From Candidatus Nitrosotalea bavarica (lineage in GTDB: Archaea > Thermoproteota > Nitrososphaeria > Nitrososphaerales > Nitrosopumilaceae): DNA of 64,000 bases. Both the position numbers and the translations under genes were made by a program. Location: positions 1 to 64,000 of the forward strand of contig NZ_FUYK01000003.1 of assembly GCF_900167955.1 (NCBI RefSeq), written 5' to 3'. Position 1 is the stretch's first letter. The number at the start of each line of letters is the position of its first letter. Of this stretch, positions 1 through 64,000 are shown piece by piece. The notes under the pieces are model-generated. The model searched no databases. It was not told the origin of the DNA and saw only the letters and a program-made list of their open reading frames with translations.

Positions 1-267
1 CAACAAGGACAAAGACCACAACAACCAGGTCAGAAACCACAACAAGGACAAAGACCACAACAAGGACAAAGACCACAACAACCATCACAGCCAAAACCAC
101 AAACAATTACAACTGAAAAATCAAAAACTGCAAAGTCTAGTACTGAAGTCAAAGTAAAGAAACCACGTGCACCACGAAAGAAGAAAGCAGAAACTGCTGC
201 AACAAAGCCAGAAGGTACAGTTTCTACAACTGAGACTTCAAAGACTGAAACAAGTACCTCATCTTAG
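1..267 (+). CDS. C-terminal end of a Q/P/K-rich low-complexity protein (5' truncated)
   Basis: The frame is open from base 1 to a TAG at 265-267 and codes 88 residues. The first 30 or so are tandem PQQGQR-like units rich in Gln, Pro and Arg. Then comes a basic stretch (KKPRAPRKKK) and a Thr/Ser/Glu tail. Such tails are disordered and often bind nucleic acid, but the folded domain lies outside the window, so no function can be given. The sequence reads as coding because the repeat unit is in frame throughout. Confidence 0.75.
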   Translation, partial: QQGQRPQQPGQKPQQGQRPQQGQRPQQPSQPKPQTITTEKSKTAKSSTEVKVKKPRAPRKKKAETAATKPEGTVSTTETSKTETSTSS

Positions 268-328
268 GTATTTTCTCTTTTCATTTTCTAAATACCATTT
301 TTATTATCGCATTTTTGATCATATTTGA

Positions 329-844
329 TTGCCAAGAAAGATACAGATTACAATCATTGGAAATAACGAAAATGGAACTACTCCTGAACTTGTAAAGATT
401 GCATATGAAACAGGAATTGAGATTGCAAAATCAGGAGCGGTTTTAATTACAGGAGGGTTAGATGGTGTGATGAAAGCTGCAAGTCATGGTGCAAAAGATG
501 GTGGAGGTTTAGCTATTGGAATTATACCCCAAAATGATGCATCATTTGCAAATGAATATTGTGATATCGTAATTCCAACCGGCATGGGCCTTGCAAGAGA
601 TTTTCTTACTGCATTATCAGGTGATGGTGTCATAATTATCGGCGGAGGTTCTGGAACTTTATCTGAGACTTGTGCTGCGTACATGCACAAAAAACCAATT
701 GTGGCAATCAAAACAAGTGGAGGGGTTGCAGAAAAATATGCCGACCAGTATCTAGATCATAGAAAAAATGTCATGATAATCGGAGTAGATACTCCAAAAG
801 AAGCTGTTAAAGTAATTTTAGAGAAAATTAATTTTGCTGCATAG
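329..844 (+). CDS. LOG / TIGR00725-like Rossmann protein
   Basis: 171 aa with a nucleotide-binding fold of the lysine-decarboxylase-like/LOG superfamily. The glycine-rich stretch ITGGLDGVM (about residue 40) and the GGGSGTLSE motif (about residues 101-109) match the PGGxGTxxE signature, with Gly in place of Pro. Family members include nucleoside 5'-monophosphate phosphoribohydrolases and molybdenum-cofactor carrier-like proteins. The TTG start is the only one that keeps the first beta strand (IQITIIG). The 3' end overlaps the convergent dehydrogenase by 17 nt. The substrate cannot be read from the sequence. Confidence 0.85.
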   Translation: MPRKIQITIIGNNENGTTPELVKIAYETGIEIAKSGAVLITGGLDGVMKAASHGAKDGGGLAIGIIPQNDASFANEYCDIVIPTGMGLARDFLTALSGDGVIIIGGGSGTLSETCAAYMHKKPIVAIKTSGGVAEKYADQYLDHRKNVMIIGVDTPKEAVKVILEKINFAA

Positions 845-1970
845 ATTTCAAATACGGATCTGGCTCGTAGAACTTGTTCTCTTTAGATAATCTTTGTAAT
901 TCATCTACGATTTTTTGTATGCCGAACTCTTTTGCGGTATCAAACAATGGCTTTTTGAGCCCCATTCCAAGAGACAAAGCCTTTTCAATCTCTATGACAT
1001 CACTTGCTTGATTTGTTACAAGCCATGCCGCATTATTTAGTATGTTTCCCAGTAGCTGTATTGGATTGAATTTCTTTGCCAGATCTTCAGTTAGATTGAT
1101 TCTCTCATATTGCTCACCAGAATACTTGTAGAACCCCTCCCCACTTTTTTGTCCCAGTTTCTTTTCATTGTATAGTTTTTCAATTAATGGATGCGGATTG
1201 ATGACCTTTTTGTCTCTAGAATGCATCTCTATCGTAGCTTTGTGAATTACATCCATTCCTGTAAAGTCTGCCAATTCGAATATGCCCATTGGGAAGTGTA
1301 ATGTGAATTTTACTGCCGAATCAATCTCTTCTTTTGTAGCACCTGTACGGTCCATTGCATATGCAGCTTCATGCACTAGCGGAATAAACAATCTGTTTAC
1401 GATGAATCCGGGTACATCTTTTTTGCATACGACTGGTTCTTTCGATACTGATTTTACAAAATTAATTGTCATATCTAACAATTCCTTTGATGTTTTTTGT
1501 CCCGGTATTACTTCTACTAGCTTCATCAATTGCGGGGGATTGAAAAAGTGGATCCCGATAAATCGCTCTGGTCTTGATGTAGTGTTTGCAATCTCGGTGA
1601 TAGGTAAAGTGCTGGTGTTTGATGCAAAGACTGTCTTTTGTTGAGCAACTTTGTCTACCTCGGCATATACTTTTTTCTTTAATTCCATTATTTCAGGTAC
1701 TACTTCAATCATCAAGTCACAGTCTTTGAGAGATTGGGCCAAATCAACTATCGGTGTAATCCTTGAGAATATTTCTTGTCCTTGTTGTTCTGTTATCTTT
1801 TGTTTTGATACTAACTTATCCAAAGACCATTTGATTTTTTCCATGGCTTTATCAAGAAATTGTTGTTCTATATCACGCAAAATTACATTGTATCCTGCCA
1901 TTGCAGATACCTGGGCAATACCATGACCCATTATTCCAGACCCCAAAACCGTGATGTTTTTTATCGTCAT
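828..1970 (-). CDS. 3-hydroxyacyl-CoA (3-hydroxybutyryl-CoA) dehydrogenase
   Basis: About 380 aa. The N-terminal NAD-binding Rossmann fold shows GSGIMGHGIAQ and is followed by the dehydrogenase signature (NTSTLPITEIA, HFFNPPQLMKLVEVI) and the helical C-terminal domain (DVPGFIVNRL, FPMGIFELADFTG). A second half-length C-terminal domain follows, as in archaeal forms. It oxidises (S)-3-hydroxybutyryl-CoA to acetoacetyl-CoA. In ammonia-oxidizing archaea this is a step of the 3-hydroxypropionate/4-hydroxybutyrate carbon-fixation cycle; that role is inferred. I prefer the ATG at 1970, directly before TIKNITVLG; an in-frame ATG at 1991 would add seven residues. Confidence 0.92.
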   Translation of the reverse strand: MTIKNITVLGSGIMGHGIAQVSAMAGYNVILRDIEQQFLDKAMEKIKWSLDKLVSKQKITEQQGQEIFSRITPIVDLAQSLKDCDLMIEVVPEIMELKKKVYAEVDKVAQQKTVFASNTSTLPITEIANTTSRPERFIGIHFFNPPQLMKLVEVIPGQKTSKELLDMTINFVKSVSKEPVVCKKDVPGFIVNRLFIPLVHEAAYAMDRTGATKEEIDSAVKFTLHFPMGIFELADFTGMDVIHKATIEMHSRDKKVINPHPLIEKLYNEKKLGQKSGEGFYKYSGEQYERINLTEDLAKKFNPIQLLGNILNNAAWLVTNQASDVIEIEKALSLGMGLKKPLFDTAKEFGIQKIVDELQRLSKENKFYEPDPYLKSMQQN

Positions 1971-2027
1971 GTTTACTAGTCTAATTTGCATCTATTTGTA
2001 AGTTTTTGGAGATAATCGATTATTTTA

Positions 2028-2858
2028 TCATATTTTTCCCAAGGGGTTGGATCTTATTAGCAATAGCAACACAAACCCTACTATCATTACAGATATTGTT
2101 GATACTGGAAATTCTGGAATTATCGCTTGAATTGTTTCATTAGACATCTCTATCACATTAGACTGTGTAGAGTTTGCTTGATTCACAGATGCAAGATTTC
2201 CCACAATCACCTGACCAGTCATCCACGGATGTATTGCACAAAAATAATTATAATTGCCAGATGTTGCGAATGTAAATTCAAATGTCTTTTCAGACGGGAT
2301 AACACCGCTATCAAATAAAGAACCTACATCACATCCTGAAACATTTACTGTTTTATGTACAGAGTACGTATTTTGACCAATTCCTTCAACTACAACAACT
2401 TCAAACGACTTTGCTGCTGGAGAGACGTAGGCCTCATAGACCAGTTTTCGTATAGGCGCAATTACATTATCTGCAGCATATGGTTGGTATTGGGCAAGCT
2501 TTGCATAAATTGTTTCAGTAAGAGATGTGCGAACCATTACCGTTGGATCTACGTTCCTGCTATCGGTTTCTACTTGAATTGTAAAATGAGGTCCGTTGCA
2601 TAGATTACCTACACTTGTAATTGTGTGACTCACAGAATCTAAATTCTTCCAAGTTACGGTTGTTCCAGGTACAACATTTAGTGGATTTGATGAAAAACAA
2701 TTGTTTGCAATTACACAAGGAGCGTTTGCACTAGAACTTGCGCCTGTCTGAATATCCACCTCTGCTTGTACTTGTCCCAACGCTGGAATGACAGTGAAAA
2801 CTCCAAATGCTGTACACAGTGAAATTATTCCACAGCATACAATACAAAAATAATTCAA
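2028..2858 (-). CDS. Secreted cupredoxin with C-terminal membrane anchor
   Basis: 276 aa. An N-terminal signal sequence is followed by a plastocyanin-like beta sandwich. Probable type 1 copper ligands are His in DSVSHTITS and Cys, His and Met in NYFCAIHPWMTG near the end of the domain. A roughly 100-residue insertion separates the two ligand strands. The C-terminus has PEFP, a hydrophobic helix and a short basic tail, a variant of the PEFG sorting signal. It probably acts outside the cell as an electron carrier; such proteins are abundant in ammonia-oxidizing archaea and often replace cytochrome c. The redox partner is unknown. Confidence 0.88.
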   Translation of the reverse strand: MNYFCIVCCGIISLCTAFGVFTVIPALGQVQAEVDIQTGASSSANAPCVIANNCFSSNPLNVVPGTTVTWKNLDSVSHTITSVGNLCNGPHFTIQVETDSRNVDPTVMVRTSLTETIYAKLAQYQPYAADNVIAPIRKLVYEAYVSPAAKSFEVVVVEGIGQNTYSVHKTVNVSGCDVGSLFDSGVIPSEKTFEFTFATSGNYNYFCAIHPWMTGQVIVGNLASVNQANSTQSNVIEMSNETIQAIIPEFPVSTISVMIVGFVLLLLIRSNPLGKI

Positions 2859-2986
2859 TTCATAATTTGTTTCATACTGGAATATATCGTTTTATTGGAC
2901 ATGTAAGGAAAGCAAAAACTTTGAACCCAAGAGTAAAAGAGTAAAAAAGATATTTCATTTCAAAAAAAAGTCCAAATGAATTTGTG

Positions 2987-3943
2987 CTATACACAGGCTA
3001 TATCGTTTAAATCTTTTCCATCATAAAGTTCCTTTATGGCATTAGTGTCACAGTCTGATATGAATGGAAAATCTGTCTCAATCACATAATGCATCAAATC
3101 TTCTTGAACAGTTGAATGCCCCAGTCCCAACGCATGGCCAAATTCATGCCTGATTACTGCCCCCAGTCGTTCTGGTGAAAGGTGGTCCACATCATAAACA
3201 GTTATGGACGATTTGAGTATCTCCTGCCCGTCTGTTGTAGTTTTTGTATATCCGTGATACCCATCTGGATTTTCAAGATTGGAGAGAGTTATTGTTATGT
3301 CCCCCTCTTCCATTGGAGATTGGATTATGTTAAACTTGGTTGGCATGTAAAATTTAGAATTTTCATTTTTTATGGACTCGATTGCACCTTGCCAACCTTT
3401 GTAATAAGTTGAAACAGTACCAACGGGGCCCCTATCTACCAAAGAGTTATCTATTTTCATAGATTCTTCTGAGAGAATTGCATTCTTGATGGCGTCAATC
3501 TTTTCTTTTGAAATATCATCTGCATTTACTATATTGACGTTAAGAATTTGATTATTTGTCAAATGCCATGGCTTCCATGTGTCAATTGTGTTACTCCTCA
3601 AGTCTTGTATCAGAAATTGTGTTTTGAGTGGAGCATTGTTAGAATTACGATATAACTGTAAATCACTTGGAACATAAGAAACAAAAATAAAAACTGCAAG
3701 TCCTAGCGCCACTACTATTGTAATATTTCGTAAAATCTTATTTTTACGCGGTTCTCTTAATAATCCAGTTAAAATTTTCTTGTCTTCGTGTAGAGTTTCA
3801 ATGGTCCTAGTTTTCTCTGCAATATTATGTTCAAGATGAACTGTAGTTGTTTCTAATGCATCCAAACGTTTCTTAAGATCCAAATTCATTTCTTGAAGTA
3901 AGTTTTTTTGGGATACTAGGTCTTCAAGAAACTCTTGTTTCAT
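2987..3943 (-). CDS. Membrane-anchored matrixin-like metalloprotease with N-terminal coiled coil
   Basis: 318 aa. Residues 1-65 are a predicted coiled coil and about 70-91 form one membrane helix. The rest is a metzincin-type protease domain: HEFGHALGLGH at 266-276 gives the zinc ligands H266, H270 and H276 and the catalytic Glu E267, and DLMH after it supplies the Met-turn. The domain is likely extracytoplasmic with the coiled coil inside the cell. The start overlaps the stop of the upstream response regulator by 4 nt, so the two are probably translationally coupled. The substrate is unknown. Confidence 0.88.
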   Translation of the reverse strand: MKQEFLEDLVSQKNLLQEMNLDLKKRLDALETTTVHLEHNIAEKTRTIETLHEDKKILTGLLREPRKNKILRNITIVVALGLAVFIFVSYVPSDLQLYRNSNNAPLKTQFLIQDLRSNTIDTWKPWHLTNNQILNVNIVNADDISKEKIDAIKNAILSEESMKIDNSLVDRGPVGTVSTYYKGWQGAIESIKNENSKFYMPTKFNIIQSPMEEGDITITLSNLENPDGYHGYTKTTTDGQEILKSSITVYDVDHLSPERLGAVIRHEFGHALGLGHSTVQEDLMHYVIETDFPFISDCDTNAIKELYDGKDLNDIACV

Positions 3944-4455
3944 AGAGTAATTGCCCTTACCGGAGATATTTTATTCAGGACATGCACTATCTCGTCAATA
4001 TCATAAGGCTTGTAAATTATTGCAGACGCGTTGAGTGAAAACAACTTTTCACGCATAATATCTGACGAATCAGATGTCATCATTATGATTGCGGCATCTG
4101 GTTGGATTTTTCTGATTTTCTCAAATGCGTAAAATCCATCATATCGTTCCATCAAGACATCTAAAAATACCACGTCTGGTCTAAGTTTTTTATACGTCTC
4201 TACTGCCTCAGAACCATCATACCCCTTTCCGATTACCTGGATTCCCTTAATCTGTAAAAAATCAGACAGGATAGATACTACTCCCTTATCATCATCAATC
4301 ACTGTGGCAGTAAGGGAGTTTTTGTCATTTACCGGATAAGGCTGAGAATAACTTACCATTTGTTTTATGAAATGCAGAGTATGCATATTAGATGAATTTT
4401 GTTTAGATTGAACAAACAAATTTTTCCTAATTTTTGACCGATCAGAATATTTCAT
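3940..4455 (-). CDS. Single-domain response regulator (CheY-like)
   Basis: 171 aa. A 47-residue N-terminal extension precedes a receiver domain. Conserved residues are the acidic cluster D54-D56, the phosphoacceptor D99 (VFLDVLM), T127 and K149 (YKPYD). There is no output domain, so it must act through protein contacts. The 4-nt overlap with the downstream metalloprotease suggests a common operon. The extension is poorly conserved in appearance, so an internal ATG (residue 24 or 33) may be the true start. Confidence 0.88.
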   Translation of the reverse strand: MKYSDRSKIRKNLFVQSKQNSSNMHTLHFIKQMVSYSQPYPVNDKNSLTATVIDDDKGVVSILSDFLQIKGIQVIGKGYDGSEAVETYKKLRPDVVFLDVLMERYDGFYAFEKIRKIQPDAAIIMMTSDSSDIMREKLFSLNASAIIYKPYDIDEIVHVLNKISPVRAITL

Positions 4456-4527
4456 ACCGCATGTTGTACAAAAAGTTAATTTGAATAAAGTTATAGTTCT
4501 CAGTTTACAAAAGATTTTTTTGAATAT

Positions 4528-5031
4528 CTATCTCAGATAATTTTTGAATTTGCTCGAAAAAGTAAATATTGTAACAATCAGGATAAATGAAATCCCAAAC
4601 ATGGGTATGGTAAAAGTGCCAAACTCTGGAACTGTTGCAGTCATGGTCTTGGTCTGTGTGACAATGAAGCCATTGATCTTTGCACTAGCTGCTATATTGA
4701 AATTACCAGACGTTGCAGTAGGCGGAATTTTAAACTGTAGTGCAAAGTTTCCGTTTTGATCAGAGGATATGGTTCTGATGAGTATGAGATTTCCAGAAGA
4801 ATCTTTGATTTGTAATGCAACCAGTACGTTTGGTTGTCCTGTCACCATACCGCTTAGTTGAACTATATCTCCTGGAAGATAAGCGCCCTTGTTAGTTACA
4901 AGAGTTATTGATTGATCCACCTGAGCAAAAGAATTCAAGACTCCTGAAGAAGCAAGCAATGCTATCACGGTAAAAGATAGGAATCTATTCTGATTTTGCC
5001 TATGAAAGTCCGACAAAGTATGATAGTTCAT
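4528..5031 (-). CDS. Secreted PEFG-CTERM protein with MG2-like domain
   Basis: 167 aa from the ATG at 5031, which places a clear signal peptide (FLSFTVIALLASSG...SFA) at the N-terminus. The frame is open to 5082, but that extension has no signal character. One beta-sandwich domain follows (NKGAYLPGDIVQLSG, then NGNFALQFKIPP), like alpha-2-macroglobulin MG2 domains. The end is VPEFGTF, a membrane helix and a basic tail, the thaumarchaeal PEFG-CTERM signal. It overlaps the end of the giant Ig-repeat gene by 32 nt in another frame, so the two are probably co-expressed. Confidence 0.82.
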   Translation of the reverse strand: MNYHTLSDFHRQNQNRFLSFTVIALLASSGVLNSFAQVDQSITLVTNKGAYLPGDIVQLSGMVTGQPNVLVALQIKDSSGNLILIRTISSDQNGNFALQFKIPPTATSGNFNIAASAKINGFIVTQTKTMTATVPEFGTFTIPMFGISFILIVTIFTFSSKFKNYLR

Positions 5032-8000
5032 TGGATTGTGGTACACCCCCCTTATTTGGCCAGTCTGTAAATACATTGGCATAGATACTGGCTAATCCAA
5101 TCCCAGAATCTGAGGGGACATAATAAGGAAGAATTACTTCTGATTGCCCTGGGCTTAATGCATACTGGGCAGACGCAGTACCAAGACTGCTCACGTTAGA
5201 GTCAAAGATATTTACAGTTATGAGAGATTGTGCAGTTACTGCTGAGTCAATTACGACTTTGACATATCCTGTCTGTCCTCTTTGGATCAAGGATATCGGA
5301 TTACCTTGCTGATCAGTGGGTTGGACTGATATAATTGTGATTCCACTTGGTCCAGTAGAATTATTTTCTACGTTTGTAACACAGGGATTTATTCCATTTA
5401 TGACTGTGAGTTGTCCCATCCCATTAAAGCATGACTGGATTTTATTGTCTGCAAGACCATATGCAACATTTAGTTCATTGTTAAGACTAACCATTTGAAC
5501 ATGGTTTATGGTAGCATATTGGTTAAAGACTGCAAGTGCTTGATCTAAATTTCCTCCGGTGTTAAGTGTATTCTGCATTGCAGTATTTGCCACAGACATT
5601 CTCTGTTTCATAAAATTAAATTCGGCTTGGAATACTGGGATAGTTCTATTGTCACTCACGGTTGTAAGAAAGTTTGAGTATGCTACATTAGATGTAGTGG
5701 ACGCACTTGCCTGTTCAAGTGTAGTAAGATCTTGTTTGAGTTGGCTAGATGCGGCCTGTCTTTGTTGTAAAACCAATTGTTGGTTTAGAGTATCAGCAGT
5801 CTCATTTCCTAAAATATTTGCTACCTGTCGTTTGGACGTATTGATTTCTTGCAAAATTTTCATTGCCATCGGATTGTTTTGAAGACTTGGGCCTGCTAGT
5901 GTTGTGAATTGAATTGAACTTGAATTGGATTGATTTCCAGAAACTGGGATACTTGTACCGTTTACATTAATACTGCTTAGATCAACATTCACTGTTCCTA
6001 CAGAATTGATTGCAGTATTTTTTGCAGTGCCGTTCTCATATGAAAGTGCGAGAAGACGTGCCTCACTAGGACTCATGAATGTCATAGTATCATTTTGAAT
6101 TACAACTCCAAGTGTTGCATAAGCTTGGTTATTTGTCATTACTGTAGATATTGTATTTCCTGTCCCCGAAGATAGTCCATTCGATGAACTTGTGCAGCTT
6201 TGCGGAGGAACTGGAACATATGATATGGGAAGTGTTGAAGGATCTTGGAGATCTGTTGCAAGACATGACTCTGGACTTAACGGTATACCTCCATTGTTAG
6301 GCCAATCCGAATATACGTCGGTAAAAACATTTGCTAGTCCTGCTTGGACACTAGAAGGAATGAAAAATGACAAGATCAGTTGTGAAGTTCCAGGGGTTAC
6401 AGTTGATTGGATAGAGGTAGTACCAAGACTGCTCTGATTGGCATCAAAGAGGTTAAGTGTTAAGAGTGCCGGCATTTTTTCATCGGATGAAAGTGAGACC
6501 TTGATAAATCCATTTTGACCCTTTGGTAGCATTGAAACAGGATTTCCTTGTTGATTTGTGATTTGTACCGAGTCAATTGTAACACCATGAGATTTGAGTA
6601 CTGTAAACTGGGTAGAGTTGGTATAATTCATTCCATCCACAAGGGTATTGACAACGTCATGATAGATTCCAGTTTGATAAGTGTCAGGAATTTTGAATTG
6701 AATGTACCCTGTTCCATTATCATCTGTCGTTATCGTTCTTGATATGATATTGTCACCTTTTGGATTTGAAACTCCTACAGCAATACTTTGGAGACTTTGG
6801 CCTGGAAGATTTACAGATAAAGTGACTACATCTCCATATGCATAATACAATTGATCAGTATTCAACAAGAGAGATGATGGAAGTAGAATTACGGATGACT
6901 GGGATGTGCCATAACTACCAGAATGTGTGTTATCCCCGCCATATGTTGCGGTTACTGTTACTTGATTTGTAGACGATATGGATGGAGTATATGATACGAC
7001 ACACACATTAGATGAAAGCATGCATGAAACTGGATTAAATGTGCCCCCTGCATTACCATCACTCCATGATACAGTACCAGCAATTTGTTCTGGTGAAATA
7101 GTTGTATCAGATAGTGTTGCAGTAAACTGTACGTGAGACCCTCTAGCTATGGTTCCTGTATTTGGTGTGACCGTTGTGACAGTATTAGATTTGGAAGAGA
7201 TAGTTACAGATGATGTACCGGTACTACTAGAGTGTAAATTATCTCCATCATATGCGGCAGTCACTACTATTGAATTTGGATGATTGATTGCAGTGGTGTA
7301 CGATACAATACAGTTACCAGATGAAAGTATGCATGAAACTGGATTAAATGTGCCCCCTGCATTACCATCACTTAATGATATAGTCCCAGTAGGAATGGTT
7401 GGCAAGTTGGATGTATCATCTATTGTCACGCTAAGTTGAACTTGAGATCCAGGATTTATCATTACAATATTTGGTACGATGGTGGTAGTGGTATTATTTA
7501 GTAGATTTGGTGGCACAGAATATGTTCCCACACTCACATAATGAGAGGTATCTCCGCCATAGTTTGCAGTGATAATTATCGTATTTGCATAATTTTGTGG
7601 CGGCGTATATGATACAGAACAGATTCCTGATGATAAAATACAATATGACGTACTAAATGTGCCTCCCACATTTCCATCACTCCAGGATATAGTCCCAGTA
7701 GGAATGGTTGGCAAGTTGGATGTATCCATAAGTGTTGCAGTAAACTGGACCTCAGAACCAGGGGTTATTGGAATGATATTTGGTATGATGGTGGTAGAAA
7801 CTACATGAAGTACATTTGCTGTTAAAGTGGAGGTATTAGAGCTACCAGAATGTGTACCATCTCCACCATAGTGTGCAGTTATTATTATTGTACTTGGATA
7901 ATTTTGAGGTGGCATATATGATACGATACAAACACCAGATGATATTCCGCATGTAGCAGAGTTAAACAAACCTCCCACATTTCCATCACTCCATGATACT

Positions 8001-8605
8001 ATGCCAGTAGGAATGGTTGGCAAGTTTGATGTGTCAGTGACTTGCACAATAAAGGATGTTGGAGATCCTTGATTCATCACAAAATTAGGTGTTACAACAA
8101 CTGATGTGAAATGTATGAAATTTACTGGCAGATTAGATATTTGTGGCATGCCATGATGAGATGAAGTCATGTTATATCCGGCAGTATTGTTTGAAAATGC
8201 TCTTTGCGGTATACCGTGATAAGGTGAAGTCATGTTATTTCGTGGGGCAGGTGATGTAGTTGATTGACTAGTACTAGGTTGTATAGTAGAACTGTTAGTA
8301 CTTGGAGATGTAGTTGGTTGACTAGTACTAGGTTGTATAGTAGAACTGTTAGTACTTGGAGATGTAGTTGGTTGACTAGTACTAGGTTGTATAGTAGAAC
8401 TGTTAGCATTATTTTGAGAATTTGTAGTGCCATCTACTGAAATAATTTGAAATGATGAGGATCCATTATTTGTAGATATGTTTGAAACTGAGTCGCTTGA
8501 CGAATTGATAATGCTAGAATTACCAAGTGATTCCATGGAAAATGCATATTGTGGAAAAACTAACATTGCCACAAAGAAAATAAAGATCAGTAGTGTAAAT
8601 GTCAT
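5000..8605 (-). CDS. Giant secreted Ig-like-repeat surface protein
   Basis: 1201 aa. An N-terminal signal sequence (about 1-24) is followed by a Ser/Thr/Pro-rich linker with three 18-residue repeats. Four tandem Ig-like domains of about 95 residues come next, each with SWSDGN/SLSDGN, two cysteines about 10 apart, and YGGD/YDGD. An MG2-like domain follows, and then two copies of a module ending in DWPN(N/K)GG(I/V)P, near residues 790 and 1180. Between them lies a helical Gln-rich region. No PEFG anchor is seen; the overlapping downstream gene carries one. A surface or adhesin role is likely. The gene is preceded by the shared 39-bp promoter element. Confidence 0.85.
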   Translation of the reverse strand: MTFTLLIFIFFVAMLVFPQYAFSMESLGNSSIINSSSDSVSNISTNNGSSSFQIISVDGTTNSQNNANSSTIQPSTSQPTTSPSTNSSTIQPSTSQPTTSPSTNSSTIQPSTSQSTTSPAPRNNMTSPYHGIPQRAFSNNTAGYNMTSSHHGMPQISNLPVNFIHFTSVVVTPNFVMNQGSPTSFIVQVTDTSNLPTIPTGIVSWSDGNVGGLFNSATCGISSGVCIVSYMPPQNYPSTIIITAHYGGDGTHSGSSNTSTLTANVLHVVSTTIIPNIIPITPGSEVQFTATLMDTSNLPTIPTGTISWSDGNVGGTFSTSYCILSSGICSVSYTPPQNYANTIIITANYGGDTSHYVSVGTYSVPPNLLNNTTTTIVPNIVMINPGSQVQLSVTIDDTSNLPTIPTGTISLSDGNAGGTFNPVSCILSSGNCIVSYTTAINHPNSIVVTAAYDGDNLHSSSTGTSSVTISSKSNTVTTVTPNTGTIARGSHVQFTATLSDTTISPEQIAGTVSWSDGNAGGTFNPVSCMLSSNVCVVSYTPSISSTNQVTVTATYGGDNTHSGSYGTSQSSVILLPSSLLLNTDQLYYAYGDVVTLSVNLPGQSLQSIAVGVSNPKGDNIISRTITTDDNGTGYIQFKIPDTYQTGIYHDVVNTLVDGMNYTNSTQFTVLKSHGVTIDSVQITNQQGNPVSMLPKGQNGFIKVSLSSDEKMPALLTLNLFDANQSSLGTTSIQSTVTPGTSQLILSFFIPSSVQAGLANVFTDVYSDWPNNGGIPLSPESCLATDLQDPSTLPISYVPVPPQSCTSSSNGLSSGTGNTISTVMTNNQAYATLGVVIQNDTMTFMSPSEARLLALSYENGTAKNTAINSVGTVNVDLSSINVNGTSIPVSGNQSNSSSIQFTTLAGPSLQNNPMAMKILQEINTSKRQVANILGNETADTLNQQLVLQQRQAASSQLKQDLTTLEQASASTTSNVAYSNFLTTVSDNRTIPVFQAEFNFMKQRMSVANTAMQNTLNTGGNLDQALAVFNQYATINHVQMVSLNNELNVAYGLADNKIQSCFNGMGQLTVINGINPCVTNVENNSTGPSGITIISVQPTDQQGNPISLIQRGQTGYVKVVIDSAVTAQSLITVNIFDSNVSSLGTASAQYALSPGQSEVILPYYVPSDSGIGLASIYANVFTDWPNKGGVPQSNELSYFVGLS
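8253..8406 (-). repeat. Three tandem 54-bp repeats inside the Ig-repeat gene
   Basis: The period is exactly 54 bp (units begin at 8253, 8307 and 8361, the last one incomplete). Each unit codes 18 residues, SSTIQPSTSQPTTSPSTN, a likely O-glycosylated or spacer linker. Copies are almost identical in DNA, so copy number may vary between strains. Confidence 0.9.
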
Positions 8606-8631
8606 TTTGCTTTATATGGGCAATTCAATAA

Positions 8632-8670
8632 ATAAAGAATTACGACACATTGTTCGGTAACATTGTTACT
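8632..8670 (-). promoter_or_regulatory. Shared promoter/operator element, copy 1 (Ig-repeat gene)
   Basis: On the minus strand the palindrome GTAACA-N-TGTTAC is followed by about 15 conserved bases and a TATA-like TTCTTTATT about 27-32 nt before the ATG at 8605. Over 39 bp it is nearly identical to sites at 21563-21601 and 30038-30076. The spacing implies a leaderless transcript with the palindrome just upstream of the TATA/BRE region. Confidence 0.75.
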
Positions 8671-8730
8671 GATAAAAGTGTAACAATTCATTATGGGAGA
8701 ATTCAAGAATTAATCCCGTGAATTATCTTT

Positions 8731-9315
8731 CTAAAATCTAAATTTTCGAGATATTCCCAAGACACCAATGACAGATATGACTACAATCATGCCTGCAAGA
8801 GAACCAAATTCTGGTATAGGCATAGCAAGTTTGGAATTCATTGTAATGTGGTATTTGTCTACAAAGCCTGCAGTTACTTCCAGCGCATATTGAGATGGTT
8901 GTCCGGTTCGATTATAGATTGGACATGTAGACTGGTCAGCAAAAGTACAAGGTGGAACGTTCTGTTCTATGTGTAATACATTTCCATTACTATCAAACCA
9001 AATCATGTCAAGTGAAAATTTCATGTTTGGCATCCACATGGCAAGAACTTGAGGGGCATTAGGTATGAAAAGCATACCTTCAGTGTAAGGAAGCGGATCA
9101 CTATTCTGCAATCCTTGTTCCATTTTATCTGGCGTATCAGCTATTTTCACATTGAGAGTAACATTATCTAGGGTTATTTCCTGACTGGAAAAAGTACTTT
9201 GGTTAGATGATAATACAAATGCTGTAGAAGCACTACTATCGGCTTGGGCATATTTAACAAAAAATAGCAAGAGCAGGCATACAAGTAATGCTGAAAAAAG
9301 TAACGATTTTTTCAA
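8731..9315 (-). CDS. Secreted DUF192 protein with PEFG-CTERM anchor
   Basis: 194 aa. A signal peptide (1-25) precedes a DUF192 domain. Typical features are the KIADTPDKMEQGL stretch, LPYTEGMLFI, the MWMPNMKFSLDMIWFD core and an EVTAGF near the end. The C-terminus is IPEFGSL, a membrane helix and a basic tail (PEFG-CTERM). DUF192 proteins are small extracytoplasmic proteins of uncertain function. It lies upstream of the giant Ig-repeat gene on the same strand, 125 nt away, and that gene has its own promoter element. Confidence 0.88.
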   Translation of the reverse strand: MKKSLLFSALLVCLLLLFFVKYAQADSSASTAFVLSSNQSTFSSQEITLDNVTLNVKIADTPDKMEQGLQNSDPLPYTEGMLFIPNAPQVLAMWMPNMKFSLDMIWFDSNGNVLHIEQNVPPCTFADQSTCPIYNRTGQPSQYALEVTAGFVDKYHITMNSKLAMPIPEFGSLAGMIVVISVIGVLGISRKFRF

Positions 9316-9449
9316 TTATATCTTACATGTCGGGGGTAGAAAATTAACTTTTCAATAAATCAAGTCTAAAAGTTACTGATCTTTTTTCAAATATGTGTTT
9401 TAAATCGCATGTTGTCTGCAAATTATCTCAAGCACTACCTTGTTTTCTT

Positions 9450-9704
9450 TTACAGTGTATCTATAATCTCTTTAATATGGAGTGGAATCTCTGGTAATTC
9501 ACCAATGTGGCTGATGTTATTCTGTAACACATCTGGACCTATTCTCCTCACTCTTTGGGTCCCAATTAATGTAGCAATGCCACGGTCTATATCCTTTTGA
9601 GGTAAAACCGCTTTTAGTTTTTCAAGCAAGGTGTTCTCATCTTCATACTTGCTAATGGCATGCTGTAAAAGTATCAGTTTGTCTTCGTTGGATAAATCCG
9701 TCAT
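9450..9704 (-). CDS. Hypothetical small helical protein
   Basis: 84 aa, mostly helical by composition, with acidic N-terminal half (TDLSNEDKLILLQHAI) and RVRRIG in the middle. No cysteines, membrane helices or known motif. ATG start with good reading-frame character; function not recognised. Confidence 0.6.
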   Translation of the reverse strand: MTDLSNEDKLILLQHAISKYEDENTLLEKLKAVLPQKDIDRGIATLIGTQRVRRIGPDVLQNNISHIGELPEIPLHIKEIIDTL

Positions 9705-9847
9705 TCACTATAATCAGTTTTATCTTGATAAAAAATCTTTTTAAAAAACATAATTTCTTAGAAAAATTATCGAAGTGTCATATTACTCTAGCACCAATAA
9801 TTAGAAATAGCATCAAATAGTACAAAATAGTCAGGTAAGAGAAAATT

Positions 9848-10894
9848 ATGATTCAAGTTATAGGATATGCCGCAGATCAAGCAAAAGCGCCACTGGCCCC
9901 ACATGTATTTCAAAGACGTGAACCTCGTGATTGTGATGTAGTAATAGATATCCAATATTGTGGTATATGTCATACGGACATACATCAAGTAAATGATGAG
10001 TGGGGCGGTTCTGTTTTTCCAATGGTTCCAGGACACGAGATAGTAGGAGTTGTTTCTCAAGTTGGAAAACAAGTGGCTCATTATAAAATAGGAGACAGGG
10101 TGGGGGTAGGGTGTTTTGTAGATTCTTGTCGCAAATGTACTCCATGTAGTAAAGGACTAGAACAATATTGTCTTGAAGGAATGACTACAACATACAATGG
10201 TGTAGAAAGGGATGGAAAGACGCCAACTCAAGGAGGATACTCGAACAAAATTGTAGTTGATGAAAACTATGTTCTCAAAATTCCAGACAATTTACCACTG
10301 GATAAAACAGCTCCTCTGCTATGTGCAGGCATTACCCTCTATTCTCCTCTCAAGCATTGGCAAGCAGGTCCGGGAAAGAAAGTTGCAATAATTGGCCTTG
10401 GAGGCCTAGGACACATGGGAGTAAAGATTGCACATGCGTTAGGTGCTGAAGTAACCGTACTGAGTCACTCGCTCAAAAAACTAGAAGATGGTAAAAAAAT
10501 GGGGGCTGACAAATTTTATGCTACATCAGATCCTGAAATATTTGAGAAACTACAAGGATACTTTGATTTGATAATTAGCACCGTCTCGACAGACTTTGAT
10601 TTGAATAAATTTTTGAATTTGTTAACACTTGATGGCACAATGGTACAAGTCGGTCTTCCTGAAAAGGAAACACAGGTGGGATTTGTATCATTAATTAGTA
10701 CTCGTCGAAGTCTTGCAGGCTCACTTATTGGCGGAATTCTAGAGACCCAGGAGATGCTCAATTTTTGCAGCAAGAACAACATTGTAAGTGATATTGAGAT
10801 AATTCCAATTCAAAAAGTCGATGAGGCATACAAACGAATCTTAAACAGCGATGTTAGATATAGATTTGTCATAGACATGAAGTCACTCAAATGA
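9848..10894 (+). CDS. Zinc-dependent alcohol dehydrogenase (MDR family, CAD/YahK-like)
   Basis: 348 aa. The catalytic zinc site is visible in CGICHTDIH and GHEIVG. The structural zinc site is four cysteines in [20 protein letters not shown]. The Rossmann motif [11 protein letters not shown] lies at about 184-194, followed by VLSHSLKK, which favours NADP(H). It interconverts alcohols and aldehydes in the cytoplasm; the substrate is not determinable. It stands alone between hypothetical genes with its own upstream region. Confidence 0.93.
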
Positions 10895-11011
10895 CTAGTT
10901 AATACAGAATGTATTTTTCATCACACATTCAGATAAAAAATCCACTCGGTAGATTATGCATGTAATTCAGCTATCCTCTTAAACCCCATACTAGATGTAT
11001 AAGAGTAGATT

Positions 11012-11671
11012 TTGGATTTAGAGAAATTCACTGAAGATGTATACACTGTGGCTGAAAACCTAACAACTGGGCAGGCGCCGGAAATCAAGGCCAAGATAAA
11101 TTTCGTGAGAGAGAGACTAATCGAACTATACAAGAAAAATCTTGTAAAAATTAACCATTCAGTATTGGAGATAATCTGCGCCTCAAATCTGATAGCGCAT
11201 GGATACACTGTGGATATAGAAAAACAACTTTCCAATATTCTAGTCTGTGACGTATTTGCAACAAAAGGAGATGGCACATTTATTATGGAAATTGAAACTG
11301 GGTTTACCCCACCAGATCATGCACTAGATACTATAGACTACTATGTAGCAAGAATATCAAGTAAAATTGCAAGATATAGCAAGCATTGCTCAAAGTTTGC
11401 GTTAGCAACACCAGTTGTTGGAATTTTACCAATTCCAAAATTATTCTTAAAACCTCCAAAGGATAGAAAACCAGAAGAAATTCAAAAAATCAAATCACTA
11501 GTAGATAGATTTTATAAAAATCCGCCAATCGATACAGACGACATACTAAATGCACATCTGCATTCAATATATCTAATCAATATAGACAAGGGATTTGCAA
11601 AACAGCTAGACCCGTACACATATCTTGAACTTACAGAAAAACTCCAAGACGCAAGTGGATTAGACCTATGA
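11012..11671 (+). CDS. Conserved hypothetical, possible PD-(D/E)XK-fold protein
   Basis: 219 aa from a TTG start; no in-frame ATG lies near. The middle has NLIAHGYTVDIEKQL, then CDVFATKGDGTFIMEIETGF, resembling the Asp...(Glu)xGlu core of PD-(D/E)XK nucleases, but the usual Lys is Thr here. A Pro/Lys-rich segment (LKPPKDRKPEE) separates the C-terminal helices. I do not recognise a named family; the nuclease-fold idea is a weak inference. Confidence 0.65.
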   Translation: MDLEKFTEDVYTVAENLTTGQAPEIKAKINFVRERLIELYKKNLVKINHSVLEIICASNLIAHGYTVDIEKQLSNILVCDVFATKGDGTFIMEIETGFTPPDHALDTIDYYVARISSKIARYSKHCSKFALATPVVGILPIPKLFLKPPKDRKPEEIQKIKSLVDRFYKNPPIDTDDILNAHLHSIYLINIDKGFAKQLDPYTYLELTEKLQDASGLDL

Positions 11672-11709
11672 GAGAAAATTTCAATTAACTCTTTTTTTAT
11701 GTGTATATA

Positions 11710-11865
11710 ATGATTCAGAGTATAAAATGTCCAATTTGTAGACAGAAATTCATAGAGCATTCTGAATTGCAAGAACAAATCTGTAAAATCATCATGGTAA
11801 AAGAATTTGCAGGAAATTGTCTTGGATTTGATGTAGAACACTGGAAAAAAAAGCAAGACATGTGA
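11710..11865 (+). CDS. Small zinc-finger-like microprotein
   Basis: 51 aa (MIQSIKCPICRQKF at the start). One CPIC pair and two further Cys (residues 25 and 37) could bind one zinc. It begins 38 nt after the preceding gene and has a normal ATG; length and composition match other zinc microproteins in this window. Confidence 0.5.
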   Translation: MIQSIKCPICRQKFIEHSELQEQICKIIMVKEFAGNCLGFDVEHWKKKQDM

Positions 11866-11999
11866 GAATTTAGTTTTCAGTTGTACGAATGACATGTTGA
11901 GAATCTAAAATGACGTATTTATAAAAAATACCCCAAACTGTGAACTATTCCATATTACTCAAAATATGTTTTAAGATAAAAGCAATGTCAAATAAAGAT

Positions 12000-12260
12000 A
12001 ATACATAATTGTATTGAAAAGTGTCATCCGTCCTTGAGTGGGCATGGCAATTCCTAGTAATAACATGCCAACGCATCGTACTACCTTTCCCTCCTTGCCA
12101 TTGTCGTACATTTCTGAAGAACGGTGTTTTCATACACCTCTTCCCTAACCAGAAATGTTCAAACATCACCTAACAAGAAAATCAAGTCCTTACCTGAAGT
12201 TCTTTATTGTCAAGCGAGTCTTCACATTTGTCGGTCGGATGACAGCATAGTATGCTGCAT
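12000..12260. ncRNA. Candidate structured RNA in a gene-free stretch
   Basis: Between 11866 and 12327 I see no convincing gene. The part from about 12000 to 12260 is richer in GC than its flanks and has several inverted repeats. CATTTCTG (12109-12116) pairs with CAGAAATG (12150-12157) around a nested stem closed by GGTGT/ACACC. GGCATG pairs with CATGCC near 12040-12070. CAGCATA-N-TATGCTG forms a perfect 15-bp palindrome near 12246-12260. A TATA-like stretch on the minus strand near 12270 suggests minus-strand transcription. No known RNA family recognised. Confidence 0.35.
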
Positions 12261-12327
12261 CGTGAAATAAAAGGACTACCTATATAGAATCTATAGATCT
12301 AAATGAATAAAATTCGTAAATTTTTAT

Positions 12328-12522
12328 TTACAGATAATCTTTTTTGAGAATAAGTTTGTTGACCAGTCGTATTATTCTACGATATAATGGATTTTTCTCA
12401 TCATCTCGAATTGCAAGTGTACCATCCTTGCAATAATACACTGCGACCTTTCCATCTAGAGAGATAATTTCAAACGAGTCATACGTGGATTCATGAAATG
12501 AGGAGGCTGGAACACCATTTGA
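12328..12522 (-). pseudogene. C-terminal remnant of a small protein gene
   Basis: A 64-codon open frame ends in TAA at 12328-12330 and has protein-like composition (SFEIISLDGKVAVYYCKDG, then RRIIRLVNKLILKKDYL). It has no ATG, GTG or TTG at a sensible place and is closed upstream by a TGA at 12523-12525. I read it as the tail of a decayed or frameshifted gene. A GTG in the middle would give only about 37 residues. Confidence 0.4.
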
Positions 12523-12628
12523 TCAGTTTGCAATCCTTTTTTTACACGAAGGTAAGAACATGTGGAATGCTTCTATAACTTGTCACATACGACCAATTAA
12601 TCTACATTCAGAGTAGTCAATTATTTTA

Positions 12629-12769
12629 TTATTGAATCTTTTTTGCCTGCATTGACTTTCTTCGCTCTTCAGTACAAGATTTCATTTGTTCTGGGGTGTG
12701 CTCTTTTACAGGTCGTGAACACATGGCACATGTAGGAATAATTTCTATTGGTTTTCTTTCAAACTTCAT
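12629..12769 (-). CDS. Small zinc-binding microprotein
   Basis: 46 aa starting MKFERKPIEIIPTCAMC. The CAMC pair and a third Cys (SCTEERRK) plus a His could form a zinc site; the tail is basic. It overlaps the end of the upstream gene by 11 nt, so the two are probably one transcript. Function unknown. Confidence 0.6.
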   Translation of the reverse strand: MKFERKPIEIIPTCAMCSRPVKEHTPEQMKSCTEERRKSMQAKKIQ

Positions 12770-13154
12770 AATATTCAGGATCTTGATAATCTGATTCTAT
12801 CACCAATAAATTATTTTTGTTCGTCGACTGGTCTAATTGTATAATGGAACGTAGGATCAGACCAGAAATACCCAGGTGTGATGTAAGAAACGCGGCAGCT
12901 TCTTCCAGTGCATTTGCGCCCCTCCATCCTTCATCATATGTCATTTCTATTATCCCCTTGTCTGTTTCAACAAGTGCCGTAATCAGAGAATAAGGTCCAA
13001 GAGCATCATCCTTTTTTTGGATGTATAGATTCAAGGTCACATTTTTTACGACGTGTCCTTGTTCCAAGAATTTCCCTCCAGACATTAATGCAATTGTTTT
13101 ATCAGGTGTCCTGTCCATTCTCTCAGGATCTGCAACTTCGATTACCTTTTTCAC
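12759..13154 (-). CDS. Hypothetical protein
   Basis: 131 aa, soluble, alpha/beta by composition (VTLNLYIQKKDDALGPYSLI, EMTYDEGWRGANALEEAAAFL). No cysteines and no recognised motif. It heads a two-gene unit with the zinc microprotein that overlaps its 3' end. Confidence 0.65.
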   Translation of the reverse strand: MKKVIEVADPERMDRTPDKTIALMSGGKFLEQGHVVKNVTLNLYIQKKDDALGPYSLITALVETDKGIIEMTYDEGWRGANALEEAAAFLTSHLGISGLILRSIIQLDQSTNKNNLLVIESDYQDPEYYEV

Positions 13155-13273
13155 ATACTAATTACGTAACCAATCTAGATAATCTTTGCAGGCAGACAAA
13201 CTATATCCCATCCCGACTCATCTTTTCGAGATTTTATGCCTATGGAAGATATTATTTTGAAATGTATCGGATT

Positions 13274-13528
13274 CTACTTTTCGTCGTCAATGGTTCCGCC
13301 TTGACCATAAAGTACAGGTATTGAGATTGTACTTGTGACATGCGGAACAGTTCTTACTTTGCTTATGGTGGAATCTACTTTTGTCACATCATCTGCTACA
13401 ATTTTAACAAATACATCATATTTACCCATGATTCCATTTACTTCAACGATATTTGACAATTCTTTAATTTTTTGTATTACCTCTTTTTCATTTCCTGGAA
13501 TGCATGTTGCAAGAATGTATGTAATCAT
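13274..13528 (-). CDS. Stand-alone Lrp/AsnC-type RAM domain protein
   Basis: 84 aa from the ATG at 13528 (MITYILATCIPGNEKEV); the frame is open to 13579 but the extra residues do not fit the fold. The beta-alpha-beta-beta-alpha-beta pattern with GIMGKYDVFVKI and TVPHVTSTISIPV is the ligand-binding RAM domain of Lrp/AsnC regulators without a DNA-binding domain. Such proteins sense amino acids or pair with full-length regulators. Two more lie at 40196-40647. Confidence 0.82.
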   Translation of the reverse strand: MITYILATCIPGNEKEVIQKIKELSNIVEVNGIMGKYDVFVKIVADDVTKVDSTISKVRTVPHVTSTISIPVLYGQGGTIDDEK

Positions 13529-13645
13529 ACACAAGCATAACCAACATCTGATGTTAAATATCTTTTGAAAAAGAATCACCTCTAAACCAATTTGTTAGAT
13601 TGTTTCAACATAGCATGGTATCATCTTATAACCAAAAAGTCAAAC

Positions 13646-14107
13646 ATGAAAATAAAGAACAATTCTACAGATGAACTGATCAAAATGTCAGAAACAGTAC
13701 GGGAAGAGATTACACGTGATGTTATGGAAACTTTTGGAATAGATTTGTCTCATCAAGAACTAATTCATCATGACAAGACAAAACCCGTATGGACCCAGCA
13801 GATTCAAGATAATAAATCTATAAAAATTGAGCTTGATTCATTTCTGAATCTTGTCAAAAACAACGTAGAACGCATGCCCGAAATGATACAATTTGAGAAA
13901 GATCACCCGTCAGCAGATATTTCAAACCATCCACAGGATTCCATATCGTATGATCTAGAATTTTTATGGATATGCGAATCTCATGTCAAAAAGTTTGAAA
14001 ATGAAAAATATCTCTCAGAAAAAGAGATTGTCAAATATTATACAAAGATTCAACAATTAAAAGACGAGATAAAGGACATAACAATAGGCCAAAGTTTGCA
14101 AAACTAG
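13646..14107 (+). CDS. Hypothetical helical protein
   Basis: 153 aa from the ATG at 13646 (MKIKNNSTDELIKMSETV); the frame extends to 13592 but without protein character. Charged and helical throughout, with no Cys motif beyond a single ICES. Convergent with a PEFG-protein gene 7 nt downstream. Not recognised. Confidence 0.6.
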   Translation: MKIKNNSTDELIKMSETVREEITRDVMETFGIDLSHQELIHHDKTKPVWTQQIQDNKSIKIELDSFLNLVKNNVERMPEMIQFEKDHPSADISNHPQDSISYDLEFLWICESHVKKFENEKYLSEKEIVKYYTKIQQLKDEIKDITIGQSLQN

Positions 14108-14114
14108 TAAAAAC

Positions 14115-14888
14115 CTAAACCGAAATCTTCCTGGTTCTAGACAATATTATCACTGTAATCATGGCAATAGAAATGGCAAGTGTGGCAAATTGACCAAATT
14201 CTGGAATTACAGATGTACCAGATAATTCAAGTTCTTTAGAGCCTATTGGGAGGTAACAATCAAGTATTCGCATGGTGTCAGTTTCACTTTGAGTGCATTG
14301 AATATTATTTCCATCAACCGTGAGTGTAATATCCCCACCCGATGTATCCACTATTTCCTTTGGAATTTGATATTTTTGTTCTACCGTACTTGTTGTAACG
14401 TTGAAGGTATTCATTGCAACTGTAATCTTGTTATCTGTAGTAGATACTGAGACTTCACCATATTGTACCAAATTTGTTCCAATTGTTCTAACTGCTATCT
14501 GACTGTCAAGTACTGGAATTATAGTCAATGTACTAGGGGTAACAGTAAAATGAAACTGTAATGTCTGGGTGTCATATTTTACATTGACAGTATAATCTCC
14601 ACCAATAGAATCATCACTTATCACAAAATCATGAACAAAGAGATTGTTTGACAAGTCAACTTGACCAACATCATATACATTTCCTATGGGATTTCGTATG
14701 ATTATCGTGACTGGATTGCTATCTACTACCTGTGGAACTGAGCCGGTAATTGTCACCTTATCCCCTTGCTCATACGAACTCTTGTCTGATGTTGCAGTGA
14801 TTGTTCCAGTATCTGCATAAGCTGGAAAAACAATTGAAGATATGGCAAGAAAAGATAGCAGAATAATTACATTATTTTCAATTTTCAT
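14115..14888 (-). CDS. Secreted PEFG-CTERM beta-sandwich protein
   Basis: 257 aa from the ATG at 14888 (an ATG at 14909 is also in frame). A signal peptide ends near FPAYA. An MG2-like domain (SDKSSYEQGDKVTITGSVP) follows, then a second beta domain with two Cys (QCTQSET...DCYLPIG). The end is VIPEFGQF, a membrane helix and a basic tail. Exported and anchored; role unknown, probably cell envelope. Confidence 0.85.
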   Translation of the reverse strand: MKIENNVIILLSFLAISSIVFPAYADTGTITATSDKSSYEQGDKVTITGSVPQVVDSNPVTIIIRNPIGNVYDVGQVDLSNNLFVHDFVISDDSIGGDYTVNVKYDTQTLQFHFTVTPSTLTIIPVLDSQIAVRTIGTNLVQYGEVSVSTTDNKITVAMNTFNVTTSTVEQKYQIPKEIVDTSGGDITLTVDGNNIQCTQSETDTMRILDCYLPIGSKELELSGTSVIPEFGQFATLAISIAMITVIILSRTRKISV

Positions 14889-14952
14889 CCAAAAGCTCTT
14901 GGGGCCCATATGATATTTAACTGTGATTTAATTTCGTACAACTGATATAATG

Positions 14953-16473
14953 TTAGAAAAATGAGTCAAGACCTGCCTTTGTCTTTGGTATCTCTTGCTG
15001 TTCTAAGAATTTAGTCATCTTCTCACCCATGCCTTTGGCAGCTGTAACTTTACGTTTTCCTATCCAGTAATAGGTCTCATCAGTAGTATCTTTTGCAATC
15101 AATACGACCAATTTGCCATAGTCTTTTCTTCCAGTACGGCCTTTTCTCTGAACATAACGAATCGAGCTTGGGACGTTATCAAAAAATACCACCAGATTAA
15201 CTTCAGAAATATCCAGACCTTCTTCCCCCACCCGGGTTGCAATAAGTACTTTGTATTCACCATCTCGAAATTTCTGTATTGTCTCTATCTGTTTTTTTTG
15301 TTTAAGCCCAGTCTCCCCTGCCTTTCCAATTAAAAATCCAGCTGGAATTCCCATTTCATTTAATTTTTTATGTATTACGTCTACAGAATCCCTATAGCTA
15401 GTAAAAACAAGTGCCTTACCAGAAATTCCATGTAAAACTTCTTTTAGTTTTTCCATCTTGGAATGCTCAATTCCTTTTGCCTGTGCTTCTCTTGCAAGAC
15501 GTACCGCTTTTCCAAAATTTATGTCATTTTCAAATAAATCTTTTATACCGGCCCCTTTCTTTTCTTGCGTCCTATCACAGAACCTAAGAAATGATGTTAC
15601 ACCGTGGGATTCAAAGACATGTAGTGCATGAATTAATCGTATTGCAGTAAAAAGTGGCTTGGCAGCTCTGCGATTCTGTCGTATTACAAATTCCCGTACA
15701 CGTAAAAGTTCAGACATAGACCTATTCCCAGACAGATTTAGGCCCAATTTTTTCAATTCAGAGTATCTCGAATCAATGGCATCTTTGATCAAGGCCTGGA
15801 TCTCTTTCATCTCAGGTGGAAGTTCTACTGTTATCCATTGAGTATCAGTCTGCTGAACATATGGGCTTACATCTGGACTCTCTTCAGTTCTCTGTGCAAT
15901 ACTTGCAATTTTTAATATTCTTACCATATCTTCTGCTTTTTGTTTTTCACTAGGCAATGTGGCAGTCATTCCAATGATTCTAACATCCATGTTCGAAAAT
16001 CTTTCCGCAATTCCAGAATATGCATAATCGCCTACTGTTCTATGTGCTTCATCAAATATTACTAACGAAAACTGTTCTGGTGATACTATTTGTCTATCTA
16101 AATCATTTTTTACAATCTCAGGTGTTGCACAGATAACACTGTTAATCCAAAGTTTTTTTCGTTTAGCAAGAAGGTCTTCACCGGTAACTAGTGTGACATC
16201 GTCAATTAACAAATTATTTTTTAAAAATTCATAATGTTGGTGTGCAAGTACTCTAGTTGGTGCTAAAAACAGCACGCCACCTTTTCCTCTAGACAAAAAT
16301 TCTGCAATCACATGTAATGCTACTGTTGTTTTTCCCAATCCTGTAGGTAAGACAATCAAACAGTTTTCAGAGATTGCCTGCTTTGCCAAATTATCCTGAT
16401 ATGCTCTATGTTCAATACTTGATTTTTTTATATACCGATGCTCTACAAAGTTGTCAGTCAATTGTATCCACAT
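14953..16473 (-). CDS. Hef/FANCM-type SF2 DNA helicase without nuclease domain
   Basis: 506 aa. SF2 helicase motifs are visible: I (LPTGLGKTTVALHV, about 42-55), Ia (LAPTRVLAHQHYEF), II (FDEAHRTVGDYAYSG), III (GMTATLPS), IV-VI (VFTSYRDSV, ATRVGEEGLDI, QRKGRTGRKDYG). The insert between RecA lobes is helical, as in archaeal Hef. The ERCC4 nuclease domain of euryarchaeal Hef is absent. The final residues GLDSFF look like a PCNA-interacting (PIP) box. It should remodel stalled forks or branched DNA. Confidence 0.9.
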   Translation of the reverse strand: MWIQLTDNFVEHRYIKKSSIEHRAYQDNLAKQAISENCLIVLPTGLGKTTVALHVIAEFLSRGKGGVLFLAPTRVLAHQHYEFLKNNLLIDDVTLVTGEDLLAKRKKLWINSVICATPEIVKNDLDRQIVSPEQFSLVIFDEAHRTVGDYAYSGIAERFSNMDVRIIGMTATLPSEKQKAEDMVRILKIASIAQRTEESPDVSPYVQQTDTQWITVELPPEMKEIQALIKDAIDSRYSELKKLGLNLSGNRSMSELLRVREFVIRQNRRAAKPLFTAIRLIHALHVFESHGVTSFLRFCDRTQEKKGAGIKDLFENDINFGKAVRLAREAQAKGIEHSKMEKLKEVLHGISGKALVFTSYRDSVDVIHKKLNEMGIPAGFLIGKAGETGLKQKKQIETIQKFRDGEYKVLIATRVGEEGLDISEVNLVVFFDNVPSSIRYVQRKGRTGRKDYGKLVVLIAKDTTDETYYWIGKRKVTAAKGMGEKMTKFLEQQEIPKTKAGLDSFF

Positions 16474-16573
16474 TTGGTAATCTTGGGTAAAAAGCTTGTT
16501 TAAAATTAAGAGCTAAGCTTTGCTTACTTTTGTTTTCACAAATTTGTAATCTTATATTGAAGCACGATACAGT

Positions 16574-17116
16574 TTGACTGTGAACAAGACATTTGAACGT
16601 CCAACATGGGATGAATATTTCATGCTTCAGGCAGAGCTTGCAAAATTACGTTCTAATTGCATTACAAGACATGTGGGAGCAGTCATTGTACGAGGAAATA
16701 GACAGATTGCTACAGGATATAATGGAACACCACCTGGTGTCAAGAACTGTTTTGAGGGCGGCTGCAAGAGATGTCAGCTTCGTATGGAGGGAAAAGTTGC
16801 TTCAGGAGAAGGACTAGACAGATGTTTATGCAATCATGCAGAAGCCAATGCAATAATGCATTGTGCCATATTGGGAGTAGGGTCTGGCACAAAAGACTCT
16901 ACGCTGTATACTACATTTGTTACATGTCTTGAATGCAGTAAGATGGCAATTACAATAGGGATCAAAAGAATAGTCTGCCTTGGGAGTTATCCTGAAACAG
17001 ATTATGATCTATTACATGAAGCCGGATTGGAAGTTGTAGTTTTAGATAGAAGTAGAATAAATTATTGGATAAAGGTATTACTTGAAGAACCAAGTGTCAA
17101 TCTAACACCAAAGTGA
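16574..17116 (+). CDS. Deoxycytidylate (dCMP) deaminase family protein
   Basis: 180 aa, ComE/dCMP-deaminase-like zinc enzyme of the cytidine deaminase superfamily. The catalytic motif is NHAEANAIMH; the zinc cysteines are in TCLECSK, with Thr where Pro is usual. An extra Cys-rich loop (CFEGGCKRCQLR...RCLC) matches the second zinc site of dCMP deaminases. It converts dCMP to dUMP for dTMP synthesis. TTG (16574) or GTG (16580) is the start. polB follows after 7 nt, so a nucleotide-supply/replication operon is likely. Confidence 0.9.
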   Translation: MTVNKTFERPTWDEYFMLQAELAKLRSNCITRHVGAVIVRGNRQIATGYNGTPPGVKNCFEGGCKRCQLRMEGKVASGEGLDRCLCNHAEANAIMHCAILGVGSGTKDSTLYTTFVTCLECSKMAITIGIKRIVCLGSYPETDYDLLHEAGLEVVVLDRSRINYWIKVLLEEPSVNLTPK

Positions 17117-17123
17117 TGATATA

Positions 17124-20100
17124 ATGTCAAACGCAGTAGAAGAAGTAACCACCACAATGCCACCTGCACTACTTGTTTCGGCATCATATGATGGAATGAA
17201 AAAATGTGCGGTACTGAAATTTTATGAACCAAAATCACAGACACTAAAACTCTGGTATGACAATACCGGCCACAAACCATATTGTTACTCAAAATTAGAT
17301 CCTGAAGAATTAAAATTTTTGTCAAGTAGAACTGATGTGGTAAAACTAGAACGGGTGCAACGACAAGACTTGCTAAAAGACAGGATGATCAACGTTACAA
17401 AAATCACAGTATCAGATCCGCTTGCAATTGGTGGAACACAGACTGACAAGAGCATACGAAATATAATGGAGACATGGGAATCTGACATAAAATATTATGA
17501 AAATTATTTATATGATAATTCTCTAATTGTTGGAAGATATTACAGTGTAGAAGAGGGTAAACTCAAAGAATATAATTATCCCATACCAGACGAGGTCCAA
17601 CTTGCACTCAAAGGTCTGCTGTTTGACAAAGTAACAAACATGGGAATCATAGATTCCAAAGAATTTCAAAATCACATAAGTGAATGGGCAAACCTTCTCA
17701 ACCAACCCATACCCAACATAAAACGAATTACTTTTGATATTGAGGTAGAATCTGAGACTGGAAGACTTCCAGATGCAAAAATTGCAGATAAAAAAATCAC
17801 AGCAATTGGATTTTGTGCAAGTGATGATTTCAAGGCAGTCTTTGTTCTAAAAAGGGCAGGGCGTCCGATGGGAACAAACGAACTTCCAGAAGGCGTTAAA
17901 ATTTCTTTTTATGAAGAAGACAAAGAAGCAGATATGATAAAAGACGCATTCAAAATTTTAGAAAGCTATCCATTTGTTATGACATTTAACGGAGATGATT
18001 TTGATATGCCTTTTATGTATAACAGGGCAGAACGTCTAGGTGTTCCACTAAAAGAGATTCCGCTAATAATGATGCGTGATTCTGCTACGCTCAAAAAAGG
18101 AGTTCATATTGACTTGTACCGTGCATTTTCCAATCGTTCATTTCAAATCTATGCATTCTCACACAAGTATAATGATTTTTCACTAAACAGTATCTGTGAA
18201 GGACTCATCGAAGAGTCCAAGACAGAGTATGAAGGCGAATTGGAAGATTTGTCATTTTATGAATTGGCAAATTATTGTTTTAATGACGCAAGAATAACGC
18301 AAAAGCTTACTAGTTTTAACAATGATCTTCTGATGAATCTACTTGTCGTAATTACAAGGATTGGAAGAATGCCAATTGATGACATATCAAGAATGGGAGT
18401 ATCACAGTGGATTCGTAGTTTATTTTATTATGAACATAGAAAGCACAATTTTTTGATTCCAAGAAGGGATGAGCTTGATCTAAAATCAGGAGCCGCATCA
18501 ACTGAAGCAATAATAAAAGATAAAAAATATCGTGGAGGGCTGGTTGTAGAACCAACAGAGGGAATTCACTTTAATGTCTCTGTAATGGATTTTGCCAGTC
18601 TATATCCCAGTATAATAAAAGTGAGAAACTTGTCCTATGAGACAGTACGCTGTACGCATGACGAATGCAAAAAAAACACCATTCCAGGAACAAGTCACTG
18701 GGTATGTACCAAAAAGAATGGACTTACTGCCATGCTTATTGGTTCTCTGAGGGACTTGCGTGTAAACTATTACAAGAGTTTGTCCAAAAACCCAAGTCTT
18801 TCTGCAGATCAAAAGCAGCTATACACAGTGGTTAGCCAAGCACTCAAAGTTATTCTAAATGCAAGCTATGGGGTAATGGGTGCAGAAATATTTCCACTGT
18901 ATTGTTTACCAGTTGCTGAAGCCACAACGGCAGTTGGACGATATACAATTTTAGAAACAATTGAAAAATGCAAATCATCTGGAATCGAGGTATTGTATGG
19001 AGACAGTGTACTTCCAGACACACCCATCATAATTCGTAGAAAAGGAGTCGTAGATGTGATACCTATAGAATCATTGATGCCACAAACTGTAACCAGTTCA
19101 AGATACGATAAATTTGGAGATGTCGAAGTGTTAACAGAAAAAGGATTCACTAAAATAAAATATGTCTACAGACACAAGGTAAAGAAAAAAGGGTACAGAG
19201 TTCTTACTAGAAAAGGGTTTGTAGAGTGCACAGAGGATCATAGTCTTGTCATAGATGGAAATAATGTAAAACCATCAGAACTAAAAAGCGGAGATAAAAT
19301 TAATCTGATTAAATTCAAAGCAGAATCTAAAGTTAATGTAAGTCCTGACCTGAGCTGGCTATTTGGACTTTTTATTGCGGAAGGTACATGTGGTATCTAC
19401 ACATATGAAAAGAATACAAAGAATTCCTGGAGAATTGTAAATCAAAACAAAAAATTATTACAAAAAGCACAGAAAATTATACTAGAACATTTATCTTTGG
19501 AAACAAGCATCATGGACATACGTAAAAGTAGTTCTACATATGCGCTTGTTCCTAAAGGTAATCATAAATTATTTGTTGATTATTTCAGATTTCTTTGTTA
19601 TCGTGGTGATCAAAAGGGCATACCTCAATCCATACTAAATGCCAACATTGAAGCAAAAAAGGCATTCATTAATGGAATGTTAGAAGGTGATGGACATACT
19701 GACATAAATGGATTAACAATACTTGATCAAATTCACAAGACAGTAATGACTGGTATTGTAATCATGCTCGAACAACTTGGATTAGAATATTCTTTACAAA
19801 TAAGAAAGGACAAACTAAATGTTTGCAGACTCAGAATAATCAAAGACCAAACAGACACAAGAATAAAACAATCTGACATTATCAAGAAAATTGAAACATT
19901 TGACATAAACGGGTATGTGTACGACTTGGAAACAAAAAATCATCACTTTTGTGGTGGATTGGGCAACATATTACTTCACAACACCGATTCATTATTTTTA
20001 AAAGCACCATCAAGAGATCAAGTGCAACTAGTAGTTGATTGGGCAAAGATAGAGTTTGGAGTTGATTTGGATTTGGACAAAGAATACCGTTATGTTGTAT

Positions 20101-20654
20101 TTAGCACAAGAAAGAAAAATTATCTCGGAGTACAAAAAGACGGTAAAGTTGATGTCAAGGGCCTAACAGGAAAAAAATCCCATACGCCTCCATTTATCAG
20201 ACATTTGTTTTATGAAATATTGGACATATTGTCCCAAGTTCAAAATGAGCAAGAATTCTCACAATCCAAGGCAAAGATTGGTGATATGATAGCAGGATAT
20301 GCCAAGAGATTAAAGGCAAAACAAATTCCATTGACAGACCTTGCGTTTAATGTCATGATAAGCAAGGCGCCATCAGAATATGTAAAAACTATACCGCAAC
20401 ATATTCGAGCTGCAAAATTATTGGAACAAACAAGAGAAATAAAAAAAGGAGACATCATATCATATGTGAAAATCATCAACAAGCCGGGGGTAAAACCTGT
20501 GGAGATGGCACGGCCCGATGAGATTGATACTCCAAAATACATGGAGTTCATGGAAAGTACGTTTGACCAGATTTTATCCTCAATGGACCTTGATTTTGCA
20601 AGCCTAATTGGTGCCCCCAAGCAGACCGGATTGGACCAATTCTTTTGGAAATAG
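17124..20654 (+). CDS. polB: B-family DNA polymerase with an intein at the catalytic motif
   Basis: 1176 aa precursor; about 850 aa after splicing. Exonuclease motif I is TFDIEVE, motif A DFASLYPSIIKVRN, motif B KVILNASYGVMGAE. Motif C, YGDTDSLF, is split by the intein between YGD and TDS. A Cys-rich insert (CTHDECKK...HWVC) follows motif A. The C-terminus GLDQFFWK is a PIP box for PCNA. This is a replicative polymerase; activity requires intein removal. It starts 7 nt after the dCMP deaminase. Confidence 0.97.
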   Translation: MSNAVEEVTTTMPPALLVSASYDGMKKCAVLKFYEPKSQTLKLWYDNTGHKPYCYSKLDPEELKFLSSRTDVVKLERVQRQDLLKDRMINVTKITVSDPLAIGGTQTDKSIRNIMETWESDIKYYENYLYDNSLIVGRYYSVEEGKLKEYNYPIPDEVQLALKGLLFDKVTNMGIIDSKEFQNHISEWANLLNQPIPNIKRITFDIEVESETGRLPDAKIADKKITAIGFCASDDFKAVFVLKRAGRPMGTNELPEGVKISFYEEDKEADMIKDAFKILESYPFVMTFNGDDFDMPFMYNRAERLGVPLKEIPLIMMRDSATLKKGVHIDLYRAFSNRSFQIYAFSHKYNDFSLNSICEGLIEESKTEYEGELEDLSFYELANYCFNDARITQKLTSFNNDLLMNLLVVITRIGRMPIDDISRMGVSQWIRSLFYYEHRKHNFLIPRRDELDLKSGAASTEAIIKDKKYRGGLVVEPTEGIHFNVSVMDFASLYPSIIKVRNLSYETVRCTHDECKKNTIPGTSHWVCTKKNGLTAMLIGSLRDLRVNYYKSLSKNPSLSADQKQLYTVVSQALKVILNASYGVMGAEIFPLYCLPVAEATTAVGRYTILETIEKCKSSGIEVLYGDSVLPDTPIIIRRKGVVDVIPIESLMPQTVTSSRYDKFGDVEVLTEKGFTKIKYVYRHKVKKKGYRVLTRKGFVECTEDHSLVIDGNNVKPSELKSGDKINLIKFKAESKVNVSPDLSWLFGLFIAEGTCGIYTYEKNTKNSWRIVNQNKKLLQKAQKIILEHLSLETSIMDIRKSSSTYALVPKGNHKLFVDYFRFLCYRGDQKGIPQSILNANIEAKKAFINGMLEGDGHTDINGLTILDQIHKTVMTGIVIMLEQLGLEYSLQIRKDKLNVCRLRIIKDQTDTRIKQSDIIKKIETFDINGYVYDLETKNHHFCGGLGNILLHNTDSLFLKAPSRDQVQLVVDWAKIEFGVDLDLDKEYRYVVFSTRKKNYLGVQKDGKVDVKGLTGKKSHTPPFIRHLFYEILDILSQVQNEQEFSQSKAKIGDMIAGYAKRLKAKQIPLTDLAFNVMISKAPSEYVKTIPQHIRAAKLLEQTREIKKGDIISYVKIINKPGVKPVEMARPDEIDTPKYMEFMESTFDQILSSMDLDFASLIGAPKQTGLDQFFWK
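19005..19982 (+). mobile_element. Intein with LAGLIDADG homing endonuclease in polB
   Basis: 326 aa. It begins with Ser1 directly after YGD, ends with His-Asn (LLHN), and the +1 extein residue is Thr. Splicing-domain blocks are visible at the start (SVLPDTPIIIRRKG), at VECTEDHSLVI (block B) and at the end (VYDLETKNHHFCGG). The two dodecapeptide motifs of the endonuclease are LFGLFIAEG and NGMLEGDGHTD, both keeping an acidic residue (Glu, Asp), so the nuclease may be active. The insertion point is the well-known Pol-c site. Confidence 0.95.
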
Positions 20655-20676
20655 CCTAGCATCCGATTTAGAAGGC

Positions 20677-20859
20677 CTATCTTTGTTCCAATTCTTGATA
20701 TTCGTATGACAAAATCATGGCAGAATATACCATATTGTTGTCTTTGTCAAAACTATGAGAATATTTGACGTCCTTGACGTATTTTCCATCGGAGATTGCT
20801 TTGTTGATTGATGTTACAAATTCCAATTGGTCATGCGTTGTTATAACTTCAATTCTCAA
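20677..20859 (-). CDS. Small hypothetical protein
   Basis: 60 aa (MRIEVITTHDQLEFVTSINK at the start). The pattern of an N-terminal strand, a helix, then VKDVKYSH and MVYSAMILSYEY resembles the small Cse60-like fold known from bacteria, but this is only a visual likeness. Convergent with polB, 22 nt apart. Confidence 0.5.
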   Translation of the reverse strand: MRIEVITTHDQLEFVTSINKAISDGKYVKDVKYSHSFDKDNNMVYSAMILSYEYQELEQR

Positions 20860-20993
20860 TACTGAGAGTATGATTCTGGCGATAAAAGGGCACAGGGGAT
20901 TTTAATTGACCGAACTTGTATTTGCTATCAAGTCATACGTAAGGTTTTAAAATTAATTTAAGAGTAAAAAAAGAGAAAAAGATTTTGGGATTG

Positions 20994-21539
20994 CTATTGC
21001 GATCCGCTTTGATATGTCCAGTCAGAACCAGTTGTAGTGCCCGGTGTAGTTGCACCTGGTGTAACTGTTCCTCCAGATGGAGCATTGTTTGATTTCCATG
21101 CGCCTGGACCCATTTGGTGTTCATGCATCATGCCTCTTGCGTGACCCATGCCAGAGCCACCCATATGAAATGCGTGTCCTGGTGAGGTGTAAAGTATAGC
21201 TCCAGATGATGGATCAATAATCACGGAATATACCATGCTATTGCTGTCGATTACTTTGAAGGCATATACAAGATCTCCTTGCATTGGTTTCAAGCTTCCA
21301 CTGATTACCTTGCCACCACCAGTAATTGCTGAGTCTGTTGCAGCTGTGTTTGCAGCATCAGAGAAGCTTACTGTAGCTTTTGACAAAAGTAACTGTTCAA
21401 TATTTATTGAACCCTGGATTGTTGGTTTTGCCGGAGTAGTTTGTGCAGATGCTGCTGACATTCCCGCTGTGGCAATTATTGCCACACCAATTATGATAGC
21501 AAGCAACTTTTTGTGTGCTACTAGGCTCTGTGTATTCAT
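20994..21539 (-). CDS. Secreted PepSY-like protein, copy A
   Basis: 181 aa. A signal peptide ends near SAASAQ. The core SGSLKPMQGDLVYAFKV...YSVIIDPSSGAILYTSPG is a PepSY-type domain. It is followed by a Met/His/Gly-rich tail (HMGGSGMGHARGMMHEHQMG) that could bind metal, and a Thr/Gly-rich end. A paralogue at 29502-30014 shares the signal peptide, core and promoter element. Exported; PepSY domains usually inhibit or chaperone other proteins, but no partner is adjacent. Confidence 0.82.
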   Translation of the reverse strand: MNTQSLVAHKKLLAIIIGVAIIATAGMSAASAQTTPAKPTIQGSINIEQLLLSKATVSFSDAANTAATDSAITGGGKVISGSLKPMQGDLVYAFKVIDSNSMVYSVIIDPSSGAILYTSPGHAFHMGGSGMGHARGMMHEHQMGPGAWKSNNAPSGGTVTPGATTPGTTTGSDWTYQSGSQ

Positions 21540-21562
21540 GTCGTAATTACTGAAAAGTCGAT

Positions 21563-21601
21563 ATAAAGAATTGTGACACCTTGTTCAGTAACAATGTTAA
21601 C
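21563..21601 (-). promoter_or_regulatory. Shared promoter/operator element, copy 2 (PepSY-like A)
   Basis: The 39-bp element repeats the sequence seen at 8632 and 30038, with one mismatch in the GTAACA-N-TGTTAC palindrome. Its TATA-like end (TTCTTTATAT on the minus strand) lies about 23-30 nt before the ATG at 21539, giving a leaderless transcript. Confidence 0.78.
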
Positions 21602-21808
21602 TAATATCTTAAATATGACATTAAAAGTCTTCAAAGGCACGCATGAAATCTCATGTGTTGACAGGAAGAGCACGTTTCCATCTTCATGCTTACAGGCATG
21701 GTAATTGTCAGAAAACCTATAAAACCAGTAAATTGGTCAAAACATTACACCTGTGTGTCAAGACAATCATTACTATAATTTATAAAGAAAGTTATAGAAA
21801 TTACAACT

Positions 21809-21976
21809 ATGCGAAAAGATTCATGTAGAAACTGTGGTGTAACTATGCAGGAATTTCAACATTGCACCGTATGTAACGTAGTAAACCAGTTCGTTTGCGC
21901 CCACTGTAGAAGAGCAAGTGATGAACAGGTTCACATGGAATGCAGTCATATCACAAGAGAACTTGTCCTAAATTAG
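21809..21976 (+). CDS. Zinc-ribbon microprotein
   Basis: 55 aa beginning MRKDSCRNCGVTMQEFQHC. Three Cys pairs (CRNC, CTVC, CAHC) plus a later Cys/His (CSHI) suggest two zinc sites. ATG start after a TATA-like stretch near 21780. Probably a nucleic-acid or protein adaptor; not otherwise recognised. Confidence 0.72.
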   Translation: MRKDSCRNCGVTMQEFQHCTVCNVVNQFVCAHCRRASDEQVHMECSHITRELVLN

Positions 21977-22099
21977 TCAGTTATCAAAATTTCAAAACTA
22001 GTTAAACGATTTTCCTTTCCATATGGCCATATTTCGAATCCACACCAAAAACAGGATCTGAAATATTATTATACTACCACAAAATGATGAGCGTTACAA

Positions 22100-22972
22100 A
22101 TGAGTTTTCTTGATTTATACATGAATCGCAATCCGCTAATTACCAGTCCAAGCGAAGACGGCGACGTATCTGCCATAGTATATGGAATTCCATTTGATTC
22201 AACTCATTCTTTTAGACCAGGTACAAGATTTGGCCCAGATGCAGTTCGACAAGCCTTTAACAATATAGAAATTTTCTCAACAAGATTCAACGTAGACTTG
22301 GAAAGTGTCAATATCGAAGACCTTGGAAATACATATCATACTGTAGTTGCAACCGAGGTTCTTGACATGATAGGAAAAATTACCGCAGAACTTGCTGTAA
22401 GAGACAAACAGATGATAATTTTAGGAGGAGAGCATTTGATAACTTATGGAACATACATGGCATTTCCAAAAGAAACTGGATATATCGTATTTGATGCACA
22501 TTATGATTTGCGAGACGAATATGCGGATATCAAGTTAAGTCATGCAGCTTATCTTAGAAGAATTATAGAAAAAAGAGGTCCAGAAAACATTGTTCATGTT
22601 GGTGCAAGATCATTTGTAAAAGAAGAACTTGCATTCAAGACAGAACATAAAGTAAATACTGTTACTGACAAAGACATTAGAGAAGGCAGGGGACCTAAAA
22701 TGGTCAAGGATTTCATGTCAACTTTTGATAAAATCTATGTAAGCATTGATTTAGACGTGTTAGACCCAGCATTTGCACCAGGAGTTGGCAACCCAGAAGC
22801 TATGGGAATTACCTCACGTGAACTATTTGACATGATATATGCATTAGAAGGAAATACAATTCGATGTATGGATATCGTAGAATTATGTCCTCCATATGAC
22901 AACGGTGCAACCGCATCTGTTGCAGCAAAACTAATGTCCGAAGTCATTGCAATGAATCTATCCCGCAAGTAA
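22100..22972 (+). CDS. speB: Agmatinase/arginase-family ureohydrolase
   Basis: 290 aa. The binuclear manganese ligands are all visible: GGEHLITYG, DAHYDLRDEY and SIDLDVLDPAFAPG, with GVGNPEAMGI after them. Agmatinase makes putrescine and urea from agmatine, a polyamine step common in archaea; arginase or another guanidino hydrolase remains possible since the specificity loop is not diagnostic. DAHYD has Tyr where many members have Ser/Leu. ATG start at 22100 in an isolated position. Confidence 0.88.
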   Translation: MSFLDLYMNRNPLITSPSEDGDVSAIVYGIPFDSTHSFRPGTRFGPDAVRQAFNNIEIFSTRFNVDLESVNIEDLGNTYHTVVATEVLDMIGKITAELAVRDKQMIILGGEHLITYGTYMAFPKETGYIVFDAHYDLRDEYADIKLSHAAYLRRIIEKRGPENIVHVGARSFVKEELAFKTEHKVNTVTDKDIREGRGPKMVKDFMSTFDKIYVSIDLDVLDPAFAPGVGNPEAMGITSRELFDMIYALEGNTIRCMDIVELCPPYDNGATASVAAKLMSEVIAMNLSRK

Positions 22973-23001
22973 CTTAAGGTAGAAGATAGATATCATATCT
23001 A

Positions 23002-23232
23002 GTGGAAAGAGACATTTCTGAATTAATCAAAAAAGGTTCACAGTTAATCATAGATGGGAATTTTGAAGAAGCATTGAGTTACTTTGATCAAACAATTATT
23101 ATGCAACCAAACAATCCCGATTTATTAAACAAAAAAGGAATTGCATTACGTGGCCTTGGCAGATATGACGAAGCTATAGAATGTTTCAACAGATCATTAC
23201 AGCTTGACCCAAGAGATTTAGACGCGTCTTGA
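23002..23232 (+). CDS. Short TPR protein
   Basis: 76 aa from a GTG start. Two tetratricopeptide repeats are visible (AL..FDQTIIMQPNNP and AIECFNRSLQLDPRDLDA), preceded by a short helix. It ends 7 nt before the convergent thrS. Likely a protein-binding adaptor; the abrupt end after repeat two could mean an old truncation. Confidence 0.72.
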   Translation: MERDISELIKKGSQLIIDGNFEEALSYFDQTIIMQPNNPDLLNKKGIALRGLGRYDEAIECFNRSLQLDPRDLDAS

Positions 23233-23238
23233 TTTGCA

Positions 23239-25089
23239 TTAGACCATAATTTGCGGCCTTTTTGCAACACTTCGACCCATGTTTATTCGCATAAACGGTT
23301 TTTCCTTGGTCTCTTCTTGAATATCTGCAATAAATTCTGCGACGGAGAGATTTCTAGGGTCTTTTGATTTCCTATCTCGAATTGACAGTGTGGTAGAATT
23401 TACTTCCTTTTCGCCTATGACTATGATATACCTAATCCATTCAGTCTCTGCATCTCGAATACTTTTTCCAACACTCTCGTTTCTATCATCCACATCAACA
23501 CGAATGTTACTTTCAGTTAGAGTATCAGCAAGTTTTTCACAGTGTTCCAAAAACTCTGGTTTGACAGGAATAAGTCTTACCTGTGTTGGTGCCAGCCATA
23601 ATGGAAACATTGGTTTTCTTCCCTCTCTTTGATCTGTTGCAGCTTTTTCCAATAATGTGTATATGACTCTCTCAATTGCACCACTTGGAGAGTTGTGTAA
23701 GATTATAGGATTTTGAGGCTTGTTTTCAGCATCCATAAAATCAATATTGTATCTTTTTCCATTTTCCACATCGATTTGATCAGTGGATAATGCAGATGCT
23801 TTCCCAGAACTATCAACATAGTTAAACTCCCATTTTAGTACGAAATAAAAGAATCTCTCCTTCCACATTTCAACAAGAACGGGCTTGCCCAACTTTGCTA
23901 CAGTCTCTTCAATTATGTCCCTGTGTTCATTGTAAAACTCTTCAGTAAATCTAATTGCCATTTCATAATCTATATCATCAATACCTAGTCCCTTGATAAC
24001 ATCGCGAGATAGCTCAAATCTTTTTCTAAATTCTTCTTTTGCTTGATTCATGTCCGCACACATCGCATGACAGTCCGGCATGGTAAATGCACGCAGTCTT
24101 CTAAGACCTACAAGTTCTCCAGACTGTTCTCTTCTGAAACTATATCTTGTAAGCTCGTATAATTTTAATGGCAAATTCTTGTATGAGAGCTGAAAGTCTT
24201 TTGCCATAAGAAACTGTCCAAAACATGCTGCAAATCTCAAGAACAGGTGTTTACCTTCAGAATCAATGCTGTATTGTCGTGCTGGAAATCTATGGAAATA
24301 ACTTTCCATGCTAGGATGATGAGAATCATACATTATCGGAGTTTCTACTTCAAATCCGCCATACTCCATTACTTTATCTGTGACATATCTTTCGATTAGT
24401 GATTTCATCAACCTTCCATTTGGATAAAACCTCATGTTGCCAGCATCTGATGCCGGTTCATAATCGGCAATTGCTAATTTTTTCATTAATTTAACATGTG
24501 GTGGAGGTTCGTCAACAGCTCTTTTTTTAGCTGCCTCATATTTTGCCAATACCTCAAGGTTTGGATATTTTGCAAAGTTGAATTTTTCAATTTCATGCAA
24601 TTTACCGTCAGGTGTCAGTATGTGCCAAAATGATTGTATCTTGGATTCGGCTTTTAGTGCATTTGACGATGATTCTTTTTCTTCACCGGCAGTTATTGTT
24701 TTAGAATTTTCAGCCAAAGGATGTCCCTTGACTTGAAGTTTGTATGACTTTGTCCAACCAAACGGAGCTCGATGAACCTCAAGTCCTGTTGCATTAGATT
24801 CCATTTCTTTGAGTAATAGTAAAGCAGTAGTCGGGGATGCAAGTTTTGAGCTTAGATGAGCATAAGGATATAACAATAATTTGGCACAGCCTACTTTTTT
24901 CATGGATTCTGAAATTTCACCAATTGCCCTCTTGGCAACATCTACATTGTCTGATTCCTCTACTGCTACAAATGCAACAACTACCTCTTCGAGGCGTTTT
25001 GATTGTGGGTCAATTTCTTCAGCAGATTTTATTTCCTTTTTTACTGGAGTATATTCTACGTAATCACAGTGCAACTGCAATATTCGCAT
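23239..25089 (-). CDS. thrS: Threonyl-tRNA synthetase, archaeal type
   Basis: 616 aa. Residues 1-140 form the archaea-specific editing domain (MRILQLHCDYVEYTP start; LYPYAHLSS). The class II catalytic core has RFAACFGQF, motif 2 at YSFRREQSGELVGLRRLRAF, and motif 3 with the C-terminal anticodon domain beginning WLAPTQVRLIPV. It charges tRNA-Thr and hydrolyses Ser-tRNA-Thr. Length and domain order are normal for the family. Confidence 0.96.
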   Translation of the reverse strand: MRILQLHCDYVEYTPVKKEIKSAEEIDPQSKRLEEVVVAFVAVEESDNVDVAKRAIGEISESMKKVGCAKLLLYPYAHLSSKLASPTTALLLLKEMESNATGLEVHRAPFGWTKSYKLQVKGHPLAENSKTITAGEEKESSSNALKAESKIQSFWHILTPDGKLHEIEKFNFAKYPNLEVLAKYEAAKKRAVDEPPPHVKLMKKLAIADYEPASDAGNMRFYPNGRLMKSLIERYVTDKVMEYGGFEVETPIMYDSHHPSMESYFHRFPARQYSIDSEGKHLFLRFAACFGQFLMAKDFQLSYKNLPLKLYELTRYSFRREQSGELVGLRRLRAFTMPDCHAMCADMNQAKEEFRKRFELSRDVIKGLGIDDIDYEMAIRFTEEFYNEHRDIIEETVAKLGKPVLVEMWKERFFYFVLKWEFNYVDSSGKASALSTDQIDVENGKRYNIDFMDAENKPQNPIILHNSPSGAIERVIYTLLEKAATDQREGRKPMFPLWLAPTQVRLIPVKPEFLEHCEKLADTLTESNIRVDVDDRNESVGKSIRDAETEWIRYIIVIGEKEVNSTTLSIRDRKSKDPRNLSVAEFIADIQEETKEKPFMRINMGRSVAKRPQIMV

Positions 25090-25199
25090 GTTTTGTTTTT
25101 GTTTTGGTTGTTGAATTAAACTTTATGCCAACACGAACTATGATTAACGATACTAGATATTGGAAAATTTTAAGAGCTAATTTACTAGATGAGAATAGT

Positions 25200-25331
25200 T
25201 TATCGTCGTCTCATTTTTTCAAGCTTTGTAGTAATCCTGACTATCTTTTCAATCACTTCATCATTACTACCCTTTCCTGACAAGAATTTGATGAGCCAGT
25301 CTATCTCTTCTGTGTTGAGTAGATTTTCCAT
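25200..25331 (-). CDS. Small hypothetical protein
   Basis: 43 aa starting MENLLNTEEIDWLIKFLSGK and ending in a basic cluster (EKMRRR). Amphipathic helical composition, ATG start. It lies 38 nt downstream of the next minus-strand gene (25370-25618). No motif recognised. Confidence 0.5.
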   Translation of the reverse strand: MENLLNTEEIDWLIKFLSGKGSNDEVIEKIVRITTKLEKMRRR

Positions 25332-25369
25332 CTATGTCACTACTAATTCCAAGGCAGCCATAAGCATTG

Positions 25370-25618
25370 TCATTGTATAGATTTCATTGTGACATCCTCG
25401 CGGTTATAGAGAATCTTTTCTAGAGTTATTGTAATAGTACAGTTTTTTTTAAACTTCATCTCTTTTTTATTTCCTACCGAGTCTTTGAATACAATACTAG
25501 GGTCATTTGCAATATCTATGACATACTGTGTTCCATTCTTGAGTTTTTTTAATTCAGGACAGCCTTTAAGATCGATGAGTAATGAACAACCAATAGAATT
25601 TGATTCAGATGAGGACAT
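25370..25618 (-). CDS. Hypothetical protein
   Basis: 82 aa, beta-rich by composition (YVIDIANDPSIVFKDSVGNK, CTITITLEKIL), ATG start. Two short Ser-rich residues at the N-terminus, two Cys far apart. Part of a row of small minus-strand genes with 25200-25331 and 25671-26042. Confidence 0.55.
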   Translation of the reverse strand: MSSSESNSIGCSLLIDLKGCPELKKLKNGTQYVIDIANDPSIVFKDSVGNKKEMKFKKNCTITITLEKILYNREDVTMKSIQ

Positions 25619-25670
25619 GTGATAATTTTGTAGTTGGCAATTATAAAAATGGTTCCGTTATGAATGACAT

Positions 25671-26042
25671 CTATAGTTTAATTCCAATTGATACAATCTT
25701 TCCATTTCTTGATACAAACTTGCCAATTATTTTTGATAGTAGACCATATTTTTTATTGCGCAATGACTTGGTCAGATTTAATTCAGATTCATCTCCAAAA
25801 AATGCTTGACCTTCCATCCATTCCCCTTTTGGTTCACCTTTAAAATTTGATGGAGATATCTTGACAGATTTGTTGTGGTTTAACCGTTTTACTTTGCCAG
25901 AGGACGCGGCTGTTGCAATATAGATAATCCCATTAGACATTACAAACCAGACAGGTGTCTTTACTCCCTGACCATTCTTTTTGTATGTCTCAAGGCAGAG
26001 ATATTTTTGTCCTTCAAAGAGGGCCAGTTTTTCGGATGACAT
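25671..26042 (-). CDS. PPOX-class flavin/F420-dependent oxidoreductase family protein
   Basis: 123 aa from the ATG at 26042 (an ATG at 26057 is also in frame). The pyridoxamine-phosphate-oxidase-like split barrel is recognisable from YLCLETYKKNGQGVKTPVWF, then IYIATAASSGKVKRLNHN and VKISPSNFKGEPKGEW. Small members of this group commonly use F420 or FMN. Substrate unknown. Confidence 0.8.
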   Translation of the reverse strand: MSSEKLALFEGQKYLCLETYKKNGQGVKTPVWFVMSNGIIYIATAASSGKVKRLNHNKSVKISPSNFKGEPKGEWMEGQAFFGDESELNLTKSLRNKKYGLLSKIIGKFVSRNGKIVSIGIKL

Positions 26043-26177
26043 GAAATGACAACCCAATATGCCAGATTAAAGCCTAGTCTTGTCAAACTTGCTGCAAAAA
26101 TATTTAAAATTATTTTAATTTAATTGATTTGATTGAAAAGAATCGGAGCAGAGATCAAAAAATAAAATAACTTGTGA

Positions 26178-26264
26178 CTAGTTATTTTCCTCTTTCTTGC
26201 GTTTTTTCATTAATTCATCAAATTTTTTCTGGATAAACTCTTTGGAATGCTTAGTTTTCTTCAT
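26178..26264 (-). CDS. Possible 28-aa Lys/Glu-rich peptide
   Basis: MKKTKHSKEFIQKKFDELMK followed by a basic/acidic tail; strongly amphipathic. HSKEY/HSKEF repeats just before and after the ATG hint at an internal duplication. Too short to be sure. Confidence 0.3.
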   Translation of the reverse strand: MKKTKHSKEFIQKKFDELMKKRKKEENN

Positions 26265-26295
26265 GAGATATTCTTTAGAATGATGGGGATTTTAT

Positions 26296-26478
26296 ATGAT
26301 TAGATTAGACAATTTAAACTTGGAATGTTTTGTTCATTCATTTTGCTACATGCTTGCCTTGGAACAGATAATTCTGAAAGGAAATCATCCAAACAAAGAT
26401 AACAATTTTAAAATATCGTTCGTAGGAACAGACCGTAATTGCGATCATACTACATCACTTCATCTTATTTACGATTGA
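26296..26478 (+). CDS. Possible small ORF
   Basis: 60 codons from an ATG after a TATA-like stretch; three Cys but no paired motif. It overlaps the convergent response-regulator gene by 24 nt. Composition is only weakly protein-like. Confidence 0.25.
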   Translation: MIRLDNLNLECFVHSFCYMLALEQIILKGNHPNKDNNFKISFVGTDRNCDHTTSLHLIYD

Positions 26479-26871
26479 ATCATGCATAATTTTGTTTATC
26501 ATGACACCTATTTTCTTCATATCAATGGGTTTTTCCATAATGTGCAACACATTCCACTCCTCTAACAAAATCCTATTTGAAACAGGTCCTGATATTACTA
26601 TGAATTTTGCTTTTTCGTCATATTCTATTATTTTCTGTATTCCATAATATCCATCATATTTTTGCATATCCAAATTCGTGAACACAATGTCGGGATGATA
26701 AACCAGATACAACTCATATGCTTCTTTTCCGTTGGAACCAGTTCCCATTACATGGATATTGTGTATTTTGAGAAGTTCTACAAAAAGTTCCCTTAGTTCA
26801 ATATCGTCTTCAATTACTATCGCACTAATTTTTGGGAAATTTTTATTCTCATATGTCATTGCAATTATCAT
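26455..26871 (-). CDS. Receiver-domain protein lacking the phosphoacceptor Asp
   Basis: 138 aa, a complete CheY-like fold without output domain. The acidic pocket (EDD, residues 21-23) and K114 (MEKPID) are kept, but the phosphorylation site is Asn66 (IVFTNLDMQKYDG). In the related regulator at 3940 the same place is Asp (VFLDVLMERYDG). The switch Thr is Ser94. It is therefore likely a pseudo-receiver that works without phosphorylation, unless Asp68 substitutes. Start could be the ATG at 26859. Confidence 0.85.
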   Translation of the reverse strand: MIIAMTYENKNFPKISAIVIEDDIELRELFVELLKIHNIHVMGTGSNGKEAYELYLVYHPDIVFTNLDMQKYDGYYGIQKIIEYDEKAKFIVISGPVSNRILLEEWNVLHIMEKPIDMKKIGVMINKIMHDSIVNKMK

Positions 26872-27041
26872 GTACTTGATTGGCTATGAACACCAATGTG
26901 ATTTTTTTGAACAATCTATTTTCAAACGTTATTTTTTCCATATTGTATTTAATAATGCTACTATAAACATTAAAAAATTGATTATTTTTTCTTAAAATTG
27001 CATTTATTTATACGAATAACCTTTGACCAAGAATTCTACTT

Positions 27042-27149
27042 GTGAGACACAACATTACAACGAGTTGTCCTTTTTGTCGACTAAGAGTAAAAATAGCGCA
27101 AGGACGGGGGATTCTAAATCTAGTTTTTTACAAAATGATTCAAATCTAA
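27042..27149 (+). CDS. Possible 35-aa ORF with one CxxC
   Basis: From a GTG start the peptide begins with RHNITTSCPFCRLRVKIAQG after its initiator. It ends 9 nt before the ABC ATPase gene. One CPFC pair only; could be a zinc microprotein or chance. Confidence 0.3.
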   Translation: MRHNITTSCPFCRLRVKIAQGRGILNLVFYKMIQI

Positions 27150-27158
27150 ACATAATAT

Positions 27159-28139
27159 GTGGTCAATCCATCCAAGAATCAATTGATACAGATACGTAAT
27201 TTGACAAAACGTTATGAAAAATTAATTGCCGTTGACAATCTCTCTTTGGAAATAGGACAAAGCGAGGTTTTTGGATTATTGGGGCCAAATGGGGCTGGCA
27301 AGACTACAGTAATACACATGCTTGCTACCCTGCTCAATCCAACATCTGGGTCTGCAACAGTCAATGGTTTTGACATACTAGAAGATCCTGAAAAAGTCAG
27401 GTCTAGCATAGGAGTTGTTTTTCAGGTTCCAAGTAGCGACGACCTTCTTACAGGATATGAAAACCTCAAAATTCATGCCTTGCTTTATGGCGTAAAACCA
27501 GACGTTAGGGAAAAACGTATCAGTGCGGCTCTGGAACTAGTTGGTTTGACAGAAAGAAAGGAGGATCAAGTAAAAAAATACTCGGGAGGAATGCGAAGAA
27601 GACTGGAAATAGCACGGGGACTAATTCATAATCCCAAAGTATTGTTTCTAGATGAACCAACATTAGGACTAGATCCTTCTAGTAGAGAGACAATGTGGAA
27701 GTATATACAACAGCTTGTAAAACAAGAAAAACTTACGATAATTCTTACGACACATTACATGGAAGAGGCGGATATGTTATGCAACAGAATTGGCATAATA
27801 GACAAGGGAAAAATTATCGCGCTAGATACTCCGGCTAGACTAAAATCAATGTTAGGAGGAGATATTGTCAAACTCAAACTAAAACAAGATTCCAATACAG
27901 ATGCTCTAAAAAATCTAGAATGTATTAGTAAAATTGAGTCAGTTGATGGATATCTGTTGTTAAGTGTTGATGATGCAAAAAGAAACATTCCAGAAATTTT
28001 AAAGCATGTCGAAGTTGAATCTGTTGAAGCTACTAGTCCCACATTAAACGATGTATTTTTGAAACTAACAGGAAGACCAATCAAAGAACAAGCCGAAGGC
28101 GGTTTTATGGAGAGATATGTACAATACGACAAGCATTAG
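27159..28139 (+). CDS. ABC-2 exporter ATPase (DrrA-like), system 1
   Basis: 326 aa. Walker A GPNGAGKTT, Q-loop in VVFQVPSSDD, signature YSGGMRRRLEIA, Walker B VLFLDEPTLGLDP and H-loop THYMEEAD, followed by a C-terminal domain typical of the DrrA/NodI group. GTG start. The 3' end overlaps the permease gene by 23 nt, so the two form one exporter. The cargo (drug, lipid or polysaccharide) is unknown. A second such pair lies at 55375-57149. Confidence 0.93.
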   Translation: MVNPSKNQLIQIRNLTKRYEKLIAVDNLSLEIGQSEVFGLLGPNGAGKTTVIHMLATLLNPTSGSATVNGFDILEDPEKVRSSIGVVFQVPSSDDLLTGYENLKIHALLYGVKPDVREKRISAALELVGLTERKEDQVKKYSGGMRRRLEIARGLIHNPKVLFLDEPTLGLDPSSRETMWKYIQQLVKQEKLTIILTTHYMEEADMLCNRIGIIDKGKIIALDTPARLKSMLGGDIVKLKLKQDSNTDALKNLECISKIESVDGYLLLSVDDAKRNIPEILKHVEVESVEATSPTLNDVFLKLTGRPIKEQAEGGFMERYVQYDKH

Positions 28140-28896
28140 GATTTACTTTGACAAGATCTATGCACTCTGGCTAAGAGAAGTAAAGGTATTTTTTAGAGAA
28201 AAAAGCCGGCTAGTTGCATCAACCTTTACTCCGCTTTTATGGTTGTTTGTCATAGGCAGTGGATTTGGCTCTTCAACTTCAATATCGGCACATGCAGTAG
28301 ATTATCAGAAATTCATATTTCCAGGAATAATTTGCATGTCGGTTGTTTTTTCATCAGTATTTTTTGGCTCATACATCATATGGGATAGAAAATTTGATTT
28401 TTTAAAAAGCGTAATGGTAGCGCCGGTATCAAGATCCACCATTTTTACTGGCAAGACATTTGGCGGTATGACAAATTCTTTAATTCAAGTATCAATACTT
28501 CTCATAGTAGGCCTAATCATCGGAGTACAATTTAGTCCACTTGCTCTAGTACAAACAGTAGTAATTGTTCTGCTGCTCTCATTTGCTTTGACATCTCTTG
28601 GACTAACTCTTGGAAGTTACATGACAAGTCTTGAAGGATTTCAGATGATAGTAAGCTTTGTAGTCTTTCCTTTGTTCTTTCTTAGTGGCGCATTATTTCC
28701 AATTGACAAACTACCTCAGTGGCTCTCAATTTTAACAACCATAGATCCTGTTACATATGCAGTAGATGCTCTTAGAAATATCATATTAGGAATAGGAAGT
28801 CATGGACTAGGTCTTGACTTGGGTGTTCTTTTATTATACAGCTGTGCGCTAGGAGCCTTGGGTACTTACTCCTTTAGAAGAATGAAAGCAGTCTAG
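28117..28896 (+). CDS. ABC-2 type permease, system 1
   Basis: 259 aa with six predicted membrane helices and the ABC-2 pattern: an amphipathic N-terminal helix (WLREVKVFFREKSRLVAS), then PGIICMSVVFSS and LSGALFPIDKLPQWL near the fifth helix. It forms the membrane channel with the preceding ATPase, whose end it overlaps. Confidence 0.92.
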   Translation: MYNTTSIRIYFDKIYALWLREVKVFFREKSRLVASTFTPLLWLFVIGSGFGSSTSISAHAVDYQKFIFPGIICMSVVFSSVFFGSYIIWDRKFDFLKSVMVAPVSRSTIFTGKTFGGMTNSLIQVSILLIVGLIIGVQFSPLALVQTVVIVLLLSFALTSLGLTLGSYMTSLEGFQMIVSFVVFPLFFLSGALFPIDKLPQWLSILTTIDPVTYAVDALRNIILGIGSHGLGLDLGVLLLYSCALGALGTYSFRRMKAV

Positions 28897-29014
28897 TTCT
28901 TTTTTAAATAATAATCGACAAAAGACGTCACAACTGAAAATCTTTGTAATTACACAATATCACACTCACAGATTAGAATATAACAAACCAGTAATACCGC
29001 ATATGTGAGATCTA

Positions 29015-29434
29015 ATGTCCGCACAACGATTTAAAAAAATCCTGGTACCTTTGGACGGTTCAAAAAATTCACTAAACGCCTTAGAGACTGCAATTCATCT
29101 CACAGTTGAGAATGAAGCATCACTTGTTGTCATTCATGTAATTCACACCCTTTCGCAAAAAGCAAGTGTCAAACAAAAATCAGGAGAAGAGGAGGTTCCA
29201 CCATCATTTATTCTTCAGACAAAAAAACTTGCCATGAAAAACAAGATACCGTTTTCTAGCAGAGTGTTAACAGGGGATCCCGGACATGCCATAGTTGAAT
29301 ATTCCAATACTCATGGCATAGATTTGATTGTGATAGGTGCAAGAGGAGTCAATACCTTTAAGAATATTTTTCTTGGAAGTGTGTCAAGTTATGTATTACA
29401 CAAATCAAAGATTCCAGTAATGCTAGTCAAATGA
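29015..29434 (+). CDS. Universal stress protein (UspA family)
   Basis: 139 aa. Start FKKILVPLDGSKNSLNAL, ATP-binding glycine motif GARGVNTFKNIFLGSVSSYV (G-x2-G-x9-G-S type) and final strand IPVMLVK. Probably ATP-binding and dimeric. Stands alone with its own upstream TATA-like region. Another Usp lies at 47515-47946. Confidence 0.92.
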   Translation: MSAQRFKKILVPLDGSKNSLNALETAIHLTVENEASLVVIHVIHTLSQKASVKQKSGEEEVPPSFILQTKKLAMKNKIPFSSRVLTGDPGHAIVEYSNTHGIDLIVIGARGVNTFKNIFLGSVSSYVLHKSKIPVMLVK

Positions 29435-29501
29435 GTTTTTAGAAATAAAAATAGTTTCCTTCTAGTTAAAAAATAAAAAAAGAGCGTTTCTTGCGAAACT
29501 A

Positions 29502-30014
29502 TTATGAAGTTGTTCCTGATGGTGCTGTGCTGGTAGATGGAGTTTGTTTATTCCATCCCTGTCCACCATGTTTGAAACCGCCATTCATTCCTCCTGCATG
29601 TCCTCCACCAAAGCCGCCCATTTGAAATGCGTGGCCTGCTGAGGCGTAGAGTACTGAACCGCTTGAAGGATCGACAATCACGGAATATACCATGTTGTTA
29701 CCGTCAATTACCTTGAAGGCGTATACAAGAGAACCTTGCATTGGTTTCAAGCTTCCACTAATCACTTTTCCACCAATAATTGGTGCAGTTGATGAACCGC
29801 CTGCTGCAGTTGTTGCTGCAGTAGAAAAGTCTACTTTGACATTAGACAAAAGTAGCTGTTCAATATTGATTGAACCCTGGATTTTTGGTGCTGTACTTGT
29901 TGTAGCTGGAGCACTCTGTGCAGACGCTGCGCCCATTCCTGCTGTGGCAAATATTGCCACACCAATTATGATTGCAAGCATCTTCTTGTGTGCTGATAGG
30001 CTTGATGTATTCAT
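29502..30014 (-). CDS. Secreted PepSY-like protein, copy B
   Basis: 170 aa from the ATG at 30014, which matches the start of the paralogue at 20994-21539 (an ATG at 30056 would cross the promoter). Signal peptide to SAQSAP, PepSY-like core (SGSLKPMQGSLVYAFKV, YSVIVDPSSGSVLYASAG), then a Gly/His/Met-rich tail and a Ser/Thr end. The two copies are close along the N-terminal 120 residues and differ in the tail. Confidence 0.82.
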   Translation of the reverse strand: MNTSSLSAHKKMLAIIIGVAIFATAGMGAASAQSAPATTSTAPKIQGSINIEQLLLSNVKVDFSTAATTAAGGSSTAPIIGGKVISGSLKPMQGSLVYAFKVIDGNNMVYSVIVDPSSGSVLYASAGHAFQMGGFGGGHAGGMNGGFKHGGQGWNKQTPSTSTAPSGTTS

Positions 30015-30037
30015 GCCGTAATTACTTGAAACTCGAT

Positions 30038-30076
30038 ATAAAGAATTGTGACACATTGTTCAGTAACAATGTTACT
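30038..30076 (-). promoter_or_regulatory. Shared promoter/operator element, copy 3 (PepSY-like B)
   Basis: 39 bp nearly identical to copies at 8632 and 21563. It contains a perfect GTAACA-N-TGTTAC palindrome and a TATA-like TTCTTTATAT on the minus strand about 24-32 nt before the ATG at 30014. Confidence 0.78.
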
Positions 30077-30240
30077 TCTGTCAAGAATGCACAAGGCATG
30101 CATTAACAATATTAATTTCTTAGTGTACGGTACAATACCTGTTAAAAATAGTGAGCATGTGTTAATTCTAGTTTAAAAATCAATAATAGGTATGAGTCGT
30201 GTTGTATTCTATGTCTAGAATTAGATCATGTATAAAATAA

Positions 30241-30675
30241 TCAAAATGCCATTTGAGCAAAAGAATTACAAATTTGTCTCAGTTCCAAATCCGAATCAAT
30301 AATACACTTTTTTATCAAATCCGTTGCTGTAACAATTCCCACTAGACGCGTTCCTTCCATCACAGGTACCTTGTGGATCTTTTTCTCTTTCATCAGTTCA
30401 GCAAGTTTTTTTGCAGTATCACTAGGACTAGATGTTATCAAGGGTACAGACATTACATTTTGTACTAGAGTAGATGATGACTTGTCAAGAGAGGTAATTT
30501 TTGTTACAAAATCTCTTTCTGTTATTATGCCAACAGGTACATTTTCTTTGGTAACAACCAGGCAACTAACTCCGGTATCTTCCATCATCTTGGCAGCTTC
30601 TTTGACTGTCAAAGTTACATCAATTGAAACAATTTGTTTCTTCATCATATCTTTTACAAAAGTATCCATTACCAC
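30241..30675 (-). CDS. CBS-domain pair protein
   Basis: 144 aa: two CBS motifs (VKDMMKKQIVSID...VPVGIITERDFV and VQNVMSVPLITSS...LVGIVTATDLI) and a short helical tail. CBS pairs bind adenosyl ligands such as AMP, ATP or SAM. No effector domain is attached. The gene is preceded by the inverted repeat at 30710-30729, which also occurs before the S2P-CBS gene. Confidence 0.92.
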   Translation of the reverse strand: MVMDTFVKDMMKKQIVSIDVTLTVKEAAKMMEDTGVSCLVVTKENVPVGIITERDFVTKITSLDKSSSTLVQNVMSVPLITSSPSDTAKKLAELMKEKKIHKVPVMEGTRLVGIVTATDLIKKCIIDSDLELRQICNSFAQMAF

Positions 30676-30709
30676 GTACTATTTTTCATTCCATAAAAAT
30701 GTCGAATTT

Positions 30710-30729
30710 GATTATCATTTGCGATAATC
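30710..30729. promoter_or_regulatory. Inverted repeat upstream of the CBS gene
   Basis: GATTATC-ATTTGC-GATAATC is a perfect 7-bp inverted repeat with 6-nt spacer, 35 nt before the CBS gene start and upstream of its TATA-like stretch. A near-identical site lies at 46266-46285. Confidence 0.6.
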
Positions 30730-30998
30730 AATCATGCCAGCATATGTGCCTAAATTTTCTTTTAATGGACTTGCACTTGCCATGTAACAAATATCTGTCT
30801 AGTCCAAATCTGTTGTTTTAAAAAATAATACTAATGGAGGAATGGGGCTGGACATGCTTAGGTACAATGTATTATTTGGTTCCATTTGTGCGTAAATTCT
30901 TCATTTTAACAGGGTATTCATAAAATCACCTATCCAAGTTTAAACTCATTAGGATACTATCATACTTGATATTTTTGTGCTTGTCCTGTACATAACTA
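30730..30998. other. Intergenic stretch, no convincing gene
   Basis: This AT-rich gap lies between the CBS gene and the histidine kinase gene terminus. One 29-codon hydrophobic ORF on the plus strand (30834-30923, starting MEEWGWTCLG) is the only protein-like frame, and I would not call it. No strong hairpin seen. Confidence 0.5.
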
Positions 30999-32522
30999 CT
31001 AGCCGTTTATTACTAATTTTTCAAACTCTTGTTTTACTTTAGGCAATTGTACAGTAAACGTAGTAGGGTTATTTTTTACCATAATCTTTCCACCATGATT
31101 TTCTATTATTGTTTGACAGCTAGATAGGCCAAGGCCAGTTCCTCTTTGCTTTGTAGTAAATAATGGCTCGAATATTTTTGCAAGATCATTCTCAGGTATT
31201 CCCGGACCTGAATCAGATACGCCAAGCATTGTTAAATCTTGCTTGTCTTCAGTCGATATGATAATCTTACCAGTATCGCCTGTTGCTTGAATTGCATTTG
31301 TTATGATGTTTGACAAGACTGTTTCAAGCTGTGCCACATCTCCAAATATTTGTACATCTTGTTTGGGTACAACAATCTGTACTCCATAAGGAATATTGAT
31401 GGTCCTAAGAACGGATTCTATTAGAAGTCTTGATGACATCCATTCACTTGTTAATGGTTTTTCCCTTATAAAATCTAAAATTCCATTTATCTGCCTGTCC
31501 ATTCTATCAATTGCTCGTTTTAATCGATTTATCCTAGCTATTGATTTTTCATCTTTAGGCCCTCGGAGCGCCATGATATCCACTTCTGCTTTGATGACTG
31601 AGAGTGGATTTCTCAAATCATGTGATACTCTTGCTGCCAAGTTTCCAATAGCTACTAGTTTTTCATTTTTGAGCATTATCTCCTTTGAGAGTTTTAGTCT
31701 GCTTCTTAAAATGAAAATTATATTCAGCCCAATTGTCATAGATACCAAAAATGCCGGGATCACACTCTTGTTGAAATTGATGTTATCTATTTTTGTCTTG
31801 GCTGTCTGGGATAAAATAAAAACAGAATAATCTGTAGTCTTTTTCCATCCCTTTTCCATCGGGGATATTTTCTTGTTGTTTATAACCTGATGATCATCCC
31901 AGCTCTTTTCAAATTTAATCATTTGTCCTGTTATTGGTTCTATCCAGAAAGTTGAGACTGTATCAGAGAGAACCCTTACGCCATCATATTTAGGAAATGC
32001 GTCTGTGAGATCTACATCATGTGTTTCTGCTTGAAAGACATACACCTCAAGACCGTTGATATTGTCTATTTTTTTATAAACTAGTGGACTGTCTGCAAAA
32101 ACTAATGGGTGATAAAATTCATAATCATGTTTTTCTACTCCCGGTTTGAACGCAAATTGTTTTGTTGGCATATCCTGATATGTTCTTGAATAGGCATTTA
32201 CCTGATACTCTTTTTCAGAATGAAAGATCTCCTTGCCATTATCATTTCTTGTTCCGCTTATTACGGATGAAATTGTTATAAATTCTTCTTTTGTATCAAT
32301 TACTTTTTGAATTAATGATTCTCTAAGGTGAAAAGGTTGTGATAACTCTGTCCCAACACCATTTGCAACTTGGTCTTGGCCTTCTTGTTCCACATACACT
32401 TGATAATCATTGTGTATTTTTTCAAATTCTGGAATATACACCCCAAACCATATTACTAATACAGCAAAAGTTGTAGCAAACAATAAGGAAATTCTCTTTA
32501 CAGTAGACTTGGAAATTCTCAC
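30999..32522 (-). CDS. Membrane sensor histidine kinase
   Basis: 507 aa. An N-terminal membrane helix (about 10-30), an extracytoplasmic sensor region of about 220 residues, a second helix (about 254-273), then HisKA with the phosphorylated His in RVSHDLRNPLSVIK. The ATPase domain shows the N box (NIITNAIQAT), G1 (DSGPGIPE) and G2 (GTGLGLSSC). No receiver gene is adjacent, so it is an orphan kinase; the single-domain regulators in this window are possible partners. Confidence 0.93.
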   Translation of the reverse strand: MRISKSTVKRISLLFATTFAVLVIWFGVYIPEFEKIHNDYQVYVEQEGQDQVANGVGTELSQPFHLRESLIQKVIDTKEEFITISSVISGTRNDNGKEIFHSEKEYQVNAYSRTYQDMPTKQFAFKPGVEKHDYEFYHPLVFADSPLVYKKIDNINGLEVYVFQAETHDVDLTDAFPKYDGVRVLSDTVSTFWIEPITGQMIKFEKSWDDHQVINNKKISPMEKGWKKTTDYSVFILSQTAKTKIDNINFNKSVIPAFLVSMTIGLNIIFILRSRLKLSKEIMLKNEKLVAIGNLAARVSHDLRNPLSVIKAEVDIMALRGPKDEKSIARINRLKRAIDRMDRQINGILDFIREKPLTSEWMSSRLLIESVLRTINIPYGVQIVVPKQDVQIFGDVAQLETVLSNIITNAIQATGDTGKIIISTEDKQDLTMLGVSDSGPGIPENDLAKIFEPLFTTKQRGTGLGLSSCQTIIENHGGKIMVKNNPTTFTVQLPKVKQEFEKLVING

Positions 32523-32659
32523 AAATGGATTTTTCTAGATTTTTGATTTAAGACCAAGCTTGTTTGTTATGCACATACATGTACCAGTATAACCATCAGG
32601 TAGTTTCACATCTGTAATTTTTCATGACTGTGTACAGTTTTCGGTTAGTTTAAAAAAGA

Positions 32660-32734
32660 TGGATCGGGCCGGATTTGAACCAGCGACCCCCGCAGTGTGA
32701 GTGCGATATCCTAACCGGGCTAGACTACCGATCC
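32660..32734 (-). tRNA. tRNA-Val (CAC)
   Basis: A full cloverleaf reads on the minus strand. The acceptor stem is GGATCGG/CCGATCC, the anticodon loop CTCACAC gives anticodon CAC, and the T arm is GCTGG-TTCAAAT-CCGGC. Discriminator A, no encoded CCA, no intron. Confidence 0.93.
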
Positions 32735-32797
32735 GCAAATTATTTTTAGAGTGAGTATTATTTAGTTCTTGAATTATTGTATAATTTATCAAACAGA

Positions 32798-33286
32798 TTA
32801 GAATTTGTTTCCACAGTTTCTACAAAACTTTGTTGCCAGATGGGAAAATGTACCACATGAATCACATGGCTTGCCATCCATAGAGGTTTTTTGCATCAAA
32901 TCATCCCTACCTTGAAGGCTTTTTGCGCTAACAAATGAGGCAATAGAATTTTGAGGACCAGATTGTCCCGAGACACTTCCTGATGCCAAGCCCGATGTCA
33001 AAGTGCGTGCGGAGAAGGACCGGTTCATTCGATTTAGCGCTTTTTTTATCTCAAACATGGATTTGAGTCCAAGAAATTCAAGTGCTGAATATTTCAAAAC
33101 CGCATCAGTCATTCCATGATAATATTCTCGCTCAGATAACTGGCCTTGCTTGTATAGAGAATGCATTTCAGTAAATGTCTGGATATACGAGTCATAACCT
33201 CGAAAAATGTATTGTAGTTTGTCAAACATTAAAGCAAGTGTATCTACATCATCCCCACCAAAAGCTGACATGCTATCAAGGAACAA
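32798..33286 (-). CDS. Hypothetical protein with C-terminal zinc ribbon
   Basis: 162 aa. Residues 1-100 are helical. The end has two CxxC pairs (CDSCGTFSHLATKFCRNCGNKF region, 20 residues between the outer pairs), a treble-clef/zinc-ribbon. Between them is a Ser/Gly-rich linker. Possibly an adaptor or transcription-related protein; family not recognised. Confidence 0.7.
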   Translation of the reverse strand: MFLDSMSAFGGDDVDTLALMFDKLQYIFRGYDSYIQTFTEMHSLYKQGQLSEREYYHGMTDAVLKYSALEFLGLKSMFEIKKALNRMNRSFSARTLTSGLASGSVSGQSGPQNSIASFVSAKSLQGRDDLMQKTSMDGKPCDSCGTFSHLATKFCRNCGNKF

Positions 33287-33309
33287 AGACCACTACTTAA
33301 TTTTTTGAT

Positions 33310-33426
33310 CTAGTGAGTATGCTGTTTAAAACACGTGCCGCAGAATTCCTGACTACATCGGGGGCACGATATCAATTCTCCAGGCCTATACCCAACAAAA
33401 CATTTTGAGCATGCAAATGGATTCAT
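33310..33426 (-). CDS. Zinc-ribbon microprotein
   Basis: 38 aa beginning MNPFACSKCFVGYRPGE. Three Cys pairs (CSKC, CPRC, CGTC) plus terminal His residues make one or two zinc sites. It lies 23 nt upstream of the 32798-33286 zinc-ribbon gene on the same strand. Confidence 0.7.
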   Translation of the reverse strand: MNPFACSKCFVGYRPGELISCPRCSQEFCGTCFKQHTH

Positions 33427-33450
33427 GTTTTTTATATGATATTGTAATAC

Positions 33451-33885
33451 TTAATCTTTAGCAGATTTTGGAGCCACTTGTGATTCCAATTTATCCCATG
33501 GGAATACCACGTATTCTTGACCTCGAGTTTTTTTAGCATAGACTAGCTGTTTTGGATACCATGCTCCTTTTCTTGCTACCAGAGTAGCATATACAAAATT
33601 TTTAGGATCTTTAACGAGAGGAATTATTTTTTCAAACGTAGTGCCGGAATCATATATATCATCAACAAAAAGCGTTCTTTTGGGAATGACATTTCTGTCT
33701 ACCAGTATTTTTTTTATATTAAAATGATCAGCAATCAGTCTTGCTGGAACCAGTCCCCCTCTCGATATAGTAGCAATTGCATCAAACTCAAAACGTGTTT
33801 TTTTGATTTCAGCTGAGAGAATCTCTACACATGATTCAATCTCTGACCAAGACATACTAGACTTTCCTTTCCAATTAGAGGCCAA
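33451..33885 (-). CDS. Purine-type phosphoribosyltransferase
   Basis: 144 aa. The PRPP-binding loop is LFVDDIYDSGTTFEK; ATISRGGLVPARLIAD is the substrate/PPi loop. YPKQLVYAKKT and WVVFPW-like VVFPWDKLE at the end match the xanthine/guanine PRTase (Gpt-like) group, which salvages purine bases. The start may instead be the ATG at 33855 (MSWSEIES). Confidence 0.88.
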   Translation of the reverse strand: MASNWKGKSSMSWSEIESCVEILSAEIKKTRFEFDAIATISRGGLVPARLIADHFNIKKILVDRNVIPKRTLFVDDIYDSGTTFEKIIPLVKDPKNFVYATLVARKGAWYPKQLVYAKKTRGQEYVVFPWDKLESQVAPKSAKD

Positions 33886-33951
33886 CTTGCAAATACTTGA
33901 TGTGGTTGTCTAATAATCATTTTCAAAAACATATTTTATAAATTTAGATCT

Positions 33952-33968
33952 GGCTAAATAATTTAGCC
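33952..33968. promoter_or_regulatory. Perfect palindrome in the NRAMP gene promoter
   Basis: GGCTAAATAATTTAGCC is a perfect 17-bp palindrome (odd centre) ending about 8 nt before a TATA-like CTTTTATATG. The TATA lies about 23-32 nt before the GTG start of the NRAMP gene. Its TTAGCC/GGCTAA arms recall DtxR/MntR-family operators, so metal-dependent repression is plausible. Confidence 0.65.
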
Positions 33969-34008
33969 CTAGCTAACTTTTATATGAAGACCATACCAGC
34001 ATGCAATC

Positions 34009-35271
34009 GTGACAACATCTAAATTATATTCAAAATTATCTCATTTTACAGGTTTTCTAAGAAAATTCATTGCATATTCTGGTCCTGCACTAATTGTAAG
34101 CATAGCATACATGGATCCAGGAAATTATGGAACAGATCTCCAAGGAGGAGCTGCTTTTGGGTATTCATTACTTTGGGTGGTATGGCTTTCAAGTGCCATA
34201 GCTATGTTAGTTCAATACCTATCTGGAAAATTAGGAATTGCAACAGAGAGAAGCATGGCTGAAATTTTGCGGGAAAAATTAGGTAGAAAGTTATTCATCA
34301 TACCATATTGGCTAAGTGCAGAAGTTGCAGCGGCGGCGACAGACCTTGCCGAATATCTTGGAACGGTTATTGCGTTAAATCTATTATTTGGAGTGCCAAT
34401 GATTTATGCCGCAATCTTTGGAGCGGTGGATGTCATCATAATACTAGCTCTCACATCAAGAAAATTCCGTCTAATGGAACAGCTCTTTTTGCTTTTTGTT
34501 TCAATCATAAGCTTTGGATATGTCTATGAGATGTTAGTGGCACCACCAACTATACACGGAATACTTGCAGGTTCATTTTTGCCTCACTTTGCAAATTCTA
34601 GTGCGTTGTTTGTTGCAGTTGGCATAATTGGCGCTACTGTAATGCCACATGTTGTTTTTCTACATTCTTTTCTTACAAAGGAAAAGGCAATCGGCAAGAC
34701 ACTTGAGGATAGAAAGAAGATGCGAAGATTACATCTTGCAGAGACGATATTCTTGCTTACCATAGCTGCCTTGGTAAATGCTGCAATATTGTTAATGGCC
34801 GCAGTTGCATTTTATCCCAACAATTCTCAAATTGCATCAATTGCCGAAGCCTACAAGACACTTGTACCATTATTTGGAATATCTGCTGGAACAATTTTTG
34901 TAATCACATTACTTTCATCAGGTATAGCATCATCTGCTGCAGGAACCCTGGCAGGTCAAATCATAATGGAGGGACTCTTGGGGAAAAAAGTCAACATGTG
35001 GCTGCGAAGAATAATTACAAGATTTGTAAATGTCATACCAACCACAGTTGCCATACTGTTAGGTTTTGATCCTTTGCACATTCTAGTGTACAGTCAATTT
35101 CTTCTCAGTCTGATGATACCAATTGCAGTAATACCTGTAGTAATGCTTACAATGGACAAAAAATTAATGGGAGTTTTTGTCAATAGAAAAATAACTACAA
35201 TAATTGCATGTCTTTTTGTAGGAATAGTTCTAGTATTCAATGCGCTATCTTTGATAAGTCCAACATCCTAG
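34009..35271 (+). CDS. NRAMP-family divalent metal transporter
   Basis: 420 aa, about 11 membrane helices. Hallmarks are DPGNYGTDLQGGAAFGYSLLW in TM1 (Asp-Pro-Gly-Asn) and the MPHVVFLHSF of TM6, which coordinate the metal. It imports Mn2+ (or Fe2+) with protons. GTG start 23-32 nt after the TATA-like box fits a leaderless mRNA. The palindrome at 33952 suggests metal-responsive control. Confidence 0.95.
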   Translation: MTTSKLYSKLSHFTGFLRKFIAYSGPALIVSIAYMDPGNYGTDLQGGAAFGYSLLWVVWLSSAIAMLVQYLSGKLGIATERSMAEILREKLGRKLFIIPYWLSAEVAAAATDLAEYLGTVIALNLLFGVPMIYAAIFGAVDVIIILALTSRKFRLMEQLFLLFVSIISFGYVYEMLVAPPTIHGILAGSFLPHFANSSALFVAVGIIGATVMPHVVFLHSFLTKEKAIGKTLEDRKKMRRLHLAETIFLLTIAALVNAAILLMAAVAFYPNNSQIASIAEAYKTLVPLFGISAGTIFVITLLSSGIASSAAGTLAGQIIMEGLLGKKVNMWLRRIITRFVNVIPTTVAILLGFDPLHILVYSQFLLSLMIPIAVIPVVMLTMDKKLMGVFVNRKITTIIACLFVGIVLVFNALSLISPTS

Positions 35272-35294
35272 AATAATTTTAAAAATAAAATATC

Positions 35295-36515
35295 CTAGGT
35301 AACTACCTTGAACTGGATATTTTTCTTTTTGAGGAATGCAACTAGTTGTTCTGCGTGTGTCTGGTCTTGTGTCTCCAAGCTTAGTGTTACCCCAGCTGTT
35401 CCTGCAGGAATGCTTGAAGATAGTCTGTCATGGATTACATCGACAATATTTACACTAAGAGAAGATATCTGGTCTACAACTTCCTTTAGTGCCCCTGGCT
35501 TGTCTGTTAAAAGTATGAATATTTTGACCATCCTACCCATCTCAGTCAAACCTTTGGCTACGATTTGGCCTAGAAGATACATGTCCACATTTCCTCCAGA
35601 TAATATTGGGACGACCTTTTTGCCCTTGGCAGGTTTTTTGTCAAGTAGGTATGCCAACCCTACAGCACCAGCTGGTTCTACAACCATCTTTGCTCTTTCC
35701 ATTAAAAGAAACATTGCTTTTACAATTGCAGAATCATCAACTAGAACGATATCATCAATTAATTCGTTTATGATTTTAAATGTAGAATATCCCGGTGTCT
35801 TGACAGATATTCCATCTGCAATTGTCCTATGACCTGAAACTGATTGTAACTTTCCTGCATCAAATGATTTTTTCATTGCTGGAAATCCTGATGATTGTAC
35901 TCCTATCACTTTGACTTTGGGCTTTTTTGCCTTGACTGCTTTTAAAACTCCCGCAGCTAGTCCTCCTCCACCAATTGGAACATAGATTTCATCAACGTCT
36001 GGAAGATCCTCAATTATTTCTAGACCTATTACTCCCTGAGCTGCAATTACTATCTCATCATCAAATGCATGAACCATTGTTGCACCAGTTTTTTTTGCAA
36101 TCTCTGTTGCCTTGGCAGATGACTCGTCATATATGGAACCCTCCAAGATTACTTTGGCACCATATGCCTTGGTGGCTGAAACTTTGGCAGGTGAAGCGTT
36201 TACAGGCATCACTATAGTGCATGGAATTTTTTCAAGTGCTGATGCATACGCAACACCTTGCGCATGATTTCCTGCTGAAGCTGCAATCACTCCTTTTTTC
36301 TTTTCTTCTTTGGAAAGACTTGCAATCTTTGCATAAGCTCCGCGTACCTTAAACGAGCCAGTCTTTTGCAGACATTCAGATTTTAGATAAACCTGGGAAC
36401 CTGTCATGATACTAAAAGAGTAGGAACTCTCAAGTGGAGTTCTGCGGATAACATTTTTCTGGATCCTTTGAGACTTTAGTATATCTTCAAGTGTGATGTT
36501 CAACAGAATTTTCAA
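35295..36515 (-). CDS. ilvA: Threonine ammonia-lyase (threonine dehydratase)
   Basis: 406 aa. The PLP lysine is in KTGSFKVRGAY; GGGGLAAG is the phosphate-binding loop; SAGNHAQGVA follows the lysine region. A C-terminal ACT domain begins near IFILLTDKPGALKEV. It converts threonine to 2-oxobutyrate for isoleucine. The single ACT domain suits feedback regulation or the catabolic type; the two cannot be separated here. Confidence 0.94.
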   Translation of the reverse strand: MKILLNITLEDILKSQRIQKNVIRRTPLESSYSFSIMTGSQVYLKSECLQKTGSFKVRGAYAKIASLSKEEKKKGVIAASAGNHAQGVAYASALEKIPCTIVMPVNASPAKVSATKAYGAKVILEGSIYDESSAKATEIAKKTGATMVHAFDDEIVIAAQGVIGLEIIEDLPDVDEIYVPIGGGGLAAGVLKAVKAKKPKVKVIGVQSSGFPAMKKSFDAGKLQSVSGHRTIADGISVKTPGYSTFKIINELIDDIVLVDDSAIVKAMFLLMERAKMVVEPAGAVGLAYLLDKKPAKGKKVVPILSGGNVDMYLLGQIVAKGLTEMGRMVKIFILLTDKPGALKEVVDQISSLSVNIVDVIHDRLSSSIPAGTAGVTLSLETQDQTHAEQLVAFLKKKNIQFKVVT

Positions 36516-36808
36516 CCCATCTCGGTATATTTGGCTTGTTGAATACTATTACTTCAAAATGTGTCATGTATTTTTGATTACAAAATACGATTTTAAGCAA
36601 AAAATGGATAATTAGTTAATAATTTAATAGAATTTTCAACGATCTGGAAAGGGCTAAATAATATCATGAATACCTTACAGATCTAAGTCAAGGGGTCAAC
36701 GCTGCGTCATCTTGCGTCAACTCCCCAAACTCTGGCGCCGATGATACAGTCCAGGCCCCTTGGCTAAATTATGTTGATTTTAAAATATACAATCATATAA
36801 ACAATTTT
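36516..36808. ncRNA. Gap with a candidate small RNA (core 36685-36765)
   Basis: No gene in this 293-nt gap, but the core is markedly more GC-rich than the flanks. CAAGGGG (36689-36695) pairs with CCCCTTG (36756-36762) to close a 74-nt element with inner CTGG/CCAG complementarity and two direct copies of TGCGTCA. It is tRNA-sized but has no T-loop or anticodon arm, so it is not a tRNA. Strand unclear. Confidence 0.35.
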
Positions 36809-37645
36809 TTAATTTTTTAGAGCTCTTATGACACTATCCATCAACACAGGCAAGTTAGTCTTTGTCTGCTCGGAGATTCTTGAGAGATTGATGTTTCCCT
36901 GTCGTATGTTATTTTTCAGATATTCTAAATTAAAGTTGCAGAGACACCCTTCCTCTGCTGCGATCATCCTGTTTTCATCGATCATAACAGATGTTGTGTG
37001 ATATACTTCAATTAACATATTGTCAAGCTCTACAAACAATCTATCCCTGTTTGAAACAAGTTTTGTGTGTTCAGCGTGTGACACCTCAATTGATTGGACA
37101 ATATCCTGTGTTATGTCTTCACGATTAAACAATACTTCAAATAATTTTTGGTCATCCATGGATTGGTATCCTTCCTGTTTGAGTTTTTCTTCTATGATCT
37201 TGTCATTCTCAGGTCCCACCTTTACCTGAAGTTTTGCAATCATATCAGATATGTCCGAGAGTTCTTTTTGAATCTCGATTACTCTATGGTCAAGCTTGTA
37301 GAATAACAACGCATGGTACTGTAACGACATGTGTCCAGAAAGAAGATAGTTTCCTTCCTTTATCTCAAATTTTATAAAACTTCTTCGAAGATCTTTCTCG
37401 GCAGTTGCAGAAACGCCCTGATTGCTCCAGTCTGGAATTTTTTGCAATATATCATCAAAGAACTTTCTAACAAGGGCAGGATCAAATGATTCCTGATCTG
37501 TAACTGTACCATCCCCTAGCATTACCTTTAGTGGAACTTTAGTTGTAAGACGAGTCATATGTTCTGAAAACAAGGTACGAACACTTTCTGCCTTGTCACT
37601 CATTGATTTTATAAAAGGATCAGGATTGCTTGTTGGAATCTGCAC
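36809..37645 (-). CDS. Hypothetical helical protein
   Basis: 278 aa, charged and mostly helical, with likely coiled coils at about 120-160 and 200-225. The pattern QYHALLFYKLDHR is distinctive. There is one CLC motif near residue 235. No recognised domain; a structural or regulatory cytoplasmic protein is my best guess. Confidence 0.65.
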   Translation of the reverse strand: MQIPTSNPDPFIKSMSDKAESVRTLFSEHMTRLTTKVPLKVMLGDGTVTDQESFDPALVRKFFDDILQKIPDWSNQGVSATAEKDLRRSFIKFEIKEGNYLLSGHMSLQYHALLFYKLDHRVIEIQKELSDISDMIAKLQVKVGPENDKIIEEKLKQEGYQSMDDQKLFEVLFNREDITQDIVQSIEVSHAEHTKLVSNRDRLFVELDNMLIEVYHTTSVMIDENRMIAAEEGCLCNFNLEYLKNNIRQGNINLSRISEQTKTNLPVLMDSVIRALKN

Positions 37646-37730
37646 AAATTATCCACAGAAAACATCCACATAAAATCGATAGGTACTTTAAATACGCTAT
37701 AAAGCCAATTTCATCATAGGATTAAGGATA

Positions 37731-37862
37731 ATGCCAAAACCCTCGTTTAAGAAGATAGTATGCTGGAATTGTGATGTAGAAATCATACAATACTTTGATA
37801 TAAAATACAAGGGAGAAAGAGGAGTATGTCCAGTATGTGGAGTCAATTTCCCGTTAGAGTAG
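37731..37862 (+). CDS. Zinc-ribbon microprotein preceding the cyclase
   Basis: 43 aa beginning MPKPSFKKIVCWNC. Pairs CWNC and CPVC, 22 residues apart, form one zinc ribbon. It ends 6 nt before the nucleotide cyclase start, so the two are one transcript and likely functionally linked. Confidence 0.75.
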   Translation: MPKPSFKKIVCWNCDVEIIQYFDIKYKGERGVCPVCGVNFPLE

Positions 37863-37868
37863 ATACCA

Positions 37869-38657
37869 ATGAGTGATCCCCCTAGTCCACCAAAAGATGT
37901 GCCCACAAAGAACATCATTGACATGATGTTGGGAGGAGGCAAGTCTGGTACGTTAGATACTGAGAGCCTCATCAAAGAGACACAAAAAAGAGTGTGGAGT
38001 TCGCTTAAGAAAGGATACGAGTATGATTATTCTGTCGACGAGTCTGACAAGTTTCTACGTAACCACGTGTCCCAGAAACTGCACATGATAGTCATGTTTG
38101 TAGATCTTGTCGGTTCAACAGATATGGCACTACTGCTTCCACCAGAAAAACTTGGAATCATTATCAGTTCATTCTCACAAGAGATGCGTTCAGTTATTCG
38201 TCACCATGGAGGTTATGTCTTAAAGTATGTAGGGGATGCTGTAATAGGATACTTCATTGCAGAAGAAAGCCCCCTTGTTGTGTCAGATAATGCTGTTAAC
38301 TGTGCAAGGACCATGATTGATATAATTGAAAGAGGAATAAATCCAATTCTTAGTGAATATGATTATCCAGAGTTGCGAGTAAAGATAGGAATGGACTTTG
38401 GAGAGAATGTCATAGTACGATATGGGGCTGATGAAGTAAGATCACATGTTGACATTCTAGGTCCTGCAGTGAGTATCGCTGCCAAGATTACAGCGTTATC
38501 AAAACCAAATCAGATTCTTGTCGGTCATGACATTTACGACAAACTTCACCCCAACTTGAAGAATCTTTTTGAAACAGTTGAATGGCCAGACAATCACTGG
38601 TCTTACCAAGATAAGAAGACTGGAAAACTATACCGTGTTTATGCAATGCATGCCTAG
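37869..38657 (+). CDS. Class III adenylate/guanylate cyclase
   Basis: 262 aa with a cyclase homology domain at about 75-255. The metal Asp residues are in MFVDLVGSTDMA and KYVGDAVIGYF. LGPAVSIAAKITALSKPNQI is the dimer/transition-state segment. No membrane helix or sensor domain is seen; the N-terminal 70 residues are charged. It should make a cyclic nucleotide, though the purine-selecting residues are not certain. Zinc microproteins flank it on both sides. Confidence 0.9.
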   Translation: MSDPPSPPKDVPTKNIIDMMLGGGKSGTLDTESLIKETQKRVWSSLKKGYEYDYSVDESDKFLRNHVSQKLHMIVMFVDLVGSTDMALLLPPEKLGIIISSFSQEMRSVIRHHGGYVLKYVGDAVIGYFIAEESPLVVSDNAVNCARTMIDIIERGINPILSEYDYPELRVKIGMDFGENVIVRYGADEVRSHVDILGPAVSIAAKITALSKPNQILVGHDIYDKLHPNLKNLFETVEWPDNHWSYQDKKTGKLYRVYAMHA

Positions 38658-38803
38658 ACAGTAAATCTGTCTGGACATTCTACATGTTCATAGTGATGAT
38701 CTGTAAATTTTTGGTCTACAATATACATTACAATTTTGTATAAATCCGTAGAATTAATATTTTTTTTACATTTTATACAATCCATTGATATTGTTTTTGA
38801 CAT
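38654..38803 (-). CDS. Zinc-finger microprotein convergent with the cyclase
   Basis: 49 aa beginning MSKTISMDCIKCKKNINST. One CIKC pair, then His-His and a Cys (DHHYEHVEC) make a plausible zinc site. Its stop overlaps the cyclase stop by 4 nt on the opposite strand. The frame is clean despite the AT-rich context. Confidence 0.55.
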   Translation of the reverse strand: MSKTISMDCIKCKKNINSTDLYKIVMYIVDQKFTDHHYEHVECPDRFTV

Positions 38804-38946
38804 TAAACTTGTGTCGATCTGGGCATTCTATAAGGATCAGTGATCGACGGAATTTGATAAAAAACGACTGATACTTGACACTTTTGTATATCTAACGAGT
38901 AATTTTGTGAGTAAACATGAAATAGAGGAGAGCAAGAATTGCATTC

Positions 38947-39315
38947 ATGTGGTATTACGATGCAAGAAGAATCATGGAAACTTTTGGACAACCACTTGAT
39001 ATGATAAATTCACCATTTGCATTTCCAAGATTACCACCGCGTGCAAATCCTCCACTAGGAATTGCCAATGCTGGAAGAATAAAGGACCAGATTGTACATG
39101 ATTCAGATATGACAATGGGTAAACTAACAGGTTATCACACAATGTTTCAAAGATATGCAGCAGGCTTGTTTAACATGACACCAAATGCATTCATGCCAGG
39201 ACATCCAATGCATGCAAAGATGCAACCAGTTGATACACTAAGAGAAGAAAACGAAAAATTACGACAGGAAAATCTTTCGTTAAAATCAGGCCTTGACAAA
39301 GAAAAGAAAAAGTAA
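38947..39315 (+). CDS. Hypothetical Met/Pro-rich protein with C-terminal coiled coil
   Basis: 122 aa. The first 85 residues are rich in Pro, Met and aromatic residues (FAFPRLPPRANPPLG). The end is a short coiled coil (LREENEKLRQENLSLKSGLD) with a Lys tail. Resembles, loosely, small subunits or phasins of PHA synthases, but I cannot support that assignment. Confidence 0.6.
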   Translation: MWYYDARRIMETFGQPLDMINSPFAFPRLPPRANPPLGIANAGRIKDQIVHDSDMTMGKLTGYHTMFQRYAAGLFNMTPNAFMPGHPMHAKMQPVDTLREENEKLRQENLSLKSGLDKEKKK

Positions 39316-39353
39316 CCTCTTACTTTTTAAAGCTTAAATGTTCTACTATAAAC

Positions 39354-39746
39354 ATGCAAAAGACACCAGATCAAAAATGGAAAGAACAGATTATTCAATA
39401 TAGGAAAAAGTGTCAGAGCATTTTAGAGATATCAAAATCAATAAGATATGTTGGGTTGGTAAATGAATACGGGACTACACTTACAGGAATTTTAAAACCA
39501 GGACTAACCACTTTGTTATCACGTGAATCTGCAAGAAATGAATTCTTTCTTGTTTCGACTTTATTGACAATGCGAAATAAAGCAAGTTCGGCCCTTGGAA
39601 AGATGGACCACGTAGTTTTCAGACATGAAAAAATCACGGTAATTGCATTTCAAAGAAAAGAAGGAATTTACTACATCTCAATAAACAAGAACACATCTCC
39701 AGATGTTGTAGTTAAAATAATGTTAAAAATTAAAAAAATTATTTAG
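39354..39746 (+). CDS. DUF6659-like protein
   Basis: 130 aa with the layout seen in a thaumarchaeal family with a possible roadblock/profilin-like fold: IRYVGLVNEYGTTLTG, then LLSRESARNEFFLVSTLLTMR, then VVFRHEKITVIAFQ and YYISINK. A related layout occurs in the protein at 60037-60417. Such folds serve as dimerization or signalling modules. Overlaps the convergent VOC gene by 4 nt. Confidence 0.65.
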   Translation: MQKTPDQKWKEQIIQYRKKCQSILEISKSIRYVGLVNEYGTTLTGILKPGLTTLLSRESARNEFFLVSTLLTMRNKASSALGKMDHVVFRHEKITVIAFQRKEGIYYISINKNTSPDVVVKIMLKIKKII

Positions 39747-40156
39747 AGTGGAGCAAATCCGTGGAAACCACGTGCTTGTTTTGCACCATCATCAAATGAG
39801 GGCTCAAATAATGACACCATGTATTTGTCTGGGTCTAACACAATACAGTTTTTGCCCGCCTTGTGTGAAATAATGTCTCTGTAAATTGGGACATTTTTCG
39901 ATTTGAGTTCTTTTACTGCAGAGTCTATATCGCCTACGACAAGTCCTACAACTATGCCATTTTCAATGGATGTTCCAGTGTTAATGGCCTTGATTGCAGG
40001 ATGTAGTATTACCGTTGCACCCTCTTTTGCCAATTCTACCCAATTTTCTCGGGAATTCTTAATTGGCAAACCAATTATCTCGTGGTAAAATTTCAGAGAT
40101 TTTTCAAGGTCTGAAACTGCGATAATTACGCTCCCAAGGTGTCTGATATTCATACC
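39743..40156 (-). CDS. VOC/glyoxalase-family protein
   Basis: 137 aa from the ATG at 40156 (MNIRHLGSVIIAV); 40168 is an alternative. The two beta-alpha-beta-beta-beta modules of vicinal oxygen chelate proteins are clear: SDLEKSLKFYHEIIGLPI, then IVVGLVVGDIDSAVKELKSK and CIVLDPDKYMVSLFEP. His6(ish) and the final Glu are likely metal ligands. The reaction (glyoxalase, dioxygenase or other) is not evident. Confidence 0.85.
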   Translation of the reverse strand, partial: GMNIRHLGSVIIAVSDLEKSLKFYHEIIGLPIKNSRENWVELAKEGATVILHPAIKAINTGTSIENGIVVGLVVGDIDSAVKELKSKNVPIYRDIISHKAGKNCIVLDPDKYMVSLFEPSFDDGAKQARGFHGFAPL

Positions 40157-40195
40157 CCAAGTAAACACGTGGAGGTGTTAAAGGATTTTGGTACC

Positions 40196-40414
40196 TTATA
40201 CTACTTGTACGAGTGTCTCGGTGCGCTCTACGCCCGTAATATTGTGAATATCAGTCGTGACATCCTTGATCTGTGATAATTCCTTGACTTCGATTAGTGC
40301 AACTGCATCAAATTGACCACTCACTGGAAAAGAGTCATAGACTGATTTTACCATGCGGAGTCGTGCCGCTATCAATTTTTTCGGAGATTTAACTAGAACT
40401 ACGGCTTTGACCAA
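40196..40414 (-). CDS. Stand-alone RAM (Lrp/AsnC effector) domain protein 2
   Basis: 72 aa: KAVVLVKSPKKLIAARLRMV, PVSGQFDAVALIEV, DIHNITGVERTETLVQV fit the RAM fold with no HTH. Overlaps the preceding RAM gene by 16 nt, so the pair is co-translated and may form a heteromer. Confidence 0.82.
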   Translation of the reverse strand: MVKAVVLVKSPKKLIAARLRMVKSVYDSFPVSGQFDAVALIEVKELSQIKDVTTDIHNITGVERTETLVQVV

Positions 40415-40647
40415 CCCATATCTACCTCCACTTCAATCAAAGTCTCTGTTGAAACAATTTCCTTTATTTTCTTAAAGTCTATGACCACGTTGTTAATCTC
40501 TTCCATTGTTCCTTGTAATACAACTGCAATATCTGCCCTTCCTGTTACAACCATGATTTCCTTGACAATCTTTCTTGCTTTTTTCAGAGATGTAATAACA
40601 GCATCAACTTTGCCAGGTTTTACGGCTATCAAACAAAGAGATCGCAT
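40399..40647 (-). CDS. Stand-alone RAM (Lrp/AsnC effector) domain protein 1
   Basis: 82 aa: RSLCLIAVKPGKVDAVI, VVTGRADIAVVLQG, KEIVSTETLIEVEVD match a RAM domain. First gene of the RAM pair; the second follows with 16-nt overlap. Probably an amino-acid-sensing partner for DNA-binding Lrp proteins encoded elsewhere. Confidence 0.83.
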   Translation of the reverse strand: MRSLCLIAVKPGKVDAVITSLKKARKIVKEIMVVTGRADIAVVLQGTMEEINNVVIDFKKIKEIVSTETLIEVEVDMGWSKP

Positions 40648-40703
40648 ATTCCTGTAATGGAATGATCACGGATAAGCATTATGTTGAAAAATTATGAAGA
40701 AAT

Positions 40704-40982
40704 CTAATCGTCGCTTGCTTCTTGGGAGCGAGCTTCTTCTAGGTATGCCTTTCTTGCTTCGAGCTCTGCTTCCTTGTCAAGACCAGTATCATCTTCAACA
40801 ACTATTATGCCGTCGTCTTCCTGAACTATGTCTTCTTTGAGTTTTGTCTTCTCCTTTACCTTACCCTTTGGAGATTCCTTCTTAGCATGTTCTTTTTTTG
40901 GAGCTTCCTTCTTGGCATGTTCTTTTTTTGGAGCTTCCTTCTTAGCAGGCTTTTTTGCTTCTTTTTTCTTGTCCTTTGTCAT
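40704..40982 (-). CDS. Lys/Glu-rich repetitive protein
   Basis: 92 aa from the ATG at 40982 (one at 41000 is also in frame). The N-terminal half repeats KKEHAKKEAPK units, histone-H1-tail-like. The C-terminal half is acidic (DIVQEDDGIIVVEDDTG, then a helical end). Likely disordered; could bind DNA or RNA. Confidence 0.65.
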   Translation of the reverse strand: MTKDKKKEAKKPAKKEAPKKEHAKKEAPKKEHAKKESPKGKVKEKTKLKEDIVQEDDGIIVVEDDTGLDKEAELEARKAYLEEARSQEASDD

Positions 40983-41000
40983 AAGACGATTATCAAACAC

Positions 41001-41244
41001 GTAACATCGTCCTTTTAAACTTGTCTTAGAATGGAGCCACTAGCCCTTTTCCTTCACCCACCAAAGGAAATACGCCGATATTCGCAGGTGTTTTATAATT
41101 AGGGCTTACAAGTCATGGGTTTTTACAAGTTCCAAACATGTCCAGAAACATAGTTTCAATATTTCATGGGTCCAATAATGTCAATGTATTTATGGCATAT
41201 TTTGAATTTTATCCAAATTATAATTAATTTTATTAAGAATACAG
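41001..41244. other. Intergenic stretch with a possible small RNA on the minus strand
   Basis: No gene. On the minus strand an AT-box (CTAATTATAAAACACC, near 41088-41103) is followed by a G-rich stretch at about 41030-41085, unlike the flanks, before a second TATA-like AGTTTAAAAGG that fits the Lys-rich gene. Only suggestive. Confidence 0.25.
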
Positions 41245-41637
41245 ATGCATCTCAAATCAAAAATGAATCATTTCCAAAGAAGCGTAGTTGTAGTTCTAGT
41301 TGCAGTTTGCATTACAGGGGTATTTGGGATACCCCTAGGAGATCCCAAGTTTCTCATTCAGGCATTTTCCCTTGAATTTTCATTTGTTGCCCTTGCCATA
41401 GTCGCTGCTAAAAATTTCAGATATGCGTACATTCCAAATTTCATCATTGCAACAATAGTGATTGTTGGAAATACACTTTCCCCAAAACATATTGAGATCA
41501 TGTCTACATTACATCCATTTTACAATGGAATTGTATTGATTGTAGGAGGTTACATCTTGCAAGGATTGCTCCTAATTACCAATGCAATGGCTTACAAAAA
41601 ATACAAGCAGGCCATATCAAATAATAAAACTGTCTAA
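41245..41637 (+). CDS. Four-helix membrane protein
   Basis: 130 aa with four predicted membrane helices: VVVVLVAVCITGVFGI, FSLEFSFVALAIVAA, FIIATIVIVGNTL, GIVLIVGGYILQGLLLI. An ATG at 41263 could also start it. Short charged tail. No recognised family. Confidence 0.7.
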   Translation: MHLKSKMNHFQRSVVVVLVAVCITGVFGIPLGDPKFLIQAFSLEFSFVALAIVAAKNFRYAYIPNFIIATIVIVGNTLSPKHIEIMSTLHPFYNGIVLIVGGYILQGLLLITNAMAYKKYKQAISNNKTV

Positions 41638-41735
41638 AATTACAATATGTCATTTCAAGGCCAAACATTTTAGCTGAGAATTAAGAAAAACAACTTAACA
41701 ACGAGTATATACAACATTTTTTGATACAAAATAGA

Positions 41736-42149
41736 ATGGATGCCAATCTTAGAACACACAAATTCCACGACCTTTCTCAATTTGGATTACGAATTGTAGT
41801 TGGTGTGTTCTTCATAGTTCACAGTCAGATGAAATTTGGTAGTGGGTTTGGCGGTTTTCTTCAGAGCATAGGTCTTCCTTCAGAGATGGCAATACTCATA
41901 GGATTACTAGAATCAGTAGGAGGTGTTCTTTTGATAGTAGGAGTCCTATCAAGGATAGCAAGTGCAGTAATTGCTATAGACATGCTTGGCGCAATAATTT
42001 ATGTTAAAAAGGCGCAATCATTTTCAGGTAAAAATGGAATAGAACTTGAATTGTTGGCATTTATCATTTTGTTAACCATAATGGTGTTAGGACCTGGAAG
42101 AATATCCTTATCTCATATAATCAAAAAGATACCTCGAATTTTACAATAA
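41736..42149 (+). CDS. DoxX-family membrane protein
   Basis: 137 aa from the ATG at 41736. Four helices with the DoxX pattern: GLRIVVGVFFIVHSQMKFG, then LPSEMAILIGLLESVGGVLLIVG, then IAIDMLGAIIYVK and ELELLAFIILL. DoxX relatives take part in quinol- or thiol-linked redox, but the family is heterogeneous and the role here is open. Confidence 0.85.
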   Translation: MDANLRTHKFHDLSQFGLRIVVGVFFIVHSQMKFGSGFGGFLQSIGLPSEMAILIGLLESVGGVLLIVGVLSRIASAVIAIDMLGAIIYVKKAQSFSGKNGIELELLAFIILLTIMVLGPGRISLSHIIKKIPRILQ

Positions 42150-42223
42150 TTTTCACATTCAGACTAGATTACATCGTATGATGATAGTCTGCTTTTAATT
42201 ACAAAACTTTAATTTTTTATTAC

Positions 42224-42613
42224 ATGACCAAGTCTAGTTTGCGTCATACGTTGTCTTACATTGAGTACGCCCTCGTTATATTTTTGCAAGTGCATAATGA
42301 TATCATGACCACATCGGATCAAAAAGAATACACGACACACAAAAATCTACAGCCATTGCTTGCATGGGTAATAGGTCTTGCAATCATAGGTGTCATGATG
42401 ACAGCTGTCTGGCCTGTCTGGAACCTAATTCCACAATACATCACTGAACAAGTCAAGGTTGTTTCAGTGGATCAAAGCGGAGTCTGGGCAGACACTCAAG
42501 ACAACTATTTGGTAAAACTAACTGGCTCTTACCACAATGTTTCACAAGGTGACCACATCATGGGAACTTATGACCTGAAGATAAAGCAGAGAATGCACAC
42601 ATTTGCCCCATAG
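42224..42613 (+). CDS. Single-helix membrane protein with extracytoplasmic domain
   Basis: 129 aa from the ATG at 42224, or 102 aa from the ATG at 42305, which gives a shorter cytoplasmic lead. One membrane helix (WVIGLAIIGVMMTAVWPVW) precedes a small beta domain (QVKVVSVDQSGVWAD, YLVKLTGSYHNV). Not recognised. Confidence 0.6.
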   Translation: MTKSSLRHTLSYIEYALVIFLQVHNDIMTTSDQKEYTTHKNLQPLLAWVIGLAIIGVMMTAVWPVWNLIPQYITEQVKVVSVDQSGVWADTQDNYLVKLTGSYHNVSQGDHIMGTYDLKIKQRMHTFAP

Positions 42614-42650
42614 AAATGCCATGCCCTGACAAGACACTGGCTTTTTTTTA

Positions 42651-43187
42651 TTATTCAGAAAATCGGAGAGCAAACATGTTCTTGTCATATTTTACATCAA
42701 TCTTTTTTTGAAACAGTTCCTCAAAAATTAGTTCCAAGATAGTTTTATTATATAATGACCAATTTTTGCCAAGATCATGCTTCATAACAAAAGTATGTGT
42801 GCCATCATCAATCATGTGGCTGACATGAACAGACGAGTTTAACATCTGCATTTCAAACCAGTCCATAAATGATTTGGCATCAGTCTCTCCTTTCATAAAG
42901 AGTGCAACATCTCGCATCTCGTCCTTGCCCATCGTGCTTGCAATTTCTATTATCTCCTTTTCCTTCAAATTTTGAAAGATCTTGACAAACACTGGCTTGT
43001 TAAGACTTACAAGGCCAACTCTTTGCTGATAAATATCCCACTCTAGAAATCGCTTCAAGGCCTGAGTTGCAAGCGTGTTGGTTGTTACTTGATGATTCTT
43101 TGCCTCATTCTGAAGCTTGTCAATAATTTCAGTATCAAATCTAAATGTGATAGTGGCTGTTTTTTTCTTGTCAGTTATTTCTTTCAT
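42651..43187 (-). CDS. Ribbon-helix-helix regulator with C-terminal domain
   Basis: 178 aa. Residues 10-50 (TATITFRFDTEIIDKLQNEA..TNTLATQALKRFL) fit a CopG/Arc ribbon-helix-helix DNA-binding domain. Residues 60-178 form an alpha/beta domain with HVSHMIDDGTHTFVMKHDLG, probably for ligand binding or oligomerization. Target unknown. Confidence 0.78.
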   Translation of the reverse strand: MKEITDKKKTATITFRFDTEIIDKLQNEAKNHQVTTNTLATQALKRFLEWDIYQQRVGLVSLNKPVFVKIFQNLKEKEIIEIASTMGKDEMRDVALFMKGETDAKSFMDWFEMQMLNSSVHVSHMIDDGTHTFVMKHDLGKNWSLYNKTILELIFEELFQKKIDVKYDKNMFALRFSE

Positions 43188-43311
43188 GATATATCCAATC
43201 TTTTGTCCATTTGAAAATGATAAACTTGTCGCATGATTTACGGTTCCAACACATACTTTGTCTTACAATGTATACTGCCATGCTTTATTCTAGTTTCACT
43301 AATATGTATAC

Positions 43312-43782
43312 ATGGTAGAAATAAAAGTCAAGATACAGATTGACGCACCAATAGAAAAAGTCTGGAATGTCATCTCGCAGGTTGATAATGATTCCGAGTT
43401 TTGGAATATTACCAAAGTGCAAAGAAACATCTCAAAGAAAGAAAACGAGATAGTGCGAGAGATAATGATAGACAAGATCGACAAATGCAGTCAGACAATA
43501 ACTTTCCTACCAAAAGAAGCAGTACATGTGAAATGGACAAAAGGAGTGATAACTGGTACAAAGGATATGTCTTTGACCATGCTTGGAAGTGCAACACTTC
43601 TTGAAGTCAAGATGGATTATACCATTTCAGGTCCATCTCGCTTCTTCCCTGGAAAGCTAAAGGAAAAACTGCAGATCGAGGCCGAGTATGCGTTAGACCT
43701 GATCAAGGAAAAATCGGAGGGCAAGGCGCATTTCATCCCAATGGAGCCTAGAAAATTCTGGGCCGACATGATAAGAGGATAG
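43312..43782 (+). CDS. SRPBCC-fold lipid/polyketide-binding-like protein
   Basis: 156 aa: IDAPIEKVWNVISQVDND near the N-terminus, beta strands with TITFLPKEAVHVKW and ATLLEVKMDYTISG, and a long C-terminal helix. This is the START/CoxG-like hydrophobic pocket fold. Ligand unknown. Confidence 0.82.
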   Translation: MVEIKVKIQIDAPIEKVWNVISQVDNDSEFWNITKVQRNISKKENEIVREIMIDKIDKCSQTITFLPKEAVHVKWTKGVITGTKDMSLTMLGSATLLEVKMDYTISGPSRFFPGKLKEKLQIEAEYALDLIKEKSEGKAHFIPMEPRKFWADMIRG

Positions 43783-43807
43783 CGACAAACCCGCAGAACA
43801 AAGGAGG

Positions 43808-43836
43808 AATTTACGCACTGCGGCGTGACGTAAATT
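43808..43836. terminator. Hairpin between convergent genes
   Basis: AATTTACG (43808-43815) pairs with CGTAAATT (43829-43836), with an inner CAC/GTG stem. It lies 25 nt past the SRPBCC gene and 66 nt past the end of the PEP synthase gene. Could be a bidirectional terminator or RNA-processing site; there is no long T-run. Confidence 0.45.
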
Positions 43837-43902
43837 AAACTCCACCCGATTTTTTGCTATAATATAATTTCTAGATTTAAAAATATTACACAGTTTGAAA
43901 CA

Positions 43903-46137
43903 TTACTGATGTTGTTCTTTTTCTGCCGATAAAACAGCTTTACGGATTTTGTTGACTGCGTCCATGTTACATGAAACACTCCTTATCCCCCACTTGACAA
44001 GCTGTTTTACCATTTCTGGATTGCTCCCAGCTTCGCCACATATCGAACTCTCAACGTTATACTTGTTACAAATGTCAATTACATGGTGAAGCATGTACAA
44101 AACAGATGGATGAAATTCAGAGTGCAACTTTGCAATCTTTGTATTGTTCCTATCAACTCCCAAGGTAAGCATAGTTAGGTCATTTGTTCCAAAGCTTGCA
44201 AAGTCAATACCTTCCTTGCAGAATTCTTCCATATCTAATACACAAGCCGGAGTTTCAACCATTATCCCCAAATCAAAATTGTCGCCCATTTCAATTTCAT
44301 TAGCAATCTCTCTTGCCTTTCTAAACTCATCAACTGAAATTAAAAATGGAAGCATCACATGAATATTATCAAGCCCTTCTGCACGCATTCTCTTTATTGC
44401 TTCAAATTCTGCTTTTAGTAATTCAGGTTCATCCAAACTCCTCCTTATTCCGTGCCATCCAAGCATCGGATTATCTTCATGAGGCTCTGCATCCCCACCT
44501 TCCAGATTTCTAAACTCGTCACTTCTTGCGTCCAAAGTTCTAACCCATACTGGCTTTGGATAAAATTTAGCAGCTATTGGTTTTATCCCATTTGTCAAAA
44601 TCTTGATGTATTCCTCAGATCTACCTTCACGAACAAGTTTTGCAGGATGGATTCCAGATTTAGTGACCATGTGTTCTATTCGTAGCAATCCAACACCATC
44701 TGTTCTTGAAGCAACATCCATCTTGTCTGCAAAAACAAGATTCACTTTGACTTTGGTTTGTGTTTTTTCAACATGTATTGGTTCACTTGTTTTTGTTGTA
44801 CTGATAGAAACAGATCCCTCGTAAACTATGCCAGCATATGCATCTACAGTAACAATTTGTCCATCTTTCAAAATGCTTGTTCCATTTCCAGTGCCGACTA
44901 TAGCTGGCAATCCCATCTCACGTGATACAATAGCAGCATGAGATGTGGCGCCTCCAAGATCTGTTATAATTGCAGCAGACTTGCTCATCTTTGGAACAAG
45001 GTCTGGCGAAGTCATTATGGTGACCAGTATATCCCCCTCCTCAATCTTGGCAATCTCGCTGATATTTTTTACAATCTTTACTTTACCAATTGCAATTCCA
45101 GGAGATGCGCCCATTCCCTGCAATATCTTGACTCCTGTAATCTTTCCTTCACTTGTCTTTGCCTTTGTTGTAACAGGTCTGGTCTGGACAATTCTCATGT
45201 TGTACTGTTCAATTGCAAACTCTACATCTTGGGGTTTTCCATAATACTCTTCGAGTTGTTTTCCATACTTTACTAGTTTAGAAATCTCGTCATCAGTTAG
45301 AACTTGGGCACTAATTTTTTCATCAGATATCTTTACCTGAATTGATTTTCCAGTAGCATGATCTCTAACCAGTGCAATTGGTTTTTGACCTATTTTTTTC
45401 TCTAAAACTTTTCCTGTTTTATCTACCATGTAATGATCAGGTGAGACCTCACCCAGTACAAGATATTCTCCCAAACCCCAGATGGATTCTATTATCATAA
45501 CATTTTCTCCCGAGATAGGGTCTACAGTAAACATCACACCTGACTTGTCAGAGTTTACCATTCTCTGTACAACAACTGCTATGCTTGGGTTTTTGAAATT
45601 GTTTTTCGCCCTGTAGAAAATGGCACGTGGTTCATAAAGAGATGCCCAGCATTCCTGTACAGATTTTACAAGATTTGCGGCGTGTTTTATATTTAGAAAG
45701 CTTGCCTGCTGTCCAGCAAATGATGTTCCAGGCAAGTCTTCTGCAGTAGCAGAACTTCTAACTGCGACAAATTCATCATCATCTTCAGTCAAATCAGCCG
45801 CGGATTTATTGTCTGCATGAGACAGTTTCTTGTAAGAAACTATAATCTCGCTCTTTATTTCATTAGGAAAGTCAAGAGAAATAATTAGTTCCTTGATTTT
45901 CTTGGAGGTGGACATTAGCATGTTGGTATCCTCAACATTGAGCACCTCTAACATCATCTTGATTTTATCTGAAACACTATGAAACTGGATTAATCTTTCA
46001 AATGCAGCTGTAGTTATAACAAATCCTGATGGAACTGGCAGACCGATTCGAATCATTTCTCCCATGTTTGCGCCCTTGCCACCTGCAATAGGGATGTCGT
46101 CCTTTGTTACATCCTCAAGCCAGCGAACATATTTCAT
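43903..46137 (-). CDS. ppsA: Phosphoenolpyruvate synthase
   Basis: 744 aa. The N-terminal ATP-grasp domain has GGKGANMGEM and FVAVRSSATAEDLPGTSFAGQ. The phosphohistidine domain has the swivelling His in LGGATSHAAIVSREMG. The C-terminal PEP/pyruvate barrel has GTNDLTMLTLGVDRN and SICGEAGS. It makes PEP from pyruvate and ATP for gluconeogenesis, essential in an autotroph fixing carbon to acetyl-CoA. Length is normal. Confidence 0.96.
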   Translation of the reverse strand: MKYVRWLEDVTKDDIPIAGGKGANMGEMIRIGLPVPSGFVITTAAFERLIQFHSVSDKIKMMLEVLNVEDTNMLMSTSKKIKELIISLDFPNEIKSEIIVSYKKLSHADNKSAADLTEDDDEFVAVRSSATAEDLPGTSFAGQQASFLNIKHAANLVKSVQECWASLYEPRAIFYRAKNNFKNPSIAVVVQRMVNSDKSGVMFTVDPISGENVMIIESIWGLGEYLVLGEVSPDHYMVDKTGKVLEKKIGQKPIALVRDHATGKSIQVKISDEKISAQVLTDDEISKLVKYGKQLEEYYGKPQDVEFAIEQYNMRIVQTRPVTTKAKTSEGKITGVKILQGMGASPGIAIGKVKIVKNISEIAKIEEGDILVTIMTSPDLVPKMSKSAAIITDLGGATSHAAIVSREMGLPAIVGTGNGTSILKDGQIVTVDAYAGIVYEGSVSISTTKTSEPIHVEKTQTKVKVNLVFADKMDVASRTDGVGLLRIEHMVTKSGIHPAKLVREGRSEEYIKILTNGIKPIAAKFYPKPVWVRTLDARSDEFRNLEGGDAEPHEDNPMLGWHGIRRSLDEPELLKAEFEAIKRMRAEGLDNIHVMLPFLISVDEFRKAREIANEIEMGDNFDLGIMVETPACVLDMEEFCKEGIDFASFGTNDLTMLTLGVDRNNTKIAKLHSEFHPSVLYMLHHVIDICNKYNVESSICGEAGSNPEMVKQLVKWGIRSVSCNMDAVNKIRKAVLSAEKEQHQ

Positions 46138-46265
46138 TGGTTATAGTTGATTCTTGCATGGATAACTATTTTGGCATTATTTCTGCTGGAAATTTTAATT
46201 GATAGAACTATCCATCTGCCTCATTGACAAATTATCAATCAAACTTGCTTTTAGTTGAATTGTAA

Positions 46266-46285
46266 AATTATCATTTGTGATAATT
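46266..46285. promoter_or_regulatory. Inverted repeat upstream of the S2P-CBS gene
   Basis: AATTATCATTTGTGATAATT is an 8-bp perfect inverted repeat with a 4-nt loop, about 50 nt before the S2P-CBS gene start. Core TTATCATTTGYGATAA matches the site before the CBS gene at 30710. Confidence 0.6.
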
Positions 46286-46336
46286 ACACTGACAGACTAA
46301 AAGGATCATATACACAGTAGGTATCAAGGTAATATC

Positions 46337-47500
46337 ATGTCTCTTCAAATAGGTCATATCAAAGGAATCAGCATTCGTTTACATTTTACGCTAATCATCA
46401 CTTTTGTCCTAATTGATTGGACTCTATCCACATATTTTATGCCAGATTATGTCAAAGGTCTTAGACCTGTGAGTTACTGGCTAATGGGTTCTGCTGGAAG
46501 TGTGCTTTTATTTTTCTCAATTTTATTACACGAGCTAGCACATTCAATGGTTGCAAAAAGGTATAACATACCTGTAAAAAGTATCACATTATTTATTTTC
46601 GGCGGAGTATCAGATATTGCAAAAGAGCCTACTGATTTTCATCAAGAGTTTAAGATGTCAATTGCAGGCCCACTTGCAAGTTTTGCATTAGGAGGAATCT
46701 TTGCTTTCTTTTACTGGGCCGTCTCAAGTGAAAGTTCTGGCAATGTCATTTCATATCTTGCGCAAATCAAAGGAGTCTTGTTCTATGCTGCAATGGCAAA
46801 CATCATACTTGGTGCATTTAATCTAGTTCCTGCATTTCCTCTTGATGGCGGTAGAGTTTTACGAGCAGCACTGGTAAGATGGAAAAAGGATTATCATGAT
46901 GCAACAAAGATTGCAACATCAATTGGCGTACTGATATCATATGCATTCATGGGATTGGGATTTATGATACTCATCAATGGTGATTTTGTCGGCGGTTTGT
47001 GGATATTATTAATAGGCTGGTTTTTGCACAATGGTGCCCAGTCATACATGTCACAATTTGAGCTAACATCTGCATTAAAAGGAATAATTGTTGGAAATAT
47101 CATGAACACTGAAATAATATCTGTTAGGCGGGACATGTCTCTTGATTTTGTACTAGAGAATTTTTTTATGACCAGTATGAAAAGCGAACTCCCAGTAACA
47201 GATGAGCGAGGCTATCTTTTAGGAATGATCACTCTAAAGGACACACTAAACATTCCAGAAAATAAAAGAGGTACTGTTACAGTTCAGGATATAATGATTC
47301 AAACAGAACATCTTGCAATAATGCAGCCAGATACAGAAGTTGAAAAAGCTTTCATACAAATGGTACAAAAGCGTGTTGGAAAGATCTTTGTATGTGACAA
47401 AGATGGAAAACTTTTTGGAGTTGTAAGTAAAACAGACATTATAGAACTTGCAAGTGAGCGACAAAAATATCTTCGTGAGATAAAGAGGACAAGTTCATGA
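46337..47500 (+). CDS. Site-2 protease-like (M50) metalloprotease with two CBS domains
   Basis: 387 aa, about six membrane helices. Zinc site HELAHS (H65, E66, H69) and third ligand Asp in NLVPAFPLDGGRVLRA. C-terminal CBS pair at about 250-380 (VGNIMNTEIISV, VQDIMIQTEHLAI). It cleaves membrane proteins; the CBS pair probably senses adenylates. Co-directional with Usp (4-nt overlap or close) and H+-ATPase, suggesting an energy/stress operon. Confidence 0.93.
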   Translation: MSLQIGHIKGISIRLHFTLIITFVLIDWTLSTYFMPDYVKGLRPVSYWLMGSAGSVLLFFSILLHELAHSMVAKRYNIPVKSITLFIFGGVSDIAKEPTDFHQEFKMSIAGPLASFALGGIFAFFYWAVSSESSGNVISYLAQIKGVLFYAAMANIILGAFNLVPAFPLDGGRVLRAALVRWKKDYHDATKIATSIGVLISYAFMGLGFMILINGDFVGGLWILLIGWFLHNGAQSYMSQFELTSALKGIIVGNIMNTEIISVRRDMSLDFVLENFFMTSMKSELPVTDERGYLLGMITLKDTLNIPENKRGTVTVQDIMIQTEHLAIMQPDTEVEKAFIQMVQKRVGKIFVCDKDGKLFGVVSKTDIIELASERQKYLREIKRTSS

Positions 47501-47514
47501 ATAATGTAGCAAGT

Positions 47515-47946
47515 ATGTCAAAGATACTCGTTGCAATTGATGGTTCTGAATTATCATTAAAAGCAGCAGATTATGCCATAGAGTTTGCAAAAAAGTACAA
47601 CTCTAAACTCATTATTTTACATGTCATTCATGTACATGCTGCAGGACTAGCATATGCAACAGAATCGATATTCAAACAATTCATTGAGAAAAGCAAAAAG
47701 GAATCTGAAGAGTGGTTTAATGCAATAGGTAAAAAAGCTAAAGAACTGGGAGTAGAAATAAAGGCTGAGACAGTAGAAGAAATCTATTCAGTTCCAGGAG
47801 CAATTATCAAACGTGCTGAAGAAGAGGATGCAGATGTCATCATCATAGGCGGTACTGGCAAATCTGGTTTTAAGCAATTTTTACTCGGCAGTGTTGCAAC
47901 CGACGTGGTAAGATATTCAAAATATCCTGTGTTTGTAATTAAATAG
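47515..47946 (+). CDS. Universal stress protein (UspA family)
   Basis: 143 aa from the ATG at 47515 (MSKILVAIDGSELSLKAA); the ATG at 47497, which overlaps the S2P stop, is the alternative. ATP-binding motif GGTGKSGFKQFLLGSVATDV. Seven nt precede the H+-ATPase gene. Likely adenylate-binding partner or regulator in this operon. Confidence 0.92.
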   Translation: MSKILVAIDGSELSLKAADYAIEFAKKYNSKLIILHVIHVHAAGLAYATESIFKQFIEKSKKESEEWFNAIGKKAKELGVEIKAETVEEIYSVPGAIIKRAEEEDADVIIIGGTGKSGFKQFLLGSVATDVVRYSKYPVFVIK

Positions 47947-47952
47947 ATTGCA

Positions 47953-50406
47953 ATGACAAGTCCCTTTCACAAGTCTCTTACTGCTGACGAAATTAAAAAA
48001 TCTACAGTGGATGATCTTTTTTTAGTCTTGTCCACAGGAAAAACTGGAATCAATTCTCATGAGGCAAAGAACCGGTTGGAAGAATATGGACACAATGAGA
48101 TTGAAGAAAAAAAGATAAATCCTTTTAGAAAGCTTCTCGGTTATTTTTGGGGCCCAATTCCATTCATGATAGAGGCAGCTGCAATAATCTCTGCGATTAT
48201 TTCTCATTGGGAAGATTTTTGGATAATAATATCACTGCTTTTGATAAATGGAATAGTTGCATTCTTTCAGGAACACAAGGCCGACAATGCAATAAATTTA
48301 CTAAAACAGAAACTATCCATTAGATCAAGAGCACTACGTGATGGCAAATGGGTTGAGCTTTCATCTCAAGAGATTGTACCAGGCGATGTCATACGTGTTC
48401 GACTAGGGGATATCATTCCAGCAGATGCCAAACTCTTTGATGGTGAATATCTTGATGTAGACGAGTCTGCCCTTACGGGAGAGTCACTGCCCGTGGAAAA
48501 ACATGTAGAAGATGTTGTCTATTCTAGCTCCATCGTACAAAAAGGTGAGATGAATGCACTTGTTGTTTCCACAGGGATGAGGACATTTTTTGGAAAGACT
48601 GCAAAACTTGTTGGGGAGGCAAGAACTAAAAGTCATTTCCAAAAAGCATTAATGAAAATAGGAAATTATCTTATTGCACTTGCAGTAGGACTAATCGCAC
48701 TTGTCTTTCTAGTGGCAATGTTCAGACACGAGAGCCTTCTTGAAACTCTACAATTTGCATTGGTGCTAATGATTGCCTCAATACCAGCAGCACTACCGGC
48801 TGTATTGTCAGTAACCATGGCTGTGGGCGCAACAGTTCTTGCAAAAAAACAGGCTCTTGTCAGCAAGCTTACTGCAATAGAAGAGATGGCAGGAGTTGAT
48901 ATTTTATGTGCAGATAAAACTGGAACGCTGACAAAAAACGAGTTAAGTGTTGCAGAGCTTGTTACATTTGATAAATTCACAGACTCTGATCTTTTGATGT
49001 TTGCTACTCTTGCATCAAGGGGAGAAGATACAGATCATATTGACAATGCAATCATTGCAAGAGCCAAGGCCTCAGGTGTCTTGGAAAAATCCAAGCCTTA
49101 CAAACAGATTTCTTTCAAACCATTTGATCCAATAATAAAAAGAGTTGAATCCAAAATAGAAGATAATTCGGGAAAAGAATTCATGGTGTCAAAGGGCGCA
49201 CCCCAATCAATACTTGCCCTTGTGCTAAACAAAGACGACATATCTGCAAAAGTAGATGAAAGTGTAAGAAGACTTGCATCCAAAGGATACCGCTCTCTTG
49301 GAGTGGCAAGGACAAATTTGCAAGGAGTCTGGGAGTTTGTAGGAATTATCTCATTGCATGATCCTCCAAGAGAAGATTCCAAGGAGACCATCAAGACTGC
49401 CAAGACCCTGGGTATCAATATCAAGATGATAACAGGTGACCACATTGATATTGCAAAAGAGATTGCAAGAGAGTTGAATCTTGGTACAAACATACAAGAT
49501 GCATCTCAAATAATTGACAAGACAGACCAGGAGATCCAAAGTGTTGTTGAGCAGGCAGATGGTTTTGCTCAAGTCTTTCCTGAGCACAAGTACAAGATAG
49601 TAGGGGCATTACAGGCAAAAGGACACATTGTGGGCATGACAGGAGACGGAGTAAATGATGCCCCCGCCTTAAAGAAGGCAGATGTCGGAATTGCAGTCTT
49701 TGGTGCAACCGATGTTGCAAAATCTGCAGCACATATCGTTCTTACCCAACCTGGAATTTCGGTCATCATAGACGCAATCCAAGAAAGCCGCAAAATATTC
49801 CAGCGAATGAATAATTATGCGATATACAGAATCAGTGAAACTATCAGGATCCTTTTCTTTTTAGTATTTTCCATAATTGCTTTCAGCTTTTATCCAATTA
49901 CTCCACTGATGATCGTCTTGCTTGCTATCTTAAACGATTTACCCATTATGACTATTGCTTATGACAATGTAAAGATCTCAACTAGCCCAGAGAGATGGGA
50001 TATGAGAAAAATTTTAGGAATTGCCACAGGTCTTGGCATAATAGGAGTAGTTTCTACATTTGTACTCCTATACATAGGAATGAACGTTTTTGATTTGAAG
50101 ACAGGTCCATTGCAATCATTAATTTATTTGAAGTTGTCAGTTGCAGGTCACATGTTATTTTTTGTTGCAAGAACGCGTGGTCATTTTTGGACAGTGAAAC
50201 CTGCGTTGAAATTATTTTTGGCAATCATTGTAACACAGACGATTGCGACAATAATTACTGCCCAAGGAATTTTGGTACCTGCAATAGGATGGAATAATGC
50301 GTTATTTGTTTGGGGGTATGCACTGGCATGGTTTTTGATAACGGACTTTGTGAAAGGTCCAATCTACAAGTTGTTGGAACGTAAGGGATCGAATTTGCTC
50401 AAGTAG
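47953..50406 (+). CDS. P3A-type (plasma-membrane) H+-ATPase
   Basis: 817 aa. The phosphorylated Asp is D321 in CADKTGTLTKNE. Other hallmarks are LTGESLPVEK, MITGDHIDIAKE and GMTGDGVNDAPALKKADVGIAV. Helix 4 has IASIPAALPAVL. Ten membrane helices expected. It lacks the long regulatory C-terminus of fungal and plant pumps. It extrudes protons at ATP cost, fitting life at low pH; K+ or Mg2+ pumps are less likely given the PMA-like signature. Confidence 0.94.
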   Translation: MTSPFHKSLTADEIKKSTVDDLFLVLSTGKTGINSHEAKNRLEEYGHNEIEEKKINPFRKLLGYFWGPIPFMIEAAAIISAIISHWEDFWIIISLLLINGIVAFFQEHKADNAINLLKQKLSIRSRALRDGKWVELSSQEIVPGDVIRVRLGDIIPADAKLFDGEYLDVDESALTGESLPVEKHVEDVVYSSSIVQKGEMNALVVSTGMRTFFGKTAKLVGEARTKSHFQKALMKIGNYLIALAVGLIALVFLVAMFRHESLLETLQFALVLMIASIPAALPAVLSVTMAVGATVLAKKQALVSKLTAIEEMAGVDILCADKTGTLTKNELSVAELVTFDKFTDSDLLMFATLASRGEDTDHIDNAIIARAKASGVLEKSKPYKQISFKPFDPIIKRVESKIEDNSGKEFMVSKGAPQSILALVLNKDDISAKVDESVRRLASKGYRSLGVARTNLQGVWEFVGIISLHDPPREDSKETIKTAKTLGINIKMITGDHIDIAKEIARELNLGTNIQDASQIIDKTDQEIQSVVEQADGFAQVFPEHKYKIVGALQAKGHIVGMTGDGVNDAPALKKADVGIAVFGATDVAKSAAHIVLTQPGISVIIDAIQESRKIFQRMNNYAIYRISETIRILFFLVFSIIAFSFYPITPLMIVLLAILNDLPIMTIAYDNVKISTSPERWDMRKILGIATGLGIIGVVSTFVLLYIGMNVFDLKTGPLQSLIYLKLSVAGHMLFFVARTRGHFWTVKPALKLFLAIIVTQTIATIITAQGILVPAIGWNNALFVWGYALAWFLITDFVKGPIYKLLERKGSNLLK

Positions 50407-50450
50407 GTTTTCAGGTTTGAGATTAATCGTATGGTTTAAGACTCGAGAAG

Positions 50451-51791
50451 GTGCTTTCAACGGCAGTGTCACTTTCGTTTCCCCTTACTGCATTTAACAA
50501 GATGTTAGAGTCCAATCCATACTATGATTACATGTTAAAGGGATTTGAATTTGCGGTAAAATACAATTCTGCACTTTTTGACGCAGGCTCAAAGGCATTT
50601 GAGACTTTTCTTAGTACAAGAAATGGAACAGCACAGAACATAAGAAAAACTATTAGATCTTCCTTTGATGTTACTCTACGAGATGATCTAAACGATGACG
50701 CACTGGCATCAAGTATGACAGATTATGTCGAAGCTTGGACAAAACTATGTGAACTTTTTGGATTTAGTCAATTTACTGCAAATTCCTATGACCTCTTCTC
50801 TTATGCAAACAGAATGCTTGAACCGTTAAGAGACAACGTCAATCGAACGCCATCGGAGGTCATAGAGATGAAAGGCAGGTTCAATCTGCTCCATTACACA
50901 TCCGATCTTCCCACTATGCACAAAACCCCTCTCCTTGTAGTAGGCTCGCTTATCAACAGATACTACATTTTGGATCTGTTACCTAATGTAAGCATAATAA
51001 AAAATCTCCAAAGACAAGGCTTTGACATTTATGCAACGGATTGGGGAACCCCCAAGTCATTTGACAAGGACTTGACACTTGAAACATATGCAGAAGAATA
51101 TGTAGAAAATGCAGTAGAAAAAGTCAAGGAAGTAACAGGTGCTGACAAGGTATCACTATTAGGTTACTGCTGGGGAGGAATTTTTGCGCTAATCTATTCT
51201 TCCACACATCAAGAGAATGTCAAGAATTTAATTTTGCATGCAACTCCAGTTGACATCAACAAGGAAAAGACAATAATAGAAAACTGGACTGCCCATCTCA
51301 ATGCCGACAATCTTGTTGACACATTTGGCAATATACCAGGCTGGCTCATCAACCTTGCATTTCTCTTACGTGATCCAGTGCAAACAATACTAAAGTATCC
51401 AAGGTATTTCAGCGAACCCCGAAGCCGTGATGAGATTACACAGTTTTTTGCAATTGAGACATGGTTATACGACAGTACACCAATAATAGGAGGAGTTTAT
51501 CGTGAGATAATTGATCAAGTGTATAGAAAAAACCTTTTGATAAAAAATCAGATGAAGGTAGGTTCCGATATTATAAATTTGAAAAATATTACAATACCAG
51601 TTCTGGATATAGTTGGCACCAGTGATGATCTGGTACCTCCATCAGCAAGCACATCTGTAATTAATGTGATAGGTAGTACAGACAAAAAACTAATTGAATT
51701 TCCAACAGGACATGTTGGTTTGTGTATAGGTACAGGCGCACATGAGAAATTATGGCCAGAGGTTGGAAAGTGGCTTGCCCAAAGGTCCTAA
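50451..51791 (+). CDS. phaC: Class III poly(3-hydroxyalkanoate) synthase
   Basis: 446 aa from a GTG start. The catalytic Cys is C240 in the lipase-like box GYCWGG. Asp is in DIVGTSDDLVP and His in TGHVGLCIG, completing the triad. It polymerises (R)-3-hydroxyacyl-CoA into PHA granules. Class III enzymes need a PhaE partner, not identified next to it. Follows the H+-ATPase by 44 nt. Confidence 0.93.
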   Translation: MLSTAVSLSFPLTAFNKMLESNPYYDYMLKGFEFAVKYNSALFDAGSKAFETFLSTRNGTAQNIRKTIRSSFDVTLRDDLNDDALASSMTDYVEAWTKLCELFGFSQFTANSYDLFSYANRMLEPLRDNVNRTPSEVIEMKGRFNLLHYTSDLPTMHKTPLLVVGSLINRYYILDLLPNVSIIKNLQRQGFDIYATDWGTPKSFDKDLTLETYAEEYVENAVEKVKEVTGADKVSLLGYCWGGIFALIYSSTHQENVKNLILHATPVDINKEKTIIENWTAHLNADNLVDTFGNIPGWLINLAFLLRDPVQTILKYPRYFSEPRSRDEITQFFAIETWLYDSTPIIGGVYREIIDQVYRKNLLIKNQMKVGSDIINLKNITIPVLDIVGTSDDLVPPSASTSVINVIGSTDKKLIEFPTGHVGLCIGTGAHEKLWPEVGKWLAQRS

Positions 51792-51871
51792 GATTTTACA
51801 TGCGGTTTAATTCTTGTAGGCGATAATTTTTCTTCAAGAAAAATATCAACACCATTGAAATTTTATTTGTT

Positions 51872-52699
51872 TTATTGTAAAATTTGTCTTGAGAGACTCT
51901 GTAGTCTTTCTAGTCTTCTGCATGATATTCCAGTTCGATTAGATAACAAACCCAAATTTGCTTTTATCAAATCTCTTATTAACATCATATTATTTCTTGC
52001 AAAAGATGCAAGTTCAAATTTGTTTAATCCAAGAATCGTAATGGGATATAGACCCTTTTCTTCAATCATCATTTCAAGACTTTTCTCTGGAGGATATCGC
52101 CAAGAAATTATTTTCTGACCTATGCAGCGAGCATATGTTCGTGCGTCATCAGATAATTTAGTATTACATATCAACATCTCATGTTTGTATTTATCTTCAA
52201 GATCTAAAAATCTTGCATGCGTATACAAGGATTCTTTGAGTCCAGTATACAGTCCGGATTGATTATGATATTTGCATTCAATTAGATATTTTTCTCCGCT
52301 AGAAACAAGCTCTGTAATGAGATCAATTTCATGATGTACACATTTACCTTGTACTATGGCTCCAATTGATAAAACATTATGACCATAGGCACCAAGTATT
52401 TCTCCCACATACGTCTCAAATCCATACCCTGCAGGCCCCATTCTCATGATGGATTCTTTTAGGCGATACTTGTGTCGAATTATAGTGCCGTCGTCTTCAA
52501 TTTTGAGGTAATTTAGAACCATTTTGTAAATTTCAGATGTCTTCATGTCATCGTATATCTTCTGAGATATCCCATCAGCTATTCTCTTTGCAGCCTTTCT
52601 GCTTGCCCCAGCCCTGATACATGTTTCTCGTAGTTTGAATTTGTTAAATGGCACTCGGGCACCATTTGCTTTGATAATCCAGATAGTTTTTTGACTCAT
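51872..52699 (-). CDS. ATP-cone plus PD-(D/E)XK (Mrr-like) nuclease-fold protein
   Basis: 275 aa from the ATG at 52699 (MSQKTIWIIKANG). Residues 1-90 are an ATP-cone (KANGARVPFNKFKLRETCIRA). Residues 95-205 hold the nuclease core: GFETYVGEILGAYG, then HEIDLITELV and LIECKYHNQSG, giving Asp-(x)n-Glu-x-Lys. A helical C-terminal region with SRQILQ ends it. Nucleotide-controlled DNA cleavage or binding is implied. Divergent from the AMP phosphorylase relic. Confidence 0.82.
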   Translation of the reverse strand: MSQKTIWIIKANGARVPFNKFKLRETCIRAGASRKAAKRIADGISQKIYDDMKTSEIYKMVLNYLKIEDDGTIIRHKYRLKESIMRMGPAGYGFETYVGEILGAYGHNVLSIGAIVQGKCVHHEIDLITELVSSGEKYLIECKYHNQSGLYTGLKESLYTHARFLDLEDKYKHEMLICNTKLSDDARTYARCIGQKIISWRYPPEKSLEMMIEEKGLYPITILGLNKFELASFARNNMMLIRDLIKANLGLLSNRTGISCRRLERLQSLSRQILQ

Positions 52700-52829
52700 G
52701 ATGAGAAACTCCACTCTAGTCGTAAAAAGTTATCTGAGAATTATTGTAGAACATCGTGAACATCCAAGGTTTACAATCAAAGATGAAAATTGTACTCAAA
52801 TGATATATCCTACAGAAAATAGAAAAATC

Positions 52830-53117
52830 ATGAAAATGCAGTTAAGAGTTGATATTATAGGAATAGAATCGGGCGGAAAACCAATAGTTTTTCTAAACAA
52901 GCATGATGCCGACGAGGTTGGGGTGACCGCATTAGGAAGAATCATAGTAAATTCAAAAAGAAAAGAGACAACTGCAATTGTTAATATTTCTACAACTTAT
53001 GTCAAGAAAGGTTCCATTGGAGTAAATGACGAGGTAAGAAAAAAACTTGATCTTAGACAAAACTCATGGAAAAGCGAGCCAAAATGTTACACGATCTTGG
53101 ATGGGAATATGCAATGA
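52830..53117 (+). pseudogene. N-terminal fragment of archaeal AMP phosphorylase
   Basis: From the ATG at 52830 about 75 residues match the small N-terminal domain of archaeal AMP phosphorylase (DeoA-type): MQLRVDIIGIESGGKPIVFL, then NKHDADEVGV and TYVKKGSIGVNDEVRKKLDL. After about 53050 the frame reads out-of-frame RuBisCO sequence and stops at 53117. The catalytic thymidine-phosphorylase-like domains (about 420 residues) are missing. The normal enzyme splits AMP to ribose 1,5-bisphosphate and adenine. Confidence 0.78.
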
Positions 53118-53695
53118 TAGATGTAGTAACTGTAGGAGTATCTGCAGTGCAGACCTTGCGTGAGGTATGTCAAGATTATAGACTTGCAATTCATGCTCAT
53201 CGAGCCATGCATGCGGCTTTTGACAGAAATCCGAAACATGGAATCACAATGCTAGTTCTTGCAAAGATAATGAGAATGATTGGAGTTGATCAGATACACA
53301 TAGGGACTATAGTTGGCAAACTGGTTGGAAGTAAAGATGAAGTTCTGGATATCAAAGATGAGATTACATCCAAGAACATACTTGAAAAAAATCTCAAAGG
53401 AGAACAGCAAATGCTTTCGCAGGACTGGACAAACTTTAAACCAGTATTACCCATCTCGTCGGGCGGATTACATCCAGGTTTACTGCCATCTGTTATGAAT
53501 ATTCTTGGAGATGACATAGGACTACTTGTAAGCGGAGGAATTCATGGCCATCCACAAGGGACTAGATCTGGTGCAAAGGCTGCAATGCAGGCAATTGAAT
53601 CTACCATGCAAGAAATACCTTTACAGGTGTATGCAAAAACTCATCTTGAATTAAAGCAATCTCTTGGCAAATGGGGCTTTAGAAAGCCAAAATGA
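53066..53695 (+). pseudogene. rbcL: C-terminal fragment of form III RuBisCO large subunit
   Basis: 209 codons from an ATG at 53066. Typical form III segments are MEKRAKMLHDLGWEYAMIDV, IHAHRAMHAAFDRNPKHGI, GVDQIHIGTIVGKLVG, SSGGLHPGLLPSVMN and GGIHGHPQGTRSGAKAA. The N-terminal half, with the carbamylated Lys and Mg-binding Asp/Glu, is gone; upstream of 53057 the frame is closed by stops. A functional carboxylase is not possible from this piece. It sits in another frame than the preceding AMP phosphorylase piece. Confidence 0.85.
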
Positions 53696-53788
53696 AAGAT
53701 ACCAGTCAAATAAAAAACTGAATTGATTGATTATCATATTTGATATTTAATCGCTCAAGTAAAATACCATGAATTATAGATTATATTC

Positions 53789-54553
53789 ATGGGATTGAAG
53801 ATAGACGAACTGGTAGTTGGCAATTACATGTCAGAGTATCCCATATCTGTCAAGCCAGAAATTCCATTTGAGACAGTTGTTGATTTTATGAACGAGAGTA
53901 GGTTTTCAACATTAATTGTGATGGATGAAACAAACCCAACTCCCATTGGAGTATTTACAGAAAGAGGAATCATCAAGCATGTTGCATCCGGCAAAGCTAT
54001 GAATCAAAGTATCAAACAAGAACTCATCCAGCCATTTTTTTCAGTCACGCCAGAAACTACTATACTTGAGGCTGCAAAATTGATGATATCTAAAAAGGCA
54101 AGGATTTTGGTATTTGCAGATACAGACAAACTAATTGGAACCATCACAGCATCTGACATGCTAAGAGCATTTAGTGAAACAGATAAAGCTCCTAGTCTTG
54201 AGAAGGTGATTAGTAAAACAGTCTATCATTGCCCATTTGATACCACGATTTTAGATGCAGTAAAACTCCTTGATGAAAAAAACATCGGCAGCATACTAGT
54301 AACACGTGATTCATTGCACGGAATATTTACACAAAGAGATCTGGTCAGAGTTCTTGCAAAAGAAGAAAAACTTGATAACAGTGTAGGAGATTATTCTTCA
54401 TTCCCACTTGTTACAGCAAAAAAAGACATTTTGGCAAATGAGGCTGCAAAAATCATGTCATCTAACAAGATCAAAAGATTAGGCTTGACAGATAATAATT
54501 CCATTGTCGGAATTGTCACTGCAAGAGATATTGTTGATGCATATCAGATGTAG
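53789..54553 (+). CDS. Protein with four CBS domains
   Basis: 254 aa, four CBS motifs in tandem: VGNYMSEYPISVK, ELIQPFFSVTPETT, ISKTVYHCPFDTT and the end SSFPLVTAKKDILANEA, each with a G(I/V)xTxRD-type turn. No other domain. Presumably an adenylate sensor acting on partner proteins. Stand-alone; TATA-like region upstream. Confidence 0.9.
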   Translation: MGLKIDELVVGNYMSEYPISVKPEIPFETVVDFMNESRFSTLIVMDETNPTPIGVFTERGIIKHVASGKAMNQSIKQELIQPFFSVTPETTILEAAKLMISKKARILVFADTDKLIGTITASDMLRAFSETDKAPSLEKVISKTVYHCPFDTTILDAVKLLDEKNIGSILVTRDSLHGIFTQRDLVRVLAKEEKLDNSVGDYSSFPLVTAKKDILANEAAKIMSSNKIKRLGLTDNNSIVGIVTARDIVDAYQM

Positions 54554-54649
54554 ATATTTGTACCATATGAAAAATAATTCAATTTTTGTACCAAGTTTGA
54601 GTGATAATTATGAGGTATCTTTAATGGTTAGATCAGCGTAATAGAATAG

Positions 54650-55144
54650 ATGTCAAAAGAAACACTGGAAAGAATTGCCACAATTGAGAACGCAACAAAA
54701 AAACAAGTCATAGATGCAATCAAGATGAATAAAAAGGAACAGGATTCACCCGAACAAAAAACAACTTCACCTAATATCATAAAAGACAATACTTCAGAGA
54801 TAATTGAAAAGATTGATTCCAAAATTCCAACATATGTCAAACTTTATTCTGACCTGTACAAAAAATACCTACACATAACAAGCGATTTCTACACCGCCTC
54901 ATATTTGGCTCAAAAAGAGTTCTTTGGCAATATGGGAGTAAGTGATACACGACTTGAAATGTTTGACGTCTATTTGGAATCTGTCAAAAAAATGGTTCTA
55001 CTTCAAATAGACATAAATGAAAACGTGATCCAGTCCTATGTAGGTCACAGGCTTACAGTATTGGAATTTTATGAACAGATGATGAATAGAAACATTAACA
55101 ATTTTTCAAAGATGTTTTCTTGGTTTAACGAGTACAAGAAATAG
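54650..55144 (+). CDS. Hypothetical helical protein, possibly PHA-related
   Basis: 164 aa, an N-terminal charged segment and a long helical C-terminal half rich in Tyr and Phe (YVKLYSDLYKKYLHITSDFY). The helical C-terminus is reminiscent of PhaE/phasin-like partners of class III synthases, but similarity is not specific. Its stop overlaps the start of a zinc microprotein gene. Confidence 0.6.
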   Translation: MSKETLERIATIENATKKQVIDAIKMNKKEQDSPEQKTTSPNIIKDNTSEIIEKIDSKIPTYVKLYSDLYKKYLHITSDFYTASYLAQKEFFGNMGVSDTRLEMFDVYLESVKKMVLLQIDINENVIQSYVGHRLTVLEFYEQMMNRNINNFSKMFSWFNEYKK

Positions 55145-55245
55145 TGTCAAAAAAGATATGCAAAAGATGTAAAACAGAATATCAAGAAGAAACAGGGTAT
55201 CCAATCTGTGATTATTGTTTAAAATATTTGGATAATTGGGAATAG
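55144..55245 (+). CDS. Zinc-ribbon microprotein
   Basis: 33 aa from a GTG overlapping the TAG of the preceding gene (TAGTG), so translation is coupled. CKRC and CDYC, 12 residues apart, make one zinc site. Function unknown. Confidence 0.65.
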   Translation: MSKKICKRCKTEYQEETGYPICDYCLKYLDNWE

Positions 55246-55374
55246 AATTAGAAGGAAATTATATAGCAACCAAGAAAATATTGACGGATCTTGGCTTGAA
55301 TTCATTAAAACAATTTGCGTGTGTCGTTAGACTCTGCTCTATAGGTACATATTCTTAAAAAAAAGTCTCAATAT

Positions 55375-56382
55375 ATGGATTCTAGTAATTTTGAAAATAC
55401 AAAGGCAATAGAGACAAAAAATCTAACAAAAATATATCATGGAGGCATCAGGGCAGTTGATGATGTAACTTTCTTAGTTCAGCCAGGTGAGATATTTGGT
55501 CTACTAGGTCCAAACGGTGCAGGTAAGACTACCATGATCAAGATGATAGTAACTCTAGCCCGCCCCACTACAGGCAACTTGAGAGTTTTTGGAATAGACG
55601 CTTCAAAGTCACCAGAGACTGTTAGAAACATGTTGGGATATGTACCGCAGAGCATCTCAGTTGATACGGATCTTACAGGATATGAAAATCTGTTAATATT
55701 TTCCAAACTATCCTATGTAGACAAGAAGCAACGTAATGGGAGAATAAAAGATGCTCTAGAATACATGGGTCTAACTGATAGAGCCAAGGATCTTGTCAAG
55801 CATTACAGCGGCGGCATGATGCGCAGGTTGGAAATAGCTCAAGCTCTTGTCAATAGACCAAGAATTTTACTTTTAGATGAACCAAGCATAGGACTTGATC
55901 CTGCATCAAAGATGCACGTATGGGAAAGCATAAAGCAGCTCAAAGAAAAGTTTGGTACCACAATTTTAATCACAACCCATGATATGAGTGAGGCAGACGA
56001 ACTCTGTGACAGAATTGCAATCATGTCGGATGGCAAAATAGCAGCTTTGGGAAGTCCCATAGAATTGAAGAAATCTGTCGGCGGAGATGTAGTCACAGTA
56101 AATCTCACTGTGGCTTATCCAAGCATTACATTTCCAAAAGAGATAGGAACAATAATGCATAGTAATGAAAAATCCATTCAAATTTTGGCTGAGAACGGAG
56201 AGATTGCAATTCCACTTGTTAGTAATTTCTTTCGAGATCAAAAAATTGCAATAGATTCGATTTCAATCAACAAACCAAACTTGGATGACGTTTTCATGAA
56301 ATATGCTAAAAGGAGACTTCATGAGGAAATTTCCCCACATGCAACCAGTGCCCGTCGCGATTTTGTGAGGCATACAAGATGA
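55375..56382 (+). CDS. ABC-2 exporter ATPase (DrrA-like), system 2
   Basis: 335 aa: GPNGAGKTT (Walker A), YVPQSIS (Q-loop), YSGGMMRRLEIAQAL (signature), LLLDEPSIGLDP (Walker B), THDMSEADE (H-loop). C-terminal extension with an accessory domain. Overlaps its permease by 4 nt. Homologous to the 27159-28139 ATPase but clearly diverged. Confidence 0.93.
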   Translation: MDSSNFENTKAIETKNLTKIYHGGIRAVDDVTFLVQPGEIFGLLGPNGAGKTTMIKMIVTLARPTTGNLRVFGIDASKSPETVRNMLGYVPQSISVDTDLTGYENLLIFSKLSYVDKKQRNGRIKDALEYMGLTDRAKDLVKHYSGGMMRRLEIAQALVNRPRILLLDEPSIGLDPASKMHVWESIKQLKEKFGTTILITTHDMSEADELCDRIAIMSDGKIAALGSPIELKKSVGGDVVTVNLTVAYPSITFPKEIGTIMHSNEKSIQILAENGEIAIPLVSNFFRDQKIAIDSISINKPNLDDVFMKYAKRRLHEEISPHATSARRDFVRHTR

Positions 56383-57149
56383 ATATTGCAAGGTTTCTTT
56401 CAAGTGCTGTTACAGTTGCAGAGATGGAGGCAAGAAAGATACGCCATGACACAACTGAGCTTTGGATAAGAATAGTCCAGCCCGCACTATGGCTTATAGT
56501 TTTTGGAGTTACTTTTAACAGCATCAAGGCGATGCCAACTGGTAGCTTCTCATACATTCAGTTCATCACTCCTGGAATCTTGGCCCAGTCTGTTTTGTTT
56601 ATAGCAATTTTTTATGGCATTACAGTCGTATGGGAAAGAGATGTTGGAATAATTACCAAGTTATTATCCACTCCATCCCCTCGTGCATCAATTGTTTTGG
56701 GCAAATCACTTTCTGCAAGTCTGAGAGGTATGTTTCAAGCAGTAATGATATTTGCTTTGGCACTTGCACTTGGAGTCAAGATACGACTTGATATACCTGA
56801 CATACTGGGTGTTTTTGCAGTGGTGATTTTATTTGCCATGTGTTTTTCAAGTCTATCCATGCTACTTGCATCATTTATGAAAACTCGAGACAGGATGATG
56901 GGAATTGGTCAGGCACTTACCATGCCACTTTTCTTTGCAAGCAATGCAATATACCCAATTTCAGTAATGCCAGTTTGGCTCCAGTATGTATCCAAAGTAA
57001 ATCCGCTAAGCTATGTAGTGGATGCAATGAGGTCCATGCTGCTATCTGGAAGTTATGAAAATTTGCCAATTGACATATTGGCATTACTTGTTGCTACTGT
57101 TACTTTTGTAGCACTTGCTTCAATAACAATCAAGAGATTACTAGAATGA
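56379..57149 (+). CDS. ABC-2 type permease, system 2
   Basis: 256 aa, six predicted helices, with SYIQFITPGILAQSVLF and FFASNAIYPISVMPVWLQYV in the positions typical for ABC-2 permeases. Forms an exporter with the preceding ATPase; substrate unknown. Confidence 0.92.
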   Translation: MNIARFLSSAVTVAEMEARKIRHDTTELWIRIVQPALWLIVFGVTFNSIKAMPTGSFSYIQFITPGILAQSVLFIAIFYGITVVWERDVGIITKLLSTPSPRASIVLGKSLSASLRGMFQAVMIFALALALGVKIRLDIPDILGVFAVVILFAMCFSSLSMLLASFMKTRDRMMGIGQALTMPLFFASNAIYPISVMPVWLQYVSKVNPLSYVVDAMRSMLLSGSYENLPIDILALLVATVTFVALASITIKRLLE

Positions 57150-57194
57150 TTTTTTACTACAATTATGATGTAATCACGTGATCATCCAAGTCAA

Positions 57195-57689
57195 CTATGG
57201 AGGAGGTTGTACGATGAGCTGGCCTCTCATGGTAGGTTGGTGGAATGTGCAAATGTAAGCAAATGTTCCCGTGGTATTTGCATCAAATGTTATGGTTTTA
57301 TTCTCACGTGGATGTACAATAACATCAACGTTGTACGGTTTGTCATAGATAGTAAATGAATGATTATCTCCGCCAGGTTCTTCAATGTTAAAAAAGTGAA
57401 TTACAACTTTATCACCTTTGAAGACTGCGATGACAGGCATACTGTAAATATCATGCGGCATTCCCATTTCAGTCTCATTAAAACCAGGTATTTCACTATC
57501 AAACAAGTAAAATTCTTTCTTTTTTCCAACATATTGTTGCGCAGTGTTATTTGGTTGGAGAGTGTTCTGATTATTTGTATGCGATGTGGCCAAGAGTGGG
57601 ATTGTTACAGCAAACAAGGCAACAGCAATTGCAATTGCAGTAATAGATATGCCCAGTATTATTACAGTGACAGTATTTGAGGCCAACAA
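57195..57689 (-). CDS. Membrane-anchored cupredoxin
   Basis: 164 aa from a TTG start. An N-terminal membrane helix (VTVIILGISITAIAIAVALF) is followed by a cupredoxin domain with type 1 copper ligands His in GDNHSFTIYD and Cys, His, Met in AYICTFHQPTM. The core differs from the 2028-2858 protein. It faces outward and likely carries electrons. Its TATA-like ATTAAAATA is about 20-27 nt before the start and the palindromic operator at 57725 is directly upstream. Confidence 0.85.
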   Translation of the reverse strand: MLASNTVTVIILGISITAIAIAVALFAVTIPLLATSHTNNQNTLQPNNTAQQYVGKKKEFYLFDSEIPGFNETEMGMPHDIYSMPVIAVFKGDKVVIHFFNIEEPGGDNHSFTIYDKPYNVDVIVHPRENKTITFDANTTGTFAYICTFHQPTMRGQLIVQPPP

Positions 57690-57724
57690 GAATTGTTGCT
57701 ATTTCAGTATTTTAATGATGCCTA

Positions 57725-57746
57725 CCATTTTCATTTATGAGAATGG
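57725..57746. promoter_or_regulatory. Operator site 1 (CCATTYTC-N6-GARAATGG)
   Basis: CCATTTTC-ATTTAT-GAGAATGG between the divergent cupredoxin gene (minus) and the membrane-protein/HTH operon (plus). Seven such 22-bp sites occur between 57.7 and 60.9 kb. Confidence 0.75.
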
Positions 57747-57833
57747 AAGGTAGTGTATTATGCAGCATACAGAATTGATTTCTATGAACAGAAAATATCT
57801 ATTAACACCAAGTATGACAAGAATGATGTAATC

Positions 57834-58103
57834 ATGGTCGAATCATCAATTACTAATTATGTACTTGTTGCTGCACATGTCATAGTTGGATCTATTCTCA
57901 TTTTCTTTGCCATAAAAGCATTCAAGAGAACGAAATATTTTCCCATGGCCCTCCTAGTAATAGGATTCACACTGTTGGTCCTTGGAGAAACTGTCATTGA
58001 ATACATATTTGCATTTACCGGCGAGAGTGTAGGAAAAATAATTGAAGAAGGATTTGAGATAGCAGGATTCATTGTACTAATCATAGCAGTCAAGAAAAGC
58101 TAG
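57834..58103 (+). CDS. Three-helix membrane protein
   Basis: 89 aa from the ATG at 57834 (MVESSITNYVLVAAHVIVG). Three predicted helices (to about 25, 38-60 and 70-86). The frame extends to 57753, but that part would run into the operator. It ends 3 nt before the winged-helix regulator gene, an arrangement resembling haloarchaeal pairs of a small membrane protein with an HTH protein. Likely a membrane sensor or regulator partner. Confidence 0.75.
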   Translation: MVESSITNYVLVAAHVIVGSILIFFAIKAFKRTKYFPMALLVIGFTLLVLGETVIEYIFAFTGESVGKIIEEGFEIAGFIVLIIAVKKS

Positions 58104-58106
58104 AAA

Positions 58107-58448
58107 ATGACAAACGATGATGAGATCCTAGAAATACTGGGAGATGAATACAGCAGAAAGATTCTCTCAATACTTGCAAAAAATGAGATGAATGCGCTTG
58201 AAATATCTACAAAACTTGGCATCCCTGCATCGACTACCTATAGGAAGATAAAAAATCTGGAAAGTCTGGTCCTCATAAAGAAAACCAAAGTTATTCGTAC
58301 ACTAGAAGGCCTTGACGAAAGTTACTACAAGAGCCTAGTCTCAGGCATAGAAGTAAAATTTAGATATGGTGAGATGTCCTGTAAAATTGAAAAATTCACC
58401 ATGGATGAAAAGATACAAAGACTATGGGAAAAATTCTCAGAAAAATGA
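58107..58448 (+). CDS. Winged-helix transcriptional regulator (ArsR-like) 1
   Basis: 113 aa. DEYSRKILSILAKNEMNALE and STKLGIPASTTYRKIKNLE form an HTH, then a wing (LIKKTKVIRT) and a C-terminal helix. Only one Cys, so no obvious metal site of ArsR type. Encoded 3 nt after the small membrane protein. It is a candidate to bind the palindromic operators of this cluster. Confidence 0.88.
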   Translation: MTNDDEILEILGDEYSRKILSILAKNEMNALEISTKLGIPASTTYRKIKNLESLVLIKKTKVIRTLEGLDESYYKSLVSGIEVKFRYGEMSCKIEKFTMDEKIQRLWEKFSEK

Positions 58449-58455
58449 GTTGATT

Positions 58456-58866
58456 TTATTGTGGAATAGTTATCTTTGCCTTCTTCCAGTTTTGCAACAG
58501 CAGTAAAGATATCACAACTATAGAACCCTGAGTAATCTTGGCAAGTATGTCTACTAGACCTACATCCTCCTGTATGCCTACTATTGGAAGGCTAACAGTT
58601 CTTGATACAACATACAATCCAATCAGGGCTATTGAGACAAGACTTGCTATGACATATGGGGCCCTGCTGTGGAGGTTGTTCTTTATCATCCATATTCCAA
58701 GTGGCAGATATACAATTGCCGCAGTTGCAAAAAGCATTGTCTGGATCTGGCTTGGAAGATCACTTGATTCTTGCATTTGAGAATATGCTGTAACAAAATA
58801 GATTCCGCTGTTTCCAAGTACTAGAATTACTATAATCATGATGAACTGTTGTATAGATTTTTTCAA
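58456..58866 (-). CDS. Four-helix membrane protein
   Basis: 136 aa from a TTG start. Four helices are predicted (IMIIVILVLGNSGIYFV; MLFATAAIVYLPLGIWMI; VIASLVSIALIGLYVV; ILAKITQGSIVVISLLLL). Operator site 2 and a TATA-like AATTAAATAC lie just upstream. No family recognised. Confidence 0.72.
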   Translation of the reverse strand: MKKSIQQFIMIIVILVLGNSGIYFVTAYSQMQESSDLPSQIQTMLFATAAIVYLPLGIWMIKNNLHSRAPYVIASLVSIALIGLYVVSRTVSLPIVGIQEDVGLVDILAKITQGSIVVISLLLLQNWKKAKITIPQ

Positions 58867-58904
58867 TATTCGTAGTTGGAATTATGTATTTAATTATCTA
58901 ACTA

Positions 58905-58926
58905 CCATTTTCATCAGCGAGAATGA
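58905..58926. promoter_or_regulatory. Operator site 2
   Basis: CCATTTTC-ATCAGC-GAGAATGA, one mismatch to the palindrome. It lies about 40 nt upstream of the minus-strand four-helix membrane gene, just ahead of its TATA-like box. Confidence 0.7.
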
Positions 58927-59225
58927 TACAGGTATTTTACAAAATCTGTAACACTGTGATGTGATTATGCTGATTCAGTCAGAACACTCGAATCTTTTTG
59001 CACTGAGATTATAGGGTTAGATCCTAAAATAAGATTTGTTAGAAATAATTAATGATAAATGTATATTCATCACTGAAAATAATTCGGCTTATTTGTTTTG
59101 GAGAGTGGGTGGCAGATGAGCAATTAACAACAACATATATCCTTGCAGGGGATCAGGCAAAGCCATTTTCTCATTCTGCCACTTCATCACATGTAATTGG
59201 CATTTGTCATTTAATTATCTAACTA
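58927..59225. other. Intergenic stretch between operator sites 2 and 3
   Basis: A 56-codon plus-strand frame (59052-59222) runs up to site 3 but has little protein character and no clear promoter. No hairpin or RNA gene recognised. Confidence 0.4.
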
Positions 59226-59247
59226 CCATTCTCGACAATAGAAATGG
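59226..59247 (+). promoter_or_regulatory. Operator site 3
   Basis: CCATTCTC-GACAAT-AGAAATGG, followed by a TATA-like ATTATAAC about 25-30 nt before the ATG at 59285. The TAACTAGCTATTATAAC promoter resembles that after site 4. Confidence 0.72.
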
Positions 59248-59284
59248 TAACTAGCTATTATAACTTGTAAAAGAAAAAACTAAC

Positions 59285-59512
59285 ATGAATAAAAAAATTC
59301 TGGTTGGCATTGCCATTGCAATCATTGCAATATCTGTTGCAGTGGTAGGTGTAAAAAATACCCTGGGAGACAAGGCATTAGCATTACCCGGTGAAGAAAA
59401 TACAGAAAAAGCTCTGAACATTCAAGAGACTAACAAGACAACAGTATCTTCAACAGAACTAGTTAAATCAGGATCTGCACCATCTGGAGAAGCTGGAGAA
59501 TCTGGACCTTAG
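59285..59512 (+). CDS. Small exported or membrane-anchored peptide
   Basis: 75 aa. A hydrophobic N-terminus (ILVGIAIAIIAISVAVVGV) is a signal or anchor; the rest is polar, Glu/Thr/Ser-rich with a Gly/Ser/Pro-rich end (SGSAPSGEAGESGP). Under operator site 3. Function unknown. Confidence 0.65.
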   Translation: MNKKILVGIAIAIIAISVAVVGVKNTLGDKALALPGEENTEKALNIQETNKTTVSSTELVKSGSAPSGEAGESGP

Positions 59513-59586
59513 TCTAGTAATCCATCCATTTTTATTTTTTTAAATTCCTCTTCATTTTTCTAAATTTTATATTTAATTGTCAAGTA

Positions 59587-59608
59587 CCATTCTCGTTTAT
59601 GAAAATGG
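59587..59608 (+). promoter_or_regulatory. Operator site 4
   Basis: CCATTCTC-GTTTAT-GAAAATGG, a near-perfect palindrome, followed by a TATA-like ATTATAAC and the ATG at 59646 about 27 nt on. Confidence 0.75.
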
Positions 59609-59645
59609 TAGTTAGACATTATAACCTGAAAAAGAAAAATATGCC

Positions 59646-59933
59646 ATGTCAAAACAACAATACCGTTCCGAGATGGGCATAATCTCAGATATTTTACATG
59701 TGATAATAGACTGTGGCAGACAAGGCGAAATAATATCCTCCATAGCCCGAAAAGCAAACCTATCACATTATGCTGCAATTGATAAATGTCAAAAGCTTGT
59801 TGGTTTTGGATTAATGGAATGTGTCATAAATAAAAAAACTCAATCTTTTATCATCACTGAAAAAGGAATGCAGTTTTTTCAAGAAATGCAGAAATTTATT
59901 GAAATGATACAGGCAGTAAAAATAAGATATTAA
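59646..59933 (+). CDS. Winged-helix transcriptional regulator 2 (ArnR-like)
   Basis: 95 aa. The layout SEMGIISDILHVIIDC, then SSIARKANLSHYAAIDKCQK (HTH), then LIECVINKKTQSF and ITEKGMQFFQEM (wing and C-terminal helix) matches archaeal ArnR/Sso-type winged helices. Under operator site 4, so probably part of, or controlling, the same regulon. Confidence 0.85.
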   Translation: MSKQQYRSEMGIISDILHVIIDCGRQGEIISSIARKANLSHYAAIDKCQKLVGFGLMECVINKKTQSFIITEKGMQFFQEMQKFIEMIQAVKIRY

Positions 59934-60036
59934 CATAGTATTATGTTTGAATTTGTGTAACTACGTTCTAGCATAGTGGTTTGTTCACATATTCACGATT
60001 TAACCAATAATGAAGGAATTGGAGAGGGGGTAATTC

Positions 60037-60417
60037 CTAGAAGGATTTCATCATTTCAGTGATTTTATTTACAAAGACAAACGGGTCTACCGATTTGTTC
60101 AATTTTGCCAATAAAATTCCCATATGGGTAGGTATTGAGACAAATCTTGCATTTTCCCTCTCTGTAATGGTATAATGTACGGTGCCAAACTCATAATCAA
60201 AATCACTCTGCATTGAATTTTGCAACTGTACTCCCATTGCAAACATCTCTTTTTTGTCTTCAGTGATATTGATTCCATTTTTGAAGATGGACTGTTCTAT
60301 CCTTCCATGTTTGTTTATCATACAAACAAATTCGGTACCTTCTGGTGGCATGAATTCATCCAGTAGAAATACATTTTTTGATATCACATGTTGAGCCATA
60401 TCTATGCCAGACTCCAT
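60037..60417 (-). CDS. Roadblock/DUF6659-like protein
   Basis: 126 aa (or 120 from the ATG at 60399). GTEFVCMINKHGRIEQSIF, then MFAMGVQLQNSMQSDFDYEF, then GTVHYTITERENARFVSIP have the order of the protein at 39354. Fold inferred to be roadblock/profilin-like. Overlaps the upstream zinc-ribbon gene by about 16 nt and is expressed from the triple operator promoter. Confidence 0.65.
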   Translation of the reverse strand: MESGIDMAQHVISKNVFLLDEFMPPEGTEFVCMINKHGRIEQSIFKNGINITEDKKEMFAMGVQLQNSMQSDFDYEFGTVHYTITERENARFVSIPTHMGILLAKLNKSVDPFVFVNKITEMMKSF

Positions 60418-60803
60418 ACATTTTCAATCCATTTTGGCTCAGTATTGTCCATTCCAGCAATCCACATTTTACCGCAGTCAAGGCAGTGACATTTTGATGA
60501 TGTGTTGCTTTGAGAAATTGAAATCTCAGGGGAACAACAAATTGGGCAGAGTAACAAGTCGGGGCATTTTGAATGGTTTAGAATATCCGCACTGGCATTT
60601 TCTATTATGACTATTGCCTTTCTTATCTCCACTACCTCATGTGCTAAAACTCTACTGGCACGGTCATCTTGACTGTGTATTGCATCTATGATTTGGTTGA
60701 AAAGTTGTGAGTCTCTTTGTCTCAACTTTTCCAATATTTCTTTGATTTCTGATTCTTGATCCTGTGAATTTTTCGCAGGTTGATTTTTTTGAGTTGCCAT
60801 CAT
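60402..60803 (-). CDS. Coiled-coil plus zinc-ribbon protein
   Basis: 133 aa. Residues 1-80 are helical (EIKEILEKLRQRDSQLFNQI). Residues 85-125 hold CPICC...CHCLDCGKMW, a zinc ribbon. First gene of a two-gene unit with 60037-60417. The tandem triple operator lies about 40 nt upstream. Confidence 0.75.
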   Translation of the reverse strand: MMATQKNQPAKNSQDQESEIKEILEKLRQRDSQLFNQIIDAIHSQDDRASRVLAHEVVEIRKAIVIIENASADILNHSKCPDLLLCPICCSPEISISQSNTSSKCHCLDCGKMWIAGMDNTEPKWIENVWSLA

Positions 60804-60841
60804 GGCATTACAATATAATAGATTTTATAAAATACCTCCTA

Positions 60842-60919
60842 CCGTTCTCGTTGATGAAAATGATAGCATCCATTCTCGTTGATGAAAATGATAGCATCCA
60901 TTCTCGTTGATGAAAATGG
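60842..60919. promoter_or_regulatory. Three tandem operator copies (sites 5-7)
   Basis: The 22-bp site repeats three times with a 28-bp period (60842, 60870, 60898). CCRTTCTC-GTTGAT-GAAAATGR units are separated by TAGCAT. It lies between the divergent zinc-ribbon operon (minus) and membrane cytochrome operon (plus). The 28-bp spacing puts copies on nearly the same face of the helix. Confidence 0.85.
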
Positions 60920-60957
60920 TAGCATCCGTTTTATTCTGATTTGTATTCTAATAATTT

Positions 60958-61191
60958 ATGAAAATACATTCATACCTGCTGATCGCACTTGTCATACTTG
61001 CCACAAGTGCACCAACACTAGCTCTTGCACAATATGAAAGAGCAGAAGGCGGCCAGCCAGATATGATGATGCTGACTATCTTTAGTTTGACGCTATACAT
61101 TACCATATCAGCAATATTTGGCGTAGTCGGATATTCAATTTGGAAAGTATTCAGCATTAGACGAAGAGCAGCCAAAATGAGAGTAAAGTGA
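60958..61191 (+). CDS. Small exported/one-helix membrane protein
   Basis: 77 aa. Signal peptide to LALAQ, then a short loop with GGQPDMMM, one membrane helix (LTLYITISAIFGVVGYSI) and a basic cytoplasmic tail (FSIRRRAAKMRVK). First gene of the operon with the membrane cytochrome and zinc ribbon; its stop overlaps the next possible start. Confidence 0.75.
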   Translation: MKIHSYLLIALVILATSAPTLALAQYERAEGGQPDMMMLTIFSLTLYITISAIFGVVGYSIWKVFSIRRRAAKMRVK

Positions 61192-61196
61192 TCTCC

Positions 61197-61739
61197 ATGA
61201 AAATTTTTTCTACCAACTCTTACTTGAAATTATCAATAATCATTGTTCTAGTATTTGTTCCAACTTTGGCCTATGCAGAAGATGATGATAATAGAGGATT
61301 TAGTACTGCTGCTACACTTGGCTGGTTAGCCATTGGATGCGGAATAGCAGCAAACCTCTCGCTTGTCATATTCAAAATGATCAAGAAAATGCCAGTCATG
61401 AGGCTAGTTGGTGGTTCTACTACATCACAGAGTTTGACTTCAATGTACCAGCCAGTATTGAATTTTCATATAATGTTGAATGCCGTAGGATTCTTTGCAG
61501 GCATATCACATGGATTTATGCTCATGCGGGGCCTTGATTACATCTCACTTTCATTGGCCATTGTTATGACGGTATCAATGATTAGCGGTATAATACTAAA
61601 ATTTACATCTGGTAAAAATTTAAAATTCTTTAGCAGACTGGTTCACGGTCAAGCAGTTCTTGCTGCATTACTAGTGACACTTGTTGTTTTACATGTAATA
61701 ACAAGATGGCATCATGGAATTATTATGAATTTCATATGA
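61197..61739 (+). CDS. Predicted diheme b-type membrane cytochrome
   Basis: 180 aa from the ATG at 61197 (a GTG at 61188 is also in frame). After a signal peptide there are four helices. H91 and H105 lie in one helix (FHIMLNAVGFFAGISHG) and H150 and H166 in another (VHGQAVLAALLVTLVVLH), a bis-His arrangement for two hemes as in cytochrome b561 types. Function would be transmembrane electron transfer, perhaps with the copper protein of this cluster. Family not named. Confidence 0.7.
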   Translation: MKIFSTNSYLKLSIIIVLVFVPTLAYAEDDDNRGFSTAATLGWLAIGCGIAANLSLVIFKMIKKMPVMRLVGGSTTSQSLTSMYQPVLNFHIMLNAVGFFAGISHGFMLMRGLDYISLSLAIVMTVSMISGIILKFTSGKNLKFFSRLVHGQAVLAALLVTLVVLHVITRWHHGIIMNFI

Positions 61740-61900
61740 GACATATTCAACTAGAACCAAAAGATGTTGCCAGATTAAACAACCTTGGAAATAACAGGTG
61801 CAGAAAATGTACCACCCCTTTGAATGAAGGCGATATTGTAATACGGGTGGGATCAAGACCTACTAAATATTACCATAAAGAATGCTTCAAACCATATTAG
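61736..61900 (+). CDS. Zinc-finger microprotein
   Basis: 54 aa, starting with an ATG that overlaps the TGA of the cytochrome gene. RCRKCTTPLNEGDIVI and KYYHKECFKPY give Cys-Cys and His-Cys, a LIM/PARP-like zinc site. Probably co-translated with the cytochrome. Confidence 0.72.
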   Translation: MRHIQLEPKDVARLNNLGNNRCRKCTTPLNEGDIVIRVGSRPTKYYHKECFKPY

Positions 61901-62035
61901 AAAATCGACGAGTTTAAAACAAATTCATTATGAGATAATGTGATTTCTCTATTTTTCTATTGTTTCTGAATATATGGTCCTGACTTAACGTCAACGTGAT
62001 AAATTATTTGGTCATGGCCTAGACATGAAATAAGG

Positions 62036-62109
62036 TGCCGCCGGCAAGACTTGAACATGCGACAGCTCGGTCTTCAGCCGAGTGCTCTCCCGGGCTGAGC
62101 TACGGCGGC
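62036..62109 (-). tRNA. tRNA-Phe (GAA)
   Basis: On the minus strand acceptor GCCGCCG/CGGCGGC, anticodon stem CTCGG/CCGAG with loop CTGAAGA, giving GAA. T arm GCATG-TTCAAGT-CTTGC has one T-T mismatch. Discriminator A, no intron. Confidence 0.93.
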
Positions 62110-62152
62110 ACGTTTGATTCTCAAAGTATTCGGGAATTAAAGTGTGTCTCTC

Positions 62153-62689
62153 CTATTTTTTCCAAGCAACGTCAGAAATCTTTTTTCTTTTATTTATTGT
62201 TCTGGCTATCACAAAAAGAAGATCTGATAACCTATTCATGTAGACCAAACATTCGTTGTTTATCTTATCTACCTCTGACAGGTTTACGACATTTATCTCA
62301 GCTCTTCTACAGATGGCTCTTGCCAGATGGACCTGTGATACAACCAAGTCCCCTCCCGGTAAGATGAAAAAAGTTATTGGTGATAATTTCTCCTCTAACC
62401 TGTCAATCGCTTTTTCAAGAAATAATACCATATCAGATGTAACCCTGTTTGATTTGTTACTCAAATTTGGATTTGCAAGATCTGCGCCAACTACAAACAA
62501 GTCATTTTGTATTTTTGTCAACAAATCACGAATATCTTTTCCTAATTTTGAAGACAGTATAATTCCAATAGATGCATTAAGTTCATCCACCATACCATAA
62601 GTTGCAATTCTAGGGTTTGATTTTTTTACACGCTTGTTTCCAATCAATCCAGTAGTTCCATCATCGCCAGTTTTAGTATAAATTTTCAT
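62153..62689 (-). CDS. Cob(I)alamin adenosyltransferase (PduO/MMAB type)
   Basis: 178 aa. ATP-binding signature YTKTGDDGTTGLIGNKRV at the N-terminus, then ATYGMVDELNASIG and the ARAICRRAE motif. It makes adenosylcobalamin, needed by methylmalonyl-CoA mutase of the 3HP/4HB cycle. Convergent side adjoins tRNA-Phe. Confidence 0.94.
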   Translation of the reverse strand: MKIYTKTGDDGTTGLIGNKRVKKSNPRIATYGMVDELNASIGIILSSKLGKDIRDLLTKIQNDLFVVGADLANPNLSNKSNRVTSDMVLFLEKAIDRLEEKLSPITFFILPGGDLVVSQVHLARAICRRAEINVVNLSEVDKINNECLVYMNRLSDLLFVIARTINKRKKISDVAWKK

Positions 62690-62799
62690 AATTACACGTT
62701 AGTGATTCTTGTCATTTTAATCTTGTTTGAACATATTGATATTTTAAAACTGCCAAATAGACTCAAAGATTAAAACAGGAATCATGGGAAGAATTACTT

Positions 62800-63330
62800 G
62801 TGTTGTTTGACTTTTTCTACCTAGTATCAGAACTCAAAAAAGTACCACGTAAGGGATGGATGAGCAAAGTTGGCATAGAACACCCAGAATCAGTAGCAGA
62901 CCATTCTTACGGAACTGCAGTCATGGCAATGGTTTTGTCCGACTCACAAAAATTGGACACGGAAAAAATTCTCAAAATGGCACTCCTTCATGATTTAGCA
63001 GAATCAATCACTGGAGATTTTATGCCAGAGGAGATCTCAAAAGAGAACAAGAAGATAGCTGAAGATGATGCCATGAAAGAGATCTTCTCCAAGCTGCCAG
63101 ACAATCTTGCAGAGCAATATGACAAAGTATGGCAGGAATATAGTCAAGCAAATACAAAAGAGTCTATTCTCTTACATGAAATTGACAAGCTAGAGATGGC
63201 AATCCAAGCTGTAAAATATTCTTCGGAGGGATTTTCAAATGAAAAATTGAGTTTGTTTGTAGACTCGGCAAAAAAAGAGATAAAATCAAAAGAACTTTTG
63301 GACATACTTGATACACTATCGTATAAATAA
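62800..63330 (+). CDS. HD-domain phosphohydrolase (YfbR/HDDC2-like)
   Basis: 176 aa from a GTG start. The HD metal site is VADHSYG (His), LLHDLAESITGD (His-Asp) and the later Asp in HEIDKLEMA. YfbR-type members hydrolyse deoxynucleoside monophosphates. The E of DLAE is the usual catalytic acid. Confidence 0.88.
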   Translation: MLFDFFYLVSELKKVPRKGWMSKVGIEHPESVADHSYGTAVMAMVLSDSQKLDTEKILKMALLHDLAESITGDFMPEEISKENKKIAEDDAMKEIFSKLPDNLAEQYDKVWQEYSQANTKESILLHEIDKLEMAIQAVKYSSEGFSNEKLSLFVDSAKKEIKSKELLDILDTLSYK

Positions 63331-63350
63331 CTAGAACTAGTTTTTCAATC

Positions 63351-63698
63351 ATGCAATATTTTGTTGCGCTAAAAATTGGTGAGAAGAGAGTCAAAGAGAC
63401 ACGTGAGTACCTCAACAAATTATGCAATGATCAAGCAATGCCTGCTTTAGCACTCAGAGATAACAAGACCAATGTCTGGGAACCAGTAGGCGAGGAAAAT
63501 CTCTATGCGGTTCTAAATAATACAGGAGGATATGTCTTGTCAGATTCTACTGGATTTATGATAGTAATTTGTGATAAAAATGGAATTTCTAAAGCACTTG
63601 TTAGAGGTCTTAACGCTGAGCGCAAAGATGCCATTGTTACAAGAATAAAATCAGATAACATACAAGAGCACACGGGCGATGTTGTTCTTCCCGTTTAA
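63351..63698 (+). CDS. Conserved hypothetical protein
   Basis: 115 aa. VALKIGEKRVKETREYLNKL, NVWEPVGEENLY, GFMIVICDKNGI. Alpha/beta, cytoplasmic; no motif known to me. Follows the HD gene by 20 nt in the same direction. Confidence 0.65.
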   Translation: MQYFVALKIGEKRVKETREYLNKLCNDQAMPALALRDNKTNVWEPVGEENLYAVLNNTGGYVLSDSTGFMIVICDKNGISKALVRGLNAERKDAIVTRIKSDNIQEHTGDVVLPV

Positions 63699-63772
63699 TG
63701 ATTTTATTTTCGAGAATGTTGACAAATAATTGACACCAAGATTAAATTAGTACAAATACAGAATCTTAGGAA

Positions 63773-64000
63773 ATGGCCAAGAAATTCACTCATGAGATAG
63801 AAGTAAAAGGCCATCTCATTGATTCCATGATACTAACCAAAATTTTTGATGTCATCATGGACCTCAAGGGTGAGTTTCAAGTACAAGAGTTCAAGGTTGG
63901 CAAGCACAAAAAAGATGCGAGTTATGCAAAACTTACAATTCAGGGTCAATCACAGGCTCACCTTGATAAAATTCTAGAAGCGATATACCGCGAGGGCGCA
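63773..64000 (+). CDS. N-terminus of an ornithine cyclodeaminase/LOR-SDH family protein (3' truncated)
   Basis: 76 codons to the window end (MAKKFTHEIEVKGHLIDSMI at the start; then DLKGEFQVQEFKVGKHKKDAS). This is the beta-rich N-terminal domain of the archaeal TIGR00300 group related to LOR/SDH and archaeal ornithine cyclodeaminase. The remainder lies beyond the window, so activity cannot be assessed. Confidence 0.75.
   Translation, partial: MAKKFTHEIEVKGHLIDSMILTKIFDVIMDLKGEFQVQEFKVGKHKKDASYAKLTIQGQSQAHLDKILEAIYREGA

Follow-up and report, generated by a model that had tools for sequence, protein, structure and literature searches.

The window, a 64,000-nucleotide stretch of DNA, belongs to a Nitrosotalea-type ammonia-oxidising archaeon (genome G000; 1.55 Mb, 19 contigs, 97% complete, archaeal amoA present), whose closest named relatives are Candidatus Nitrosotalea, and contains two adjoining gene stumps, one of deoA and one of rbcL. 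Judged from sequence comparison, these are very probably the remains of an AMP-pathway operon that was broken by one 2.83-kb repeat-flanked deletion, leaving both the pathway and the stumps non-functional. In the AMP pathway, AMP phosphorylase converts AMP and phosphate to R15P, R15P isomerase converts R15P to RuBP, and form III RuBisCO converts RuBP to two molecules of 3-phosphoglycerate.

The deoA and rbcL stumps

The original prediction placed an AMP phosphorylase N-terminus against the C-terminus of a form III RuBisCO in a different frame. Matches to TIGR03327 and TIGR03326 confirmed this arrangement, and the junction proved to be an 11-bp stretch, 53055-53065 (Table 1). The two stumps lie in different frames, each of which is still open.

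Table 1 Features of the relic locus, in window coordinates
Feature	Position	Strand	Evidence
Nuclease gene plus relic segment, missing from G036, where the PhaC-like gene adjoins the CBS gene	51799..53727	.	blastn
Intact neighbour, ATP-cone / AF1548-like nuclease-type gene	51872..52714	-	Pfam PF03477 + PF22357
deoA stump (AMP phosphorylase, N-terminal domain, residues 1 to ~73 of 513)	52836..53054	+	TIGR03327
Deletion junction AGACAAAACTC, imperfect 11-bp direct repeat	53055..53065	+	copies in deoA and rbcL of relatives
rbcL stump (form III RuBisCO, C-terminal 209 residues, open frame from internal ATG)	53066..53695	+	TIGR03326

Window positions 52830-53114 match only positions 1-74 of the 500 in the AMP phosphorylase family TIGR03327 (E 1.4e-10). 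Homology begins with MQLRV, two codons past an ATG at 52830, and over residues 1-76 the stump shares 86% identity with the intact protein of G021. With a score of 40.4 bits where the cut-off is 535, the stump is not a full AMP phosphorylase by the TIGR03327 test, which requires full length: the catalytic and C-terminal domains are missing. An intact congener deoA scores 569.6 bits.

The rbcL stump (53066-53692) matches positions 226-426 of the 426 in TIGR03326, type III RuBisCO (E 9.6e-79), as well as Pfam PF00016 (E 1.4e-54), and is 86% identical to its G025 counterpart. Its 265 bits fall short of the 497-bit cut-off for a full form III enzyme. The C-terminal substrate-binding motifs HAHR, GKL, SSGGLHPG and GGIHGH are retained, and the KDDEN motif (carbamylated lysine and Mg ligands) of the intact homologue falls in the deleted part. 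From established knowledge of the enzyme, a stump without KDDEN cannot be an active RuBisCO.

An intact operon in congeners and a single deletion

The best matches to the locus among GTDB genomes were L004 (Ca. Nitrosotalea sed-bin190, G021), L005 (G028) and L006 (G033). Gene order in G021, G025, G028 and G033 is the nuclease gene on the opposite strand (71-74% identical to the window copy), then deoA (513-514 amino acids), a middle gene (281-282 amino acids) and rbcL (435 amino acids), these three in one direction. The best family for the middle gene is TIGR00511 (E 2.2e-59), although its 201 bits do not reach the cut-off of 314, and a PDB search returned 3a11 as best match, with the 5yfj group of R15P isomerases next. 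In the alignment to 3a11 the gene conserves the Cys and Asp motifs, whose catalytic role is established for TkR15Pi. By these similarities we assign the middle gene as a TkR15Pi-type R15P isomerase; since it lies between deoA and rbcL, the operon is predicted to encode the complete AMP pathway. The full gene set occurs in these four genomes and in six other congeners.

Aligned to L004, window 51867-53060 corresponds to 161-1348 and window 53055-53697 to 4176-4818. Relative to the four congeners, 2830 or 2833 bp between the repeat copies is missing, comprising ~437 codons from the end of deoA, the isomerase gene in full and ~226 codons from the start of rbcL; because this length is 1 mod 3, the deoA-rbcL fusion is out of frame. 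The left and right alignments overlap on AGACAAAACTC, which is also the repeat copy in rbcL in 4/4 relatives, and the copies in their deoA genes read AGACAGCACTC, AGACAACATTC, CGGCAAAACTC and CGACAAAACTC. The two G028 copies share 10 of 11 bases, equalled by 56 of 1,988,536 deoA-rbcL position pairs (2.8e-5), and those of G021, G025 and G033 share 9 of 11, with 2.6e-4 to 2.9e-4 of pairs matching as well, all of these frequencies having been computed after the junction was seen. No congener has the same fusion, G000 being the only one of 37 genomes with a truncated RuBisCO. Both marks of a deletion relic are present: the relatives keep the orthologous genes intact, and the deletion is defined relative to them.

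By this comparison a single 2.83-kb deletion between imperfect 11-bp direct repeats, arising probably by slipped-strand replication or short-homology annealing, removed the isomerase gene and joined deoA to rbcL out of frame. The organism would no longer have the AMP pathway, and both stumps would be non-functional and decaying. The mechanism is ordinary gene decay.

Much of this had been anticipated. The original prediction explained the fusion by a deletion of about 420 residues of one gene and 230 of the next, close to the ~437 and ~226 found, and relatives do have intact deoA and rbcL in one operon behind the same upstream gene, such that one deletion explains the fusion. The intact pair that was to be looked for in related genomes was found in four congeners, in one operon; the genes are not immediate neighbours as had been supposed, the R15P isomerase gene lying unforeseen between them. 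The intact congener operon and the single deletion also support the proposal that an ancestor had the pathway from AMP to 3-phosphoglycerate and then lost it. Downstream synteny with L004 via a CBS gene was considered and rejected, as L004 has a 61% paralogue at that place and the 84% orthologue sits on another contig; it is thus the upstream synteny alone that supports orthology.

Beyond the stumps, the whole of genome G000 yielded no second RuBisCO and no second N-terminal AMP phosphorylase match. An R15P isomerase gene, for which a search elsewhere had been suggested, was not found anywhere in the genome; in relatives it is the gene between deoA and rbcL. The stumps as an old duplicate of an intact copy, the case that had been named against the deletion, are rejected, there being no other copy of the three genes in G000. 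A further TIGR03327 match at C11:135105 covers positions 88-229 only, within an intact 355-codon frame common to nearly all congeners, and is probably the homologous anthranilate phosphoribosyltransferase. With no R15P isomerase and only stumps of deoA and rbcL, G000 lacks a complete AMP (pentose bisphosphate) pathway. Most congeners carry a second IF-2B-family isomerase (37-42% identity to the R15P isomerase query; frames of 350-400 codons), probably a methylthioribose-1-phosphate isomerase, which is missing from G000, G007, G012, G014, G015, G016, G019, G022 and G030.

Selection on the stumps and alternative readings

A codon model with separate omega for the window-lineage branch and elsewhere indicated relaxed selection on the two stumps together in this lineage (0.243 versus 0.072; 2ΔlnL 7.94) and no difference for the neighbouring nuclease gene (0.100 versus 0.114; 2ΔlnL 0.18). 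The signal depends mainly on the short deoA stump (2ΔlnL 7.54) and is modest for the RuBisCO stump alone (2ΔlnL 3.07). Omega = 1 along the whole branch was rejected (2ΔlnL 4.61), which places the loss part-way along the branch. In the rbcL stump, 209 codons are open and 1 of 67 near-invariant RuBisCO sites has changed; this single change and the weak rbcL signal fit a recent loss. Recency, part of the original prediction, holds in relative terms by these measures and by the rejection of omega = 1, and carries no absolute date.

Retention of the open frames, an omega below 1 over the branch as a whole and the near-complete retention of near-invariant RuBisCO sites might suggest that short proteins from the stumps still serve a purpose, the phosphorylase N-terminal domain by itself and the C-terminal half of RuBisCO in a new role. 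We find this hardly credible: the catalytic domains are gone from the phosphorylase stump and the KDDEN motif from the RuBisCO stump, omega is raised, and open frames are also expected after a recent loss, 62 to 31% of simulated stumps being without a stop at 0.02 to 0.05 neutral changes per site. The raised omega on this lineage is likewise not expected of an assembly artefact, in which the operon would be intact in reality and 2.83 kb skipped by the assembler or by a chimeric read. Such an error is very unlikely, even though the assembly is in 19 pieces and a junction on a short repeat is also what template switching would give, because assemblers normally work with k-mers or overlaps longer than 11 bp and because, in a genome that is 97% complete, no other contig carries the missing middle.

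A different history is that the relic arrived already broken, as a nuclease-plus-operon segment from a G025/G021-like donor that entered the site between PhaC and CBS, and was never functional here. In a blastn comparison with L168 (G036), window 50347-51798 and 53728-54195 aligned, with 65 bp between them in G036; PhaC-like and CBS genes are adjacent in this near relative, so the intervening segment (Table 1) reflects either an insertion in G000 or a deletion in G036. RuBisCO is lacking from the four species closest by rpoB (G036, G007, G017 and G015), and the relic rbcL groups with G025/G021, whereas rpoB puts G000 outside, with RuBisCO-less species. However, vertical descent was not rejected when the group's four intact genes were constrained to cluster (AU p 0.123), and at synonymous sites the stumps diverge from G025 (0.48-0.57) about as much as rpoB does (0.62), the pattern expected under vertical descent. 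The divergence pattern of the nuclease gene also differs from that of the operon, and we regard the arrival of a broken relic as improbable. It touches the origin of the operon and not the deletion itself, the inference of which is independent of whether the operon was inherited or acquired. By the same AU result, horizontal transfer of the operon, suggested by the gene trees, is not significant. Window 47497-50406, between a site-2-protease-like gene and PhaC, holds a universal-stress-type protein and a P-type cation ATPase (817 aa); this ~2.85-kb block is missing from the same place in G036, which marks the region as variable.

Distribution and apparent recurrent loss in the genus

Among 37 genomes of the genus, RuBisCO is full length in 10, all exceeding the TIGR03326 cut-off, a stump in one (G000) and absent from 26; the corresponding numbers for the 19 genomes at least 90% complete are 7, 1 and 11. 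Across the family, RuBisCO matches occurred in 13 of 250 genomes, from two genera. On the rpoB tree, RuBisCO presence needs at least seven state changes, a count that does not separate gain from loss.

Two further genomes show other breakage of the operon. In G002 (C1 = L147:5597-9182), 5198 bp is missing in comparison with G033, a close relative; the gap starts inside the nuclease gene and takes in deoA, the isomerase gene and rbcL, and the flanks align on both sides. The G002 junction has ~3 bp of microhomology, and the nuclease gene is cut short. G018 (C95 = L146:7317-7537, minus strand) retains a decayed deoA C-terminal tail with stops (~70 codons, residues ~440-513), with no isomerase or RuBisCO gene beside it. 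A phosphoribosyltransferase gene and a cluster resembling a membrane-bound [NiFe]-hydrogenase / complex I flank this tail. As the ends differ in G000, G002 and G018, the events are separate, and G002 and G018 look like independent losses of the operon.

The AMP operon in the genus is probably an accessory pathway, kept by some species and lost independently by others. More speculatively, and in our estimation rather doubtfully, it could be a mobile accessory module of acid-adapted ammonia-oxidising archaea, at times moving together with the ATP-cone nuclease gene and subject to repeated gain and loss. If so, form III RuBisCO would be a species-level switch in the genus, with G000 as one switch-off in progress.

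Among ammonia oxidisers, form III RuBisCO was previously on record as an oddity of a single Nitrosotalea species: Herbold et al. 2017 (PMC5767755) described a type III RuBisCO adjacent to AMP phosphorylase only in Ca. N. bavarica (SbT1), as a species-specific feature. SbT1 is of the same genus-level group as G000 and has the same two enzymes side by side, but its genes are intact and the window operon is broken. Those authors proposed an Mj0601/Thi4-type protein, encoded elsewhere, for the R15P isomerase role; the congeners here have a TkR15Pi-type gene between deoA and rbcL, and their operon, as far as sequence can tell, points to this gene rather than the Mj0601/Thi4-type, at least for the genomes compared here. 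Each of the three enzymes in the congener operon has a single counterpart, by family, in the archaeal pentose bisphosphate (AMP/NMP) pathway of Thermococcales (PMC9700705), whereas the window has two stumps only and does not encode the pathway. Heterotrophic marine Thaumarchaea also have a form III RuBisCO (form III-a), but without ammonia oxidation or AMP phosphorylase (PMC7300363), in contrast to the amoA of G000 and the three-gene operon of its congeners. A search of the open-access literature turned up no description, for this group, of a pseudogene for RuBisCO or the AMP pathway, or of a decayed AMP-pathway operon.

The present comparison places the operon in 10 of 37 congeners, together with the isomerase gene that the earlier report sought elsewhere, and shows three different broken or deleted states, which make a clean case of recurrent loss. 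Close relatives that differ in whether they have the pathway offer a testable system for the role of AMP-derived RuBP and RuBisCO in an organism that fixes carbon by another route. A different gene arrangement occurs in a Nitrosopumilus MAG (L011, 4475-8175) and a Nitrosarchaeum MAG (L016, 4487-8193), where the isomerase gene and rbcL share one strand and deoA converges on them from the other.
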